From assembly GCF_000003855.2 (NCBI RefSeq), contig NW_003101682.1, forward strand, positions 5,978,524 through 6,042,523: a stretch of DNA of 64,000 nucleotides. The letters are read 5' to 3'. Origin of the DNA: Blastomyces gilchristii SLH14081. Lineage: Eukaryota > Ascomycota > Eurotiomycetes > Onygenales > Ajellomycetaceae. Shown here piece after piece: positions 1 through 64,000 of this stretch; the stretch's first letter is position 1; every line of letters begins with the position of its first letter. A model generated the notes under the pieces. That model made no database searches. It had not been told where the DNA came from and was given only the letters and a program-made list of their open reading frames with translations. Position numbers and translations under genes: made by a program.

Positions 1-360
1 AAATTAAAATATAATTAAATAGTATATAATAAATAATCTTATCTGTTATTTAAAAAAAATATTAAAATAAGTTTCATTTTAATAATATTATTAAAGCTAA
101 ATTAAAAAAGATTATATAAATCATATTTAAACATATTAATGCAGCTGATTTCTAATATTATTCAGTACTTTTTGTGTATTCAATACATTAATATATATAC
201 TAAAAAATGCACTAATTGTATTCTCGTAGTCAGAACTCAGATTAGAGCATAATAAATACATATAAAGATAAATCAAGATAAGAAGATTGTAGAATATATA
301 TTAATTTAAAAACATGAGACTGTAATTATAGAATTTAGTATGAGAAGTTATTAATTGATA
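1..360. other. AT-rich flank outside the first transposon stack
   Basis: Very AT-rich sequence without a convincing reading frame. It lies outside the TA target site (359-360) of the Fot1-like element. I see no recognisable domain and cannot say whether it is another mutated transposon or old intergenic DNA. Confidence 0.5.
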
Positions 361-1197
361 ATGTGATCAATCACTCAACGCTCACTTATACTCAACGCCC
401 GCCATTTCATCATTACAATGATGAAATATTTTCATTAATATCTTAACAATGCAATTAGATTTTAAGGTGATATATTATATAATGAAAATGTATATAGAAA
501 ATTACACATAAAAATATACAGCTAATTTTGTAGATGTTTATTAGACTTAATAACTCATCTGAAATGTGAAATCTTGAATGAAGACAGATTCAGTGAGTAA
601 GCAGCTATTAAATCAGTAGAGATTGTAATATCATCAGATTTCTTTAGCAGTGAATCTATGAGTATTCTGACAGAGCTCTGAAAATGTGATTTAGTCACTC
701 TTTGTGAAATTGAGAGTCTACTTTTCTGATTAGAAAGGTGATTTTTGAATTCTTCAATCTTTTTCTTATTTAACTGTGATTACTGCTGTACAGCAGCTTG
801 TTCTTTCTTCTCTTTTTGCTCTTGAGTCTTTCTTACATCTCTAAGCTTCTTTTCAATGTGCTGTTGAGTAGCTCTTGCAGTCTTATTCATATCTTTTTAC
901 TACTTTGCTGTCTGATAAGCTATCTCTTACTTCATTCTCTTCTTTATAATATCTATCTTCTTCTATTTCTTAAGAATAGCATATTACAACTTGACATTCT
1001 TCTTACAAGTCTGCTTATTCTTTTTAACAGCTTCAGAAGTGATTATTTTCTTATATATAATCTACATCTTTACTTATGAAAAGAACTGTGTTAATAATGA
1101 ATTTAAAGAATCTAGTAATCTCATTACTCTATCATACTTGTAATATCTTCTCTCTTGATTAAGAGCTTACTGTAGCTGTCTGTTCTCTATTAGAAGA
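361..1197 (-). pseudogene. Fot1/pogo-like transposase, C-terminal part (decayed)
   Basis: Minus-strand reading just beyond the LINE gives a lysine-rich, charged tail. It includes a stretch near 790-890 resembling KKLRDVRKTQEQKEKKEQA, the coiled C-terminal region usual in Fot1-like transposases. It continues the gene broken at 6558. The 13-bp duplication ATCTCTTTATTAA occurs on both sides of the LINE (1198-1210 and 6545-6557), which joins the two parts. Multiple stops are present. Confidence 0.65.
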
Positions 1198-1210
1198 ATC
1201 TCTTTATTAA

Positions 1211-2195
1211 AGACACTTAAACAATCAAGAATCTCTGAAGTAAAAGTAGCAGGTTTGAAAATGAGAGTTCATGAATACAAAGACTCAAGAATGAATCTCA
1301 AAGCTCAAACACAGTGTTATTATTATTATTATTCTTTCATTATACTCATATGCAAGCGGAGCTTATGATGAGTTCTTGCGTGATGTTAAATACAGGTCAA
1401 GTGTTGATTATACAGGAGGAAATACAGGTGTTGAGACCACGCCAAGATAACAAGAACATAGGAAAATACAAAGAAGTGACAATTAGATACATGCGATAAT
1501 AACTTCCCAGCTCAGGAACATAGAGTGATTCATTGAAGTGATTTGTACACCTCTGTATTTATTAGAAACCTGAGGTGCTTGAGTTCCGGATTTAATGTAT
1601 CCCCTGCGGGTTTCGAACCCACGCGCCTTGGTTTCCCACGCCAAGGCGCTACCGGGTGGCCGCATTAACCATTCAGCCACCGGGGCTCAAACACAGTGTT
1701 CAAACTGTCAAAGATATGAACACTTTACAATCTCTTGTTTCAGAGACTCAAAATGCGCATTCTGTGCTAGAGATCACAAAACTAGTGAGCATAAATGTGA
1801 AACATGCTTAAAAAGAGATGAAATATGTCAACATACTCTGCTTAAGTACTTCAATTGCAAAGAAAAACATACATCTAGCTTAAAAGAATGTGTATTTGCT
1901 TCAAGAACTCAGAAGAACTGAAGAAAAGATGAAGCTCAAAGTAAATCTAAAACTGAAAAGAAAAGTCAAGCTAGTAAATCTACAACTGTAAGCTTAAAAA
2001 GAAGAAATTCTTAACTATCTAGATATTCAAACTTCAATTCTTCAGCTAAGTGTAAACAGAATTTGAATTCTTAAACTTCTGTTAAGATTAGAGAATTGAG
2101 AAATGACTCTGATGATAAACTAGATATAATGCAAGTAGTTGAGATTTCTACTTTTCAAAATAGTTATAATCTACTATGTGATGATAGTGATTAGA
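1211..2195 (+). pseudogene. LINE copy A ORF1 (Gag-like) 3' part
   Basis: After the SINE, a run of cysteine/histidine motifs (about 1690-1900; CSNCQRYEHFTISC, CAFCARDHKTSEHKC and following) gives the zinc knuckles of a Tad-type ORF1 protein, which binds the LINE RNA. The N-terminal half is absent because of the 5' truncation. Stops and the SINE insertion make it non-functional. Confidence 0.75.
1319..1684 (-). mobile_element. tRNA-derived SINE, intact, with 16-bp target duplication
   Basis: A 366-bp insertion flanked by GCTCAAACACAGTGTT (1303-1318 and 1685-1700; the first G could belong to the SINE). The second LINE copy shows the empty site at 37343-37361. On the minus strand the head (1684 downward) has an A box (TGGCTGAATGG, near 1680) and a B box (GGTTCGAAACC, near 1613), the internal polymerase III promoter of a tRNA-Ser-like head. 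The body is unique and the tail is AAT repeats (1319-1335). Just before the tail, TATAATGAAAGAATAAT matches the end of the host LINE (TATAATTGAAGAATAAT) with two differences. The SINE is CpG-rich and unmutated although the surrounding LINE is heavily mutated, so it arrived late. Confidence 0.88.
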
Positions 2196-2229
2196 TTCTA
2201 CTCTATCTCTACTCTCTTTTAGTATGAAT

Positions 2230-5200
2230 ACACAACAAAAACAACAAAAAAAGTTTAAAAACTCTTTAAAAATCACATTTATTCAAAATAATGTGAATAG
2301 AAACTCAAATTGCATTTATTCTTGTCTTCAGATTGTATTTAAATAAAAAGTTGACTTTATACTTCTTCAAGAATTAAACTTTGATACTGAGTAAAAGTAT
2401 ATTATTTCTCATTCAAGCTATTACTGCTTTCTTTCTGAAAAATCTGAGATAAAATCAAGAGTAGTGATCTATGAGAGAAAAAGATCAAGATATTAATTTA
2501 ATTTGAGATTTGATATTATATCTGACTCTGATATTCTAGTGAGTGATATTATAGATAAAGAGAATAAGTTTAATACTATTCAACTTTTAAATATCTATAA
2601 TGAAAAGTCATTGAAAGAAAACAACAATATCTGAACAATTGATAGAGGATTTTTGAATATAACTCTCTTAAAAAACTCTATAATTGTAGAAGACTTCAAT
2701 ACACATTATCTCTGATGAAACTCAGAGTGCATAAGAGCAGTAAGAGAAGATAAACTAGTTGAATGAACTTTTAAACACTTAATAGATTTAATTAACAAGT
2801 CTGATTAACAAACATTCTTTAGAAAAGATATGAAATAGAAATCTATTATAGATTTAACTTTCATGTTATAAAATCTAATTAAAAAAAGACTTATAAACTG
2901 ATTTATTAATTCAAATTAAATCTCAGAATTGAGTTATGAGATTATTCAATTTGATATTGAACTGAGTGAAAAATAAAGAAGTGAAAATCCTCTTCTCTCT
3001 AATCAGTATAACTTTGAACAAGCTGATTGAAAAGCAGTTGAAGAAAGAGTAAAACAGCTGAAATCTAAAAGACAGAGTGAGCTCTATTGAAATCAAAGTC
3101 AAGATATCTCAAATGAAATACTTGAGAATAGAGTAAAGCTGATTACATCTATTCTTCTAACAAGTATTGATGAAAATATTTCAAAGAAAAAGTCTTCTGA
3201 GTATTTCAAGCCATGATAAAATGAAAATATCACTTTTAAAAGAAAGCAATTAGTCACTGCTAAGAGAGATTGAAAGAATAACTTAATATCTGATGAAGAG
3301 TTCAAAGCTATTCAAAATGAATATTTTTCAGATATTAAAAGAGTTAAAACAGATTACTGAAATAAATTTCTTGAAGAAGTATAAGAAAAGGAAGTCTTTA
3401 AAGTCTTCAACTATACTAAAACAAGAAGTGTAGTAAAGCTTTCAATCTTAGAATATGAATTTCAGAATGTATTGTATACAGCAAACTCTTTTGAGAAAAA
3501 ATGTCAAGCTTTTATAAGAATTCTCTTTCAAAACTCATCATATTTAGAAGAGAAGAATATGTCATTTTATAAATATATTAATGAAAATAACTGGGAATGA
3601 TCTGAGCTTATATGTGATGAACTAGAGTCAGTAATATTCTCAAGTTCAATTAAGACTGCTACAGAGCCTGATTCAATTAATCACTTAATTATTTAAAACA
3701 CATATTTCTACTTGAAGAATGAATATTTTGAGCTCTTTTTCAATCTCTTAAAAAATGAGTATCACTCTGAATGCTGAAGAGAAGCTACTGAAGTAATTCT
3801 TGTATAATCTAATAGAAAAGCTTCAATTTCTAAGTTATATAGAGTAATATCTCTGTTGAACTGTTTAAGAAAGATTCTAGAAAAAATAATAGCTACTAGA
3901 TTATCTTTTATAAGCTCTATTAGTGATTCTCTTCTATTTAATGAATAAATGAAAGATAGAAAACAATGTTCTGTAATTAACACTGTTCTTTCAGTTATTC
4001 ATGATATTCAAGTAGCAAAGCATGAAGACCTGGTCTCAACTGCAGGTTTTATTGATATAAAAGATGCATTTGATTATGTTTCAAAGTCTAAGATGATTCA
4101 AACTTTGAAGATGTTAAAACTATCACTTTCTCTAATAAAATGAGTTTATTATTTTATGTCTAAAAGAATTATACAACTATTCTTTGATGAAAGAAAACAA
4201 GATAAAACTGAGATAAAAATAGAAGTATCATAAGAATCTTCAATCTCATCTGTTTTATTTGCAATATATACTGCATATCTATTCAAGAATAGAGAGATGA
4301 AAATAGTGAGATCTTCAGATTATATAGATGATATTGATCTAGTCTACAGTTCAAAGACAATTAAAGAGAATTTAGAAATGATTAAGAAAGCAGCAAAGAA
4401 AATCTTTGTTAGAGCAGATATCAATTTAATTCAATTTAATATGAATAAAACTGAGTTACTTCACTTTTTTCCCAGATTTAATGAGAAAGAACTAAGTCTA
4501 ACTCTTTTAAATAAAGAGATTAAACCCAGTTTGAATGTCAAATGACTAGAAGTATGATTAAACTCTAAGTTGAATTTTAAATATCATATTTAACAAAGAA
4601 TTATTAAGACAGAGAGACTACTGAATAGTATAATCAGACTATCAAATACTGAAAGAGGTCTATTCTTTCAGGCTATGAGACAATTATATATAGCCTGTAT
4701 TATCTCAGTAGCTGATTATGAAGTTCAAGTTTAATGAAACAATCAAGATAACTTCACTAAACTCTTTCAAAGTCTATAAAATAGAGCTTTGAAAAGAATT
4801 CTGACAGCATTCAAATCATCTTCTATTAAAGCAATGAAAATTAAAGCTTCAATTCCATCTTCTGCTATTTGATTTGAAAAGGCCTGTATGAACTATGCTC
4901 TGAGAGTCATGAAGATGAGCTTAAATTATATAATCAGAGAAAGAGTCTCTTCTTTATTTCTATCAGTTAACTCAGGAAATGAACTGAATTGAAATAGATT
5001 TCTTAATTGAAATGAGAATAATACTTTAAAGAAAATGCCCTCTCAACTGTATAGACTATGTTCACTTATTAATAATCAATTTTCTTCATTAAATGTTGAG
5101 AAAATTGATCATAAGAAGATATCTCTCTGAAGAAAAAAGCTGAAATCTCTCATAGACTTACAAATAAGTGAACTATTTAAAGAGAGAGAATATAAACAGT

Positions 5201-6170
5201 ATTTGAAGATCTCTACAATCAATATAAAAGACTCTATTCTGATTTACTCAGATGGCTTAAAAAATGAGAATTTGAATAGATTAGGCACAGACATTGCTTA
5301 TACTGAAGATAATATCAATTTCATCTCATATTTCTGAAATTTAGGCTGTGAATCTGAAGTCTTTGATGCTGAACTATTTATAATAGTGAAAGCTTTCAAA
5401 CTCATTGAAATAAAATCTTATAAAAGAGGAAATAGTTTGAAAGAGATATGAATATTCTCTGATAGTCAAGCTGCTTTAAAAAGACTTAGAAATAGTCAGA
5501 TTCATAATAATCAAATAAATCTTGCACTGATTTTAAACTCTGATTTGAAAATTCAAAAGAGAAGAACATCAAAACTGATAATTCATCTGCATTGAGTTCC
5601 TGCTCATATGAATATTCATAGCAATGAATTGGCTGATTCAGCTGTAAAAAAGAGTTCAGAATTAAACAGATCTATTCAAAAAATTGTGTCCTGATCTTTT
5701 ATAAAGAGCAAAATAAAAGAATCTTGTTTAGATAAGTGAAATGAAAGCTGATAGAAACAAAAGAAGAGTATACATTATTCAAGATTTGAAACAAAACCCA
5801 AGTGGAAATCTTGTTCAATTAAATGTAAAAAGAAAATATTCTCATCTATAATTCAGCTGAAACTAGAACATGATTATTTCAAATCCTATATACAAAGATT
5901 TGATGACAGATTTGATTCAACAGAGTGCTCATTCTGCAATGTGAATGAAAATCCTGAGTATATTGTAATGCATTGTGTATTATACAATAGTCTCAGAGTC
6001 AGATTAAAGAAGAAGTATGATTTAAATCAATTAAATATGAGATTCTTATTCTCAACTGAGACAGGAATTAAATACTTAATAGACTTTCTATCAGAAACTC
6101 AAGCAGCTACAAGAAAATGACTAAATTCAGAAATATCTGAATATGAAGAAGAGGAAATTGATCAGATATA
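2230..6170 (+). pseudogene. LINE copy A ORF2: endonuclease, reverse transcriptase, RNase H
   Basis: The apurinic-type endonuclease is visible around 2360-2960 (RVVIYERK, then VEDFNTHYLW with TGA for W). The RT fingers and palm include GFIDIKDAFDYVS (about 4047) and the YxDD-type catalytic box YIDDID at 4322. RNase H runs from about 5230 (IYSDG) through FSDSQAAL (5456) to HxVPAHMNIHSNELAD (5590-5640). A CSFCNVNENPEYIVMHC zinc motif ends the protein (about 5927). Tryptophan positions are mostly TGA and glutamines often TAA/TAG, consistent with RIP. It is a dead copy. Confidence 0.82.
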
Positions 6171-6589
6171 GTCTGTTAAAACAGCTATATACTATCTTTT
6201 GATAATTTGTTTTATTACAGTCTCTCTTTATTTTATCTTTTCCTTTCAATTCCTTTCTATCTATCTACTTAATGTGTCTATCTTTAAGACTATGTTCTCT
6301 TTTCCTTTGTCACAATATTTTCAATTGGTTTTAAAGTATCAGAAGGTGTTGAAATACTGTAATTTGTAAACAGTTTTTATATTCTGAGCTGGAATTTTCT
6401 GATTTTGTATATCTGAAATTGATAAATGTATAATAGTTGACTCTATAGATATAGGAAAAACTCTGAGATCTAAAGGTTCTCAGATAGATGTTATAGTCTC
6501 TGACTGTATACATCTATAATTGAAGAATAATAATAATAATAATAATCTCTTTATTAAGAGCAAAATTTTTCTCTGTATAAAGCACTCAG

Positions 6590-7926
6590 TTAAGATCACT
6601 AGATATTTAATACTGCTACTGCTTGACTTACTTCATCAATTTTCATATATTAATAATAGAAGTAGAGATTCTTGATCAATATTATGTATCTGAGAGAGTG
6701 TAAGACTGTATTACAAGCTTTTTAAAAACTTATTCTGAATTGAATGAATGTAGATCAGTAGTAGTGAATACAGATATAATATTTAAACATATAGCTGCTT
6801 TCTTTTCTACAGTATTAAATAGCTATTAAAAAGATCTCTTTATAGTGTGTATGAATCTTATTTCAGTTCTCATTTATTCATTCAGTTGATTAAAGAATGA
6901 CTTACTCAATAATTCAAATATTTCAACATCTAGTGACTCTAATCAGTGTGTAGAATGAGAAGAAAAGACACTAAATAGTATCTGATAATAATCTGCATAA
7001 TTGATGAATACTATATTAATATAAGAGAAGTAATTATCTAATATAAAAAGTCTATATTCATATTCTACTTTCTTTTTTATAAGAGGTTCAAAGATCTTCT
7101 TTAATTATATTAATTCATATTTATCATTGCTTCATTCATTTGCTGAAGTAGTAAAGTAGACCTGATTCTTTTTACTATCAAAATTCTTCAGTTAAGTATC
7201 TTATATATCTCTTGATTCTTCTGAATATATAAGAGCTGATGAGAGTGAAGTTTCATCTGTATAAATTGAGATAAGTAGTGTTATAAATTCTCAACTGTCA
7301 TTCTGACTGACATTTATTGTATAATCTGATTTAAGTGAAGTAATTAATATAATATATTTAAGAGTGTGAATAAGTCTTAATAGAAATTCTTTCTTATCAA
7401 AGTTGTAAATATTTACAGATTCAATGTTATATTGAGTGATTTTTATCTGTAGCTATAAATTAATTAGCAAGAAGTAAAAAATTAATAGAAGAAAGAAATC
7501 TATTATAAGATTAAAATAATGCTTGAAATATGTTAAATTGTCTGCAATCTTATGTTTTTGATTGATATTTTAAAGATAGAGTGACTTGATTACATTCTTA
7601 TAATACTGACAGAATCATAACACTCAGTTGATTTCAATAGATGCTTTTAGAATCTCAACAATGAGATTATGAAGAATTTGAGATGTACAAGGAAAACCAT
7701 AATCTGTTAGTTGATTGATATGAAAAAGAAGCTGTTCTTCTTACAAATCTGTGAGATTTTTGCATTAAATAGAGCTTACTTTCTTTCTTGATATTTGAAC
7801 ACATCTATACTGCTGTAATAATGTATATCAACTGATTTCATATTTTTTAGCAGTCTCAGTGTAATTAGGGATCAATTGTGCATTTAAATCATTAATTGCT
7901 GCTTGTATAACTGCTTCGTGGTGCAT
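6590..7926 (-). pseudogene. Fot1/pogo-like transposase, N-terminal and DDE part (decayed)
   Basis: Read on the minus strand from the ATG at 7926, the protein starts MHHEAVIQAAINDLN and continues with a helix-turn-helix region typical of Fot1/pogo transposases. A DDE core follows, with recognisable segments near 7390 (IYNFDKKEFLL), 7060 (LILDNYFSYIN) and 6900 (HSTH then ESLDVEIF), which carry the acidic residues expected in this family. Several TGA stops fall where the family has tryptophan, and other stops are scattered. The gene is interrupted at about 6558 by the LINE and continues at 1197-361. It cannot encode a working transposase, but family membership is clear from the order of motifs. 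Confidence 0.8.
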
Positions 7927-7993
7927 GTTGTGAGTGATTCAAGATGAATGAAAAAATGAAGATTGAGCAGGTGTTAAGTGTACGCGGGCGTTG

Positions 7994-8093
7994 TGTTAGT
8001 GATTACTACACCTACCCTAGTCACGTGCCACCCCAACCTATTTAGTGTAACTTGTGTAGTTAGAATACAATATAAAAACATTATTCTTCAAGA
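7994..8093 (+). repeat. Copia-1 5' LTR
   Basis: A 100-bp repeat starting TGTTAGTGATTAC, matching 21824-21923 over its length with scattered transitions and small indels. It is unusual in ending AAGA rather than CA; this end is set by the CGTTG duplication. Confidence 0.8.
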
Positions 8094-8499
8094 GATTATG
8101 AAGCTCTCTACACAATGAAAAGCTGTAAAATAATATACAATTGACATCTTCACGCGTCATTACAAGCATGCCTAGATGATTTATTAAGTGATTGAATTCA
8201 TGATTAATCTAAGATTCAGGAAGACACCTGACTTAACAAAAGAATACATGTCTTCAAGATAAAGAAATGAGAAAACATCAGAGCAGTAAATGCAAGATCA
8301 CAGATTACTGTTAACATTAATAATGAATCAGAAGATGACTTCTGAGACATTTGAGTCAGATGAAATTATTACAGAGAAACAGTCTGATAAGTTCAATGAA
8401 TACAAAGACTCAGTTGAAGGCATCAGTGAGATGTCAGGCAATGCAGAGTGTTCAAGTAATTAGAATAATAATAGCTCTGTGAGTGAGAAGACTCATATG

Positions 8500-9010
8500 T
8501 AGACTGGCCGCTGAGATCATGAATTTCACATTTGATTTCATTTGGTCTGATCTCATACATTTCTTGGCGTGAATCCCGCTGGGACTGGCTATCAAAAAAA
8601 CATGTAAAGTGACTATATATCAGATCTTAAAATGAAACCATGACTTGAAAAAAATGAGAAAGTGGTCTCATTTGGTCCCATTTAGTCCCATTCTTAGCAT
8701 AAAGTTACTATTTTTAGACATTTTAAGGTTTTTTTTAGACTATTTTTAATTTTTTAAAAAGTAACACTTTTTGGTAACACTCAAATGAGATTTAAAGTCA
8801 TTTAAAGCAATAAAAATAATTTAAATTGAGAAGTAGAAATCATGATCTCATTTGAAAAATGTGACAAGAGTAGACAGTAAGTTTCACTGAGACAGTATGG
8901 AACTACTATCTAATGTTAAAACCGTGTAATGGGATCAGTCGAATTGGTAATGAGACTATCAAAAAATCTGGTCCTGGTCCCAGACACGGTCACACGGTCA
9001 GTCTAGTCTA
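8500..9010. mobile_element. hAT-like MITE, copy A
   Basis: An insertion of about 511 bp in Copia-1 flanked by the 8-bp repeat CTCATATG (8492-8499, 9011-9018). The ends are inverted: TAGACTGGCC at the left and, in reverse complement at the right, TAGACTAGACTGACC. Copy B at 43586-44091 is the same sequence in inverted orientation, also with an 8-bp flank. There is no coding capacity. An 8-bp duplication plus TAG-type ends suggests a non-autonomous hAT element. The middle is AT-rich and shared almost unchanged by both copies. Confidence 0.75.
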
Positions 9011-9099
9011 CTCATATGAGACTAGAAATTACAAGACTTCAGCATGAAGTCAAGCAAATGAAGATAGACAGGGATGAAAATGAAGAGCTCAGTGCAGAT

Positions 9100-10760
9100 T
9101 TGATGAACTATCTTCAATAGAAGAGTAGAACATCTGCATTGATAAAGATTCTTAATAAATTCAGAGATTAAGTAAGATCTATAAAGAAGCCTGTTATACT
9201 CACTGACTCTGCAAATTACTTCATATGAAAGAAAGAGATTCTGCTTACAGTAAGACAATCTGAAACAGATGATATTCTTAATAATAAGTAGATTAATTCT
9301 GATGAGAATATCAGTATGAATATGTAATATTTTTGATCAGAACAGAATATCTGACTATATAACTATATATAATCTGCAATCACTCTGCAGATCAAATCTC
9401 ACTTTATTATACTCAAGAAGTTTCAACTATCTACTTATTCTCTATGATCTGTCATAGAGAATAATATCACTGAGAGATCTGCTGTCTGCAGAACTCATCT
9501 GTTTTAAGAATTGATTGAGATGATATTAAAATCAAAGAGTTCTGATCATGCATTTATCAAATGTTTAATCATAATCAGGACTGATTATATCTGATTGAGA
9601 TATAATATCAAAGATTTCATGTTTTTCAACAGACTTCTTACAGAGATTAGTAAAGATTGATCATCTTTTATAAAGAATTGAATGAATGTAATAGAGAAGA
9701 ATGAGAACACTAGAACACTCAAAGATGATTTTATAAGATTATGTTGAGATATTCTTCTACAATTGTCAGCTACTGATGAATCTCTCATCTCTGATGAAAA
9801 GACCCCTGTAAATAATGCTCAAGATTTTAATAGAAAGAATAAAAAGAATAAGAAGAAGAAGAAGATCTCTGAGAATAAGAATAAACATTTCATCAAGCTG
9901 AATAGAAAGAATAATAATACTATCAAAACATATTATCATTGTCAGAAGATTGATCATATTCAAATAGATTGCTGATTGAAATTTTCTGAAAAACACTCTA
10001 CTAGTCATAGTAAGAATAAGAATAAGAATGAAACAGGCTCAGTATCAGTTTATAATATCATTAAGTAAGTATTTCATACAATAGAAACAGTCTACTCTAC
10101 TGATTAAACTGACAAAGATATCTGGGTTCTGAACTCTGAATTCAGTGCTCATGCTACATCTTACAAGAATCTCATATTAATAGTACTGCAGAAGATTAAT
10201 ATTATATTGAAGATAACTAATGAATCAACAGCTTCTGCAACAGCTATAGAGAAGATGAATATATTAGTTAAAGAAGTAAATCTACTGCTACAGAACATCT
10301 ACTATATTCTCAAGCTGAAGATTAATCTTATGAGTTTTGAAAAGCTTATATATCAGAGCTATACATATAAGTAACTGATCTATGAGAATACTCATTCAAT
10401 CTTGCTAATCTCTTCTGACAAGATATTGAGTTTTACTGTCAAATTGAGTGATAAGAACATCTACATTCTGAAAAAATAATCAATGACTAGAGACTTAATT
10501 CAATTCACAATACTAAATAATGAATTTAAATCTGCAAAAATTCTACAGTCTGCAGAGAAAAAAGATCTTCTACTAGTATTACTTAATAAGAATATCAAGA
10601 TTGTTAAACACACAATATTACAATGATATTAAAAGCTTAATCATCTTAACTCTGTGAATATCACTAAATTAGCAGCAGATTCACAACTGAGAATGAGAAT
10701 CAAGAGTGACAGAGCTTTACTATTCTGCAAGACCTGTATACAGATAAAAATAACACATTC
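9100..10760 (+). pseudogene. Copia-1 Gag, protease and integrase start (decayed)
   Basis: A zinc knuckle YYHCQKIDHIQIDC is at about 9933-9975, preceded by a lysine-rich basic stretch. An aspartic-protease-like start (WVLNSEFSAHATS) follows near 10121, and a GAG-pre-integrase motif (LNHLNSVNITKLA...CKTC) at about 10635-10735. The frame breaks at 10771 where Gypsy-2 inserted and resumes at 19016. Stops are frequent. Confidence 0.7.
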
Positions 10761-10771
10761 AACATTCATAT

Positions 10772-10958
10772 TGTGGTTCGGAAGAACGTACAGTGGTTCG
10801 GAAGAACGTACGACCGTCGGATAATAACGCGGCCGCTTCCGAACTTGCTTACGAGTGTAAAGAGGCCATAGCGGCCGCTAATTAATTTAGTGTATGATAT
10901 ATAAGACACCAGTGTACGCCTGTAATCATATACTGGCTCAAGCAATCTTTGAATTACA
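10772..10958 (+). repeat. Gypsy-2 5' LTR
   Basis: A 187-bp repeat matching 18829-19015. It contains a duplicated GTGGTTCGGAAGAACGTAC unit (10774 and 10793), as the 3' LTR does in mutated form. Confidence 0.85.
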
Positions 10959-12489
10959 TCTGATAGCATGTCTAAAAACTGGTGAGAAGTGCAGACTTCT
11001 CCAGGGCATGATAATTCTGTCTATGAAGTGATTTGTAGTTATCATGTCAGTGTGATTCTAGAATGCCTCAAAAGATAGCATATGAAGAGCAGTGAGTGAA
11101 AGAGCATCTGATTGATACTGCTTTACTTGTTAAGGAAAAACTTCACACTCAGGTGAATGCCATGTATGAGACGCGAACAGATGAGATGTGAGAAAGAGAA
11201 TGAAAGTGATGAATCAGATTCAAAGAAGTTCACTCTCTACTCAAAAGAAGAATAAAAAAGAGAGAAGAGTGATCATCACTGAAGTTGTATAATGATAACA
11301 GAAATTATACAGTGATATAATAATAGACATTGTATAATCAATGAGAAATCACTGAAATGAATACCTTCTCTAGCTAATATAAATAACACCCTTCTCTACT
11401 ACCTGAACTGAAAGATATGCAGAATCTCTCAGAGAGTTTACTCAAAGTAGTAAGAAAAGCAGCTGAAATCACTGAACTGAAATTGAAGCTCTGTACATGT
11501 ATGAGGATTCTAAATGAGATTAAGGCCTTGTGTACACAGTGACAGACTGAGATGAAAGTTAAACAACAATTGACATTCACTGCAAATTAAGTATTCACTA
11601 TGAAGAGCTTTGCTGATGCAATCATCATCATCAATAAGAATAGAGAAAACCAGATCTTAGATCTGTAGTGAGAGATTGAACAGTTACACAGACAGATGAC
11701 TATACTGAATCTGAAGATCTTATCATGATTGTTCATGATCTCTTTAGAAGTGTATATATTATCAGAGATCACTGTGCAGAATGAGAATCTGAGCATAAGA
11801 TATATCAAGCTGAGAGATCTGTCAGAGTTATTAAGCTTTAATAATGACTGAAAAAATAATGCTGTAATCAGCTGACTAAGTCAGATGTGATTATATTATT
11901 GAATTGAATATAAACTTACAGACAGACAGTCAATGAAATTTCAACAAGTCTTAAGATCTGCTGTGTTTCTACATGAAAAAGTGAAGTTATTATGAATAAC
12001 TGATGAAAAGATGAATCTCACAGATCTGAAGTAATATTCATTTTCATGAATATGAAATAAGTTTTTCAAATGAATCTTACACAACTTTGAGAAAGTAAAT
12101 ATATAAGACAAGTATTATAAATGCTTTACTGAGTGTAGATAAATAAGTGATCTTATATTATACTTTATATACTTCAGCTTATACTATCTTGCATTGAATG
12201 AAGAGCTTTCAACATCTTTCTATTTACAGATCTTCATTCATAGTCTTACATCTGAGTTGAGAGTGAAATGAAAATGCTTAATCTCATAGTCAGACATAGT
12301 GAAGAAAGTATACAATATTCTCATTGTACAGAAATAAGTGAGTCAATTATAATAGAAAATACTGCAATCAAGTATGTCTTAGTAGAGAACAGATAATCAG
12401 ACTTCTATAACATAAGTCACACACTTAAATGCAATGAATCTAGATCTGAATGCTATTACTAAAGTACTGAATTCTCTGAAAAAGAAATT

Positions 12490-15400
12490 CTCTGAGTGAA
12501 AATCTTGATATTATGAGTATTGAGCTTGGTTCAACTGTAGATGTCAAAATCATGATATAAAAGATTATACTCAGTGTGCACAGTTAAGAGAAGTAAGAGA
12601 GTTAAAAAACTAGCAGAATCAGTGAGCTTGAAGACACTCACTGATATTCTATGAAAAGTCTTCAAAGTGAAAGAGATGCTTGTGTTAGATAACTCTCTGA
12701 ATTCTGTGAATATTAACAGAAAGCAGGCTTCTGACTAGAGTGTGAGTGAGAATGAAGTGAACACTCATCTCAATGCCTTGAGACCTGAAATATTAATGTA
12801 TAAGAGACACTTGAGTAAGAATTAAGAGATGACTGCAAAAGTGTTAGTGAACACAGAAGCTTCTACATAATATATTAGTGATTATATAATTTAAAGACTG
12901 AAAGAAGTCTGCTGAGTGAAGAATTCCTGATGCATAAGATTATCTGATAACTGATATTTAATATTATCTGTAAGAGTAAGAGTTCCCTTGTACTTCAGAG
13001 AATGATCTTGCTATATATAAGCATGAGAGCTGCAGAATGTGAAATACAACCTTATTCTTGAGCTTGATTAATTTCAAAGATTCAATTCACAGATTCAATG
13101 ATATACATATCATATATAATTGACTGATAGAAAAAAAACAGTTCATATAATTCTATTAACTGATATAAGAAGGACATTCCATGTCTCTGATATAGAAGAG
13201 TTAAATCTGCTTATACATTAACAAGTAAAGAGAATAATTTATAAGACCTTATCTGAAAGTATTCTGTATGTTATACAGAACTTGAAAGTGAAGAAAACTA
13301 AGATAAAGAATATGTGAGAGAACAAGTGTATGAAGAAGCTTCTGAAAAAGTATGAAAAAATCTTCTGAACAGATCTTTCATCAGAATTGCTGCTGAAATG
13401 AGAATTTGTATATGAGATTGACATAAGAGATGCAAAACCAGTCAATCAGAATGTATACTCTCTGTTACAAATGCATCTTGAAGAACAGAAGTGTCAGATC
13501 ACAGACCTTCTAGAATATGATCTCATATAACTCTCATCAAGTGCATGAGGCTTTTCAGTTCTATTTGTGAAAAAGACAGATGAAGAGTGATGAATGTGTA
13601 TTGATTATTAAGTACTTAATAAGCTTATAATCAAGAATGAATATTCACTGTCATAGATTTAATAATAGTTGAATACAGTTGAAAATGCCTGATATCTATT
13701 AAAGATTGATCTTCTCTCAGAATACTGGCAGATCTGTGTAGATGAACTGTCAGTTCTGTGAACTGTGTTTAATATGCAATGAGAGAAGTTTAAATTTCTG
13801 ATAATATCATTCAGTCTGATAAATGCATCTGTCATCTTTCAAATAATGATGAATACAATTCTTTATAAACAGAATGAAATCTTATATCTCATATATCTCA
13901 ATAACATTCTAGTCTTTTCAAACTCATATGATAAATATCTGAAGCATCTCAATGAAGTGCTTATAACTCTGACAGAGCATAAGCTCTATATTAAATCAAT
14001 CAAGTGTGTGTTTGAAACAGAAGAGTTAAAGTTCATAGAACATGTAATAAGTGATAACTGTATATACCTCATTCTGAAGAAATTGAATGTTATAGTGAAT
14101 TAGTCACAGCTGAGAAATGTATATTATATACAGCAGTTTCTTGAGTTAGTCTCATATTACTGCAGATTCATCAAGAATTTTATATAAATATCTGTATCAC
14201 TCTCAGATCTCTTAAGAGAAATGAATGTAAATCTGTGAAAGAAGAAGTTTTATTCAATTATCTAAAATACTGTGTGTGAAGAGACTTTTCTCACACTGAG
14301 AAAATATGTAATAACATTCTCAGTGCTTATTTAATCAGATTGTGATAAACCTTTCTACATTGAGACAGACACATTTAAATGAGCTATTGAAGATGCTCTT
14401 CTACAGATGAGTAAGAATGACAAGCTGCATCTGATGATATATGATGGTAGAAAACTATCAGATGCTGAGCTCAATTACTCAGTGCATGAAAAGGAATTAC
14501 TAGTGATCAAGCACACACTGATGTTATAAAATAGATATATTAACAACAGACATACAACAATGATGATCATGAATCACAAAAGCCTCATCTATCTATAATT
14601 AATGATAAAACCTTTCAAACACTTAGCATGTTGAATCTTGGAGTTCTAAGTGTATAATCTTCATATCAAATACTGAAAGAAATTAAACACTGTGATGCCT
14701 GATGCAATCAGTTGCAGACTCAATTTCATGAGTGAGAATTCTGTGAACCAGGTACAAGAAATATTCACATTAAATGCACTGAGAAGATACAAGAAATCAG
14801 AATGAGTGAATACTATGATCTCTCACTTAGAGAATGACAAGATGTCAGATAATAAGTGTCTTATGAAAGTAGTAGAAGAGATGCTTCTGAACTTCAAGCT
14901 GAGAAAATTGAAAAACAACATTGTGCTTTATCATGATCTAGAATATATGAAAGCTCTCTATCTAGAATCTTCATTTAGATGCAACTTAGTGACTCACATG
15001 CACAAGGAATTCAGTCACTTAGAAAGTCCTGAACTCATGAGTGTACTTGAATCAAGAGTATACTGGTCAAGTATGACTGAGAACATTCAGATGTACACTC
15101 ATGAGTGCCTGAATTATCAGATCATGAAAGAATCTAAGAAAGGATTAGAATATGAAAAAGCATAACATCAGATAAAGTGTACAATACAATTATTTAAACA
15201 ATGAGAGATAGATCTCATAGACATATTACTGTGAATATCAAATGAAAATTGATGAATAATCACTGCTATTGATTATGCTACTGACTGGCCAGTTGTAAAA
15301 GCAGTTTCAGAGGTGATAGAGAAGATGATGATGAAGTTTCTACATGATGAGATCTATGTCAACTATGAAATGTCATGTGAGATTCTAACTGATAATAGTG

Positions 15401-15900
15401 TGAATCTTGTAGAAGAAGTAATAAGGCATTTCATGAGTCAGTTACAGACAAGATATTATAGAACAATATCATATTATCTGTGAATGAATGAGAAGATGAA
15501 ACACTTGAATAAAATCTTAGATAACATGCTGATGAAATATCTAGTGAGCAAGCCTATAAGATTATAAGATGAATATCTCAGTCAGATGCTATTAGTCACA
15601 TGAATTCAGCAGTATGCAGTCTTCAAGTGTTCATTATTCTATCTGTTGTATGAATTGCATCCGCGCATTCTGAAGAATGCTTCAGAAAAGATAGGAAAGA
15701 AAACAGCAGCTATGAATGCAACAGTTGTGAATACAACAGTTGTGAATATAAAATCAAGATTGAAAGAGATCAGTCACACACATACAAAAGCTAATAAGTT
15801 ACTTCTGAACTGAGCAATTCAATTGAAAAGAATACAAGACTCACTAGTTAAGAAATCAAGTCTCAAGATGAAAATGTAAGTTCTTGTATGCAATGAGAGT
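12490..15900 (+). pseudogene. Gypsy-2 Gag-Pol (decayed)
   Basis: A C-rich knuckle remnant lies near 12535-12580 and protease-like sequence at about 12830-13090. RT runs from about 13550 (VLFVKKTDEE) to 14160, including YLNNILVFS at 13882-13908, where the YxDD box has become LNN. RNase H-like sequence follows (about 14340-14600). An integrase HHCC zinc site is at about 14995-15125 (HMHKEFSH, then HECLNYQIMK), and the core (VDLIDILLW-like, AIDYATDWP, LTDNS) at about 15200-15560. TGA replaces most tryptophans. Dead. Confidence 0.8.
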
Positions 15901-18828
15901 TCTGAGAAGTTTCAATCTAGATAATTTGAGTCATATAAAATACTCAAATCACATTCTCTGAAAATGTATGCATTGAAAGAATCAGAGAGACAGATCTTAT
16001 ACAACTTAATTAATGATTTATAACTTATAAAAACAAAGATGCAAGATCTGAGCAGATTATAATTATTCACAGCACTATTATCAGTGTTGAAAAAGAAGAG
16101 ACTTATAATTAAAAAGTCTTACAAAGTAAGAGAAATCATAGACACTTATAAATCAGATAATCTCACTTATTCTGATCTTTTCATGATTATAAGAAAAGAA
16201 TGAAAAGCAATGAAGAAATCAGATAAACATCACACTTCAATAAGTAATGAGACTGTAGTCAGTCATACAATAATGCACTGTAGATAGTGAGTGTAATGTG
16301 ATAAAGAGCAGTCTCAAAGCAGCAGACTTGCATGTGAGTCAGCTTGCAGAAGAAAAAGAAATTCAGAGTTGAATTCAACTGTTTATACCAGTTTAATTGC
16401 AGAGATTACAGAGGATGAACTATCTGAAACATCTGCAGACATGTGAGATCAAGTCATCTCAATCTCTGAGAATGCTCAGAGATCAGATAAGATTAGTTTC
16501 AATGAGCTGTTCACTGTAGTGATCTGAGCAGGTGAAGAGAGACAGTATAATATGTGAGACAGAATTATAAAAAGTAAAAGCTGCTGAACCTAGTCACTGA
16601 ATACTGTATCATATAAAGATCATATAAGAGTAGTGACTAGCAGATAAAGAAAAAGTGTAAGAAAAGAAAAGAAATAATGAATTAATTATCAACTGTAAGA
16701 GTCAGCTGTAAAAGACAAATATTATTATATACACTTCATTCATTTTCATACATCACACATTTAATCTATTTTCAATGTCACATCATCTGAAAAACATCAA
16801 AAATAAAGGAAATCTCAAAACTTGAGATCTGTAAGGAATTTGAGAGCTGTAAGCTGCTCTTACAATAATGCTGTGCATGTCTCTGATTTCTCTACTGCTC
16901 TGTGTATGACATTAATATCATTTATTACAAGATTGACTGAAATGCTAATATAGAAATGCATACATATACATGTAGAGAAATTGAAGAAGAGTACAGAACT
17001 TACAGAATCAGAAGTCAGAACAGAGAGAGTGAAGATGAAAGAAATAGAAGAAGAAGAAGATACAGAACTGAATAAACAATGATAAGAGTTACTCAGAGCT
17101 GAACACTTATAATCTGATATATGCACAATCTTCTCTGCAGAAGAGGGAGAGAAAGTGATGAAAGAAGCTTAGAAATAAAAGAGAATAGTCTCAGTGATGT
17201 TATTATCTTTGATTAGAATGATCTCTGACACTGAAGTAACTAAGAATCATTATTAGCATATAAAACTGCAAAAGCAGAGATAACAATTACTGAATGAACA
17301 TCTGCTGATCTTAGAATTGTATGTATAATTACAACACACACAAGGCTTCTCAGAAAGAGAGAGAGAGACATGAAGAAATGCAGAAAGCAGAATATAGCAT
17401 GCAAACAGCTCATTTTCATGACAATATCTCAGATAAGATGTACAAGTCTCATATCTGTGAGTGTAAAAGAGTACAACATCTGTGTTTCTGTTTCTGAAAA
17501 CATAAATATCTTTTATCTGCATCATGAAGTCAGATAACAGATGTCAGAGAATAGGCTGATACAGATCTATTATTCTGAAGAAATTTATTAGAGTGAATGT
17601 CTCTGTGATGTTAAACTTTACAGTTATGAAAAGCTTCTTAATATCTGTGAATATCATAACTTTATACACAGTAAAACTCATAATAATTTTCTCTAAGAAC
17701 AGAAAAATCAGTGTCAGAAAGAAAAGATGAAAAGAGAAAGACTTATAATCTCAATACTGTTGAAGAGAAAGATGATTCTCTGAAATAAATGAATAATTAT
17801 CTTATCATGAATATTTAAAATAAATATAATAATCAGTGTCTGTAACTGAGCTTCAGATTATTGTGTTATATATAGTCTTCATATAATAAATTATTCTGAG
17901 AGTCAGTAAGAAGAATGAGAGTGTATATACTGAAAAATATAATTCATTAAGTCTATATAATATCTTCTTAAAACAGGGAGAGCTGATAATGAAAGCAGAG
18001 ATAATAAAACCAGAAGTAGTGAAAGTGAGAATTGCAGGAACAGAGATAGTGAAAGCAGGAGAATCAGACACAGAAGCAGGTGTAGAAGATTGAGAAGAAG
18101 CAGCAGAGAAAGAAACAGAGAGAGCAGAGAGAAATATAGAAGACTCAGTTATACATAGCACAGATAATTTCTTTATTATCATGTTCTTTAAGTTCTCAAT
18201 CAATGATTTAACATTGAGTTCACTATCATTGATGAACATGAATCTGTCAATGTGTGAGAATTCTATGTGAATAAAAACAATATATCAGCATCTGCATTTA
18301 TGCAAAATTATGCCAGAAAACATGATCAGAAACCTGCTGAGAAGGAAATGATTGAAAGTGTATAAGAAGATAAAGAAGATGTGCTATTCATGATAGTATG
18401 TTCTGACAATTATTAGAAGATAAACAAGTTCTGATTATATTTCATAATGCATTATACTTACTGCTAATGAACTGCCTGATATGAGCACTATGATAATGCT
18501 TATTATGAGAATGAAAGATCATCATCAGAAATGCATACAATGTAATAGATGAACAGATGAAAAGAGTTGAATAGAAGAAGAAATAGAAATCTTGAATGAG
18601 ATAGTGATATTCAATGATGACAATGATGAAGAAGATGATTGAAGAATGAGAAAAGTTAGTGAATGAGTGATATAATATAGTGAAAGTTTCTTTATGAGGA
18701 TATACACAGAATGCTAGCTGAATCAGAGATAGATCACAAGATCACAAATGCTAGTGACACGCTAATCCGCATGAAGCTAGGATGGATGTCATGATCACAT
18801 GAGTGTGACCGAATCTGGTGGGGGAGAA
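15900..18828. other. Gypsy-2 3' region without recognisable domain
   Basis: About 2.9 kb between the integrase and the 3' LTR. It is rich in GA/CT-type repeats and shows no chromodomain or other domain that I recognise. The minus-strand serine-rich frames here arise from GA-rich plus-strand sequence and are not supported as genes. This tail is unusually long for a simple Gypsy element and might hide an extra decayed ORF or another insertion. Confidence 0.5.
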
Positions 18829-19015
18829 TGTAGTTCAGAAGAATGTACAGTGGTTCAGAAGAATGTATGACTGTCAGATAATAATACAGCTGCTTCTGAA
18901 CTTGCTTATGAGTGTAAAGAGGCCATAGCGGCCGCTAATTAATTTAGCGTACAATATATAAGACGCCCGCGTACGCCTGTAATTGTACGCTGGCTCAAGC
19001 AACCTTTGAATCACA
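18829..19015 (+). repeat. Gypsy-2 3' LTR
   Basis: 187 bp, matching the 5' LTR at 10772-10958 with mostly transition differences. Confidence 0.85.
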
Positions 19016-21645
19016 ATATCAATGACAAGAACTGTCAAATCTGTGATGAGATTCTTCATGAATTTTGCAGATGATGATTATACACTATATAATGAAATCA
19101 ATCTCTCTACTCATGAAGAAGCTAATTATTGAATGAGTATTACAGATAATGCTACACACTACAGATGAATTATTTTTATAATATCAAAGAGTGAGATCAC
19201 TGCATATTTGATGATCTTTATTAACAGAATTGAGATCACTACTCAATATTAAATTGAGACTTTACACTGAAATGACAGAGATGAATTTAAAAGTGATGAA
19301 TTAAAGATCTACTATCAGTGAAAAAAAATCATATATGAGATTACTATATCTGATACATCACAGTTCAACAGTCCTGCAGAACATGTTAATTATATTGTAG
19401 ATGAAAAGACAAGAAGCTTACTATTTAACAGTGAACTCATAAGAGAACTTTGAGATGAAGCTATTCAAGCTGTGATTATAATGATTAACACATTCTCAAT
19501 ATTAACAAAGATTTACAGGTGTCAGAGAGAGATCTCATTATTTTCTTTTAAAGCTTGAACAGATGTTCAATCTTCTGCTCATTGAATATGCAGATGAGAA
19601 TGTAAGATGTATAAGAAGAATCTGAAGATTATTAATAAGCTTATAGATAGAACTGATAGTAAGTAATAATAATTAGTTGAATATTAAGAACTGTATTAAT
19701 ATCATATCTGAGACTCTGCAATCTGAAAGCTTGAGATTACAAGAGATATTGTTTTTGATAAAGAATTAACAATAGAAGAAGCACTGATAAATATCATTAG
19801 AGAAGTAGTCAAACTGTCAGAGAAATTGAATATTCTTAACATTATAAAGAAATGATAACACTGTCTTCTAAGAAGACTTATAAAGAATAAACCTGATATT
19901 TTAAAGATGCTTACTGATGATGATATGAATGATATACTAGAATCAACATATCTACTAGATGATGAGACAGAACTTATTAATAATGATATGAATGACTCTG
20001 TGAATGATGAAGATTCTATACTCAGTATTTTTAATAACTGTCTGATCACACTGACAGAGATCAAAAGAAGCTATGACTGAGAACATTGACATCAGACAAG
20101 GAAGAAGAAAGTGAAAACTTTTGAACAGAAGAAGATATATATTATTATTGAAAAAGCTCTGAAAATGAACATTCTTACAGATAAATAAGTATATGATCAG
20201 AAATTGAATAACAAGAATGAAATTATTCATTTTAGAGCTCATTGAGTGATTAGAGAATTTCTACAATAACAAGATATTCATTATAATAAGTTATATACAG
20301 CAGTGATGTCTGAATCTACATCACAGAGCTTATTCACTATATTAATAGTAAGAGATTGAAAAGTCAGATTGATTGACTATGTATCTGCATTTTTAAATAA
20401 GATATTGCTTCAGAATGAGATGATATTTATATAACTACTCATAGAGATTAAGCACAGTTATGATGAATTAGTAGAGCTTGTATATCAGAGCTTATACAGA
20501 ATGAAACAGATAGTAAGAACATAGTATTTCCTTATAATAGAACACTTGATGAATTTAGAATTCAAGATCTTATCATATAATGATGAATTTCTTTATTATT
20601 CAATTCATAAGTTATTCTTAACACTACATATCAATGACTGTTGAATCACAGAGTCTGAAGAGAGTGAAATTAAGTGAATTTTAATGAAAATCAGGAAAAG
20701 ATTTGAGACAAAAGAAGTCAAACAGAATAAACCTTATCTAAGAATGAAGATTAAATATCAGAGAAATGACAATCTAGCAGTTACACAGAGCTGTTATATT
20801 AGAAAGATTCTTGAAGATTTCAGCATGAATAAGATGAATTCTGCAGAGATCTCTATGATAATAGGCATACAACTGAAATTTTCATCTGATGAGAATGATG
20901 AATTGAATGACAACTTTACAGCTATAAGATATTATCAAGAATTGAAATCATTGCAGTATTTGATCTCAAGCAGTCAGCCAGACCTAGCATTCACAGTCAA
21001 CTATCTCTCATGTTTTAACTCATGTTCACACAAAGCATGTTGAGCAGCATTGAAGCATGTTCTACATTATATCAAGAAGATGAAAAATCATGGCATATTG
21101 TACAAGAAGGAGATAGGAAATGACCTGAGTTCTGTGATATATTATGATTCAGACTGAGCAGGGGTGAATTCTCAATACAAATCAACTATCAGCTATGTTA
21201 TATTGATTAATAAGTCATCAATCTCATGGCAGTTGCAGAGACAGACATCTATCATCAAATCAATCACAGAAGCTGAGTATATTGCAGCTAGTGAGACAGC
21301 TTGTGAGATAATCTGATTGAATGATATGTTATATGATGCCAGGTTGATGAATGATGAAAAAGCAAAAATATACTTGCATCTATGAGTTGACAATAAGGGA
21401 GTAATCAATCTAGCAAAGGGGGAATCCTTAACACACAAAGGTCGCGCCACATTGAGATCAGATATCATATTCTCCGCGATTTGATTGAAAAAGGGGAAAT
21501 CATGATGGAACATGTTGATTCTACAGTGAACATAGCTGACAGCCTCACCAAGCCACTGGCGAAGCCTGCATTTGAAGATTTTGTCAAAAGGGTTGGCATT
21601 CAGGAAATTGAGAAGGAATGATTGAATGGTAATGATGATACAGCG
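19016..21645 (+). pseudogene. Copia-1 integrase, RT and RNase H (decayed; last part unmutated)
   Basis: Integrase core segments continue from 19016. Copia RT is visible around 20110-20700 (VRLIDYVSAFLNK; ELVYQSLYRMKQ), and RNase H around 21000-21640 (SQPDLAFTVNYLS, YYDSDWAG with TGA for W, TEAEYIAASE, DNKGVINLAK, ADSLTKPLAKP). The end from about 21400 is nearly free of RIP, but a frame change near 21440 suggests a 1-bp deletion, and a stop is present. This is clear Copia order (integrase before RT). Confidence 0.8.
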
Positions 21646-21823
21646 GATCAATGGATTTTGCATGTATTTCTTGATTTTTACGGTTATTGCCGTACAGACG
21701 CCTTTCCTAATGAGGAAATCAGGGTCCGATTGATGTAATTAATTATTATTGTGTTTTTGAAAGATTTGAGGATGGGAGAGGCCCCGGGTGGCGGCTTATA
21801 GACCACGGTGTAGCAAGGGGGGG

Positions 21824-21923
21824 TGTTGGTGATTACTACACCTACCCTAGTCACGTGCCACCCCAACCTATTTAGTTAACTCGCGTAGTTAGAAATACAA
21901 CACAAAAACGTTATCCTCCAAGA
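21824..21923 (+). repeat. Copia-1 3' LTR
   Basis: A 100-bp unmutated LTR starting TGTTGGTGATTAC, preceded by a G-rich polypurine tract. The CGTTG duplication follows at 21924-21928. Confidence 0.85.
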
Positions 21924-21945
21924 CGTTGGGTGGTTGATTACGTTA

Positions 21946-22680
21946 CTTCTGCACTAATAATAGCTTAGTTGTTTCACTACTACGCGTATTTTCTCACACT
22001 CAGACAGGGGATAAACCGTAGCGAAATGCTTGCTGGACATGCACTGCCAAGCTAGCCACCGGTTTGTGTGAGATTTTAGTTCGATCTCTAGAACCACTGA
22101 GGACATGCCAACCACTCTGACGTGGAAATGGTGATTTTTTCCGTCCAATACCAGCACGAGAAAAACACTAATCTTGAGGGTCGATACTGGATTGGGCAGT
22201 TAAGGTGGCGAGGTTGGCTCCCTTGATGATCGTGTTGTACCGGCTGCCACCAGGCCGGCGGAATGTGGAGATAATTGCATCCAGTGCCAGCCACGGATTG
22301 GCCACAACCCCTCCGGAACAAAGCCATTCTCCCCATTGGCCCAGGGTATTTTTGCGCCGGAGCAGAGCCGGTCGTGAACGAGCAGCCTCCGCGCTGTTGT
22401 AAAGGCTCTCATGCAGCGCTCTAGCACCGAATTGAGCTGAAGTATGGAGTAGGAGCAACTCTTTTGGCAGGGATCAGGGATCCAAGGCCTCGCCTGTGAT
22501 GATATTTCCCAACTCGGCTCCCAGGTTGTCGGCGCTTCGCACTGCATGGTGATTGTCCGAATTCCTCTTTATTCCCCTCGTTTGGAGTCCCGTCCGTTTT
22601 CCCTTTATCAAGGCGGTCAAACCCAAACTTTGAGAGCTGCACCCACTTTGTGCAGTAAAGACAGTACGTCCACTTAAGAT
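21946..22680. other. Unmutated flank with an orphan minus-strand reading frame
   Basis: Normal GC DNA between the Fot1 end and the methyltransferase start. On the minus strand, 22458-22168 reads as a 96-residue frame (LRRKNTLGQWGEWLCSGG..., ending at 22168), with possible upstream coding sequence to about 22530 in another frame after a stop. I do not recognise the family. It may be the last exon of a gene, a gene fragment or chance. Its nearness to the methyltransferase start at 22681 would make a divergent pair if real. Confidence 0.3.
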
Positions 22681-24613
22681 ATGGCTGAAACAGAGGCTCC
22701 TCCCGCCGTTCCCGCTATCGCGGCGGAAGATCGAGAACATGACAATTTGGTGGTTGACCCAACAGTATGCAGAATCCTTCCTTTTATTCATATCCTCTTC
22801 TGGGAGCGGGTTTAACCGGGAATACAGATTGATGACTCGGATTCGACATATGGAGATGAATTGTGAGCCAAATCCTTCTCATGATTTCCGCCTGATGCTG
22901 CCGCTGGATGACATATGCTGACTGACCGCGATTGAAGATCTGTTTATACCGCTTCGGTTACATCAAGTGTCACGGACTATCAGAAGTCTGTTAGCCCGCA
23001 GTTCCCTCTAATCTTTAGCTATGTGGTCAAACTGTTTGTATTGACATCTATCTTAGGGAAAACGGTATGGGCATTATAACAGAAAGCCAAACGCGAAATA
23101 CTATCATACTTATTATTTTGTGTCTGCGCAGGTCGAAGATACCATGCCTACAAAGAAGGACGTTAGTAAACCTTTCATAAATTTTCTAAAAATGTAGATT
23201 TTAAATTGCGAAATGTGAAATCATCCATCTGATATCACTTTAGGATATATGCTCCCTAACGATGAGCAGGAGAACGAGCGGCTTGACATGCATCACGCAC
23301 TTATTCGGGTCACCATGAAGGATAAATTGTTTTTAGCCCCCATCGGAGATGCCCCAGGTCGGGTGATTGATATCTGTACTGGGACTGGCATCTGGGCCAT
23401 TGAGTTTGGTACGCCCTCCTTTTCTAGTACTTTTATTCGCTACCTGAGCTAACTGTATATTCTTAAGCCGATTTGTTCCCATCCGCTGAGGTACAGCATG
23501 CCCTCCTCTAGACGTCCTATAACATCTTGCTAAATTTTGCTGTCTGCAGGTTATCGGAAACGACCTCAGCCCTATCCAGCCCAAACTGTCCGTCTCATGT
23601 TCTTCCAAATCCATCCTCTAGTCCTTTTGTGACTCGAATGTATCCTAACATTTAAGGACAGGGTTCCTCCAAATGTCAAGTTCATAATCGATGATGTTGA
23701 AGACGAATGGGGCTATGAGAATGATCCGTTCGACTTCATCCATGCTCGCTACCTCACTGGCGGTGTTAAAAATATGCCGCGTTTGCTGGAACAGGCATTT
23801 GCGTATGACTAAACCTTTCACTCTCAAGCATTTCAAGATATTCGATGCTGAGGATTTTGTCTTTTTCACAGCTGCCTCAAGCCCGGTGGATGGGCCGAGT
23901 TCCAAGACTGGGATGCCATGGTGCAGTCTGCAGATGGCACGACAAAAGGCACCAGCATCGAGCGCTATTTCACCAGCACGCTTCCGGCATTCGAGATGGC
24001 TGGTTACATCACTCGACCGGGCATATATCTTGAGAAGTGGATGAAGGATGCGGGATTCGTTAACGTCCAAGTTCACAAGCACCTCGTCCCGGTCGGAACA
24101 TGGGCGAAAGACAAACATTTTGTTCGTTTTCTTTTGTTTACTCTTCTTGCTCCTTTCCCGATTCCGATGCTTCAAAATCTTACTACATGGACACCTGGCT
24201 TCCGGTGCGGAATATGCTAAGCAGCTGCTAACTACCCGCCCCCCTTTTCCTGCTTTTAGAAAACTGTTGGTGCCTATAACCTGCTCCAGTTCGAGGAATC
24301 CCTGGAAGGTAGCGCGGTGGCCGCGTTGACGCGCATCGGAAATTGGTCCAAGGAGGAAGTCGACATCTTGATTGCGAAGACGAAGCAGGATGCAAGGAAC
24401 CCAAAGATTCACTCTTTATTCCACTTGTATGCATTTTTCACCCTCTCTCCCTTTTTCCCCCTGATTTCTTTGCTCTTTTCGACCCTTCCAGTCCTCTCCT
24501 CCCTCGCCCCCTCAAAAATGGAGGAATTTTGGCTTGTGCTCGACTCACGGCTGACTTCCCTCGCCTTTGCGACTTATAGCTACGTTGTTTATGGCCAGAA
24601 ACCCAAGAATTAA
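22681..24613 (+). CDS. LaeA-like SAM-dependent methyltransferase, 12 exons
   Basis: The model has exons 22681-22764, 22828-22862, 22938-22985, 23057-23064, 23132-23161, 23244-23408, 23468-23490, 23550-23587, 23662-23802, 23872-24121, 24260-24426 and 24580-24613. All introns are GT-AG, mostly 57-153 bp, and the frame stays open for 340 codons to TAA. The start ATG gives MAETEAPPAVP, the usual acidic, proline-rich N-terminus of this fungal family. The SAM-binding motif VIDICTGTGIW is at residues 109-119. Later landmarks are the DxSPIQP loop, IIDDVEDEW and the KPGGW motif of class I methyltransferases, ending VVYGQKPKN. The substrate is unknown; relatives include regulators and secondary-metabolism enzymes. 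The 8-bp fourth exon is odd but required for frame and motif continuity (KENGRRYHAYKEG). There is no RIP despite transposon stacks on both sides. Confidence 0.82.
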
Positions 24614-25177
24614 AGCTTCCGGCTAATTTGCTTCATCATTATGACATTACGATATGAGATGTCGGAGCCTGCGTTTAGAGCGTGCGCGCATGTATGCATA
24701 GATTGTAACCCCCCTCATACATTTGTGCCCCTAGGTGAAGATGTTAATGAAACCAGTCATATTTCATTATCTCCTTTTGATTTATATATTGATGTATTTA
24801 AGACTGCCGTGGCTGATGAATGTTTGATTTCAGTGCGTTTGAAAGACATAGAAATCGATGTAAATGTGATGTGATGGAAGCAGAGATACATAAGGCTTTG
24901 ATTATATCTGGTGTAAAAATAGACATGTCCTTGCCTTGTAGGTGTTCACGAGATTTACACACTATTCGGCAGCAGTGCCAATGACCATCACGAGTTGGAT
25001 GCGAAGCGCGCCATGGACGGAAACTTCTCAGAGGCATGCTCAGAGAATAATTTGAGCAATTGAGCGTTGTAATGAAGATTTACATTAGTTTCCCTGTGCT
25101 CATCCGCGAAAACATGTTTTTTCCCCTCAGCAGCTTGATAATTGTATGGGTAAACGCTCGAGTGCTTGCTGTGTTTT
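24614..25177. other. Intergenic, with an orphan exon-like segment
   Basis: Sequence between the methyltransferase and Copia-2. After a possible acceptor (TTGTAG, 24937-24942), an open stretch to the stop at 25061-25063 reads VHEIYTLFGSSANDHHELDA and on to NNLSN, with balanced composition. No partner exon is visible upstream. It might be the last exon of a lost gene. The rest shows nothing I can name. Confidence 0.3.
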
Positions 25178-25205
25178 TGTTGGCCGTTACGGCCGTTGCG
25201 GTTAG

Positions 25206-25635
25206 TGTTGGGGGTCCCGGGGATTGATCGGCCCTTCTACCAGCAGCGCTGGTGGTGACTGAGCTCTTTTGCCCCAGTAGCCTACAGGTTATGAGACTGT
25301 TAAGCGTGAGCCCCGCTGTGGTCAACATGCATGGGTTCAATCCCAGGATGAACTTAAGAAAATCCCAAAACAAATACCCCGGACATTTAACAGTGCCAAG
25401 AGACATCCTAGGAGTGTGCTTTAGAAGTGAGCCCTTGAGCCCTAGAAGTGAGTCCAAAAAGAAAGACTGCTGAGAGGAGTCACTAAGAGGAGCCACTGAG
25501 AGGAGCAACTGAGAGGAGTCACTGTACTCTGTGGTTAGCTGGTCTGAGAGGGGGTGTTGAGAGTTCTGGGGGTTGATCGGCTCTTCTACCAGCAGCGCTG
25601 GTGATGACTGAGCTCTTTTGCCCCAGTAGCCTACA
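25206..25635 (+). mobile_element. TRIM: miniature Copia-type LTR element in an LTR
   Basis: A 430-bp element with 81-bp LTRs (25206-25286, 25555-25635), both starting TGTTGRGRG and ending GCCTACA, and differing by 7 transitions. The 5-bp duplication GTTAG (25201-25205, 25636-25640) lies inside the Copia-2 5' LTR; the uninterrupted version is at 44181-44190. Immediately after the first LTR, GGTTATGAGACTG resembles the half-tRNA-iMet primer site of Copia elements. GAGAGGGGG before the second LTR is a polypurine tract. The ~268-bp interior cannot code for a protein, so it needs enzymes from another element. It is hardly mutated. Confidence 0.88.
25471..25522 (+). repeat. Four-copy 13-bp minisatellite inside the TRIM
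   Basis: Four tandem 13-bp units of the form TRAGAGGAGYMAC between the primer site and polypurine tract of the TRIM. The repetition is direct and visible by eye. Confidence 0.8.
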
Positions 25636-25722
25636 GTTAGCGATCCCATCAGATCACGTGACCCATCACTATATTATGTTCTTGTAGATAGATCTATCAA
25701 TACAACCTTTAACTATTCTACA

Positions 25723-26498
25723 GATTATAGCCTGAATAACATGTTTTTCTTTTTAGAACATTGTATCAACAGTTTTAATAAGAGTAGTTTATCTTTTTTA
25801 AAAAGACTCTTACTTTTTATTAGAGATATTTCATTTTCTCTGAATTTATCAGTCAGTAGATTCATATACTTTTAACTTTTAAAAAGTATGTTTTCTATTA
25901 TAAAGAATATCATTTTTTTTTACATATTTAAAAGAAGCAGAGTCATCTTAATATGAGTAATATATCTGTTACTTCAGAGTTCAGCTTAAGACTCAGAATC
26001 ACTCACTTTACTAGATAACTTATTAATAGAATAATTACTTATTATAAGAAAGTTTCTGAGTTATAAGATAAGACTAATGTCAGTTTTTACTAAAGTATGA
26101 AATTTAATGATGAAATAATGAAGAAGTTTCAGAATAAAAAAAAGCAGAGTTAATATTTATTTATAGAATCTATTTATTTTAACTTATTAAATTCTTTACT
26201 ATCTCTCACTCTCAGAATACTGACTTTGAATAATGATCTGAATCAATCTATCTATTACATCACAGATAATCTTATGAATCTTATACAGATAATACTTCAG
26301 AATTAAATAACTGTGACTGATATTATATAATATCTCACTACATCTGTCTCTGTATAAAGAGATATTATGAGAAATGAATTACAGAAATATTAGAAGAAAG
26401 TTAAATATATATTAGATATTAAATCAGTGATTACATTTGATAACTTTAATTATAAAGCCTGATATATTAATATGTTAACTAATATGAAAGTTATTAAT
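25723..26498 (+). pseudogene. Copia-2 Gag-like region, left part (decayed)
   Basis: AT-rich internal region of Copia-2 up to the Gypsy-1 insertion. A frame near 26360-26498 (MRNELQKY, later YINMLTNMKVINET) continues across the Gypsy-1 GAAAC duplication at 34309 (ETNILLRT), with TGA at likely tryptophans. It resembles a Gag-type helical region but is too decayed for a firm domain call. Confidence 0.45.
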
Positions 26499-26503
26499 GA
26501 AAC

Positions 26504-27035
26504 TGTCACGCTCCCGGCCGCGTCAAGGCCTCATTGCGGTTTCACACGGCTCATCACTTTCATGTGGATAATTTCATTCTGTCTGAACTGGTTTCCAACC
26601 ACTCTATAACATCATTCAGATATATCATAGAAAGATCTGATTGATGAATATGAGAACTCTGCTTCTATACAAGGTCAGCAGATTACTTTTCCTTAGCAGT
26701 GAGATGTCACTGAGGTATTACTCTGACTATTCTCACTCATGAAATAAGAGAAGATATTCACTCATTATCTATATAGAATAGCTAGATGCTGGCTTCTTAT
26801 AAAAGAAATCAGTGATTTATTTTTCTCTCACTGAAATATATATAAGAGTTACTACATATCTCATACAATCTTCTTAGTATACTAAGTATTATATCTGTGA
26901 TATTCTTACAATAACTCTGTAGTCTATAAGCTTGCTATTTAAGCAAGATAGTCAAGCTCACTTATATAGCTTCTTAAATAACTATCTCTATATAACACTG
27001 CTGACTAGTCACTGCTTCAGTTTCAATATATTATA
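26504..27035 (+). repeat. Gypsy-1 5' LTR
   Basis: A 532-bp LTR starting TGTCACG, alignable end to end with 33777-34308 and with the solo LTR at 40629-41163, with differences mainly transitions. Confidence 0.88.
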
Positions 27036-27959
27036 ATTTGAATCACTTGATCTGATTATAAGTTTGAATCAGTTAAGCTCTAACAGACTGATATAATCTT
27101 ATACACTTACACTGAGACTAATCTAATCTCACTCTCTGAGAGAAACACTATATCATTCTCTAAAGTGTGTATATCTCTACTTTGACAGAAATCTGAGATT
27201 TCTGAACTCACTGTATATTTTGACATGAGCTCTTTAATTACTCTGTCACTGTTATAGCCTCTACACATCTACATCTATTATAAAGATAGAGAGATTAAGA
27301 TCAGAGATTCTCTGAGATATAAGAGAAACATCTTATCTGAATTTCACAGCTTTACTCATATTCTTGAACAGAAATTTCATCTTAATCTGAGTCAGTATAA
27401 TACTTATAAGATATAAGTAATATATATTATCAATCTTCTTAAAGGCATCTCTGCAACTACTTGAGTTATTAAGAAGAGAGAGCTTGAGTATATCAATACT
27501 GTTATAACTTAAGAAGAATTCAAGAACTTTCTACTGAATTAAATTAAAGATTACTATAATCACAGCTTCACAGCAGTGCAGTAGTTCAACTCATTATATT
27601 AATAAGATAATAAGAATTCTTTCAATTTCAATATAAGATTTGAAGAATATTGAGAGGAATTAATCAATGATTTGAATTAATTAAAAACACAGCTTTATCT
27701 TATAAAGCTGACTTATAAGATGTGAATAATAATATTATAATATCAGAGTTTATTAATCAATTGCACTGAGCTTGTTAATCTGACTTTCTGAATCTATTTG
27801 AATAATTAATTCTCTGAGAAAAAGATTAATAAGATCTCTTCTAAGTAACTAATAACAGAATCTAAACAGTGTTATAACAGCTTCAGTGTGAAGAAAGTAA
27901 AGAAGAATTCTAAGTATTCTGATTCTTCACTCACTGTAAAGAAATACTAAAAAAGATTT

Positions 27960-30900
27960 GATAAAGATCTCTATTTTAACTGTAAAGCTGATGATTACTA
28001 TATCAGTAATTATAAGAAGTCAAAGAAGAGAAGAAACTGAGAAGATATCTTCTTAAAGTTAACTTCTCTTCTGATAAACATATCTGTGAATGATAAAGAA
28101 GAGAAAGAAATAAAGAATTAATAATTCTCATATCTCTGAGTTCATATTACAATCACAATACATACTCTGAATAAGAAGATATTAGTAAGATATCTACTTG
28201 ACTCTGAGATAGATATTAACTTCATATTCTATTTCTTTTTTTTAATAAAGAATTGAAAGAAGATAGATTCATCAGATTATGTGAAATTTACTGATGAAAT
28301 AAAATATCACTGTTTTAGCATAATTTAAGCAAAGTGTGTAATCACAGACTTAGAAGAAATCTTTAAGAAGAGCAGTCTGCTTCTTCATACAGTTAATATC
28401 ATAGATAAGAATGTCATTCTAGATCTCTTATAATTAAGAGAAAATAATTCTCTCATTGACTGAGTCACTCAGATATAACAGTATCATCTTACTAATAAAG
28501 AGATAGTGATAGAGAAATCTGAAGAGTTTCATCAGAAGAATCTTGAGAAAAAGATTGAGTTGATATACTATATAGCAGGTGACTGAAACTTGAAAATAGA
28601 TGAAGAAGTTATCACTCTCACTGTAAGATTAGCAGTAGTATCTATCATTGAAAGCAGACATATACAATATCTCTTTACAGATTTTAAGAATGTCTTTTTG
28701 AAAAGAGAAGTAGTGAAGTTTTCTGATATTAAGATATAATATAAGATTTATCTTGAAGACAGTGCAATGACACTGTATAGATCTCTTTACAACTTATCTG
28801 TAAAGAAATTGAATATTCTGTATAAATATCTTGAAGAAGTGCAATTAAAGAACTGAATATATTTATCAAAGAGTTCAGCAGAGACATCTATACTCTTTAT
28901 ACTCAAGAAGAATGATAGACTATATCTATATATAGACTACAGAGACCTTAATAAGATGACAGTTAAGAATTACTATTCATTATCATTAATTGATGAGATG
29001 ATTGATTGATTATCTGAAGTAAAGATGTTCTTAAAGATTGATATATAAAATATCTATCATAGAATCAGAGTTAATGAAAACAATGTTTGAAAAACAGCTT
29101 TTCATATCAAGTATAATAATTTTAAATATCTTGTTTTATCTTTTAATCTTTGTAACACTTCAGTCATCTTTCAGATCTATATAAATGAGATATTACAGAG
29201 TCTTGTTAATATCTTCTGTATAGTATATCTGAATAACATTCTAATCTTCTCAAAATCAGAGAAAGAATATGATACTCATGTTTGAGAAGTATTGAGTCAC
29301 TTGAGACAGTATTAACTCTATACAAACACTGAAAAATACTTGTTCTATATACAGAAGATTGATTTCTTAGATTATATTATTGAGATGAATGACATTTCAA
29401 TGAATAGAAGCTGAGTCTTCATTATTGAGAACTGATCAGTGTCACAGATATACTGTAAGATATAAATGTTTCTAGAATTTATGAATTTCTACAGATGATT
29501 TATCTATACATATTCACAAATTACTACTTCTCTTACAGATCTGTTAAAGAGAAGTGTGAAAGATAGAAAAATGAGACTGTTTATTCTCACTCAAGATACT
29601 GTGCAGATATTTGTGAAATTGAAATAAGCTTTTACAGATGTTATGATACTGAATCACTTTAACTCTGACTTACTCAGTCAGTGTGAGACTGATATATCTG
29701 AGAATAAGATCTGTGAAATCTTTTCACAGTTGATATTAGAGATCTTTCAATGTTGAAAGAATTAGAGAATAATTATCTCTGAGAAAACAGATAATGAATT
29801 ATCTGTAAGAGAAGACTTTTTCACAGAGTCTATAAGACACTATAAATGAAGATTAGTGATCTTCTTCTTTAAGAAGTTATCACTTATACAGAGAAGATAT
29901 GATACTCATAATCAGAAGATATTAGTAATTGTTGAATTCTTTAAGATCTGATAACATTATCTTCAGAGTAGTAAGTACTTAGTGTAAGTTCTCACTGATC
30001 ATACAAATCTGCATTACTTCTTGACAATAAAGAGCTTGATAGAATATCAAGTCAGATAAGCAGAGCTGCTTTCAGAGTATGATTTCTATATTTGATACTA
30101 TTCAGATTGACTTAATCTCACTAACATACTATCTAAACAGTCTGATTATAATATTGTTGATACAGAGAAGAATTCTATAAAAGAATCTCTATCATCACTG
30201 CAGAAGAAGCTGGCTGCAGAGAGTTGAGATTCTCTGAAGCTCAGAAACAGCACTGATAAGACAGCTGCATAACTCAGTATAGAAGATAGAAAAAAACTCA
30301 GATCTCTGCAGAGAACTGACACTGAAGATCATGAGCTTCTCATATTATATCTTACAATTATTGAATTGATAAAGAATGAAACAGTCTACAATCTTTTAAT
30401 CTGACTATTTTTGAAATTTATTGATAAGTTATAGAAGAGAAATATCTCTACTACAGCTTGAATTCAGAAGTTAAAAAAGAAAGAATCTGATTTGAACTTG
30501 AAAGAGACAGACTCTGAGTGAGATGATACTGCTAAGAAATTAAGTTGCTGATAACTAGAAGAATATAAACTTCTACTACTGAATGATTCAGTCTTTATCT
30601 CTCATAGCAGAGTGATGTATCAGAAGTTATTAAGAATTCATCATAATAATTCTCATACAGAGCACTTCAGGTTGGAGAAGACTAAGAAGCTTCTAAAATA
30701 TAAATATATTTAAGACAAGCTTTAGACAGATGTTAAAGAGTATATTAAGACTTACAATGTCTGTCAAAGAATAAAGATTCTGCAGTATAAGTAATATAAT
30801 GAGTTGATATCACTGCCTATTTCAAAGAGCTTATAGCAGAATCTATTGATGAATTTCATAGTTGATCTACTGAAGTTGACAAGAGTCAAAGAATATGACT

Positions 30901-31960
30901 TAATTTTAATTATTATTAACTGCTTCATGAAGATGATTAAATATATCTCTATTTATAAAAAGATTAAAGCCTCTGAATTGACTGATCTGTTTTTAGATAT
31001 CATTATTCATAATCATGATACTCTGAAATTGTTAATAACAGATTAAGAATTCCTCTTCATTAGTAAATACTGATCAGCTTTTTACTATTATCTTATAATA
31101 AGATGTCTTCTCAGTACTGCATTTCATCTGCAGACAGATGATCAGACTGAATGTCAGAATCAGACACTAGAACAGTATCTTTAAGTGTTCTATTTATATT
31201 ATTAAAATAATTGACTTAAACATCTTCTAACTGCTGAATTTGTATATAATAATATAAAGAATATAATCTTAAAGATATCTTCTTTCTATGCTTATTATAA
31301 ATATAATTCTTTATTACTCAGTCATATTACAGATAATATTTTAAAGAGAGAAATAGACAGTCAGAATATCAGATAGATACAGAGAATAGAGTATTTCTCA
31401 GTATTAGAAGTAAAAGCAAGATTGAAACTTTTAAATAAAATCTATAAGAAAACAGTGAAAAGCATTCACTGTGCTCAGAAGTAATAGATAAAATACTATA
31501 ATTGAAAATATCTTTTAATGAAGTTCTTAATAGAGAATCAAGTGCTACTTTTAACAAAAAATATTAAGATAATAAGATTATATAAGAAGCTCAGTGAGTA
31601 GTGACTAGAATCTTTCTCAGTAACAAGAGTAATGAGTAAGCAGATATATAAGTTGAAATTACTCACAGAATTGAAATCAATTCATTCTGTTTTTCATATT
31701 TTCTATTTAAAGCTCTATAAGTAACACTTCAGAGTAAAGCTGCCTCAGTCAGATAATATTAAGATTGAGAGTGATACTGAATATCTTATAAAGAAAATAT
31801 TGAATAAGTGAACACATTATAATAAGCTTTAATATCTTATTAAATGAAAAGATTATTCATTATCAGAGAATTTATAAGAACTACTTAAGTATTTGAAAAA
31901 TGCTGAGAAAGAGATTGCAAGCTATGAGACAGCTAGTAAAGACTATCTCATTATATATCA
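27960..31960 (+). pseudogene. Gypsy-1 Gag-Pol with chromodomain (decayed)
   Basis: RT landmarks are LYLYIDYRDLNKMTVKNYYSL at about 28920-28985, FLKIDI near 29030 and YLNNILIFS near 29227, where the catalytic DD is lost. Integrase shows the HHCC zinc region (about 30640-30775) and core pieces (MNFIVDLLKLT at 30849, LLITD at 31030, FHLQTDDQTE at 31123). A chromodomain-like tail (YLIKKILNK...YLIKxKDYS, about 31775-31860) suggests a chromovirus, a group that targets heterochromatin. Numerous TGA and other stops make it inactive. Confidence 0.8.
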
Positions 31961-33776
31961 GAGATATTGAGTAAGAAATACTGCTTAAGACTTCTCATTT
32001 TTTTCAAAGAATTTTTTAAAGATAATCTCACAGTGATGAGTTAGCACTTTGTAAGCTCTATAGCACTCTTCTTCTATTTTCTCTTAAAGGATTTTTTAGA
32101 AGTTTAATAAGACTATACAAGTGTAAAATTCCTGAAGTAATTAGAGAAAAGAAATATTTGAAATTAATAAAAAGATTAATATTATCAATTCACAGACTGC
32201 TGCTATTCTAATAGAGCTGCAGCCTGCTGAAAAAGTAAAAAGAAGAATCAGAGTCTACTTATTAATAATCATATTCTTATCAAACTCATTCTTCATCATT
32301 GAAGTCTCTGATATCAGTATCTTTATCTGTTAAGAAGTTAGTACTGCAGTGCTGCAGAGAAGCATGCTATAGAAGAATATAAGAGATACTGAAAGTATTA
32401 ACTTATTAACTTATAAAACATCTTAGTTATCTGCTTCAACTGAAGTAAGATTCTCTTCAATCAGTGATTAATCTCTATAATACTTTCAATAGCAGCATCA
32501 GCTGATCTCTTCTTAAGATCAGTTATTCTGAGATGTTTTTTCATCTCAAAGATTCACACTTTCATCTTCTTTTACAGATAAGTAAGAAGAATCTTCTCAG
32601 TCTTAATAGAATCTGTCAATGCTTAAAGCTTCAAGACTCTCACTCTGTACTACTTGAGTATCTGAACTTCTTGTCAGAGCTGATACAACATCTTCTTGTA
32701 GAGTAGATAATACTTACAGAGAGATAGAAGTTATTATTACAGATATAATAAAAATAACAAAAGTGAGAGAAGAGACAGATATATAAGATCTTTCTCTTCT
32801 TCAGCTGCTTAGCACAGTACAGACAAGTGACAGTGTTAGTCAGAGACTATATCAGAGCCTTCTCACAGAGAGAAGATAAAGAAATCACAGAACTCTGTGA
32901 ACTCAATTCAGCAGTATCTCAAGCAGAGCTCAGATGTGCTGTGAAAGAGAAACTATAGATTGAGCTTCTTGAAGCTACTGTTTCTGAAATCAAGCTCTCT
33001 CTGAGATTCTCTTCAAATAATCACACAGGGTCATACATCACTGTGTTGATTAAGAGAGAGAGCAGTGTCACAATAGTGATGAAAAGAACAGAGAAAGAAT
33101 CAGACATAAACAAACTGATTGACAGAAGAGACAACACCTCACTGCAAGGCACAGTGACTATCACTGCAGCTGTAAGAGATGCAGAAGAGAGAGAAGATAT
33201 GATAATAAAAGCAGTACTTCTGCAGCTCATTGACACTGCTGTCTCTGTCTTCAACCTGGCTTTCTTGACAGTCACAGAGATCACAGCCGCATCATGAAGA
33301 CATTTATTACTTACTAGAAAATGTCAGAATAAGTCTCTTATTATCTCTCAAGAATGATGCTTTCATACACTCACTATTACAGATGAGAGAGAGAGAAGAA
33401 AAATGTATTATAGAGAAGAAGAATCTTTTCAAAAAAATCCTATTACTACTATTAGCTTTGTCTCTAAAATACATCACTTTTACAGAGAAGTTTATATATA
33501 GAATAAAATATATTGAGAGATCTGTAAGTCACTTATTAACTATATTTTTCATATTTTAAATTAATATATAAGAAACTCACTTATCATGTATTTAATTTAA
33601 ATGAAGATGAAAAAAGAAAGATCTACACAGTTAGCAGAAAAACTCATCTATTTCTTTATATCATGCACAGTATATATACTATCAAATTAATTAACAATCA
33701 TTACTATATAATAAAGATAATTTCTAATTCAGTAATCTTGAGAGCATCAGAACTATACTCTTAAAGAGAAGAATAT
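31960..33776. other. Gypsy-1 3' region, GA-rich, no recognised domain
   Basis: About 1.8 kb between the chromodomain remnant and the 3' LTR. From about 32790 to 33300 the composition shifts. The sequence is less AT-rich, with an open plus frame 33043-33297 (84 residues) overlapped by an open minus frame. Neither resembles a known family, and overlap of this type is usual in RIP-processed GA/CT-rich sequence. It could be an extra ORF of the element or a small older insertion. Confidence 0.4.
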
Positions 33777-34308
33777 TATCACACTCTCAGTTGTATCAAG
33801 ACTCTGTTATAATTTCACACAGCTTATCACTTTCATGTGAATGATTTCATCTCATTTAAACTGATTTTCAACCACTCTATAACATTATTCAGATATATCA
33901 TAGAAAGATCTGATTAATAAATATAAGAACTCTGCTTCTATATGAGATCAGCAGATTACTTTTTCTTGATAGTGAGATATTGCTGAGATATCACTTTAGC
34001 TATTCTCACTTATGAAATGAGAGAAGATATTCACTCATTGTTTATATAGAATAGCTAGATGCTGGCTTCTTATAAAAGAAGTCAGTAATTTGTTTTTCTC
34101 TCACTGAAATATATACAAGAGTTACTGCATGTCTTATACAATCTTCTTAGTATACTAAGTATTATATCTGTGATATTCTTGCAATAACTCTGTAGTCTAT
34201 GAGCTTGCTATTCAAGCAAGATAGTCAAGCTCACTCATACAGCTTCTCAAACAACTACCTCTACATGATGCCGCTGACTAGCCACCGCTTCGGTTCCGAC
34301 ATGTTACA
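33777..34308 (+). repeat. Gypsy-1 3' LTR
   Basis: 532 bp; its start is mutated (TATCACACTC against TGTCACGCTC in the 5' LTR). It ends GTTACA, followed by the GAAAC duplication. Confidence 0.88.
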
Positions 34309-36096
34309 GAAACTAACATTCTATTGAGAACTTAATGAGAATCTTCTTTTACATATTATATTAATTCTGAGAAGTGAAAGATTCATTTCAAGTCTCTATA
34401 TAAATGTATACTATTAAGTCTTGTTAAAAACATTTGAATCACTATTAAAATCTTGAAAGCTGAATCATTGAGTGTCTTTTAAAGAAGAAGAAGTTCATCT
34501 TGAGACATATTATAAAGAGAGCCTCATGATGACTTGAAATTCTTACACAGCAACACCAAGAACTCGCTCGATTTTTCGAATAAGAACTCACTGATAGATT
34601 CATCGAAAAGCCCTCGATCATACAAGCATTTTGACCCCATCGCCGACTGCATACCCCATGTGGTGGTGGAGTTATCCAGCCAAACGTGAACCAGATGTTG
34701 TTCAAAACTCCTGTGTGGGATTATCCTCATTCTCCCCTACCACATCACAACCCCGGGCCAAATTGCCATACAAATTGTAAGATGAAGAGACCTAGTCATA
34801 TGCATCAATCTTCTCAATTTTGGAAGATTCTCAATCTGTAATTATGAAGATATCTGAGAAGTGATCTCTGTGAAAACCCTGTTCATCTTTGATGTTTCAA
34901 AACATCAATACCAAGTCTCACCCTCATATCATTCTTTTCAATCTGGCTCATCTCTGACAGAAAAATACAAAAAGATATCTTGATAATAATATCAAGTATA
35001 TAATCAATAAACACTTCTGAAGTACAATCTCTGCAGTCTGTCTTCAGTGTATCTAGACATCAATGCTAAGTTTCACTCTTATAGTATTTCTCTCAATCTG
35101 GCTCATTTCTGATAGAATAATACAAAAAGATATCTCAGCAACAGTATTCAATATATAATTACCAGATAATAAATCAACAGAACAAGTAAACAGTATATCA
35201 ACAACTATAAATTCAGTATATCTCAAGATCTGACTGAGTCTTTGATCCCTGCACAGTGAGATATATTAAATCTAGTTTTAATATCTCAATATTCAATAGA
35301 TTCTGTAAGAGATTGAGAACAGCAATACTAGATTTCTATTGAATTTAAGAATTAACTCTGTATTAATATAATCATTAATAAAGTCTTCTACTTTAAAATA
35401 TAAATAATCAGTTCCTCTATATCTTACTGATAATATTTATATTATTATATAGAAACAGACTTATATTCTCTATAATATCAAGACTCTGAAGAGAGAAAGT
35501 CTTGATAGAGAGTATATAGTAGTATATATCTTAGCAGTTTCTATCTCATTCTTCTACAGCAGTTATTGCAAAAAAAAAGATCTTAGAAATAGTTTTTTAC
35601 TTCTCTTGAAAAAGTAAGATGTTTTTCTCTGAGTTTTATACAATATTCTTACAAAGAATTAAAAACAGAGTTATTTTCTGTTATAATTTCATATTCTTTT
35701 AAGTAAGAATTACTTTTTCAGTGACTAAAGAGCTTTTATTAATACTTAATTCTTTTTTACACTCTTTATTAACTGATTTAAGTTGCACACTTGTTGTGTG
35801 AGAAGAATTGAATGATTTAGAATAAAATTGAATAATTTTAATTAATTTCTCTGTAAAAAATTAATTTATTTTTTATCAGTTTTTCTCTCAAAAACTGTCA
35901 TATTATCTGATTTATTATCAATTGATATCATACTTTTTCTCACTATATCTCAAGAAAGAGATTATAAAGATTTTATTAATTTATCTTAAAAATCAATTTT
36001 AGTTTATTAGATTCTCTTTAAAAATCTAACCTAGTTACTGAACTAGTGTGAAAAAAATCAGGTATTTTATACATAAAAGTCTTTTATTCTTCTTTT
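34309..36096. other. Copia-2 interior with an unmutated island and a repeat
   Basis: The Copia-2 Gag-like frame resumes at 34309 and fades by about 34500. From about 34540 to 34770 the sequence is abruptly unmutated, with CpGs and CCCGGG. Its minus strand holds a 68-codon open frame (34730-34524, MRIIPHRSFEQHLVHVW...) of unknown family. It then returns to AT-rich DNA with a two-copy 155-bp repeat. The rest to the LINE start (about 36097) should contain Copia-2 pol, but I could not identify domains. Confidence 0.45.
34902..35140. repeat. Two-copy tandem repeat, period 155 bp
   Basis: Segments beginning ACATCAATRCYAAGT at 34902 and 35057 remain similar for about 80 bp, including TCAATCTGGCTCAT and AATACAAAAAGATATCT. 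A third, weaker unit may lie just upstream. On the minus strand both units read a short peptide beginning MSQIE. Origin unknown. Confidence 0.6.
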
Positions 36097-36232
36097 GAAA
36101 CAGTCTGACTAACTTTTCAATTGAAAACAGACTTAGAAATCTCTTAATTGAAACAGTCTGATCAACTTTTCAATTCAAAAGAGTTCAGTAAATATCTCAA
36201 TTGAATCAGTCTGATCAACTTTTCATTGAGTA
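36097..36232 (+). repeat. 53-bp tandem monomers in the LINE 5' UTR
   Basis: Units starting GAAWCAGTCTGAYYAACTTTT occur at 36097, 36150 and 36203 (the last partial), directly before ORF1. Tandem 5' monomers act as promoters in some LINEs; that function is inferred here. Confidence 0.75.
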
Positions 36233-36238
36233 GAAATA

Positions 36239-37865
36239 ATGAGTTTAAAAGTACACTCAGTTGATGTGAAAAAAGATGCTTTCTCAAATACTATTCCTGA
36301 GATTGAAATTCTGAAGAGAAGAAAGAAAGAAGAAATAGAGAAATAACAAGTTCTTAAAATACAGAAACTTGAAGTAAGTAAAATTCTTGAAAAGCAGTGT
36401 CTGAGTGAGATGAATGAAGAGATTCTATTAATTCTTCATACTCAGACTAAACAACTACAGAAAGTGATCAAGTTCAAACTTGAAATTTCAAACACAGTTC
36501 TAAAAACTTTGAAAATTTCTAATACAATCACTGACTCTTCAGTTTGCTCTTCTTTCTTTTCTACTTCTTCTTCTTCTTCTTCTTTAAATCAGAAGAAAAT
36601 ATATGCTCAAGCAGCTGAATCTGCTATCTCTAAATCTGCTGTCTCTAAATCTGCTATCTCAAAATCTGCTTAAAATCTTGAGAAAACTGAGCAGAATACT
36701 GCTCATACTTCTATTCATAAAAAAGTGAAGAAAAAAATGCAAAAAGAGAAAAACTTTCAAATCTTCAGAAATAGAAGACTTATTCTTAAAGTCTCAAATT
36801 AGAATATCTTATAAAGAAACAAGCTAAACTCAAATCTCATTTTTAGAATCAGAAATGAAATTAATCAGCAGTTCTTTTCTCAGTTGATAACTGATATTGA
36901 AGTTTAAAAATCAGTTATAGCTTCAATTGAGTTATCATTCTTTAAAAACTTCATCATTCTGACTACAATGCCTGAATTCAGTGCAGAATTCCTTATTCAG
37001 AATAAGAATCTCTGAAAATCAGCAGAAAAATCTTTGCTAAACACAATAATTCTATCTGAGAGAGATGAAAAGTGAGATAAATTCATTCTTCATAATATTT
37101 CAGTTGAAATTTTTGACTGTGAAGAAGAAATACTACTTCTTAAAAATGAATTAGAAGAATACAACTCTATTCAACTGAGAAAAGAGTCTGTATAACTAAA
37201 TTCAATTGAGTTCAGATAAAGCAGAAGAAATGTCTCTATTCTAGTATATATAAAGATACTTAAACAGTCAAAGATCTCTGAAGTAAGAGTAGCAGATTTG
37301 AAAATGAGAGTTCATGAATACAAAGACTCAAAAATGAATCTCAAAGCTCAAACATAGTATTCAAACTGTCAAAGATATGAACACTTTACAATCTTATATT
37401 TTAGAGACTTAAAATGTGCATTCTGTGTCAGAGATTATAAAACTAGTAAGCATAAATATGAAATATGCTCAAAAAGAGATGAAATATATCAATACACTCT
37501 GCTTAAGTGCTCTAATTATAAAGAAAAACATGCATCTAGCTCAAAAGAATGTATATTTACTTCAAGAACTCAAAAGAACTGAAGAAAAAATGAAGCTCAA
37601 AGTCAATCTAGAACTGAAGAGAAGAGTCAAGTCAGTAAACTTATAACTATAAGCTTAAAAAGAAGAAACTCTTAACTATCTAAATCTTCAAACTTCAATT
37701 CTTCAGCTAAATGTAAACAGAATTTGAATTCTCAAACTTCTGTTAAGATTAGAGAATTGAGAAATGACTCTGATAATAAACTAGATATAATGCAAGTAGT
37801 TGAGATTTCTACTTTTTAAAATAGTTATAATCTACTATCTGATAATAGTGATTAGATTCTACTCT
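36239..37865 (+). pseudogene. LINE copy B ORF1 (Gag-like, decayed)
   Basis: The first ATG after the monomers is at 36239. The N-terminal part is charged, with a serine run from TTC repeats (about 36545-36585) and a short repeat SAISKSAVSKSAISKSA (about 36625-36672). The zinc knuckles (about 37355-37560) have lost several cysteines to TAT, unlike copy A. The ORF ends near a run of stops about 37850. The protein would coat LINE RNA; this copy cannot. Confidence 0.7.
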
Positions 37866-37889
37866 ATCTCTACTCTCTTTTAGTATGAA

Positions 37890-40800
37890 TATACAATAAA
37901 AACAACAAAAAAAGTTTAAAAAGTTTTCAAAAATCACATTTATTCAAAATAATGTGAATAGAAACTTAAATTGTATTTATTCTTGTCTTCAAATTATATT
38001 TGAATAAAAAGTTGATTTTATACTGCTTCAGAAACCAAATTTTAATACTGAGTAAAAATACATTATTTCTCATTCAAGCTACTACTGCTTTCTATCTTAA
38101 AAGTCTGAGATAAAGTCAAGAATAGTGATCTATGAAAGAAAGAGATTAAGATATTAATTTAATCTAAGATTTAATATCATGTCTGACTCTGATATTCTGA
38201 TGAGTGATATTATAGATAAAGAGAATAAGTTTAATACTATACAGCTCATAAATATCTATAATGAAAAGTTATTGAAGAAAAATAATAATATCTGAATAAT
38301 TGATAGAGAATTTCTGAACATAACTTTATTAAAAAACTCTATAATTGCAGAAGATTTCAATGTATATCATCTCTGATAAAATTCAGAATGTAAGAGAGTA
38401 GTAAGAGCTGATAATCTAATTGAATAAATCTTTGAACATTTAATAGATTTAGTTAATAAGTCTGATCAATAAACATTCTTTAGAAAAGACATGAAACAGA
38501 AATCTATTATAGATCTAATCTTCATATCATAAAATCTAATGAAAAAAAGACTTGTAAACTGATTTATTAATTCAAATGAGACATCAGAATCAGATCATGA
38601 GATTATTCAATTTAATATTGAACTGAGTGAAAAATAAATGAGTGAAAATCCTCTTCTCTCTAATCAGTTTAACTTTGAAAAAGCTGATTGAAAAGCAGTT
38701 GAACAAAGTATAAAACTGTTAAAATCTGAAAGACAGAGTGAGCTATATTAAAATTCTGATCAAGATATCTTAAATGAAATACTTAAGAATAGAGTGAAGC
38801 TTATTACATCTATTATTCTAATAAGTATTAGAGATAATATTTCAAAGAGAAAATCTTCTGAGTATTCAAAATCTTAATGAAATGAGAATATCTCATCTAA
38901 AAGAAAAGAATTAACTACTGCTAGAAGAGATTGAAAGAATGATATAATATCTGATAAAGAGTTCAAAACTGTCAGAAATGAAAATTTTTCAGATATTAAA
39001 AGAGCTAAAACAGACTACTGAAATAAATTTCTTGAGAAAGTATAAGAAAAGAAAGTTTTTAAAGCTTTTAACTATACTAAAATAAGAAGTGTAGCAAAAC
39101 TTTCAGTCTTAGAATATGGGTTTCAGAATGAATTATATACAGCAAACTCTTTTGAGAAAAAATGTCAAGCTTTTATAAGAATTCTCTTTCAAAACTCATC
39201 AGATTCAAATTCAGAGAAAGAGAATATATCACTTCTCAACTATATTGATGAAAATGACTGAGAATGATCTAATCTTACATAAGATAAATTAGAGTCAGCT
39301 ATCTTCTCAAGTTCTGTTAAAACTGCTGCAGAGCCTGATTCAATTAATCACTTAATTATTCAAAAGATATATTTCTACTTAAAGAATGAATATTTTAAGC
39401 TCTTTTTTAATCTCTTGAAAAATGAATATTATTTTGAATGCTGAAGAGAAGTTACTGAAGTGATTCTTATAAAACCTAATAGAAAAACTTCAATTTCTAA
39501 GTCATATAAAGTAATATCTCTATTAAACTGTCTAGAAAAGGTTTTAGAAAAGATAATAACTACTCAATTATCTTTTATAAGCTCTATTAATAACTCTCTT
39601 TTATTCAGTGAATAAATGAGAGATAGAAAACAATATTCTGTAATTAATACTGTTCTCTCAGTTATTTATAATATTTAAATAGCAAAGTATGAAGATCTGA
39701 TCTTAACTGCAGTTTTTATTAATATAAAAGAAGCATTTAATTATATTTCAAAGTCAAAGTTAATTCAGACTTTAAAGATGTTAAAACTGTCACTTTCTCT
39801 AATAAAATGAGTTAACTGTTTTATATCTGAAAGAATCATATAAATTTTCTTTGATGAAATGAAATAAGATAAGACTGAGATAAAAATAGAAGTATTATAA
39901 GAATCTTCAATCTCACTTATTTTATTTATAATATACACTGCATATCTATTCAAAGATAGAAATATGAAAATAGTGTAATTTTCAAGTTATATAGATGATA
40001 TTAATCTAGTCTACAGCTCAAAAACTATTAAAGAGAATTTAAAAGTGATTAAAAAAGCTGTAAAGAAAATCTTTGTCAGAGCAGATATCAATTAAATTCA
40101 ATTTAATATGAATAAAACTGAGTTAATTCATTTCTTTTCTAGATTCAATGAGAAAGAACTATCTCTAACTCTTTTAAATAGAGAGATTAAACCCAGTTTA
40201 AATATTAAATGATTAGAAGTATGACTAAACTTTAAGTTGAATTTTAAATATTATATTCAACAAAGAACTGTCAAGACAGAAAGACTATTAAACAACATTA
40301 TCAGACTATCAAATACAGAGAGAGATCTATTCTTCCAGACTATGAGACAGTTATATATAACCTGTATTATCTCAGTAGCTGATTATGAAGTTTAAGTTTG
40401 ATAGAATAATCAAGGAAATTTCACTGAACTCTTTCAAAGTCTATAAAACAGAGCTTTGAGAAGAATTCTGAGAGTATTCAAATCATCTTCTATTAAAGCA
40501 ATGAAAATTGAAGCTTTAATTCTCTCTTCTACTATTAGATTTGAAAAGGCCTGTATGAACTATACTCTGAGAGTTATAAAGATGAGCTTAAATTATATAA
40601 TCAGAGAAAGAGTCTCTTCTTCATTTTCTGTCACGCCCCCGGCCGCGCCAAGGCCCCGCTGCGGTTTCACACGGCCCATCGCTTCCATGCGGATGATTCC
40701 ATCCCGTCCGAACCGGTTTCCAACCACCCTATGACATCATTCGGATATATCATAGGAAGATCCGATTGATGGATATGAGAACCCCGCTTCTATACGAGGT

Positions 40801-42390
40801 CAGCAGATTACTCTTCCTTGGCAGTGAGGCGCCGCTGAGGTATCGCTCCAGCTATCCTCGCTCATGGAATGGGAGGAGGGTATCCGCTCATTGTCTATAT
40901 AGAATAGCTAGATGCTGGCTCCCCATTAAAGGAGCCAGCAATTCGTTTTTCTCCTACTGGAATATATATATGAGAGTTACTGCGTGCCTCATACAATCTT
41001 CTTAGTATACTAAGTACCATATCTGTGACATTCTTGCAATAACCCTGTAGCCTATGAGCTCGCTATTCAAGCAAGATAGTCAAGCCCACCCATACGGCTT
41101 CCCAAACAACTACCCCTACGTGACGCCGCCGACTAGCCACCGCTTCGGTTCCGTCACGTTACATTTTCATTAATTAACTCTGGAAATGAACTGGATTGAA
41201 ATAGATTTCTTGATTGAAATGAAAATAATTCTTTAAAGAAAATGTCTTCTCAACTGTACAGACTATGCTCACTGATTAAAAATCAATTTTCTTCTTTAAA
41301 TATTGAAAAAGTTCATCATGAGAAGTTATCTCTCTGAAGAGAAAAGCTTGAATCTCTTATAAACTTGTAAATAAGTGAACTATCTAAAGAGAAAGAATAT
41401 GAACAGTATTTGAAGAGAATTTCTACAATTAATATAAAAGACTCTATTCTGATTTATTCAGATGACTCAAAAAATGAGAATTTGAATAGATTAGACACAG
41501 ACATTGCTTATACTGAAGATAATATTAATTTTATCTCAGATTTCTGAAATTTAGACTGTGAATCTGAAGTCTTTAACACTGAACTATTTATAATAGTGAA
41601 AGCTTTCAAACTTATTAAAATAAAATCTTATAAAAGAGAAAATAGTTTGAAAGAGATATAAATATTCTCTGATAGTTAAGCTGCTTTAAAAAGACTTAGA
41701 AATAGTCAGATTTATAATGATTAAATGAATCTTGAACTGATCTTAAACTCTGTTTTAAAAATTCAAAAGAGAAGAATATCAAAGCTGATAATTTATCTAC
41801 ACTAAGTTTCTGCTTATATAAATATTTATAATAATGAATTGACTGATTCAGCTGTAAAAAAAGATTCAGAACTAAGCAGATTTATTTAAAAAATTATATT
41901 CTGATCTTTTATAAAGAGAAAAATAAAAGAATCTTGTTTAGATAAGTGAAATGAAAGCTGATAGAAATAAAAAAAGAGTATATATTATTCAAGATTTGAA
42001 ATAAAACTCAAGTGAAAATCTTGTTTAATTAAATATAAAAAGAAAATATTCTCATCTATAATACAGCTGAAACTAGAATATGACTATTTTAAATCTTATA
42101 TACAAAGATTTGATAATAGATTTGATTCAATAGAATGCTTATTCTGCAATACAAATAAGAATTCTGAGTATATTATAATACACTGTGTATTATTCAATAG
42201 TCTCAGAGTCAGATTGAAAGAGAAGTATGATTTAAATTAATTAAATATAAGATTTTTATTCTCAACTGAGACAGGAATTAAATACTTAATAGACTTTCTA
42301 TCAGAAACTCAAGCAGCTATAAGAAAATGACTGAATTCAGAAATATCTGTATATAAAGAGAAGGAAATTGATCAGATATAGTCTGTTAAA
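37890..42390 (+). pseudogene. LINE copy B ORF2 (endonuclease, RT, RNase H; decayed)
   Basis: It aligns base for base with copy A ORF2. Endonuclease is at about 37960-38620, RT about 39050-40250 (YIDDIN near 39990), RNase H about 41450-41870, and a terminal zinc motif about 42140-42200. It is interrupted by the solo LTR at 40629-41163. Stop density is higher than in copy A. Confidence 0.75.
40629..41163 (+). mobile_element. Unmutated solo LTR of the Gypsy-1 family
   Basis: A 535-bp TGTCACGCCCCC...GTTACA sequence flanked by TTTTC (40624-40628, 41164-41168), inserted in LINE copy B. The interrupted site is seen intact in copy A at about 4965-4975. It aligns to the Gypsy-1 LTRs (26504, 33777) but keeps its CpGs (GGCCGCGCC, CCGCTGCGG). 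It therefore inserted after the surrounding LINE was mutated, lost its interior by LTR recombination, and shows the pre-mutation LTR state. Confidence 0.92.
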
Positions 42391-42762
42391 ACAGTTATAT
42401 ACTATCTTTTAATAATTTATTTTATTACAGTCTCTCTTTATTTTACTTTACTTTTTTCTTTCTATTCTTTTCTATCTATCTATTTAATGTGTCTATCTTT
42501 AAGACTGTATTCTCTTTTCTTTTGTCATGATATTGTCAAATGATTTCAAAGTATCAGAAGATGTTAAAATACTGAAATTTGTAAACAGTTTTTATATTCT
42601 GAGCTGAAATTTTCTGATTTTACATATCTGAAATTGATGAATGTATAATAGTTAACTTTATAGATATAGGAAAAACCCTGAGAACTTTTAGTTCTTAGAT
42701 AGATATTATAGTCTCTGACTGTATATATCTGTAATTGAAGAATAATAATAATAATAATAATT

Positions 42763-43577
42763 TTCCTTCTTTAATGTTTTTCACTTTATTATATAAGATC
42801 TATATATTATATCAATCTATTTAGTGTAAACCTCTTACAGTAATATTAATATAATATGAACTGCTTACAGTATCTTACAGTTAAAATATATTTTAATATT
42901 ACTTATACTATATCACTACTCATTTAATAGAATATTAATTTAATATCTCAATATTAAAAGACTCTGTTATATATTATATATTATTTAAAAGAAATAATGA
43001 ATTTAAGCATTTTCTACAGATACAGTATGTATGAGAGATTCATTCTTTCTGATTTTCTTAATAATTTCTACTTATTCTTCAGCTACTCAGATTCTGATTA
43101 AGCAGATCTCTTAAATAATAATTGAAAATTAATATTCAGCTATATTTTTAAGCTTATAGATGATCTGATTTTATAATAATTAATAAAGTAATTTTATATA
43201 TATCTAAGTTTTAATAAGACTGAATATATAACTCTTAGTGAGATAATCTGTAAAGTAATATAAATTCAGAATCTTATAATTAAGCTTAACTTTATTATTA
43301 TATCTCTGATACAGATTCTCACTGATAATAAAAGTATTATAAATCTTATAAAGATAATAGTTATTACAGTTTAAAGTAAGTATATTAATATATATTTTCA
43401 TTTTTCATATTAATAGTTGAATTAGAGAGTTATTGATTTGAAATATATTCTTATTACTCAGATAATAATAAATGAACTTATTAAATCTCTAAACACTGTG
43501 ATATTTATATAATTTATGATTTTACTAGATCTTATAGATGAAAAAGTTAGAAATACATAATTTTACATTTGTATTTA
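42763..43577 (+). pseudogene. Copia-2 RNase H end (decayed)
   Basis: After the LINE tail, a plus-strand frame from about 43060 shows Copia RNase H landmarks: SYSDSD followed by TGA (for W) and AD, then TEYITLSEIICK (about 43222), LTDNKSIINL (about 43320), YINIYFHF (about 43383) and a terminal ILITQIIINELIKSLNTV (about 43450), matching the usual HIDIRYHF and ADxLTK region. This identifies the outer element as Copia. RT to the left is not readable. Confidence 0.7.
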
Positions 43578-43585
43578 GTTTTAAC

Positions 43586-44091
43586 TAGACTGATTATATA
43601 ACTGTGTCTGAGATCAGAACTAGATTTTTTAATAGTCTTATTATCAATTTAACTGATCTTATTACACAGTTTTAATATTAAATAGTAGTTTTATACTATC
43701 TCAGTGAGACTTACTATCTACTCTTATCACATTTTTCAAATAAGATTATAATTTTCACTTCTTAATTTAAATTATTTTTATTGCTTTAAATGACTTTAAA
43801 TCTTATTTAAGTGTTATCAAAAAGTGTTACTTTTTAAAAAATTAAAAATAGTCTAAAAAAAACCTTAAAATGTCTAAAAATAGTAACTTTATATCAAGAA
43901 TGAGACTAAATGAGATTAAATGAGATCACTTTCTTATTTTTTTCAAGTCATGATTTCATTTTAAGATCTGATATATAGTTACTTTGCATATTTTTCTGAT
44001 GACTAGTCCCAGCGGGATTCATGCCAAGAAATGTATGAGACCAGACCAAATGGGACTAAATGTGAAATTCATGGTCCCGGTGACCAGTCTA
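43586..44091. mobile_element. hAT-like MITE, copy B (inverted relative to copy A)
   Basis: 506 bp with TAGACTGATT at the left and, in reverse complement at the right, TAGACTGGTCACC. Flanks are GTTTTAAC (43578-43585) and GTTTTGAC (44092-44099), an 8-bp duplication with one transition. It is homologous throughout to 8500-9010. The right ~105 bp is nearly unmutated while the rest is AT-rich. Confidence 0.75.
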
Positions 44092-44157
44092 GTTTTGACA
44101 GACTATCTTGATGAATTGGGTGTTTTTGTATGTGATTCTTGTTATCTTGAGAGGGGG

Positions 44158-44267
44158 TGTTGGCCGTTACAGCCGTTGCGGTTAGCGATCCCACCAGGTC
44201 ATGTGACCCACCACTATATTATGTTCTTGTAGATAGATCTATCAATACAACCTTCAACTATCCTACA
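44158..44267 (+). repeat. Copia-2 3' LTR
   Basis: A 110-bp LTR starting TGTTGGCCGTTAC and ending ATCCTACA. It is uninterrupted and gives the empty site for the TRIM insertion (GTTAG at 44181-44185). Confidence 0.9.
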
Positions 44268-44454
44268 GTTTTTGATTTAGACGGAGGGGACAGTAACACG
44301 GGGATGACTCAGCGCCAAGAAATCAAGGCTCGAATAGCCAAAAGCAAAAATTATTCGAGCTTGAAATCAGACCGTCCCATCCACACCGTACGAACAGTCC
44401 GTTTCCCACATCAACACAAGCAGTGTTTGCAATTAGCCTATACCGAACGTCGCC

Positions 44455-46023
44455 ATGTTCGCCGTTCCCGGATGGTCTATTTCAAATGCGGAATTGAAGC
44501 TACAAACGGAGTATAAAGCTAAAACAGAACATCCGCCTCCTCAACCACAGGACTCTACGGAACCGAATGCCGAATCCAAGAAGCGGAAAAGAAAACAGGG
44601 AAAGGATCTCAATGACCAAAAGGTCACCAAGGGCAATGTGGATGAGATGTGGAGGAGGGTTATCGAAGGGGAAGCACCCAGTTCGGGCAAAAAGAGTGGC
44701 GCCCAGATAAAGGGAATGAAGAAGCGGAGGAAGTTAGAGAAAGCTGCTGAGAATGGAGCCGTTCAGGGATTGAAGGATACGGGCGCTGAAGGGACCAAAT
44801 CGAAAGACGCCTCTATCTCCCCACCTGCAACTCCAGCAGATTCTATTGGTTCATTTAAGAAAAGCAAGAAACACAGGAAGCGCAAAGGAGAAAATAATGC
44901 TGAACAAACGAACGTGGCGGCTACAAATACACCAGGAGCAGTCGACTCCGTACCCCCTGCTCCTCCACCATCAACATCCCTCACACCGCTCCAGCAATCC
45001 ATGCGCCAAAAGCTTCTCTCAGCCCGATTCCGTCACCTCAACCAGACCCTGTACACCACACCGTCCAGCCAAGCCATGGAACTTTTCACCTCCAACCCGG
45101 AGCTCTTCTTAGAATACCATGCAGGCTTTACCCGACAGGTACAGGAGTCCTGGCCGTCGAATCCCGTCGATGGGTACATCAGTGCCGTGAAGACTCGCGG
45201 CGCCCTGCGCCCACCCAATCAGAGGGGTGGTCAGAACAGAAAGCCAGATAAAAACGAGCGGAGAGCCGCTGCTCTTGGGCCCTTACCACGAAGGCCCAAT
45301 GGGCTCTGCACGATAGCAGACATGGGCTGTGGCGATGCTAAACTTGCCCGGGTTCTGACACCGTCAGCCAAGGCTTTGAAACTCAAGTTGCTTAGCTTTG
45401 ATTTGCATGTGGCTGATCCGCTGATTATGAAGGCAGATATTTCTGCGTTGCCGATTGCGGATGGGACGGTCGATGTGGCTATTTTCTGTCTTAGTTTGAT
45501 GGGGACGAATTGGGTGTCCTTTATTGAGGAGGCGTGGAGAGTACTAAGGGGTGATGGGAAAGGAGAGTGCTGGGTGAGTGAGGTTAAGAGTCGGTTTGGG
45601 AAAGTTGCTCGGAGGAACAAGATCGGGCAGAGGGGAGGTGGAGCTGGGGCGGGGAAGAAAGAGAGGAAGAAAAAGAGTGGTAAAGGGAAAGATAACGAAG
45701 ACGAGGAGGCGATTGATGATGAGGAGATATTCCTAGAGGATCAGGTTAATACTGCTGCAGATGAGACGGATATTTCTGCATTTGTGGAAGTACTGAGGAC
45801 TCGTGGTTTTGTGCTTAAGCAGGAGTCGGTGGATAAGTCGAACAAAATGTTTGTCAAGATGGAGTTTGTCAAGCATGGGCATCCGACTAAGGGCAAATGG
45901 GCTGTTAATGTGAACGACACCAGGTTTGGGAAGAAGAAATTCATTGAAAATGATGACGGTAACGGGATGGCGCCTGAAGAAGAGAGTAAGGTGCTTAAAC
46001 CGTGTGTATATAAGACCAGATAG
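44455..46023 (+). CDS. RRP8: 25S rRNA (adenine-N1) methyltransferase Rrp8
   Basis: A single-exon gene of 522 residues. The start MFAVPGWSISNAELK is the conserved Rrp8 N-terminus. A long basic, low-complexity region (residues about 35-165, rich in KKRKRK) suggests nucleolar localisation. The Rrp8 domain starts near residue 180 (LTPLQQSMRQKLLSARFRHLN). The SAM motif is IADMGCGDAKLARVL at 287-301, followed by SFDLHVADP, ADISALPIADGTVDVAIFCL and LMGTNWVSFIEEAWRVL. In yeast the enzyme makes m1A in 25S rRNA. An acidic/lysine insert (residues about 395-425) breaks the C-terminal part, as in other fungi. Copia-2 ends 187 bp upstream, so the promoter is short or partly made of LTR. It converges with PUP2. 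Confidence 0.95.
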   Translation: MFAVPGWSISNAELKLQTEYKAKTEHPPPQPQDSTEPNAESKKRKRKQGKDLNDQKVTKGNVDEMWRRVIEGEAPSSGKKSGAQIKGMKKRRKLEKAAENGAVQGLKDTGAEGTKSKDASISPPATPADSIGSFKKSKKHRKRKGENNAEQTNVAATNTPGAVDSVPPAPPPSTSLTPLQQSMRQKLLSARFRHLNQTLYTTPSSQAMELFTSNPELFLEYHAGFTRQVQESWPSNPVDGYISAVKTRGALRPPNQRGGQNRKPDKNERRAAALGPLPRRPNGLCTIADMGCGDAKLARVLTPSAKALKLKLLSFDLHVADPLIMKADISALPIADGTVDVAIFCLSLMGTNWVSFIEEAWRVLRGDGKGECWVSEVKSRFGKVARRNKIGQRGGGAGAGKKERKKKSGKGKDNEDEEAIDDEEIFLEDQVNTAADETDISAFVEVLRTRGFVLKQESVDKSNKMFVKMEFVKHGHPTKGKWAVNVNDTRFGKKKFIENDDGNGMAPEEESKVLKPCVYKTR

Positions 46024-46193
46024 ATTTTCGAAGTATCCATCATTCATTATATTTTATGTCATGTTTTACTATGCGTATTGTTATTTCTAGTTCAGACATC
46101 TTGGCTAGGAACCATGGAGGTGGGTTTATTGTTTGAAATTTCTTGAGTCCGCATGGTCTCGTTTTATTCGCTAAATATCATGGAGCGTTCATA

Positions 46194-47247
46194 CTAATTC
46201 CCTCCCAAAGTTGACACAACCCGTCCCATTTCTTCTTCCCCGTAAATCCGGAATCCCATATCCTTAGTCACACTGGCCAACTGCACGTTCTTAGCATCCA
46301 GCTTCTCCTCCATCACCTGTTTCAATGTCTTTAAAACAAGAGTCTCCGCTTCTACTAGGGTAAGCGAACGGTGGTATTCAGTTTGCAGCTCCGCTTGTGC
46401 GCCTTCACTTCCAGAGCCGATGGCCTTGGCATCGTATCGGTAGAAAGTCCCCGAAGGTTCAGCATGGTATCTACATCCAAAAATGGGATGTTAGTGTATC
46501 TGCCGCCAAATATCGCTTCGTAGAAGAAAATGACGTTAACTCCCGTACAATTGCGGTCCATCCTCGTCATAACCCGCAATCAGCAGCGCAACACCAAACG
46601 GCCTGCTCATCACGCTCTCCTCGCCATCAGCACCCTCACCAAATCTGAGCGCCAAGTCGCATATGGCCTGCGTGCAGCTCTCAACCCTCAGCGGCTCTGA
46701 ATAGTTAAAGGCGTGGTTTTGGCTCTCGACACGGGCGTGCTCGACCATCGACCGCGCATCAGCCTGCAAACCGGACATTGCACATCCAATGTGTCGATCT
46801 ATCTCGACGATCTTCTCTACGGATGATGTTTCGAGAAGGGTTGATGTTACCCGCTTTTCAACGCCTAGAACGACTCCTTCTGAGGTTGCGACCTGTGCAT
46901 TTCCCGTTGAGAGTTTAGGGGGACTATGTTAGACATGGGGGTACAGCTGGTGAATGTGAATGAGATCCAAAAAATCGAAACGTACACCGATTGCTGTTGA
47001 TCCCAGTTTTATAGCTTCGAGAGAGTATTCGACTTGGAAGAGACGGCCTTCCGGGGAGAAAGTACTGTAGTCAAACGAAGATGAGTAAGGATCGAGACTT
47101 TTCCAGCAGCGATTTTCAGAGGAATCACTCAGGCAGTCTTACTTGATACCACGGTCTGCAGATAACTGTTAGTCAAGAGAATAGTGGTGGTAGTACATGC
47201 ACTGGGGCTTCTAAGAGCTTACCATATTCAGACCGCGCAATAAACAT
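46194..47247 (-). CDS. PUP2: 20S proteasome subunit alpha type 5
   Basis: Five exons on the minus strand: 47247-47223, 47155-47143, 47064-46986, 46892-46549 and 46470-46194. All introns are GT-AG and the frame gives 245 residues, near the family's usual 240-260. It starts [29 protein letters not shown], containing the alpha-subunit signature [18 protein letters not shown]. It then reads [52 protein letters not shown] and ends in an acidic [15 protein letters not shown] tail. Alpha subunits form the outer gate ring of the 20S core and have no protease activity. The second exon is only 13 bp. It diverges from the GCP2-like gene, with a MITE between them. Confidence 0.93.
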
Positions 47248-47411
47248 GATGAACGAGTATTATTCAAACGGGAGAGAATACAGGAAAAATAAATGAGAAA
47301 ATAAAGGGGAACGCGGGTATAATGTTGTATATCAGTAAGAGAGCGTCTGTATAGCTGTAGGTGGGACTGCTGTTCTCTGTCTATTCTCTGCTTTTGGTCT
47401 GGTCTGGTGTA

Positions 47412-48350
47412 ACGTAATCAACCACCTAACGCTCGTTTCCACCTAACGCTCGCCTTTGTAAATCAATTACAATCAACTTCAAATATTCATATCTCAATGA
47501 ATATTTATTTAAAACTATTCTAAAAAACAGAATGATAATTTGTAGATATATATTATATTATATTAAATTTCTATGAGAAAATAACATATAATTATTAATT
47601 TATTAAGCTTTTTAAAATACTAATTTAAAATAAAATACACAGTCTATATTTATAAATATATTTATAAATATAAATTATTTTCATATAAAAATTAAATATC
47701 TTATAGATTATATATATTTTTAATAAAATATAAAATTTTATCTTGAAATTCTTATTTATTATTGATTTATTTAAATTTGTATATAAAATTTTATATTTTA
47801 AAATACTATTTTTGTAATAACTGTGTATTATTTATATCTTAAAATTGTAATTTAAATAAATTATTATATCAAATCATTAAACTATATTTATATTTAATAA
47901 ATTACTTTTCAAAATTTAAAATTTCAAGAATTTTCAATATTTTACTTGTAATTTATAAAAAAAATTATAATTAAAAAATCAAAAAATTCTTAAAAATTAA
48001 CATATAGAATTTTTATATAAAATAATTTAATATTTATTAAATTATAATATATTTATATAAGAATTATTATTTTTAATAATATATAATATATATTTCTTAA
48101 TTTATAATAAAATATTATATATTTTATTTTACTGTATTTTATTTTCTAATTGAATCTATATTTTAATCAATTTTAACTATATTATAATAACTTTGAATTA
48201 TATTATACTATAAGTCTTGATATTTATAGATTACAAATTAAAGAATTAAAATAATGAATAATTATTGAGATATTAACATTTAAAGTTGATTGTAATTGAT
48301 TTACAAAGGCGAGTGTTAGGTGGAAACGAGCGTTAGGTGGTTGATTACGT
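47412..48350. mobile_element. Fot1-type MITE with ~75-bp inverted ends
   Basis: A 939-bp element flanked by TA (47410-47411, 48351-48352). The left and right ends match in inverse orientation for about 75 bp with one difference, starting ACGTAATCAACCACCTAACG. Each end carries two copies of CCTAACGCTCG or a close variant. The same start and the same doubled motif occur in the Fot1-like element at 361, so that element is a likely source of transposase. The interior is extremely AT-rich and non-coding. It sits in the shared upstream region of PUP2 (start 47247) and the GCP2-like gene (start 48580). Confidence 0.85.
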
Positions 48351-48579
48351 TAGTGCATGGGTGTTGGATGAGAGCTCCGGATATGGCTTAGCTAATGCCT
48401 AGTTACGCAAACTGGAAGTGCCTGGAGATACCCGCGCTAGCCCCAAAAGGGATATAACACAACTTCCCGGATATCTACGCAGCGTATACACTGTCACTAA
48501 GAAGAAGTCAATAAGGCGGCGCGCTTCATTTGCCTTTATTCATCGGCAGAATTGGTGGCTCCGATGACGGGCGACAATT

Positions 48580-51526
48580 ATGGCTTCCTCTTCTCCCTCC
48601 ACCGTAAAGCCTTCTACGTCTTTCCATGAACGATCGGCTAGCCATTCGAATGGGCCTCGAGCACGCGTTTCCTCTGCTCGCGTTAATGGGAAATCTACGC
48701 GCTATGGGCAACCTATGCCCGCGGACGGGAGATTGCCTGCATCACGAGAAGGTACCCCTGGGACGGGAACCAGTCGAACGAGCAGAGACTATAACTCGAG
48801 TGAAGTGCGCACGGAGAGAACACAGGTCACAACCAGGGAACGGGTCCAGGTCAGGTCGAAGAAACAGCCTACAAGCTCGGCACCAGCGTCAAAGGGCGAA
48901 TGGGAGAAACCAAGAACGAAGAAACCCAGTCAAAATGAGGTTCCTAATCCGGCTGTTAGATCAAAGACGAAGGAGAAGGAGGTAGAAAAGGAGCAACCAG
49001 AGGGTCAGTCAATATTTGTGTGAGTTAGATATGCTAGCAATTAGGCTGATGGCAGTTTTTAATACAGCACTATGGGAGCCGCAAGCGAATTTGATTCCCC
49101 ATTCGACCGCCCCCCTTGCGTGCCGTGTGTCTGTACCCCCTCTATCGTCACTGGCTCCGCAATCATTACGCCCACCACCGCTCCGGGAACTAAAAATGGA
49201 GGCGCAGGAAGCTGCAATTCTCGAGGACCTCCTATTTGTTTTCATGGGCTACGAAGGCCAATATATCCACTTTGTCAACTCCTATAACCCATCTGAAGAG
49301 ACTGATCGGTTAATTGGCCCATCTTTTCAAATAGAACCAGGTCTTGAACCTAGCTTGAAGGATCTTACTCTTTCCATGCTGAAAATGGCTACCCACTATA
49401 GCGCCATGGAGGCCTTTGTAGAAGTTCAGAGCAGAGCGGAATTTGGTGCTGTCAACCATGCCCTTTGTGCTGCAATACGCAAACTGCTAAAGGACTATCT
49501 TATTCTAGTCGCCCAGCTAGAAAACCAACTTCTCAATAATCGTAATTTTACACTACATGTTCTCCACCTCCATATCATGCCTACCAGTCAGAGTATGGCT
49601 CAGCTATATGCACTCGGGCAAGAGCTATTGAAGAAAAACTCACTTCTGGTTCAAGAATCGGACGAGTCGGTCGATGATTTTGATGATGTGGAAAATCTCC
49701 TTGAACAATTGAGAGAAGGCGGGGAACTAGCTCCTGGGGGAATGTCAAGCAAAAGGCTCTGCAAGGGCGGGAACGTCTTAGGGGTATTAACTCAAAGGCT
49801 TGCAACTTTCTCTGGCGACCCAACCACCGGAACATTGCTTCAGACTCTGTTGCGGGAGGCTAGCCGTCCATATATGACCATGCTGAACGAATGGCTGCAC
49901 CAGGGAGCCATTAACGATCCCCACGCGGAGTTCCTCATCAAAGAGCAGAAAGGGATCAAGCGCGACAAACTCGAGGAGGATTATACTGACGAATACTGGG
50001 AGAAACGGTATACCATCCGTGACAGCGAAGTCCCCCCACAACTGGACACCGTCAGAGATAAGGTTCTGCTGGCTGGCAAGTATCTCAATGTTGTTCGTGA
50101 GTGCGGCGGGGTTGATATCAGTAAAGAGATTCGGGATGTACCTCCGACCTTTGACGATCCACGATTTCTTGATAACGTAAATTCGGCATACGCATACGCA
50201 AACGCTTCCTTACTCAACCTCCTTTTAACGAAGAATTCTTTGACGACCCGATTCCGATCTTTGAAACATTACTTTTTCCTTGACCGTTCTGATTTCTTCT
50301 CTTACTTCTTAGAGTTGGGTGCATCAGAGCTCCGGAAACCGGCGAAGAATGTCAATGAAGGGAAATTACAGTCCCTGCTTGATCTCGTTCTTCGACAACC
50401 CGGCACTATTGCGGCTCAAGATCCCTTCAAAGAAGATGTGAAGGTTCGCATGAATTATATAGGATTAACCAAATGGCTCATGCGCGTGGTAAGTGTGTCC
50501 GGTATTGATCAGGATAATCCAGATGGTGGACTTGAAAGATATCAAACTCCTGCCCCACAAGCTACGGAAGAGGAAAAGGATATTATTGGTTTCGATGCCT
50601 TAGAACTCGACTACATGGTGCCATTCCCACTTTCACTCGTTATTAGTCGTAAAACAGTCCTCCGTTATCAACTTATTTTCAGGTACATCCTATCCCTTCG
50701 ACATTTAGAAACATTACTCGGAGCCGCCTGGCAAGACCACATGAAAGTACAGAGCTGGCGCCATAGATCATCTGACCGGAAACTTGAGCTGTGGAAGCGA
50801 AGGGCCTGGACATTACGGGCTAGAATGCTCATATTTGTGCAACAGCTGCTTTACTTCTGCACTGCCGAAGTGATCGAGCCCAATTGGCAGAATCTCATGG
50901 ACCGAGTGAATGGCGACGATGCTGACGGAACCGAAGTTATGGTCAATGGGACAAAACAAGTCAATCGGACAGTCGATGAGCTGATGCAAGACCACGTTGA
51001 TTTCCTGGACACCTGTCTGAAAGAGTGCATGTTAACTCAGGGAAAACTGCTCAAGGTAAATATTTTACTATACCCCTCTCCTTCCTTTACATTGATTATG
51101 AAACGACTTAAACAGAAGATCTGTCTAGATCCATTCCAAACTCATGATCTGCTGTACTATGTTCGCTTCCTGGACAGCGTCGTCGCTTTCACGCAGTCTT
51201 GTCTCCGCGGATCCTGACCTGTCGGGCCCTAACTCCAAACAAAGCGTCGCTAGCTCCGATACCACTAAGACGTATGACCCCACGCGCCTAGGTAAGCTTG
51301 AGGATACTTTGAAAAGATATGAAGACCATTTCAATCGACATCTCAGGATTTTAATGGACAGGTGGGTTATAAGCTACCTCCTTTCGAATTGCTTGCTGGC
51401 CCCTGATGGAAGCTGAAAATTAACTTTCGTACACGTGTATTTAGTTTGAATTATTTCGCCGCTACTGAGAGTGTGGTTTTGCTTAAACTTGCTCATTCGT
51501 TGAGTACGATTTGCAAGGAAGATTGA
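48580..51526 (+). CDS. Gamma-tubulin complex component 2-like protein (Spc97/GCP2)
   Basis: Four exons: 48580-49003, 49068-51055, 51129-51361 and 51445-51526. GT-AG introns are 64-83 bp and the frame gives 908 residues. The first ~140 residues are basic and disordered. The GRIP1 region begins near residue 160 (EAAILEDLLFVFMGYEGQYI) and the GRIP2 region covers roughly residues 520-890 (LDYMVPFPLSLVISRKTVLRYQLIFRYIL; then VDFLDTCLKECMLT). It ends at STICKED. GCP2 and GCP3 form the base of the gamma-tubulin small complex at spindle pole bodies, nucleating microtubules. The first junction was chosen because it alone keeps phase (QPEALWEPQANL). GCP2 is favoured over GCP3 on length and motif spelling, but not proved. 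Confidence 0.85.
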
Positions 51527-52356
51527 GTCCTCAGAACAGCTGGGAATATATTTTGCCACTATTCTTCATTAGTGGTCTCGTCTCGTAATCGGGCCATATT
51601 GCGATATGTGGATAATATTCGCGCAGTTTCGAAACCGATCAAGGACGGGGGTGCGCGCCTTATCTATATAGAACACTCTTCGTAGCTTGTTACCCTGACT
51701 TTCTGGAACCTAACTGGCGGCAAATCGACATGCCCGTGGTTAGCTCTCATACATGGAACGACCGCCGCCTACAATAGTCTAAGCCCCGCTATGGAATGGT
51801 ACTCTCCGTTTCAATCTGGTACGTAATTTTTGTGGCATGAACGATTGAAATCCGAGATGTTAGGAGGATGAGGTAAATTTGCATGACATGAAATTCCTGC
51901 TCAAAGCGATAATCCCAGATTTTCATGGGGCCACTCGGTATCCGACACTAGTCACCGGGGTAGAATGAATTTATGGGGAGGAATATCGAAAGAAATATCG
52001 ATATGGGGCTCCAGTTGGACGAGTTGACCATCACTGGTGAGGGCCGGAGTGAAATGAGTTGACATCTGAAGCTGTCTCATATCGATATTAAGGCTGGAGG
52101 GACCAGTAAACTTTTCCCTCAAACCCGGGCTATTTTTAGGTAATATTCACATCTAAATTACACTACCGCACAATCTCGCGTTTTTGTTAAGCTGCATTCT
52201 AAGCTTGTATTCATAAAATAACTATCCCAATGGGAATTTACCATGACATGCCGTCATATATATGTACAGTACATAAATAATGTGCCGCTATTCTTCAATC
52301 AAATCAGAAGAAAAGAGAGAAAATAGCCATAGCGTTTACGTCTAATCATCAGTTCT
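51527..52356. other. Intergenic, convergent 3' ends
   Basis: About 830 bp between the ends of the GCP2-like gene and POT1. It has normal composition and no frame or repeat that I can support; it presumably holds both 3' UTRs. Confidence 0.6.
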
Positions 52357-54056
52357 TCAATGCTCCGAAACGAAGACACCAGCCATTCCCATACCCTAGA
52401 GAAGTAGAATAAATGGTTAGCAAACTTTCGTTCCATTTCATGATAGTTCGACGGTGGGATCTTCCATCTGGATGTAGGGGCCATGAATACTTACAGTTCC
52501 AACACACATAGACGTCACTACGACGCGCTTATTTTGTCTCCGAAGCTCTGAGAGGGCTGTCACTACTTGGCGAGCGCCAGTACAGCCAAGGGGATGGCCG
52601 ATGGCACTGATGATTTGTGACAATGGATGTTAGCCAGACTCTTAACTTAGTGTTCACAGAAGGAAGATTATACGCACATTGCACCACCGCGAGGGTTTAC
52701 TTTTGCAACGTCGAGACCGAGCTTCCTGACGCAGTAGACTCCCTGTTTTGTCACAGTAGTTAGCATTAAATAATGGAATACGAAACCACTGTGGAGTTTC
52801 CATTGTTGTGATAAACGCATACGGATATGTTAACATACCATTGAAGCGAACGCCTCATTGATCTCGAAGATATCCACATCCTCCTTCTGTAGGTTGAGCT
52901 TCTTCATCATTTTCGGTATGGCAAGTGTCGGGCCAATGCCCATAATCCGTGGCTCCAGACCGGCCACAGTTGCGCCGCAGAATTTAGCAAGAATAGGTTG
53001 ACCCAGCTCCTGTGCACGGGATCGCTTCATCAACAGCACGGCGGCAGCGCCGTCGGTGACTTGCGATGCATTGCCGCCAGTTGTGCGACCGGGCTGCCAC
53101 TGTGGGAACGCTGGGCGGACCTTGGCCAAGCTCTCGGCAGTGGTTCCGTACCGGACACCATCATCTCTATCCGCGACAACTTCCTTAACCTCCCCAGTTT
53201 TGGGATCCTTCACTTTGACTTTGATGGGCGTGATTTCGTCGACCACCCACCCGCTCTTCTGCGCCAATTCAGCTCGCTGATACGACCGCGCGGCGAATTC
53301 ATCATGCATCTCTCGGGAGATGTTGAATTGGCCTGCGACGTTCTCAGAAGTCTGGCCCATTGGCATCTGGTTTTGAGACGCAATGGGGTGGTTGAGCACG
53401 TCTTTTGAGACGACGGCGGGGCCATTGTCTGGGATCGTGCTCATGCTCTCTGCGCCGACACCGATGCCGATATCGATAGCACCGGCTTGGATTTGGTTGG
53501 CAATCTGCTGGATGGCGAGCAGCCCAGATGAGCAGAAGCGGTTGGCGACTGACACAGAGGTAGTTACGGGATACCCAGCGACCAGGACCGCGGAGCGGGA
53601 AGCGTATGCGGCAGACGGAGCAGAAACATTTCCGACGCAGACATCTTCAACGAGAGCTGGGTCGATGTTGGATTTCTCACGGACGGCCTGGAAAGAGAGA
53701 GGGTAAGCTGTTTTGCTCTCCTTTTTTTTTTTTTTTATCATTTCGCTTCTTGTCAGATTGAGAGTTGAGAGGTTCAGCTTACAGTAAGCAAGGCGATCAG
53801 AAGGTCATCAAGGTGTGTGTCCTTGAGAGCTCCTCGGCGAGCTTTGGTGAGAGGGGTCCGGGTAGCGAAAGTGATAACCTATGCATTTCATGTTCTGTCA
53901 GCATCTCTGACGATTGGGACCAAAAAATGTCAGTTAACAGAGATATGGCCTTACAATGTCATCAGGATTCTTTGCCAGAAGCGCCTGTCTTGCTGGCGAA
54001 TCTCCAGCCTGGAGATGGCCCTGAATCGAGGATAGTCTTTGCTGTGGGGATGCCAT
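52357..54056 (-). CDS. POT1: Peroxisomal 3-ketoacyl-CoA thiolase
   Basis: Six exons on the minus strand: 54056-53955, 53878-53783, 53687-52839, 52742-52678, 52606-52495 and 52395-52357, giving 420 residues. The N-terminus MASPQQRLSSIQGHL contains a PTS2 peroxisomal signal (RLSSIQGHL). Catalytic residues are Cys118 in NRFCSSG, His375 in GHPLG and Cys405 in MCVGTGMG, all in place. Thiolase cleaves 3-ketoacyl-CoA to acetyl-CoA and a shortened acyl-CoA, the last step of beta-oxidation. It ends SEH with no PTS1, as expected for a PTS2 enzyme. The second intron has a 15-base T run (near 53722). It is divergent from FAT1, which activates the same fatty acids. Confidence 0.94.
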
Positions 54057-54993
54057 TGTGGAGGATGTAGTTGTATGAACTTCGCTCAGGTATGCGGAAC
54101 AAAACACGCAAGAGTCAATGATAAATATACAAAAGGAAGCGGAAGAGAAAGCAGATATTTAAATAAGCCGGAGAAAATCACAAGCTTATTTATTGTCCGC
54201 AACCTTTTCTCCTCCATCCCCACCATGCATGGAAATGGCTGCCGCCACCTCCAGAATCGCTGGTTGTCCCTCGGCAGTTCCTGGCTTTTCCACCAACGTT
54301 TCGTCTCACGCCCGAACAGCCGATAACTTAAATAGCTATAGAAAGCTTACTGTTGAGCTCCTCAGAAGCCGACGATTAATCAGCCGCCCCGGGTTTTCGA
54401 CATGCATCACATATATATATATATATCCTGGCAGACTATTGTTCCCGCCATTAGCAAGTTTTCACCTGTAACGGCTAGCGGGGCGGCAAGTAGCAAGGTT
54501 CCCATTGCGGGAAAATAGCATCACGGTCATGCCGGACTTGAGGGTTACACACCAAATGAACTTGGGTTGCGTTCTGAACTCTCATGTGTGGCACGGCCGC
54601 CATTGCACGAGAGCAGTTATCAGTTAGCGGATGTGTGCTGCTAGATCAGCAAATGGCCGATGTCTGGCTACCGGGGCTGAAACATCCATGAAGATTGTTC
54701 TAAATTTATATATAGTTATAATCCTTCGACTGTCTCAAAGATCCATCAACCTTCTTGTGAAGAGACTGTTTCTCCTCTGTATAGAATCTCTTCTCAGCTT
54801 TCTCACTGGAGTAAATACTCGAGGGTATTTAATCAATTTTCGTCAAAGGGGGGATGCGTCAGAGAACTTCAGACGAGCATGATACACCTCTCAAGCAGCT
54901 TTAGCCTCACGTTCAAGCCAGAGCTCTGCGGCTGCATTGAATAAATCCGTTGTCTCAATACCCAAGTGTTAGCAGTAGGGCGATCAACAATAG
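54057..54993. promoter_or_regulatory. Shared POT1/FAT1 divergent promoter region
   Basis: 937 bp between two divergent start codons. CCTCGG occurs at 54269-54274, the 6-bp core bound by the fatty-acid regulators FarA/FarB in Aspergillus. One 6-mer in this length is not statistically strong. An AT dinucleotide run lies near 54412-54426. I do not see a TATA or start site that I would defend. Confidence 0.4.
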
Positions 54994-56963
54994 ATGACAA
55001 TGGATGCCATTACCTCTCACCCCCTCGCCTCGCTCTTTGCCATCACTGCAGTTGTTAGCTATCTAAACGCCAAGTTCGCGATAGGCTCTGATCTCAGAGA
55101 CATACGGCACGCGCGAGACTTTGCGCGCCGGAAGCAGCGGAGAGTTGCTTGTGCTAAAAGAACACACTCTCTGTATGAGATCCTCGAGCAATCAGGGGCC
55201 GGGGATGGAGACGACGCGATTTGGTTCGAGAGCAAAACGAAGTCCTACGGCCAGTTGAAAAAGGGCATGTTGGTCTTCTCAAATATCTCGTATCAGTTCT
55301 CTTTTTGCTATCCCATTTCTAGACTTGTTGAAACTGCGCCGAGTTTGTTTTGTATTTCTTGTATGTCGTCGGAACGAACGGAAGAAAGAAAGAATGATAC
55401 AAGCCAGATGGGACGACATGAGTACAGATTAAGCGCACTGCGATCTAACATCTGCTATTTTTTAAGAGGTCGACCAACTCGCGGGGTTGCTGCATGCTCG
55501 CAGCATCAAGACTGGGGATGTCGTGGCGGTGTTCATGACGAACTCTCCCGAAATGGTCGTGACGATTCTCGCTCTCTCGAAGCTAGGTGCGGTGGCAAGC
55601 CTGATCAATACGAATCTTCGGAGTGAGTATTCGGCGTGCAGTATATTGACATATATATTTATTTTTTTATTCAATACATTTTGAATGCTAATGGAATATG
55701 TCGTGTCCTAATAGACGACACCTTAATCTATGCTCTGGACAGATCCAAACCGATATACATACTGTCTACTCCTGATTTGGCTCAGCATGTCAAGGCTGAT
55801 CTCCCACATATCTCTCTGGATTTATCATCTTTTACCCTTACAGCAGAAAATCCGGTTCCACCCAACATCGAATTGATTCGCTTCAATGACCTCCAGAATG
55901 CTAGCTATGTAGACCTCATTCCCGCTAATCGTAGCCTCATAGACATGGCCGCTCTTATATACACGTCTGGTTAGCCTTTTCCCTGGCGTACGCAATGGTG
56001 ACCGACGACACAACCCGCATTGCTAACTCAGGATGTAGGAACAACTGGAAAGCCAAAAGCTTGTGTAATTCGGAACGACCTGTTGTGGATTACCTCAACC
56101 CCTTTAACTACAGATGTCAGAAACCCTTCAAGATACTACCCGCTCCGGACATACTCCCCACTCCCCACTCCCCTTGTTCCACGGCACCGCCTTCTTAGCA
56201 GGCTTATGCTACAACCTGGGGTCTGCGGGGACCCTCTGCCTAGCTCGAAAGTTCTCCGCCTCGAGTTTTTGGAAAGACGCAACCGAATGCAGGGCAAATC
56301 GCATTCTCTACGTAGGCGAACTATGCCGTTATCTCCTCGCAACGCCAACTTCTTCGTACGATCGATCTCACTCCGTTACACACGCTTTCGGCAACGGCCT
56401 CCGGGCTGATGTTTGGGAGAAATTCAGGCAACACTTCGGGATCGAAGAGATACGCGAAATCTACCGTGCTACCGAAGGTATAGCTAAGTTTGATAATCAC
56501 GGTCGCTCCGCGGCCGGTGCAGGAAAAATTGGATTTGCAGGACCTATCAAACGATACTTGGAGGATGTGACGTTTGTGGTCAAGTATGACCCGGAGACGC
56601 AGATGCCTGTTCGAGATCCGAAGACAGGCTTTTGTATTAAGGCGGACCTGGGTGAGGAAGGGGAGGTTATTGGGCGCGTTTTGAATTTGAAGCTACTGTC
56701 GAATTATTTGAACGATGATGCGGCGACTGAAAAGAAGCTCTTAAGGGATGTATTCCGAAAAGGGGATTTGTATCAACGAATGGGTGATTTGGTTATTCAT
56801 GAAGAATCTTGGTGGGTGAGATTTCAGGAGAGGGTTGGTGATACCTTTCGTTGGAAAGGGGAGAATGTGAGTGCCGGGGAGGTAACGGGGCATATCTGCC
56901 TGCTTCCTAACGTGATGGATGCTGCTGTGTTTGGAGTTAAGCTTGATGGGTACGAACATGGGT

Positions 56964-56994
<31 letters not shown>

Positions 56995-57492
56995 CGTGAC
57001 TGTCCGCAGATTTGATTCAACGTGTTGATTTTCGAGGTATGTAGTTACTATGGCACAGCTGGCGGAGCGATCATTGTCTTACACTCACGCACGGAAGCGT
57101 CCGAAGATGAATTTATCAACTCTCTCGGCTCTGCTCTGGCTAAGAGAGGAGTCCCATCCTGCGCTCTACCGCGTCTTGTACGTATGACCAATAGGTAAGT
57201 CTTTCGTTACTACCATACAGATAGAGCAGAAGGGCTGAAATTCGTTAACACAACAAACTCAAACAGCATCGCAGCGGGGGACACATTCAAGCAGGCCAAA
57301 ACCATTATGGAAAGGCTAAGCTGGAATCCGAATTCCGTTCCACCTCCGGAAGTAAAGTCGGGTGGTGAAGAGGAGTATCTAGAAGAGCAACTCCAGCATG
57401 ATACGCTGTATTGGTTTAATCCTGCGAAAGGGTATCGGCGGATGGATGCACGGGCTTGGAGTGGTATTGAGAGGGGCACAGTGAAATTGTGA
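54994..57492 (+). pseudogene. FAT1: Fatty acid transporter/very-long-chain acyl-CoA synthetase with a frameshift
   Basis: Exon model: 54994-55264, 55467-55622, 55715-55969, 56039-56961, 57045-57194 and 57267-57492. The N-terminus has a membrane segment (about residues 7-25). The AMP-binding signature YTSGTTGKPKA spans exons 3-4, then LPLFHGTAFLAG, IYRATEG, GDLYQRMGDL and a C-terminal RGVPSCALPRLVR. Fat1 proteins import fatty acids and make their CoA esters for peroxisomal oxidation. In exon 4 the heptamer ACTCCCC stands three times (56153-56173); two copies would keep the frame, but three shift it and hit a stop at 56405-56407. Everything downstream remains well conserved, so the change is recent, polymorphic or a sequencing error. 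The first intron starts with GC rather than GT, and intron 4 has 29 consecutive T. MTMDA could also start at the second ATG (55000). Confidence 0.85.
56153..56173 (+). repeat. Heptamer ACTCCCC x3 causing the FAT1 frameshift
   Basis: Three perfect tandem copies at 56153, 56160 and 56167. Exon phases match the flanking exons only if one copy is removed (exon 4 is 923 nt; 916 nt would fit). This is a typical replication-slippage site. Confidence 0.85.
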
Positions 57493-57817
57493 GAACGTGG
57501 AACTAGAACAGGAGTGTCTGGAAGCGTTGGCCATATTAATTTGCTTGATCTCAAGGTTGGTTACAACAGGCACAAGTATACGATATATATTGTCTAGGTA
57601 GATAGAAATTAAAGGAGTACTTTCCGTTGCATGACTCCTGAATCCAAGGCTGAAAAGGAATCACTATTTAGCGACCCGAAGGAATGAAGAAGATGCTCAT
57701 GAGGATGCTTATGATATTTACAGACATGCGAAAAGAGAAGGTAACAGAATTGGGGCGTTTCACCGTTGCGCCAATTAGTGAACATAAAACAAGCAAACAT
57801 GACTATATAGAGCATGA
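57493..57817. other. Intergenic between FAT1 and KRR1 3' ends
   Basis: 325 bp between convergent genes, with no frame or repeat that I can support; probably 3' UTRs. Confidence 0.6.
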
Positions 57818-59051
<1,234 letters not shown>

Positions 59052-61726
59052 TTTGGCAGTGCCCTATCTTAGAAATGGCGGCAGCTGTTCTGAAGTTGTT
59101 GAGGTGCGCGTGAAGGCAAACTATCCAGGTGACATTGTCGCAGCAAAGCTGGTGGAGGTTTTTTTTCTCTGGTTTTGGCTGTGGCTGCAGGTGGAGCCGA
59201 GGCTAAGCCGAAATAGTGAAACAATTGCCGATTCTGGGGTTTAGTTCCTAGTCTGGGCGCTTACAGAGCGCCCAAGCGCCCGCTAAGTTTTCTTCCTCAC
59301 GTCGATGTAAAAGCAATAAGGGGATGGAGGAGGAAGAAGAATCTCAGCAACAAGCTCGAATGCTCAATCCTGGGCCTGTGAGGGGATATGCCACCTGTAA
59401 CAAACATGTACATAGCATATGCAAAAATACAAGTATAATTTGGTTATCTATGTGCGGCTTATTGTTACAACTGCCCATTAACTCAAGATATTGGCGAGGC
59501 GTCTCTGGGGGTAGTTGCTAGGAACTGGAAGCCAGAGAAAACAGGAGAGGTGTGTAGTGATGTTCTCTCATATGTGGGCAAGTGGAACCTGTGAGATCGA
59601 AGCTGGTTGGAAGCGTTCCGCGATGCCCGTTGCAAGGGATGGAGAGACAAAACAAAGCCATCTCTCCCCATTTCCCGTCTTTCCCTGATCCTTGGTTCAC
59701 TAGGTCGAACTATTGAAACAGATGTGATGTTGCTTTCAGTCCAGAACGGCCCACCAGTTAAACTTGTTTCTGACAGAATATTTCACTTTCAAGGTGAAGC
59801 TTGTGGAGACTTTAAAGAAAGATATCCTACAGCTGTGAACCCAAACTCGTGAACAAAGATTAAAATCATAATGACTAGTGGCCCTCACTGCCTTGAATGT
59901 TTGCCTCAGAACTTTTTTTATCCCGCCCGCAGTAATCTGTACTGACATCGAAATAGTACAGGTAAGTTTGCTTCCCGTGTTCCGATCGGTAATTATTGAA
60001 GATCTTCCTAAGAGCGCTCGGCCAGTTGCGAAACTGGGGCTTGCTTGATACAGAGTACGGAGTACGGAGTAGACGGCAGAGAAACGGGCTTGGGCCGATC
60101 TCAACAACTTCCAAACAACTGAATATTGCAAAGGTTCACCGCTGCTCCTTCTCTCTGTCTTCACTGTTGAGTATCGTTAGCATATGTTCTCGAATGTTTG
60201 CTCTGGTACGAAGCACAAGGATCTTGTTTTGGGTCTTATTTTGGTCCAACCAACCAGGCTTCGCGGGAACCAACGGGAATGGGAACCGAGAGAACATTTT
60301 ACTGTGGGAAGACAGGGCTGTGTCCGGCTGCTCCTAACAAGGAGATAGAGTGCAATTTCATTGGATTCGGTTGAAGGGCATGGTTCATGGGCCCCAGCTA
60401 TAACCCGCACTGATATACAGTACAGTGCGCAGTACGGAGTAAATTTGACCAAACGGCCCTCATATAATTGCTGGCGGTGGGGGGGGGGGGGGGGAAGATC
60501 GCTTAATTCCACTCCCCATGGTAAGAGGAGTGGCTGCTGCCTGTGAGCGCCCATGTGTCCTTGCGTCCCCCGCTGACCCAGTTGTCTGATGGCCGTCCAG
60601 CTGAAATAACAACTTGTGAGAGTTGTAGTTGTGTCACCACTCCAAAGGGGCACGCAACTGCCACGGCCCCTGGAGCCCCAGTACAACTTCCAACCACCTA
60701 TTCCTCCACTCCCTCCGCCACTTCTAACTTCACCTCCATCAGTTCGCCTTCAAGACCGCCCAACCTTTGGGGTCTGTGTTGACTATGCCCTCTGTCATGG
60801 AGAAGTGGCCTTTTATTGACATCTGCAGATTTCAATCGGTTCCTCCCGAACACCTTCGTGGTGTAGTTTATTTCGGTCCACTAACTCGTGGCATCGCCAT
60901 GAGTGAGCTCGTCAGTCAGCTGTGTCTATCTGGTCTGAGGCCATTACAAGCCTGTGAATTTCCTCCTCGATGCTTCAAACTATGGGTCTGGGTATGGTAC
61001 CTTGTAACTGACGATGACAGGCCCTGCAGCTGACCAATTTCTCCCACTTCCTAGACTTACCAACCCTTGACTTCTCTGTCATATTCGTCTTCCCCATCTG
61101 CATATGGTGCAAATAGATGGCGCGTGTATTCGTCTTTCGTGGTTGAGGTTGATGTGTCGTACAGTTAATTGAATAAGGCACACAGAACAAATGCCTTCGG
61201 ACACCATTCAGGCGACAGCTTTCCTGCCGAATTCCGGAAATTCTTCTCTTCTGGTAAAACAGTTGTCCCGAAGTCTCCATTACATGATATATCAGCGGTT
61301 GAACGGCCGGTGGCGCGGATGCGTGTTATGAGATGAATATTCGATCCCTTCCAGAAAGGAACCCTGCCAGTGTTGGAGTTATCGGTAGCTGGAAACGTGT
61401 AATTTGGTGTGAAAGACAGCATTATTAACTGGGACAAAATGGCTTGGGGCCATTTAATAACAAACGGAATTGCCTGGGTATATCCATCCCCTTCTCTTTC
61501 TATGTATTTGAAACAATGCTAAGGCTTCGTGACATTAACAGGCTGATGAAACTGAAATTACATCCATGGGTAGCAGAGATGGACTTGAATGAATATTTGA
61601 TTCGTGGTAACCCCTAGTATCCTAGCTAGGAGACAGAAAAATGGCATACTAAAAGCAAACAATACCCTTCCGATTGCCACGGCTTGCGATCCTTCAACAC
61701 ATTTTCCCCATGCAGTTCGATTTGTA
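59052..61726. other. Long intergenic region without a supported gene
   Basis: About 2.7 kb of normal composition. Several open frames exist but none has family resemblance or a splice pattern. Noticeable items are GAGTACGGAGTACGGAGTAG (60052-60071) with a second CAGTACGGAGTA near 60430, and a run of 16 G (60479-60494). TACGGAGTA repeats are frequent in eurotiomycete intergenic DNA. A non-coding transcript cannot be excluded. Confidence 0.5.
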
Positions 61727-63211
61727 TTACTCACAGTATGCAATGTAGCCGGCGGCTGTACTAACTGATCACGGCTTTTGGCCAATGGCAACATATCTAT
61801 CTCATCAGTCAGATGAGTGGAACCTAGACACTCCAGAAACCCAATCTATAGGACACTTACAGCGGGAAATATGCCTTAAGAGATAGGTTATCTACCTCGG
61901 TGCGAGCTTGGGCGACAAGTACCTCAAATTCTTCTCGAGACATGTTCATTCGCTTCATAAGTGGATATAATGCCAACGAACCGAGAAGGCTATAGACATT
62001 TGGCCTATTCATGCTTCCTATCCCACGCAAACGGGCGTCTGAGAAGTGTCAGTGAGCATTCGTTCAGGAAACGGCCGTTCAATACGCTTACCATTTGGCC
62101 AAGGAGCCAAAGGGACATTAATCAATGTCGTTTGGATATTGGCGAACCCGGCAGATTCCAGAAGGCCTTTCAAATTCATTGCAACTCTAGGGTCTTTCAC
62201 GTCCTCGATGCTTTGAAAATATTTCGAACTCCACTGCCTCAAGGCGTGATCATGGGTAATAGTACCGTTATCTGATTGTACATTGAAGTATATTTCGACC
62301 ATTTGTACCCAACCGCCACGTCTCAGCGTTCTAATTGTGAGGATGATTTGATCAGTCGGACTATTCCCCTCAGTGCAACTACCTATTTCAATCGTGCTTG
62401 TATAGTTTTATATATTCAAGTGGGTTTAGGATAGCTGCTTACTTTTTTATATCCCTAATATAGCTCGGCCATCTCTGTCTATGCAATCCGGAAGCGACAA
62501 GCCTGGAGTGAACAACGTCGAAATAGTTTGGTTTAAATGTGAACGGTCGATTTAAGTCATCAACCTAGTTACGAGAAGAAAGTTAGCCAAGGAAATCGCC
62601 CGATGGATGGGGTAGAATGAAAGTCTGGTGGTACCCCCGAGACTTTCGTCTCGAGTGCCCAGCGTCCGGTATGTGACTTGACAATTGAATCGCAGGGCTA
62701 TAAATTAACGGGGACCCAAGGCGAGGTACCCGAAACTATCATGTTCAACTGACCTGCAGCCATAGGTTCTCAGGCGTTTCATCCGGCCTCATGTGCGGAG
62801 ATATATCTACCCCGATAACCTTCAAATGGCATTAGCATGGGTCACTGTGAGCGCATCATCAGTACCTACTTCACAAGATGGATATTTTTCCGCAACTTCG
62901 ACAGCCCAACTTCCGGTCCCATAACCGCAATCAAGAACTCGTTTTGGCGAGTCCACTGGAGGAAATATCAATCGCTCGTCGAAAACTGTGCTGAGAACGC
63001 GATGTTGTAGCTCCAGTCGTTCAATTTCATCCTACATTCTGTCAGCCGACGGACTCTGGCAATAGATGAAGTGTTTGATATGAGCCTTACATCGTCGATA
63101 GGCCCAAAATAAATGGCATTTTCCACAGAGTAATTTTGAAACTCTCTCCCTTGATATGTGATTAGTTCAAGGAAACATTCGTCTAATTCCGTGGTTCCAG
63201 ATTCCGGGTTC
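61727..63211 (-). CDS. LaeA-like SAM-dependent methyltransferase (ends unresolved)
   Basis: Clear exons on the minus strand: 63211-63091, 63031-62870, 62819-62754, 62564-62443, 62330-62092 and 62038-61861, all joined by GT-AG introns in consistent phase. Landmarks are YQGREFQNYSVENAIYFGPID, the SAM motif VLDCGYGTGSWAVEVAEKYP, VIGVDISPHMRPDETPENLW, VDDLNRPFTF, RRGGWVQMVEIYFNVQSDNG and KAYFPL. The first exon and start codon lie upstream of 63211 and were not found. At the other end, phase and family similarity fit a last exon 61748-61727 (YIAYCE then stop), but the base pair before it is GG instead of AG. The substrate is unknown. It is only distantly similar to the methyltransferase at 22681. 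Confidence 0.7.
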
Positions 63212-63222
63212 CTGAGAAGCAA

Positions 63223-64000
63223 TACTGGCGTCAGTTATTTTGCACTTTGCGGGAATCACGGAATCACAAAACGGGATTTTGGTACATGATCTTAGCCTTA
63301 TTTCGGAATATATTCCCGATATATTGCGAGTATCCAGGACTGGAGGAAGGAGAGAAAATTGACTCTGGAATGGTATTTTCTGATGCACGAATGGTACCGA
63401 CTAATATTCTGGTTGAGGTTGGAGTGCGGTCAAAAATTGATGAAGTACAATACCCCTTTCGTTTTGCACTGATGCCTTCGCGTCACTGAAGTTACTGTTA
63501 GATGCGGAAACGGATTGAGCTTAGATTTGTTCAGGATAGCGTCGCATTCGGTTCAGATCAACCGGACTTTTATATTGTACAGTTTTTTTGTTCCGCAGTG
63601 CGTACCCCTGTCTTGCATCAATCTTGGAAAAGAAAATCTTAGGGATGTTGAGCGTCGGAGAAATCCAGTCGCGACTGACTGCCCGTCACATCTACTGACC
63701 ATCCGCAAGGCTCCTCTTCTCCGCCTATTTCCCGTGCGATTCCCTCATCGCCAGCAATGTTCGCTTTGCTCTTAGTCGAATTCGTGGTCTTGGGGCTCCA
63801 TAAAATTAAGGCGAAAATGGCTAATAACGCTCCTACAACCGGGCCAAAGCGATATGCATGGTTAAACGGGGAGAAACTAATGGCGAACTGGATGGAGAGA
63901 GCCATGTTAAACTGGCCTTAACTAGTTGGGTTTTCATACCACTGGACTGCAGAAATGTCTTTCGAAAGTCCAAATTACCAGAGCTGACGATTGGTGAATC
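63223..64000. other. Right edge, possible small membrane protein or upstream exons
   Basis: It should hold the start of the minus-strand methyltransferase. A minus-strand frame 63905-63639 (88 codons) starts MALSIQFAISFSPF and has one strong membrane segment (residues about 21-36), followed by a polar tail. It might be a small protein or the N-terminus of a gene with further exons, but I see no family match. Nothing else is supported. Confidence 0.3.

What the first reader, a model, noticed from the sequence alone, without database searches (positions are those of the whole stretch)
1319..1684. SINE whose 3' end matches the LINE it sits in
The minus-strand SINE ends TATAATGAAAGAATAAT plus AAT repeats. 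Both LINE copies end in nearly the same string (TATAATTGAAGAATAAT, about 6515 onward; GTAATTGAAGAATAAT, about 42730 onward) plus AAT repeats. SINEs that share a tail with a LINE are known to borrow that LINE's reverse transcriptase. Here a fungal tRNA-Ser-like SINE appears paired with a Tad-type LINE, with a precise 16-bp duplication and a paralogous empty site at 37343. The SINE is unmutated, so a working LINE partner existed after these copies died.
Basis: partly seen in the sequence, partly recalled or inferred. Interest (0 to 1): 0.85.

Follow-up and report, generated by a model that had tools for sequence, protein, structure and literature searches.

The report
Fungal SINE shares LINE tail hairpin
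A short mobile DNA element in what is most likely a Blastomyces fungus ends in the same small RNA hairpin as a long mobile element of that genome, with matching changes on both sides of the stem, which is good evidence that the short one is copied by the long one's enzyme; such pairs are known, also in fungi, and this one was not found described in the papers searched.

Summary
Window 1319-1684 (minus strand) is a SINE with a 16-bp target duplication, inside a 5'-truncated Tad-like LINE; five uninterrupted copies of the site were found. In less mutated copies the last 46 nt (into the AAT repeats) align without gaps, 32 identical. Twelve of the 14 differences are both sides of six base pairs in one two-stem hairpin of 11 pairs, all still paired. 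In 200,000 random placements of 14 substitutions none gave five compensated pairs (the structure was drawn from these sequences). The SINE-LINE similarity lies in the SINE's last ~50 nt. Genome-wide 2658 places carry the tail core (reversed control 1); 1703 have the LINE-type and 831 the SINE-type hairpin arm, 124 were not classified. The host is most likely a Blastomyces. Best reading: a stringent-type SINE/LINE pair whose hairpin the LINE reverse transcriptase recognises. New member of a known kind (Mg-SINE/MGL, SINE2-1_BG/Tad1-24_BG, AfuSINE2-1a/I-1_AF), with covariation support. Not shown: recognition itself, the tRNA of origin, which LINE subfamily is the partner.

The parts
1319..1684 (-). 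SINE, 366 bp: tRNA-like head with A and B boxes at its 5' end (from about 1598), LINE-like tail at its 3' end
   Evidence: Pol III boxes TGGCTGAATGG and GGTTCGAAACC; tRNA model 12.8 bits, below cut-off
1303..1318 (.). target-site duplication, left copy
   Evidence: exact 16-bp repeat
1685..1700 (.). target-site duplication, right copy (first two bases may belong to the SINE)
1344..1373 (-). two-stem hairpin at the 3' end of the SINE (columns 8-37 of alignment A1)
   Evidence: 76.9 bits, E 1.4e-14; this sequence is one of those in the model
1319..1333 (-). (AAT)5 array ending the SINE
1211..6546 (+). LINE copy A, 5'-truncated, mutated; the SINE lies inside it
1197..1210 (.). LINE A target duplication AATCTCTTTATTAA, left copy
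   Evidence: 14 bp; reversed-flank control for this copy 8
6544..6557 (.). LINE A target duplication, right copy (overlaps the last AAT)
6486..6515 (+). two-stem hairpin at the 3' end of LINE A
6526..6546 (+). (AAT)7 array ending LINE A
37251..42761 (+). LINE copy B (matched from 37251; its own 5' end was not determined), interrupted by a solo LTR
42701..42730 (+). hairpin region at the 3' end of LINE B (mutated)
37346..37361 (+). uninterrupted paralogue of the SINE target site (two letters differ)

Best explanation
A stringent-type SINE/LINE pair. The SINE is a Pol III-type unit with a tRNA-like head and a 3' end homologous to that of an abundant Tad-like LINE of the same genome. In RNA both ends form an outer stem of 6 pairs, internal loops CA and CAU, an inner stem of 5 pairs and a UCU or UCC triloop, followed by UAUAAU-N-GAAG (its first U pairs in the outer stem) and (AAU)n. 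The LINE reverse transcriptase would bind this hairpin in LINE or SINE RNA and start target-primed reverse transcription in the AAU repeats at a nick, leaving target duplications of about 12-18 bp. Shown: homology of the tail, compensated pairing, a tail found on these two families as far as tested, target duplications, a 5'-truncated SINE copy. Inferred: binding by the reverse transcriptase and use of this LINE's enzyme.
For: Tail identity 32 of 46, with 12 of 14 differences forming six two-sided, pair-keeping changes among 11 pairs; 0 of 200,000 simulations reach five, 308 of 200,000 keep all 11 pairs. On 23 distinct tails 93.3% of cells pair, against 19-48% when partners are slid by 1-3 columns; on all 42 tails, L017 included, 438 of 462. 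SINE-LINE similarity with E below 1e-4 only in SINE 318-368 (75.5-78.4%). Tails genome-wide are mostly LINE- or SINE-type (2534 of 2658). The 35 tails examined in L001-L028 belong to one of the two families. Target duplications with script score of at least 10 in 17 of 20 SINE copies, against 1 of 380 when 5' and 3' flanks of different copies are crossed; repeats of 13-18 bp at 4 of 19 LINE ends examined, reversed-flank control at most 11. A 5'-truncated SINE of about 47 nt (L017). One SINE and one LINE at the same base of two copies of one repeat (L015 and L016, 3' flanks 90% over 70 nt from base 1). LINE domains in order: endonuclease (23.3 bits, below its 27.4 cut-off), RT, RNase H (L030).
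Against: Two families give in effect one evolutionary comparison, and the structure was drawn from the same sequences on which it was tested. Two of the five measures do not exceed the column shuffles (pairs with two-sided change 6, reached by 329 of 500; further pair types 9, reached by 500 of 500). With changes fixed at the observed columns, random letters still keep all pairs in 3905 of 500,000 trials. The stems of SINE and LINE differ clearly, so the SINE's own partner may be another LINE subfamily. No binding or transposition was tested. LINE duplications were found at only 4 of 19 ends (many lack their 5' flank in the held DNA; one of the 19, L043, is probably a chance pattern match); for two the partner lies 7.6-8.2 kb upstream and may be another repeat copy. 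A second SINE/LINE pair in one repeat (L046, L027) is six bases apart, not at the same base. L001-L028 were chosen by SINE or tail matches.
Confidence: 0.85

Rival explanations
1. The SINE is mobilised by a sister LINE subfamily whose tail carries the SINE-type stems; the LINE in the window is a cousin, and the likeness is inherited.
For: Six of 11 pairs differ between SINE and LINE, while differences within each family are largely C-to-T and G-to-A (by eye). Only the best LINE copies were listed (140 of 1703 candidates), so minor subfamilies may be missed; L029 and L022 carry LINE-type hairpins behind sequence that departs from the main LINE.
Against: All 21 SINE-type tails among the 35 of L001-L028 sit on SINE sequence, one over only 43 bp. 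Of 399 exact SINE hairpins in the genome the upstream letters were printed for 11, all SINE. No LINE with SINE-type stems was met.
Confidence: 0.25
2. Chance or convergent likeness of AT-rich ends next to an AAT microsatellite.
For: AT-rich surroundings; the AAT repeats by themselves would align.
Against: Identical letters outside the repeats and compensated stems (0 of 200,000 simulations); tail core 2658 against 1 reversed.
Confidence: 0.02
3. The hairpin is shared for another reason, such as RNA 3'-end formation, stability or export, not recognition by the reverse transcriptase.
For: Covariation speaks for selection on structure, not for its purpose.
Against: LINE and SINE are expected to use different polymerases (general knowledge), so one end-forming signal is less likely; the hairpin lies at the integrated end before a short repeat, as in UnaL2/UnaSINE1 (PMC5135761, passages).
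Confidence: 0.1

Closest known systems
Mg-SINE with MGL/MGR583 (Magnaporthe)
   Same: fungal tRNA-related SINE listed with a LINE partner sharing its 3' end (PMC3747384, table passage); PMC5135761 says a 3' stem-loop was found for Tad1 in fungi and cites the Mg-SINE work (passages)
   Different: other fungus; its sequences were not compared here
SINE2-1_BG with Tad1-24_BG (Blumeria)
   Same: fungal tRNA SINE and Tad1 LINE listed as a pair (PMC3747384, table passage)
   Different: sequences not available here, not compared
AfuSINE2-1a with I-1_AF (Aspergillus fumigatus, Tad clade)
   Same: tRNA-related SINE whose positions 210-335 resemble the 3' UTR of a Tad LINE; ends in a trinucleotide repeat, ACT (PMC5063351, passages and section 17)
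   Different: repeat is ACT, not AAT; longer shared part; no hairpin described in what was read
UnaL2/UnaSINE1 (eel)
   Same: shared 3' tail of hairpin plus short tandem repeat, both needed for transposition (PMC5135761, passages)
   Different: GGAUA loop and TGTAA repeat; experimentally shown
Maize/sorghum SINEs with plant L1
   Same: about 50 nt of common end, putative hairpin with compensatory mutations and a UCU loop (PMC3747384, section 16)
   Different: L1 clade; conserved CGAG after the stem

Membership tests
SINE | Pol III internal promoter (A and B boxes) near the 5' end | tested here: met
   A box at 8-18 and B box at 68-78 of the SINE; the only such pair in the window, both strands
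SINE | derived from an identifiable tRNA, 5S or 7SL RNA | tested here: inconclusive
   Rfam tRNA over the whole head, 12.8 bits, E 2.7, cut-off 29; ARAGORN none
SINE | many dispersed copies with target duplications | tested here: met
   1158 candidates, best 40 scored at 98-100%; 17 of 20 copies with duplication score of at least 10, crossed control 1 of 380
Stringent-type SINE/LINE pair | SINE 3' end homologous to the LINE 3' end, similarity limited to the tail | tested here: met
   outside the tail the best match was E 0.009 (20 nt, L028)
Stringent-type SINE/LINE pair | common 3' stem-loop | tested here: met
   predicted, with covariation:
Stringent-type SINE/LINE pair | reverse transcriptase requires the 3' end | not testable with these tools
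   needs a biochemical or cell assay
Tad clade LINE | endonuclease, RT, RNase H in this order | tested here: inconclusive
   L030: RT 77.1 and RNase H 51.5 bits over cut-off; endonuclease 23.3 bits, under the cut-off of 27.4, on a partial frame
Tad clade LINE | groups with Tad elements in an RT phylogeny | not tested
   no tree was built; the Blastomyces genome paper reports non-LTR Tad1 (PMC4595289, section 9); among the 120 listed of 303 related proteins the one with a fungal name is from Podosphaera aphanis (P0055, 47%)

The most novel reading that the evidence does not exclude
The reverse transcriptase of a Tad-type LINE recognises a 30-nt two-stem hairpin by its shape and its unpaired letters (CA, UCY, CAU, and UAUAAU-N-GAAG downstream), not by stem sequence; the SINE has replaced six of 11 base pairs while staying mobile, so SINE and LINE together form a natural mutagenesis map of the recognition site.
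Probability: 0.55. Interest if true: 0.55.

Novelty: new member of a known kind. Interest (0 to 1): 0.45.

Why it matters
Fungal SINE/LINE pairs are few in the literature read here (three named ones). This pair adds a very abundant example (thousands of tails) in a human-pathogenic genus whose repeats are reported as almost all Gypsy, and gives covariation evidence that points to a small, testable recognition hairpin for a Tad-like reverse transcriptase.

Tried and rejected
Chance likeness: rejected. Unrelated elements with the same tail: sought with a pattern that has G or C at a column separating the two families; 7 places, by eye 4 SINE-like, 2 LINE-like, 1 odd (C8:779733). tRNA-Ser origin: not confirmed. 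Ordering SINE insertion and LINE decay by mutations in the duplicated target: uninformative, since three of the five uninterrupted sites are letter-identical and the other two (L017, window 37346) differ at two letters each. L016 LINE repeat 8.2 kb upstream: not trusted, because only about 300 bp of LINE match precede the tail. Rfam hits snoR4a, GlsR7 and sR19 in the SINE region: far below their cut-offs, ignored. Tools not used as irrelevant: protein folding, phage, plasmid and E. coli searches.

Full report
What was claimed.

Observation. The sequence is as described. The SINE is flanked by an exact 16-bp repeat (1303-1318, 1685-1700). The uninterrupted site is found at window 37346-37361 and in L026, L017, L023 and L021; three of these five are letter-identical over the 16 bases, L017 and the window copy differ at two each. 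The LINE around it is itself 5'-truncated, with a 14-bp duplication. The SINE family is large: 1158 candidate places in the 74.8-Mb genome, of which the 40 best were scored and match at 98-100%.

Host. The RRP8 gene at window 44455-46023 is 91% identical to that of Blastomyces silverae and 89% to those of B. parvus and B. percursus, so the genome is most likely a Blastomyces; no call names the species. [quoted passage not shown] Word searches inside that paper and inside a 2024 Blastomyces paper on LTR elements (PMC11540331, passages) find no mention of a SINE.

Tail genome-wide. The core TAATNNAAGAATAATAATAAT occurs 2658 times (1358+1300), against 1 for the reversed pattern. The variable pair is GG 237 times and GA 560 times. 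In the held loci GG, GA and AG tails are on the SINE, TG and TA tails on the LINE, and AA tails on the SINE save one, L029, with a LINE-type hairpin. Patterns that include the right arm of the hairpin match 1703 LINE-type and 831 SINE-type places, with no reversed match; together 2534 of 2658, so 124 were not classified. A pattern for tails with G or C at a separating column gave 7 places, one of them odd. In L001-L028 all 35 tails examined have the SINE (21) or the LINE (14) as best BLAST match, one over 104 bp only (L022) and one, a 5'-truncated SINE in L017, over 43 bp. L001 is the window's own SINE, and these loci were fetched because of SINE or tail matches, so this is not a blind sample.

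How far the likeness goes. In less mutated copies the LINE end (for example L025) and the SINE end (for example L005) lie side by side without gaps: 32 of 46 letters are equal. BLAST between the window SINE and LINE loci finds the likeness in SINE positions 318-368, 75.5-78.4% identical, E 7e-5 to 5e-7, in the five loci L018 and L025-L028; L030, which lacks the 3' end, has no such match. Other matches had E 0.003 or more; the best one outside the tail was 20 nt in L028, E 0.009.

Hairpin. Folded alone, both ends give the same shape: outer stem, internal loops of 2 and 3 nt, inner stem of 5 pairs, triloop. The structure was then written down and tested on the same sequences. Of 14 differences in 46 columns, 12 are the two sides of six pairs (LINE to SINE: G-C to A-U, U-A to C-G, A-U to U-A and G-C to C-G in the outer stem; G-C to A-U and U-A to G-C in the inner stem); all 11 pairs are kept, and two differences are unpaired. 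Further pairs at the foot of the LINE's outer stem (columns 7-38 and 6-39) are not formed in the same way by the SINE; they were left out of the 11. Placing 14 substitutions at random gave four compensated pairs 34 times and never five in 200,000 trials, and all 11 pairs kept 308 times; with changes fixed at the observed columns and random letters, all pairs were kept in 3905 of 500,000 trials. Stabilities: 5 of 1000 and 17 of 1000 letter shuffles of the LINE and SINE hairpins are as stable. On 24 tails (23 distinct) out of 42 - most of the rest duplicates of these; L017, truncated, was also left out - 93.3% of cells pair, against 19-48% when partners are slid by 1 to 3 columns. Cells with two-sided change (51 against 23.0) and the covariation score (0.462 against 0.190) exceed all 500 column shuffles, but the number of pairs with two-sided change (6; 329 of 500 reach it) and of further pair types (9; 500 of 500 reach it) do not. 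Because the tails fall in two families these cells are not independent. On all 42 tails 438 of 462 pairs are kept; the worst are L017 with 5 of 11 and L022 with 8 of 11.

Covariance model. A model of these tails over 362 kb gave 46 matches with E below 1e-4 (45 places, as L001 repeats the window) and 3 with E 0.36-1. In the 64-kb window it hits only the SINE end and the two LINE ends. Most of the 46 were in the model or were chosen by tail, so this shows consistency rather than discovery.

Integration. Of 20 SINE copies with a recognisable head, 17 have end repeats with script score of at least 10, 12-18 letters long with at most one mismatch; L002, L011 and one copy in L020 fail; four further tails without such a head were not scored. 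Crossing 5' and 3' flanks of different copies gives 1 of 380. LINE ends: 4 of 19 have a repeat of 13-18 bp upstream in the held DNA, against at most 11 for reversed flanks; two of these (L016, L026) lie 7.6-8.2 kb upstream and may be other copies of a repeat. The base after the AAT array is A in 19 of 24 SINE and 14 of 18 LINE copies, which may simply continue the repeat. One SINE (L015) and one LINE end (L016) sit at the same base of two copies of one repeat; a second such couple (L046, L027) is six bases apart (24 SINE and 18 LINE flanks compared).

LINE. L030 carries endonuclease (below cut-off), RT and RNase H matches in that order; its frames are broken, and it matches the window LINE at 87% over 3.7 kb. 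In a protein search 140 of 1703 candidates were scored; 4 have no stop in the matched RT stretch, the query itself among them. A complete working copy was not shown.

Literature. Ohshima 2013 (PMC3747384; passages, sections 7 and 16) lists two fungal pairs and describes a hairpin with compensatory mutations and a UCU loop in plant L1/SINE pairs. PMC5135761 (passages) says that the stem-loop was found for Tad1 in fungi, citing Mg-SINE work. PMC5063351 (passages and section 17) reports the Aspergillus fumigatus pair. Searches for Blastomyces with SINE, LINE or Tad1 terms (9 papers listed, and 12 listed of 265) showed no title or abstract start about a Blastomyces SINE; the library is open-access only and most papers were seen as listings, so absence from print is not established.

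Verdict. It is a new member of a known kind with good structural support. Unknown remain the tRNA of origin, the exact LINE partner and direct proof of recognition.

Noticed in passing
window 40629-41163: Solo LTR (TG...CA ends, TSD TTTTC at 40624-40628 and 41164-41168, by eye), not CpG-depleted, inside LINE copy B; related stretches at 26506-27035 and 33779-34308.
   Followed up: partly
window 1686-6531 and 37351-42746 against L030: LINE decay is mostly C-to-T/G-to-A but favours CpC (61% and 77% changed) over CpA (27% and 34%); CpG is almost absent even in L030 (4 sites in the aligned part). This differs from classical CpA-directed RIP (recalled).
   Followed up: partly
L017 around 7978-8024: SINE copy truncated to about 47 nt, little more than the right hairpin arm and tail, with AACACAGAATAACT on both sides.
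   Followed up: partly
G000:C8:779733-779767 and G000:C1:2253750-2253782: Tails that mix features of the two families; possible third variant or mutated copies.
   Followed up: no
L029 3313-3365 (minus) and L022 7963-8015 (plus): LINE-type hairpin and tail preceded by sequence that departs from the main LINE family, perhaps a diverged LINE subfamily.
   Followed up: no
window 1623-1649 (minus): Perfect 9-bp inverted repeat in the SINE head, roughly where a tRNA would have its anticodon arm.
   Followed up: no
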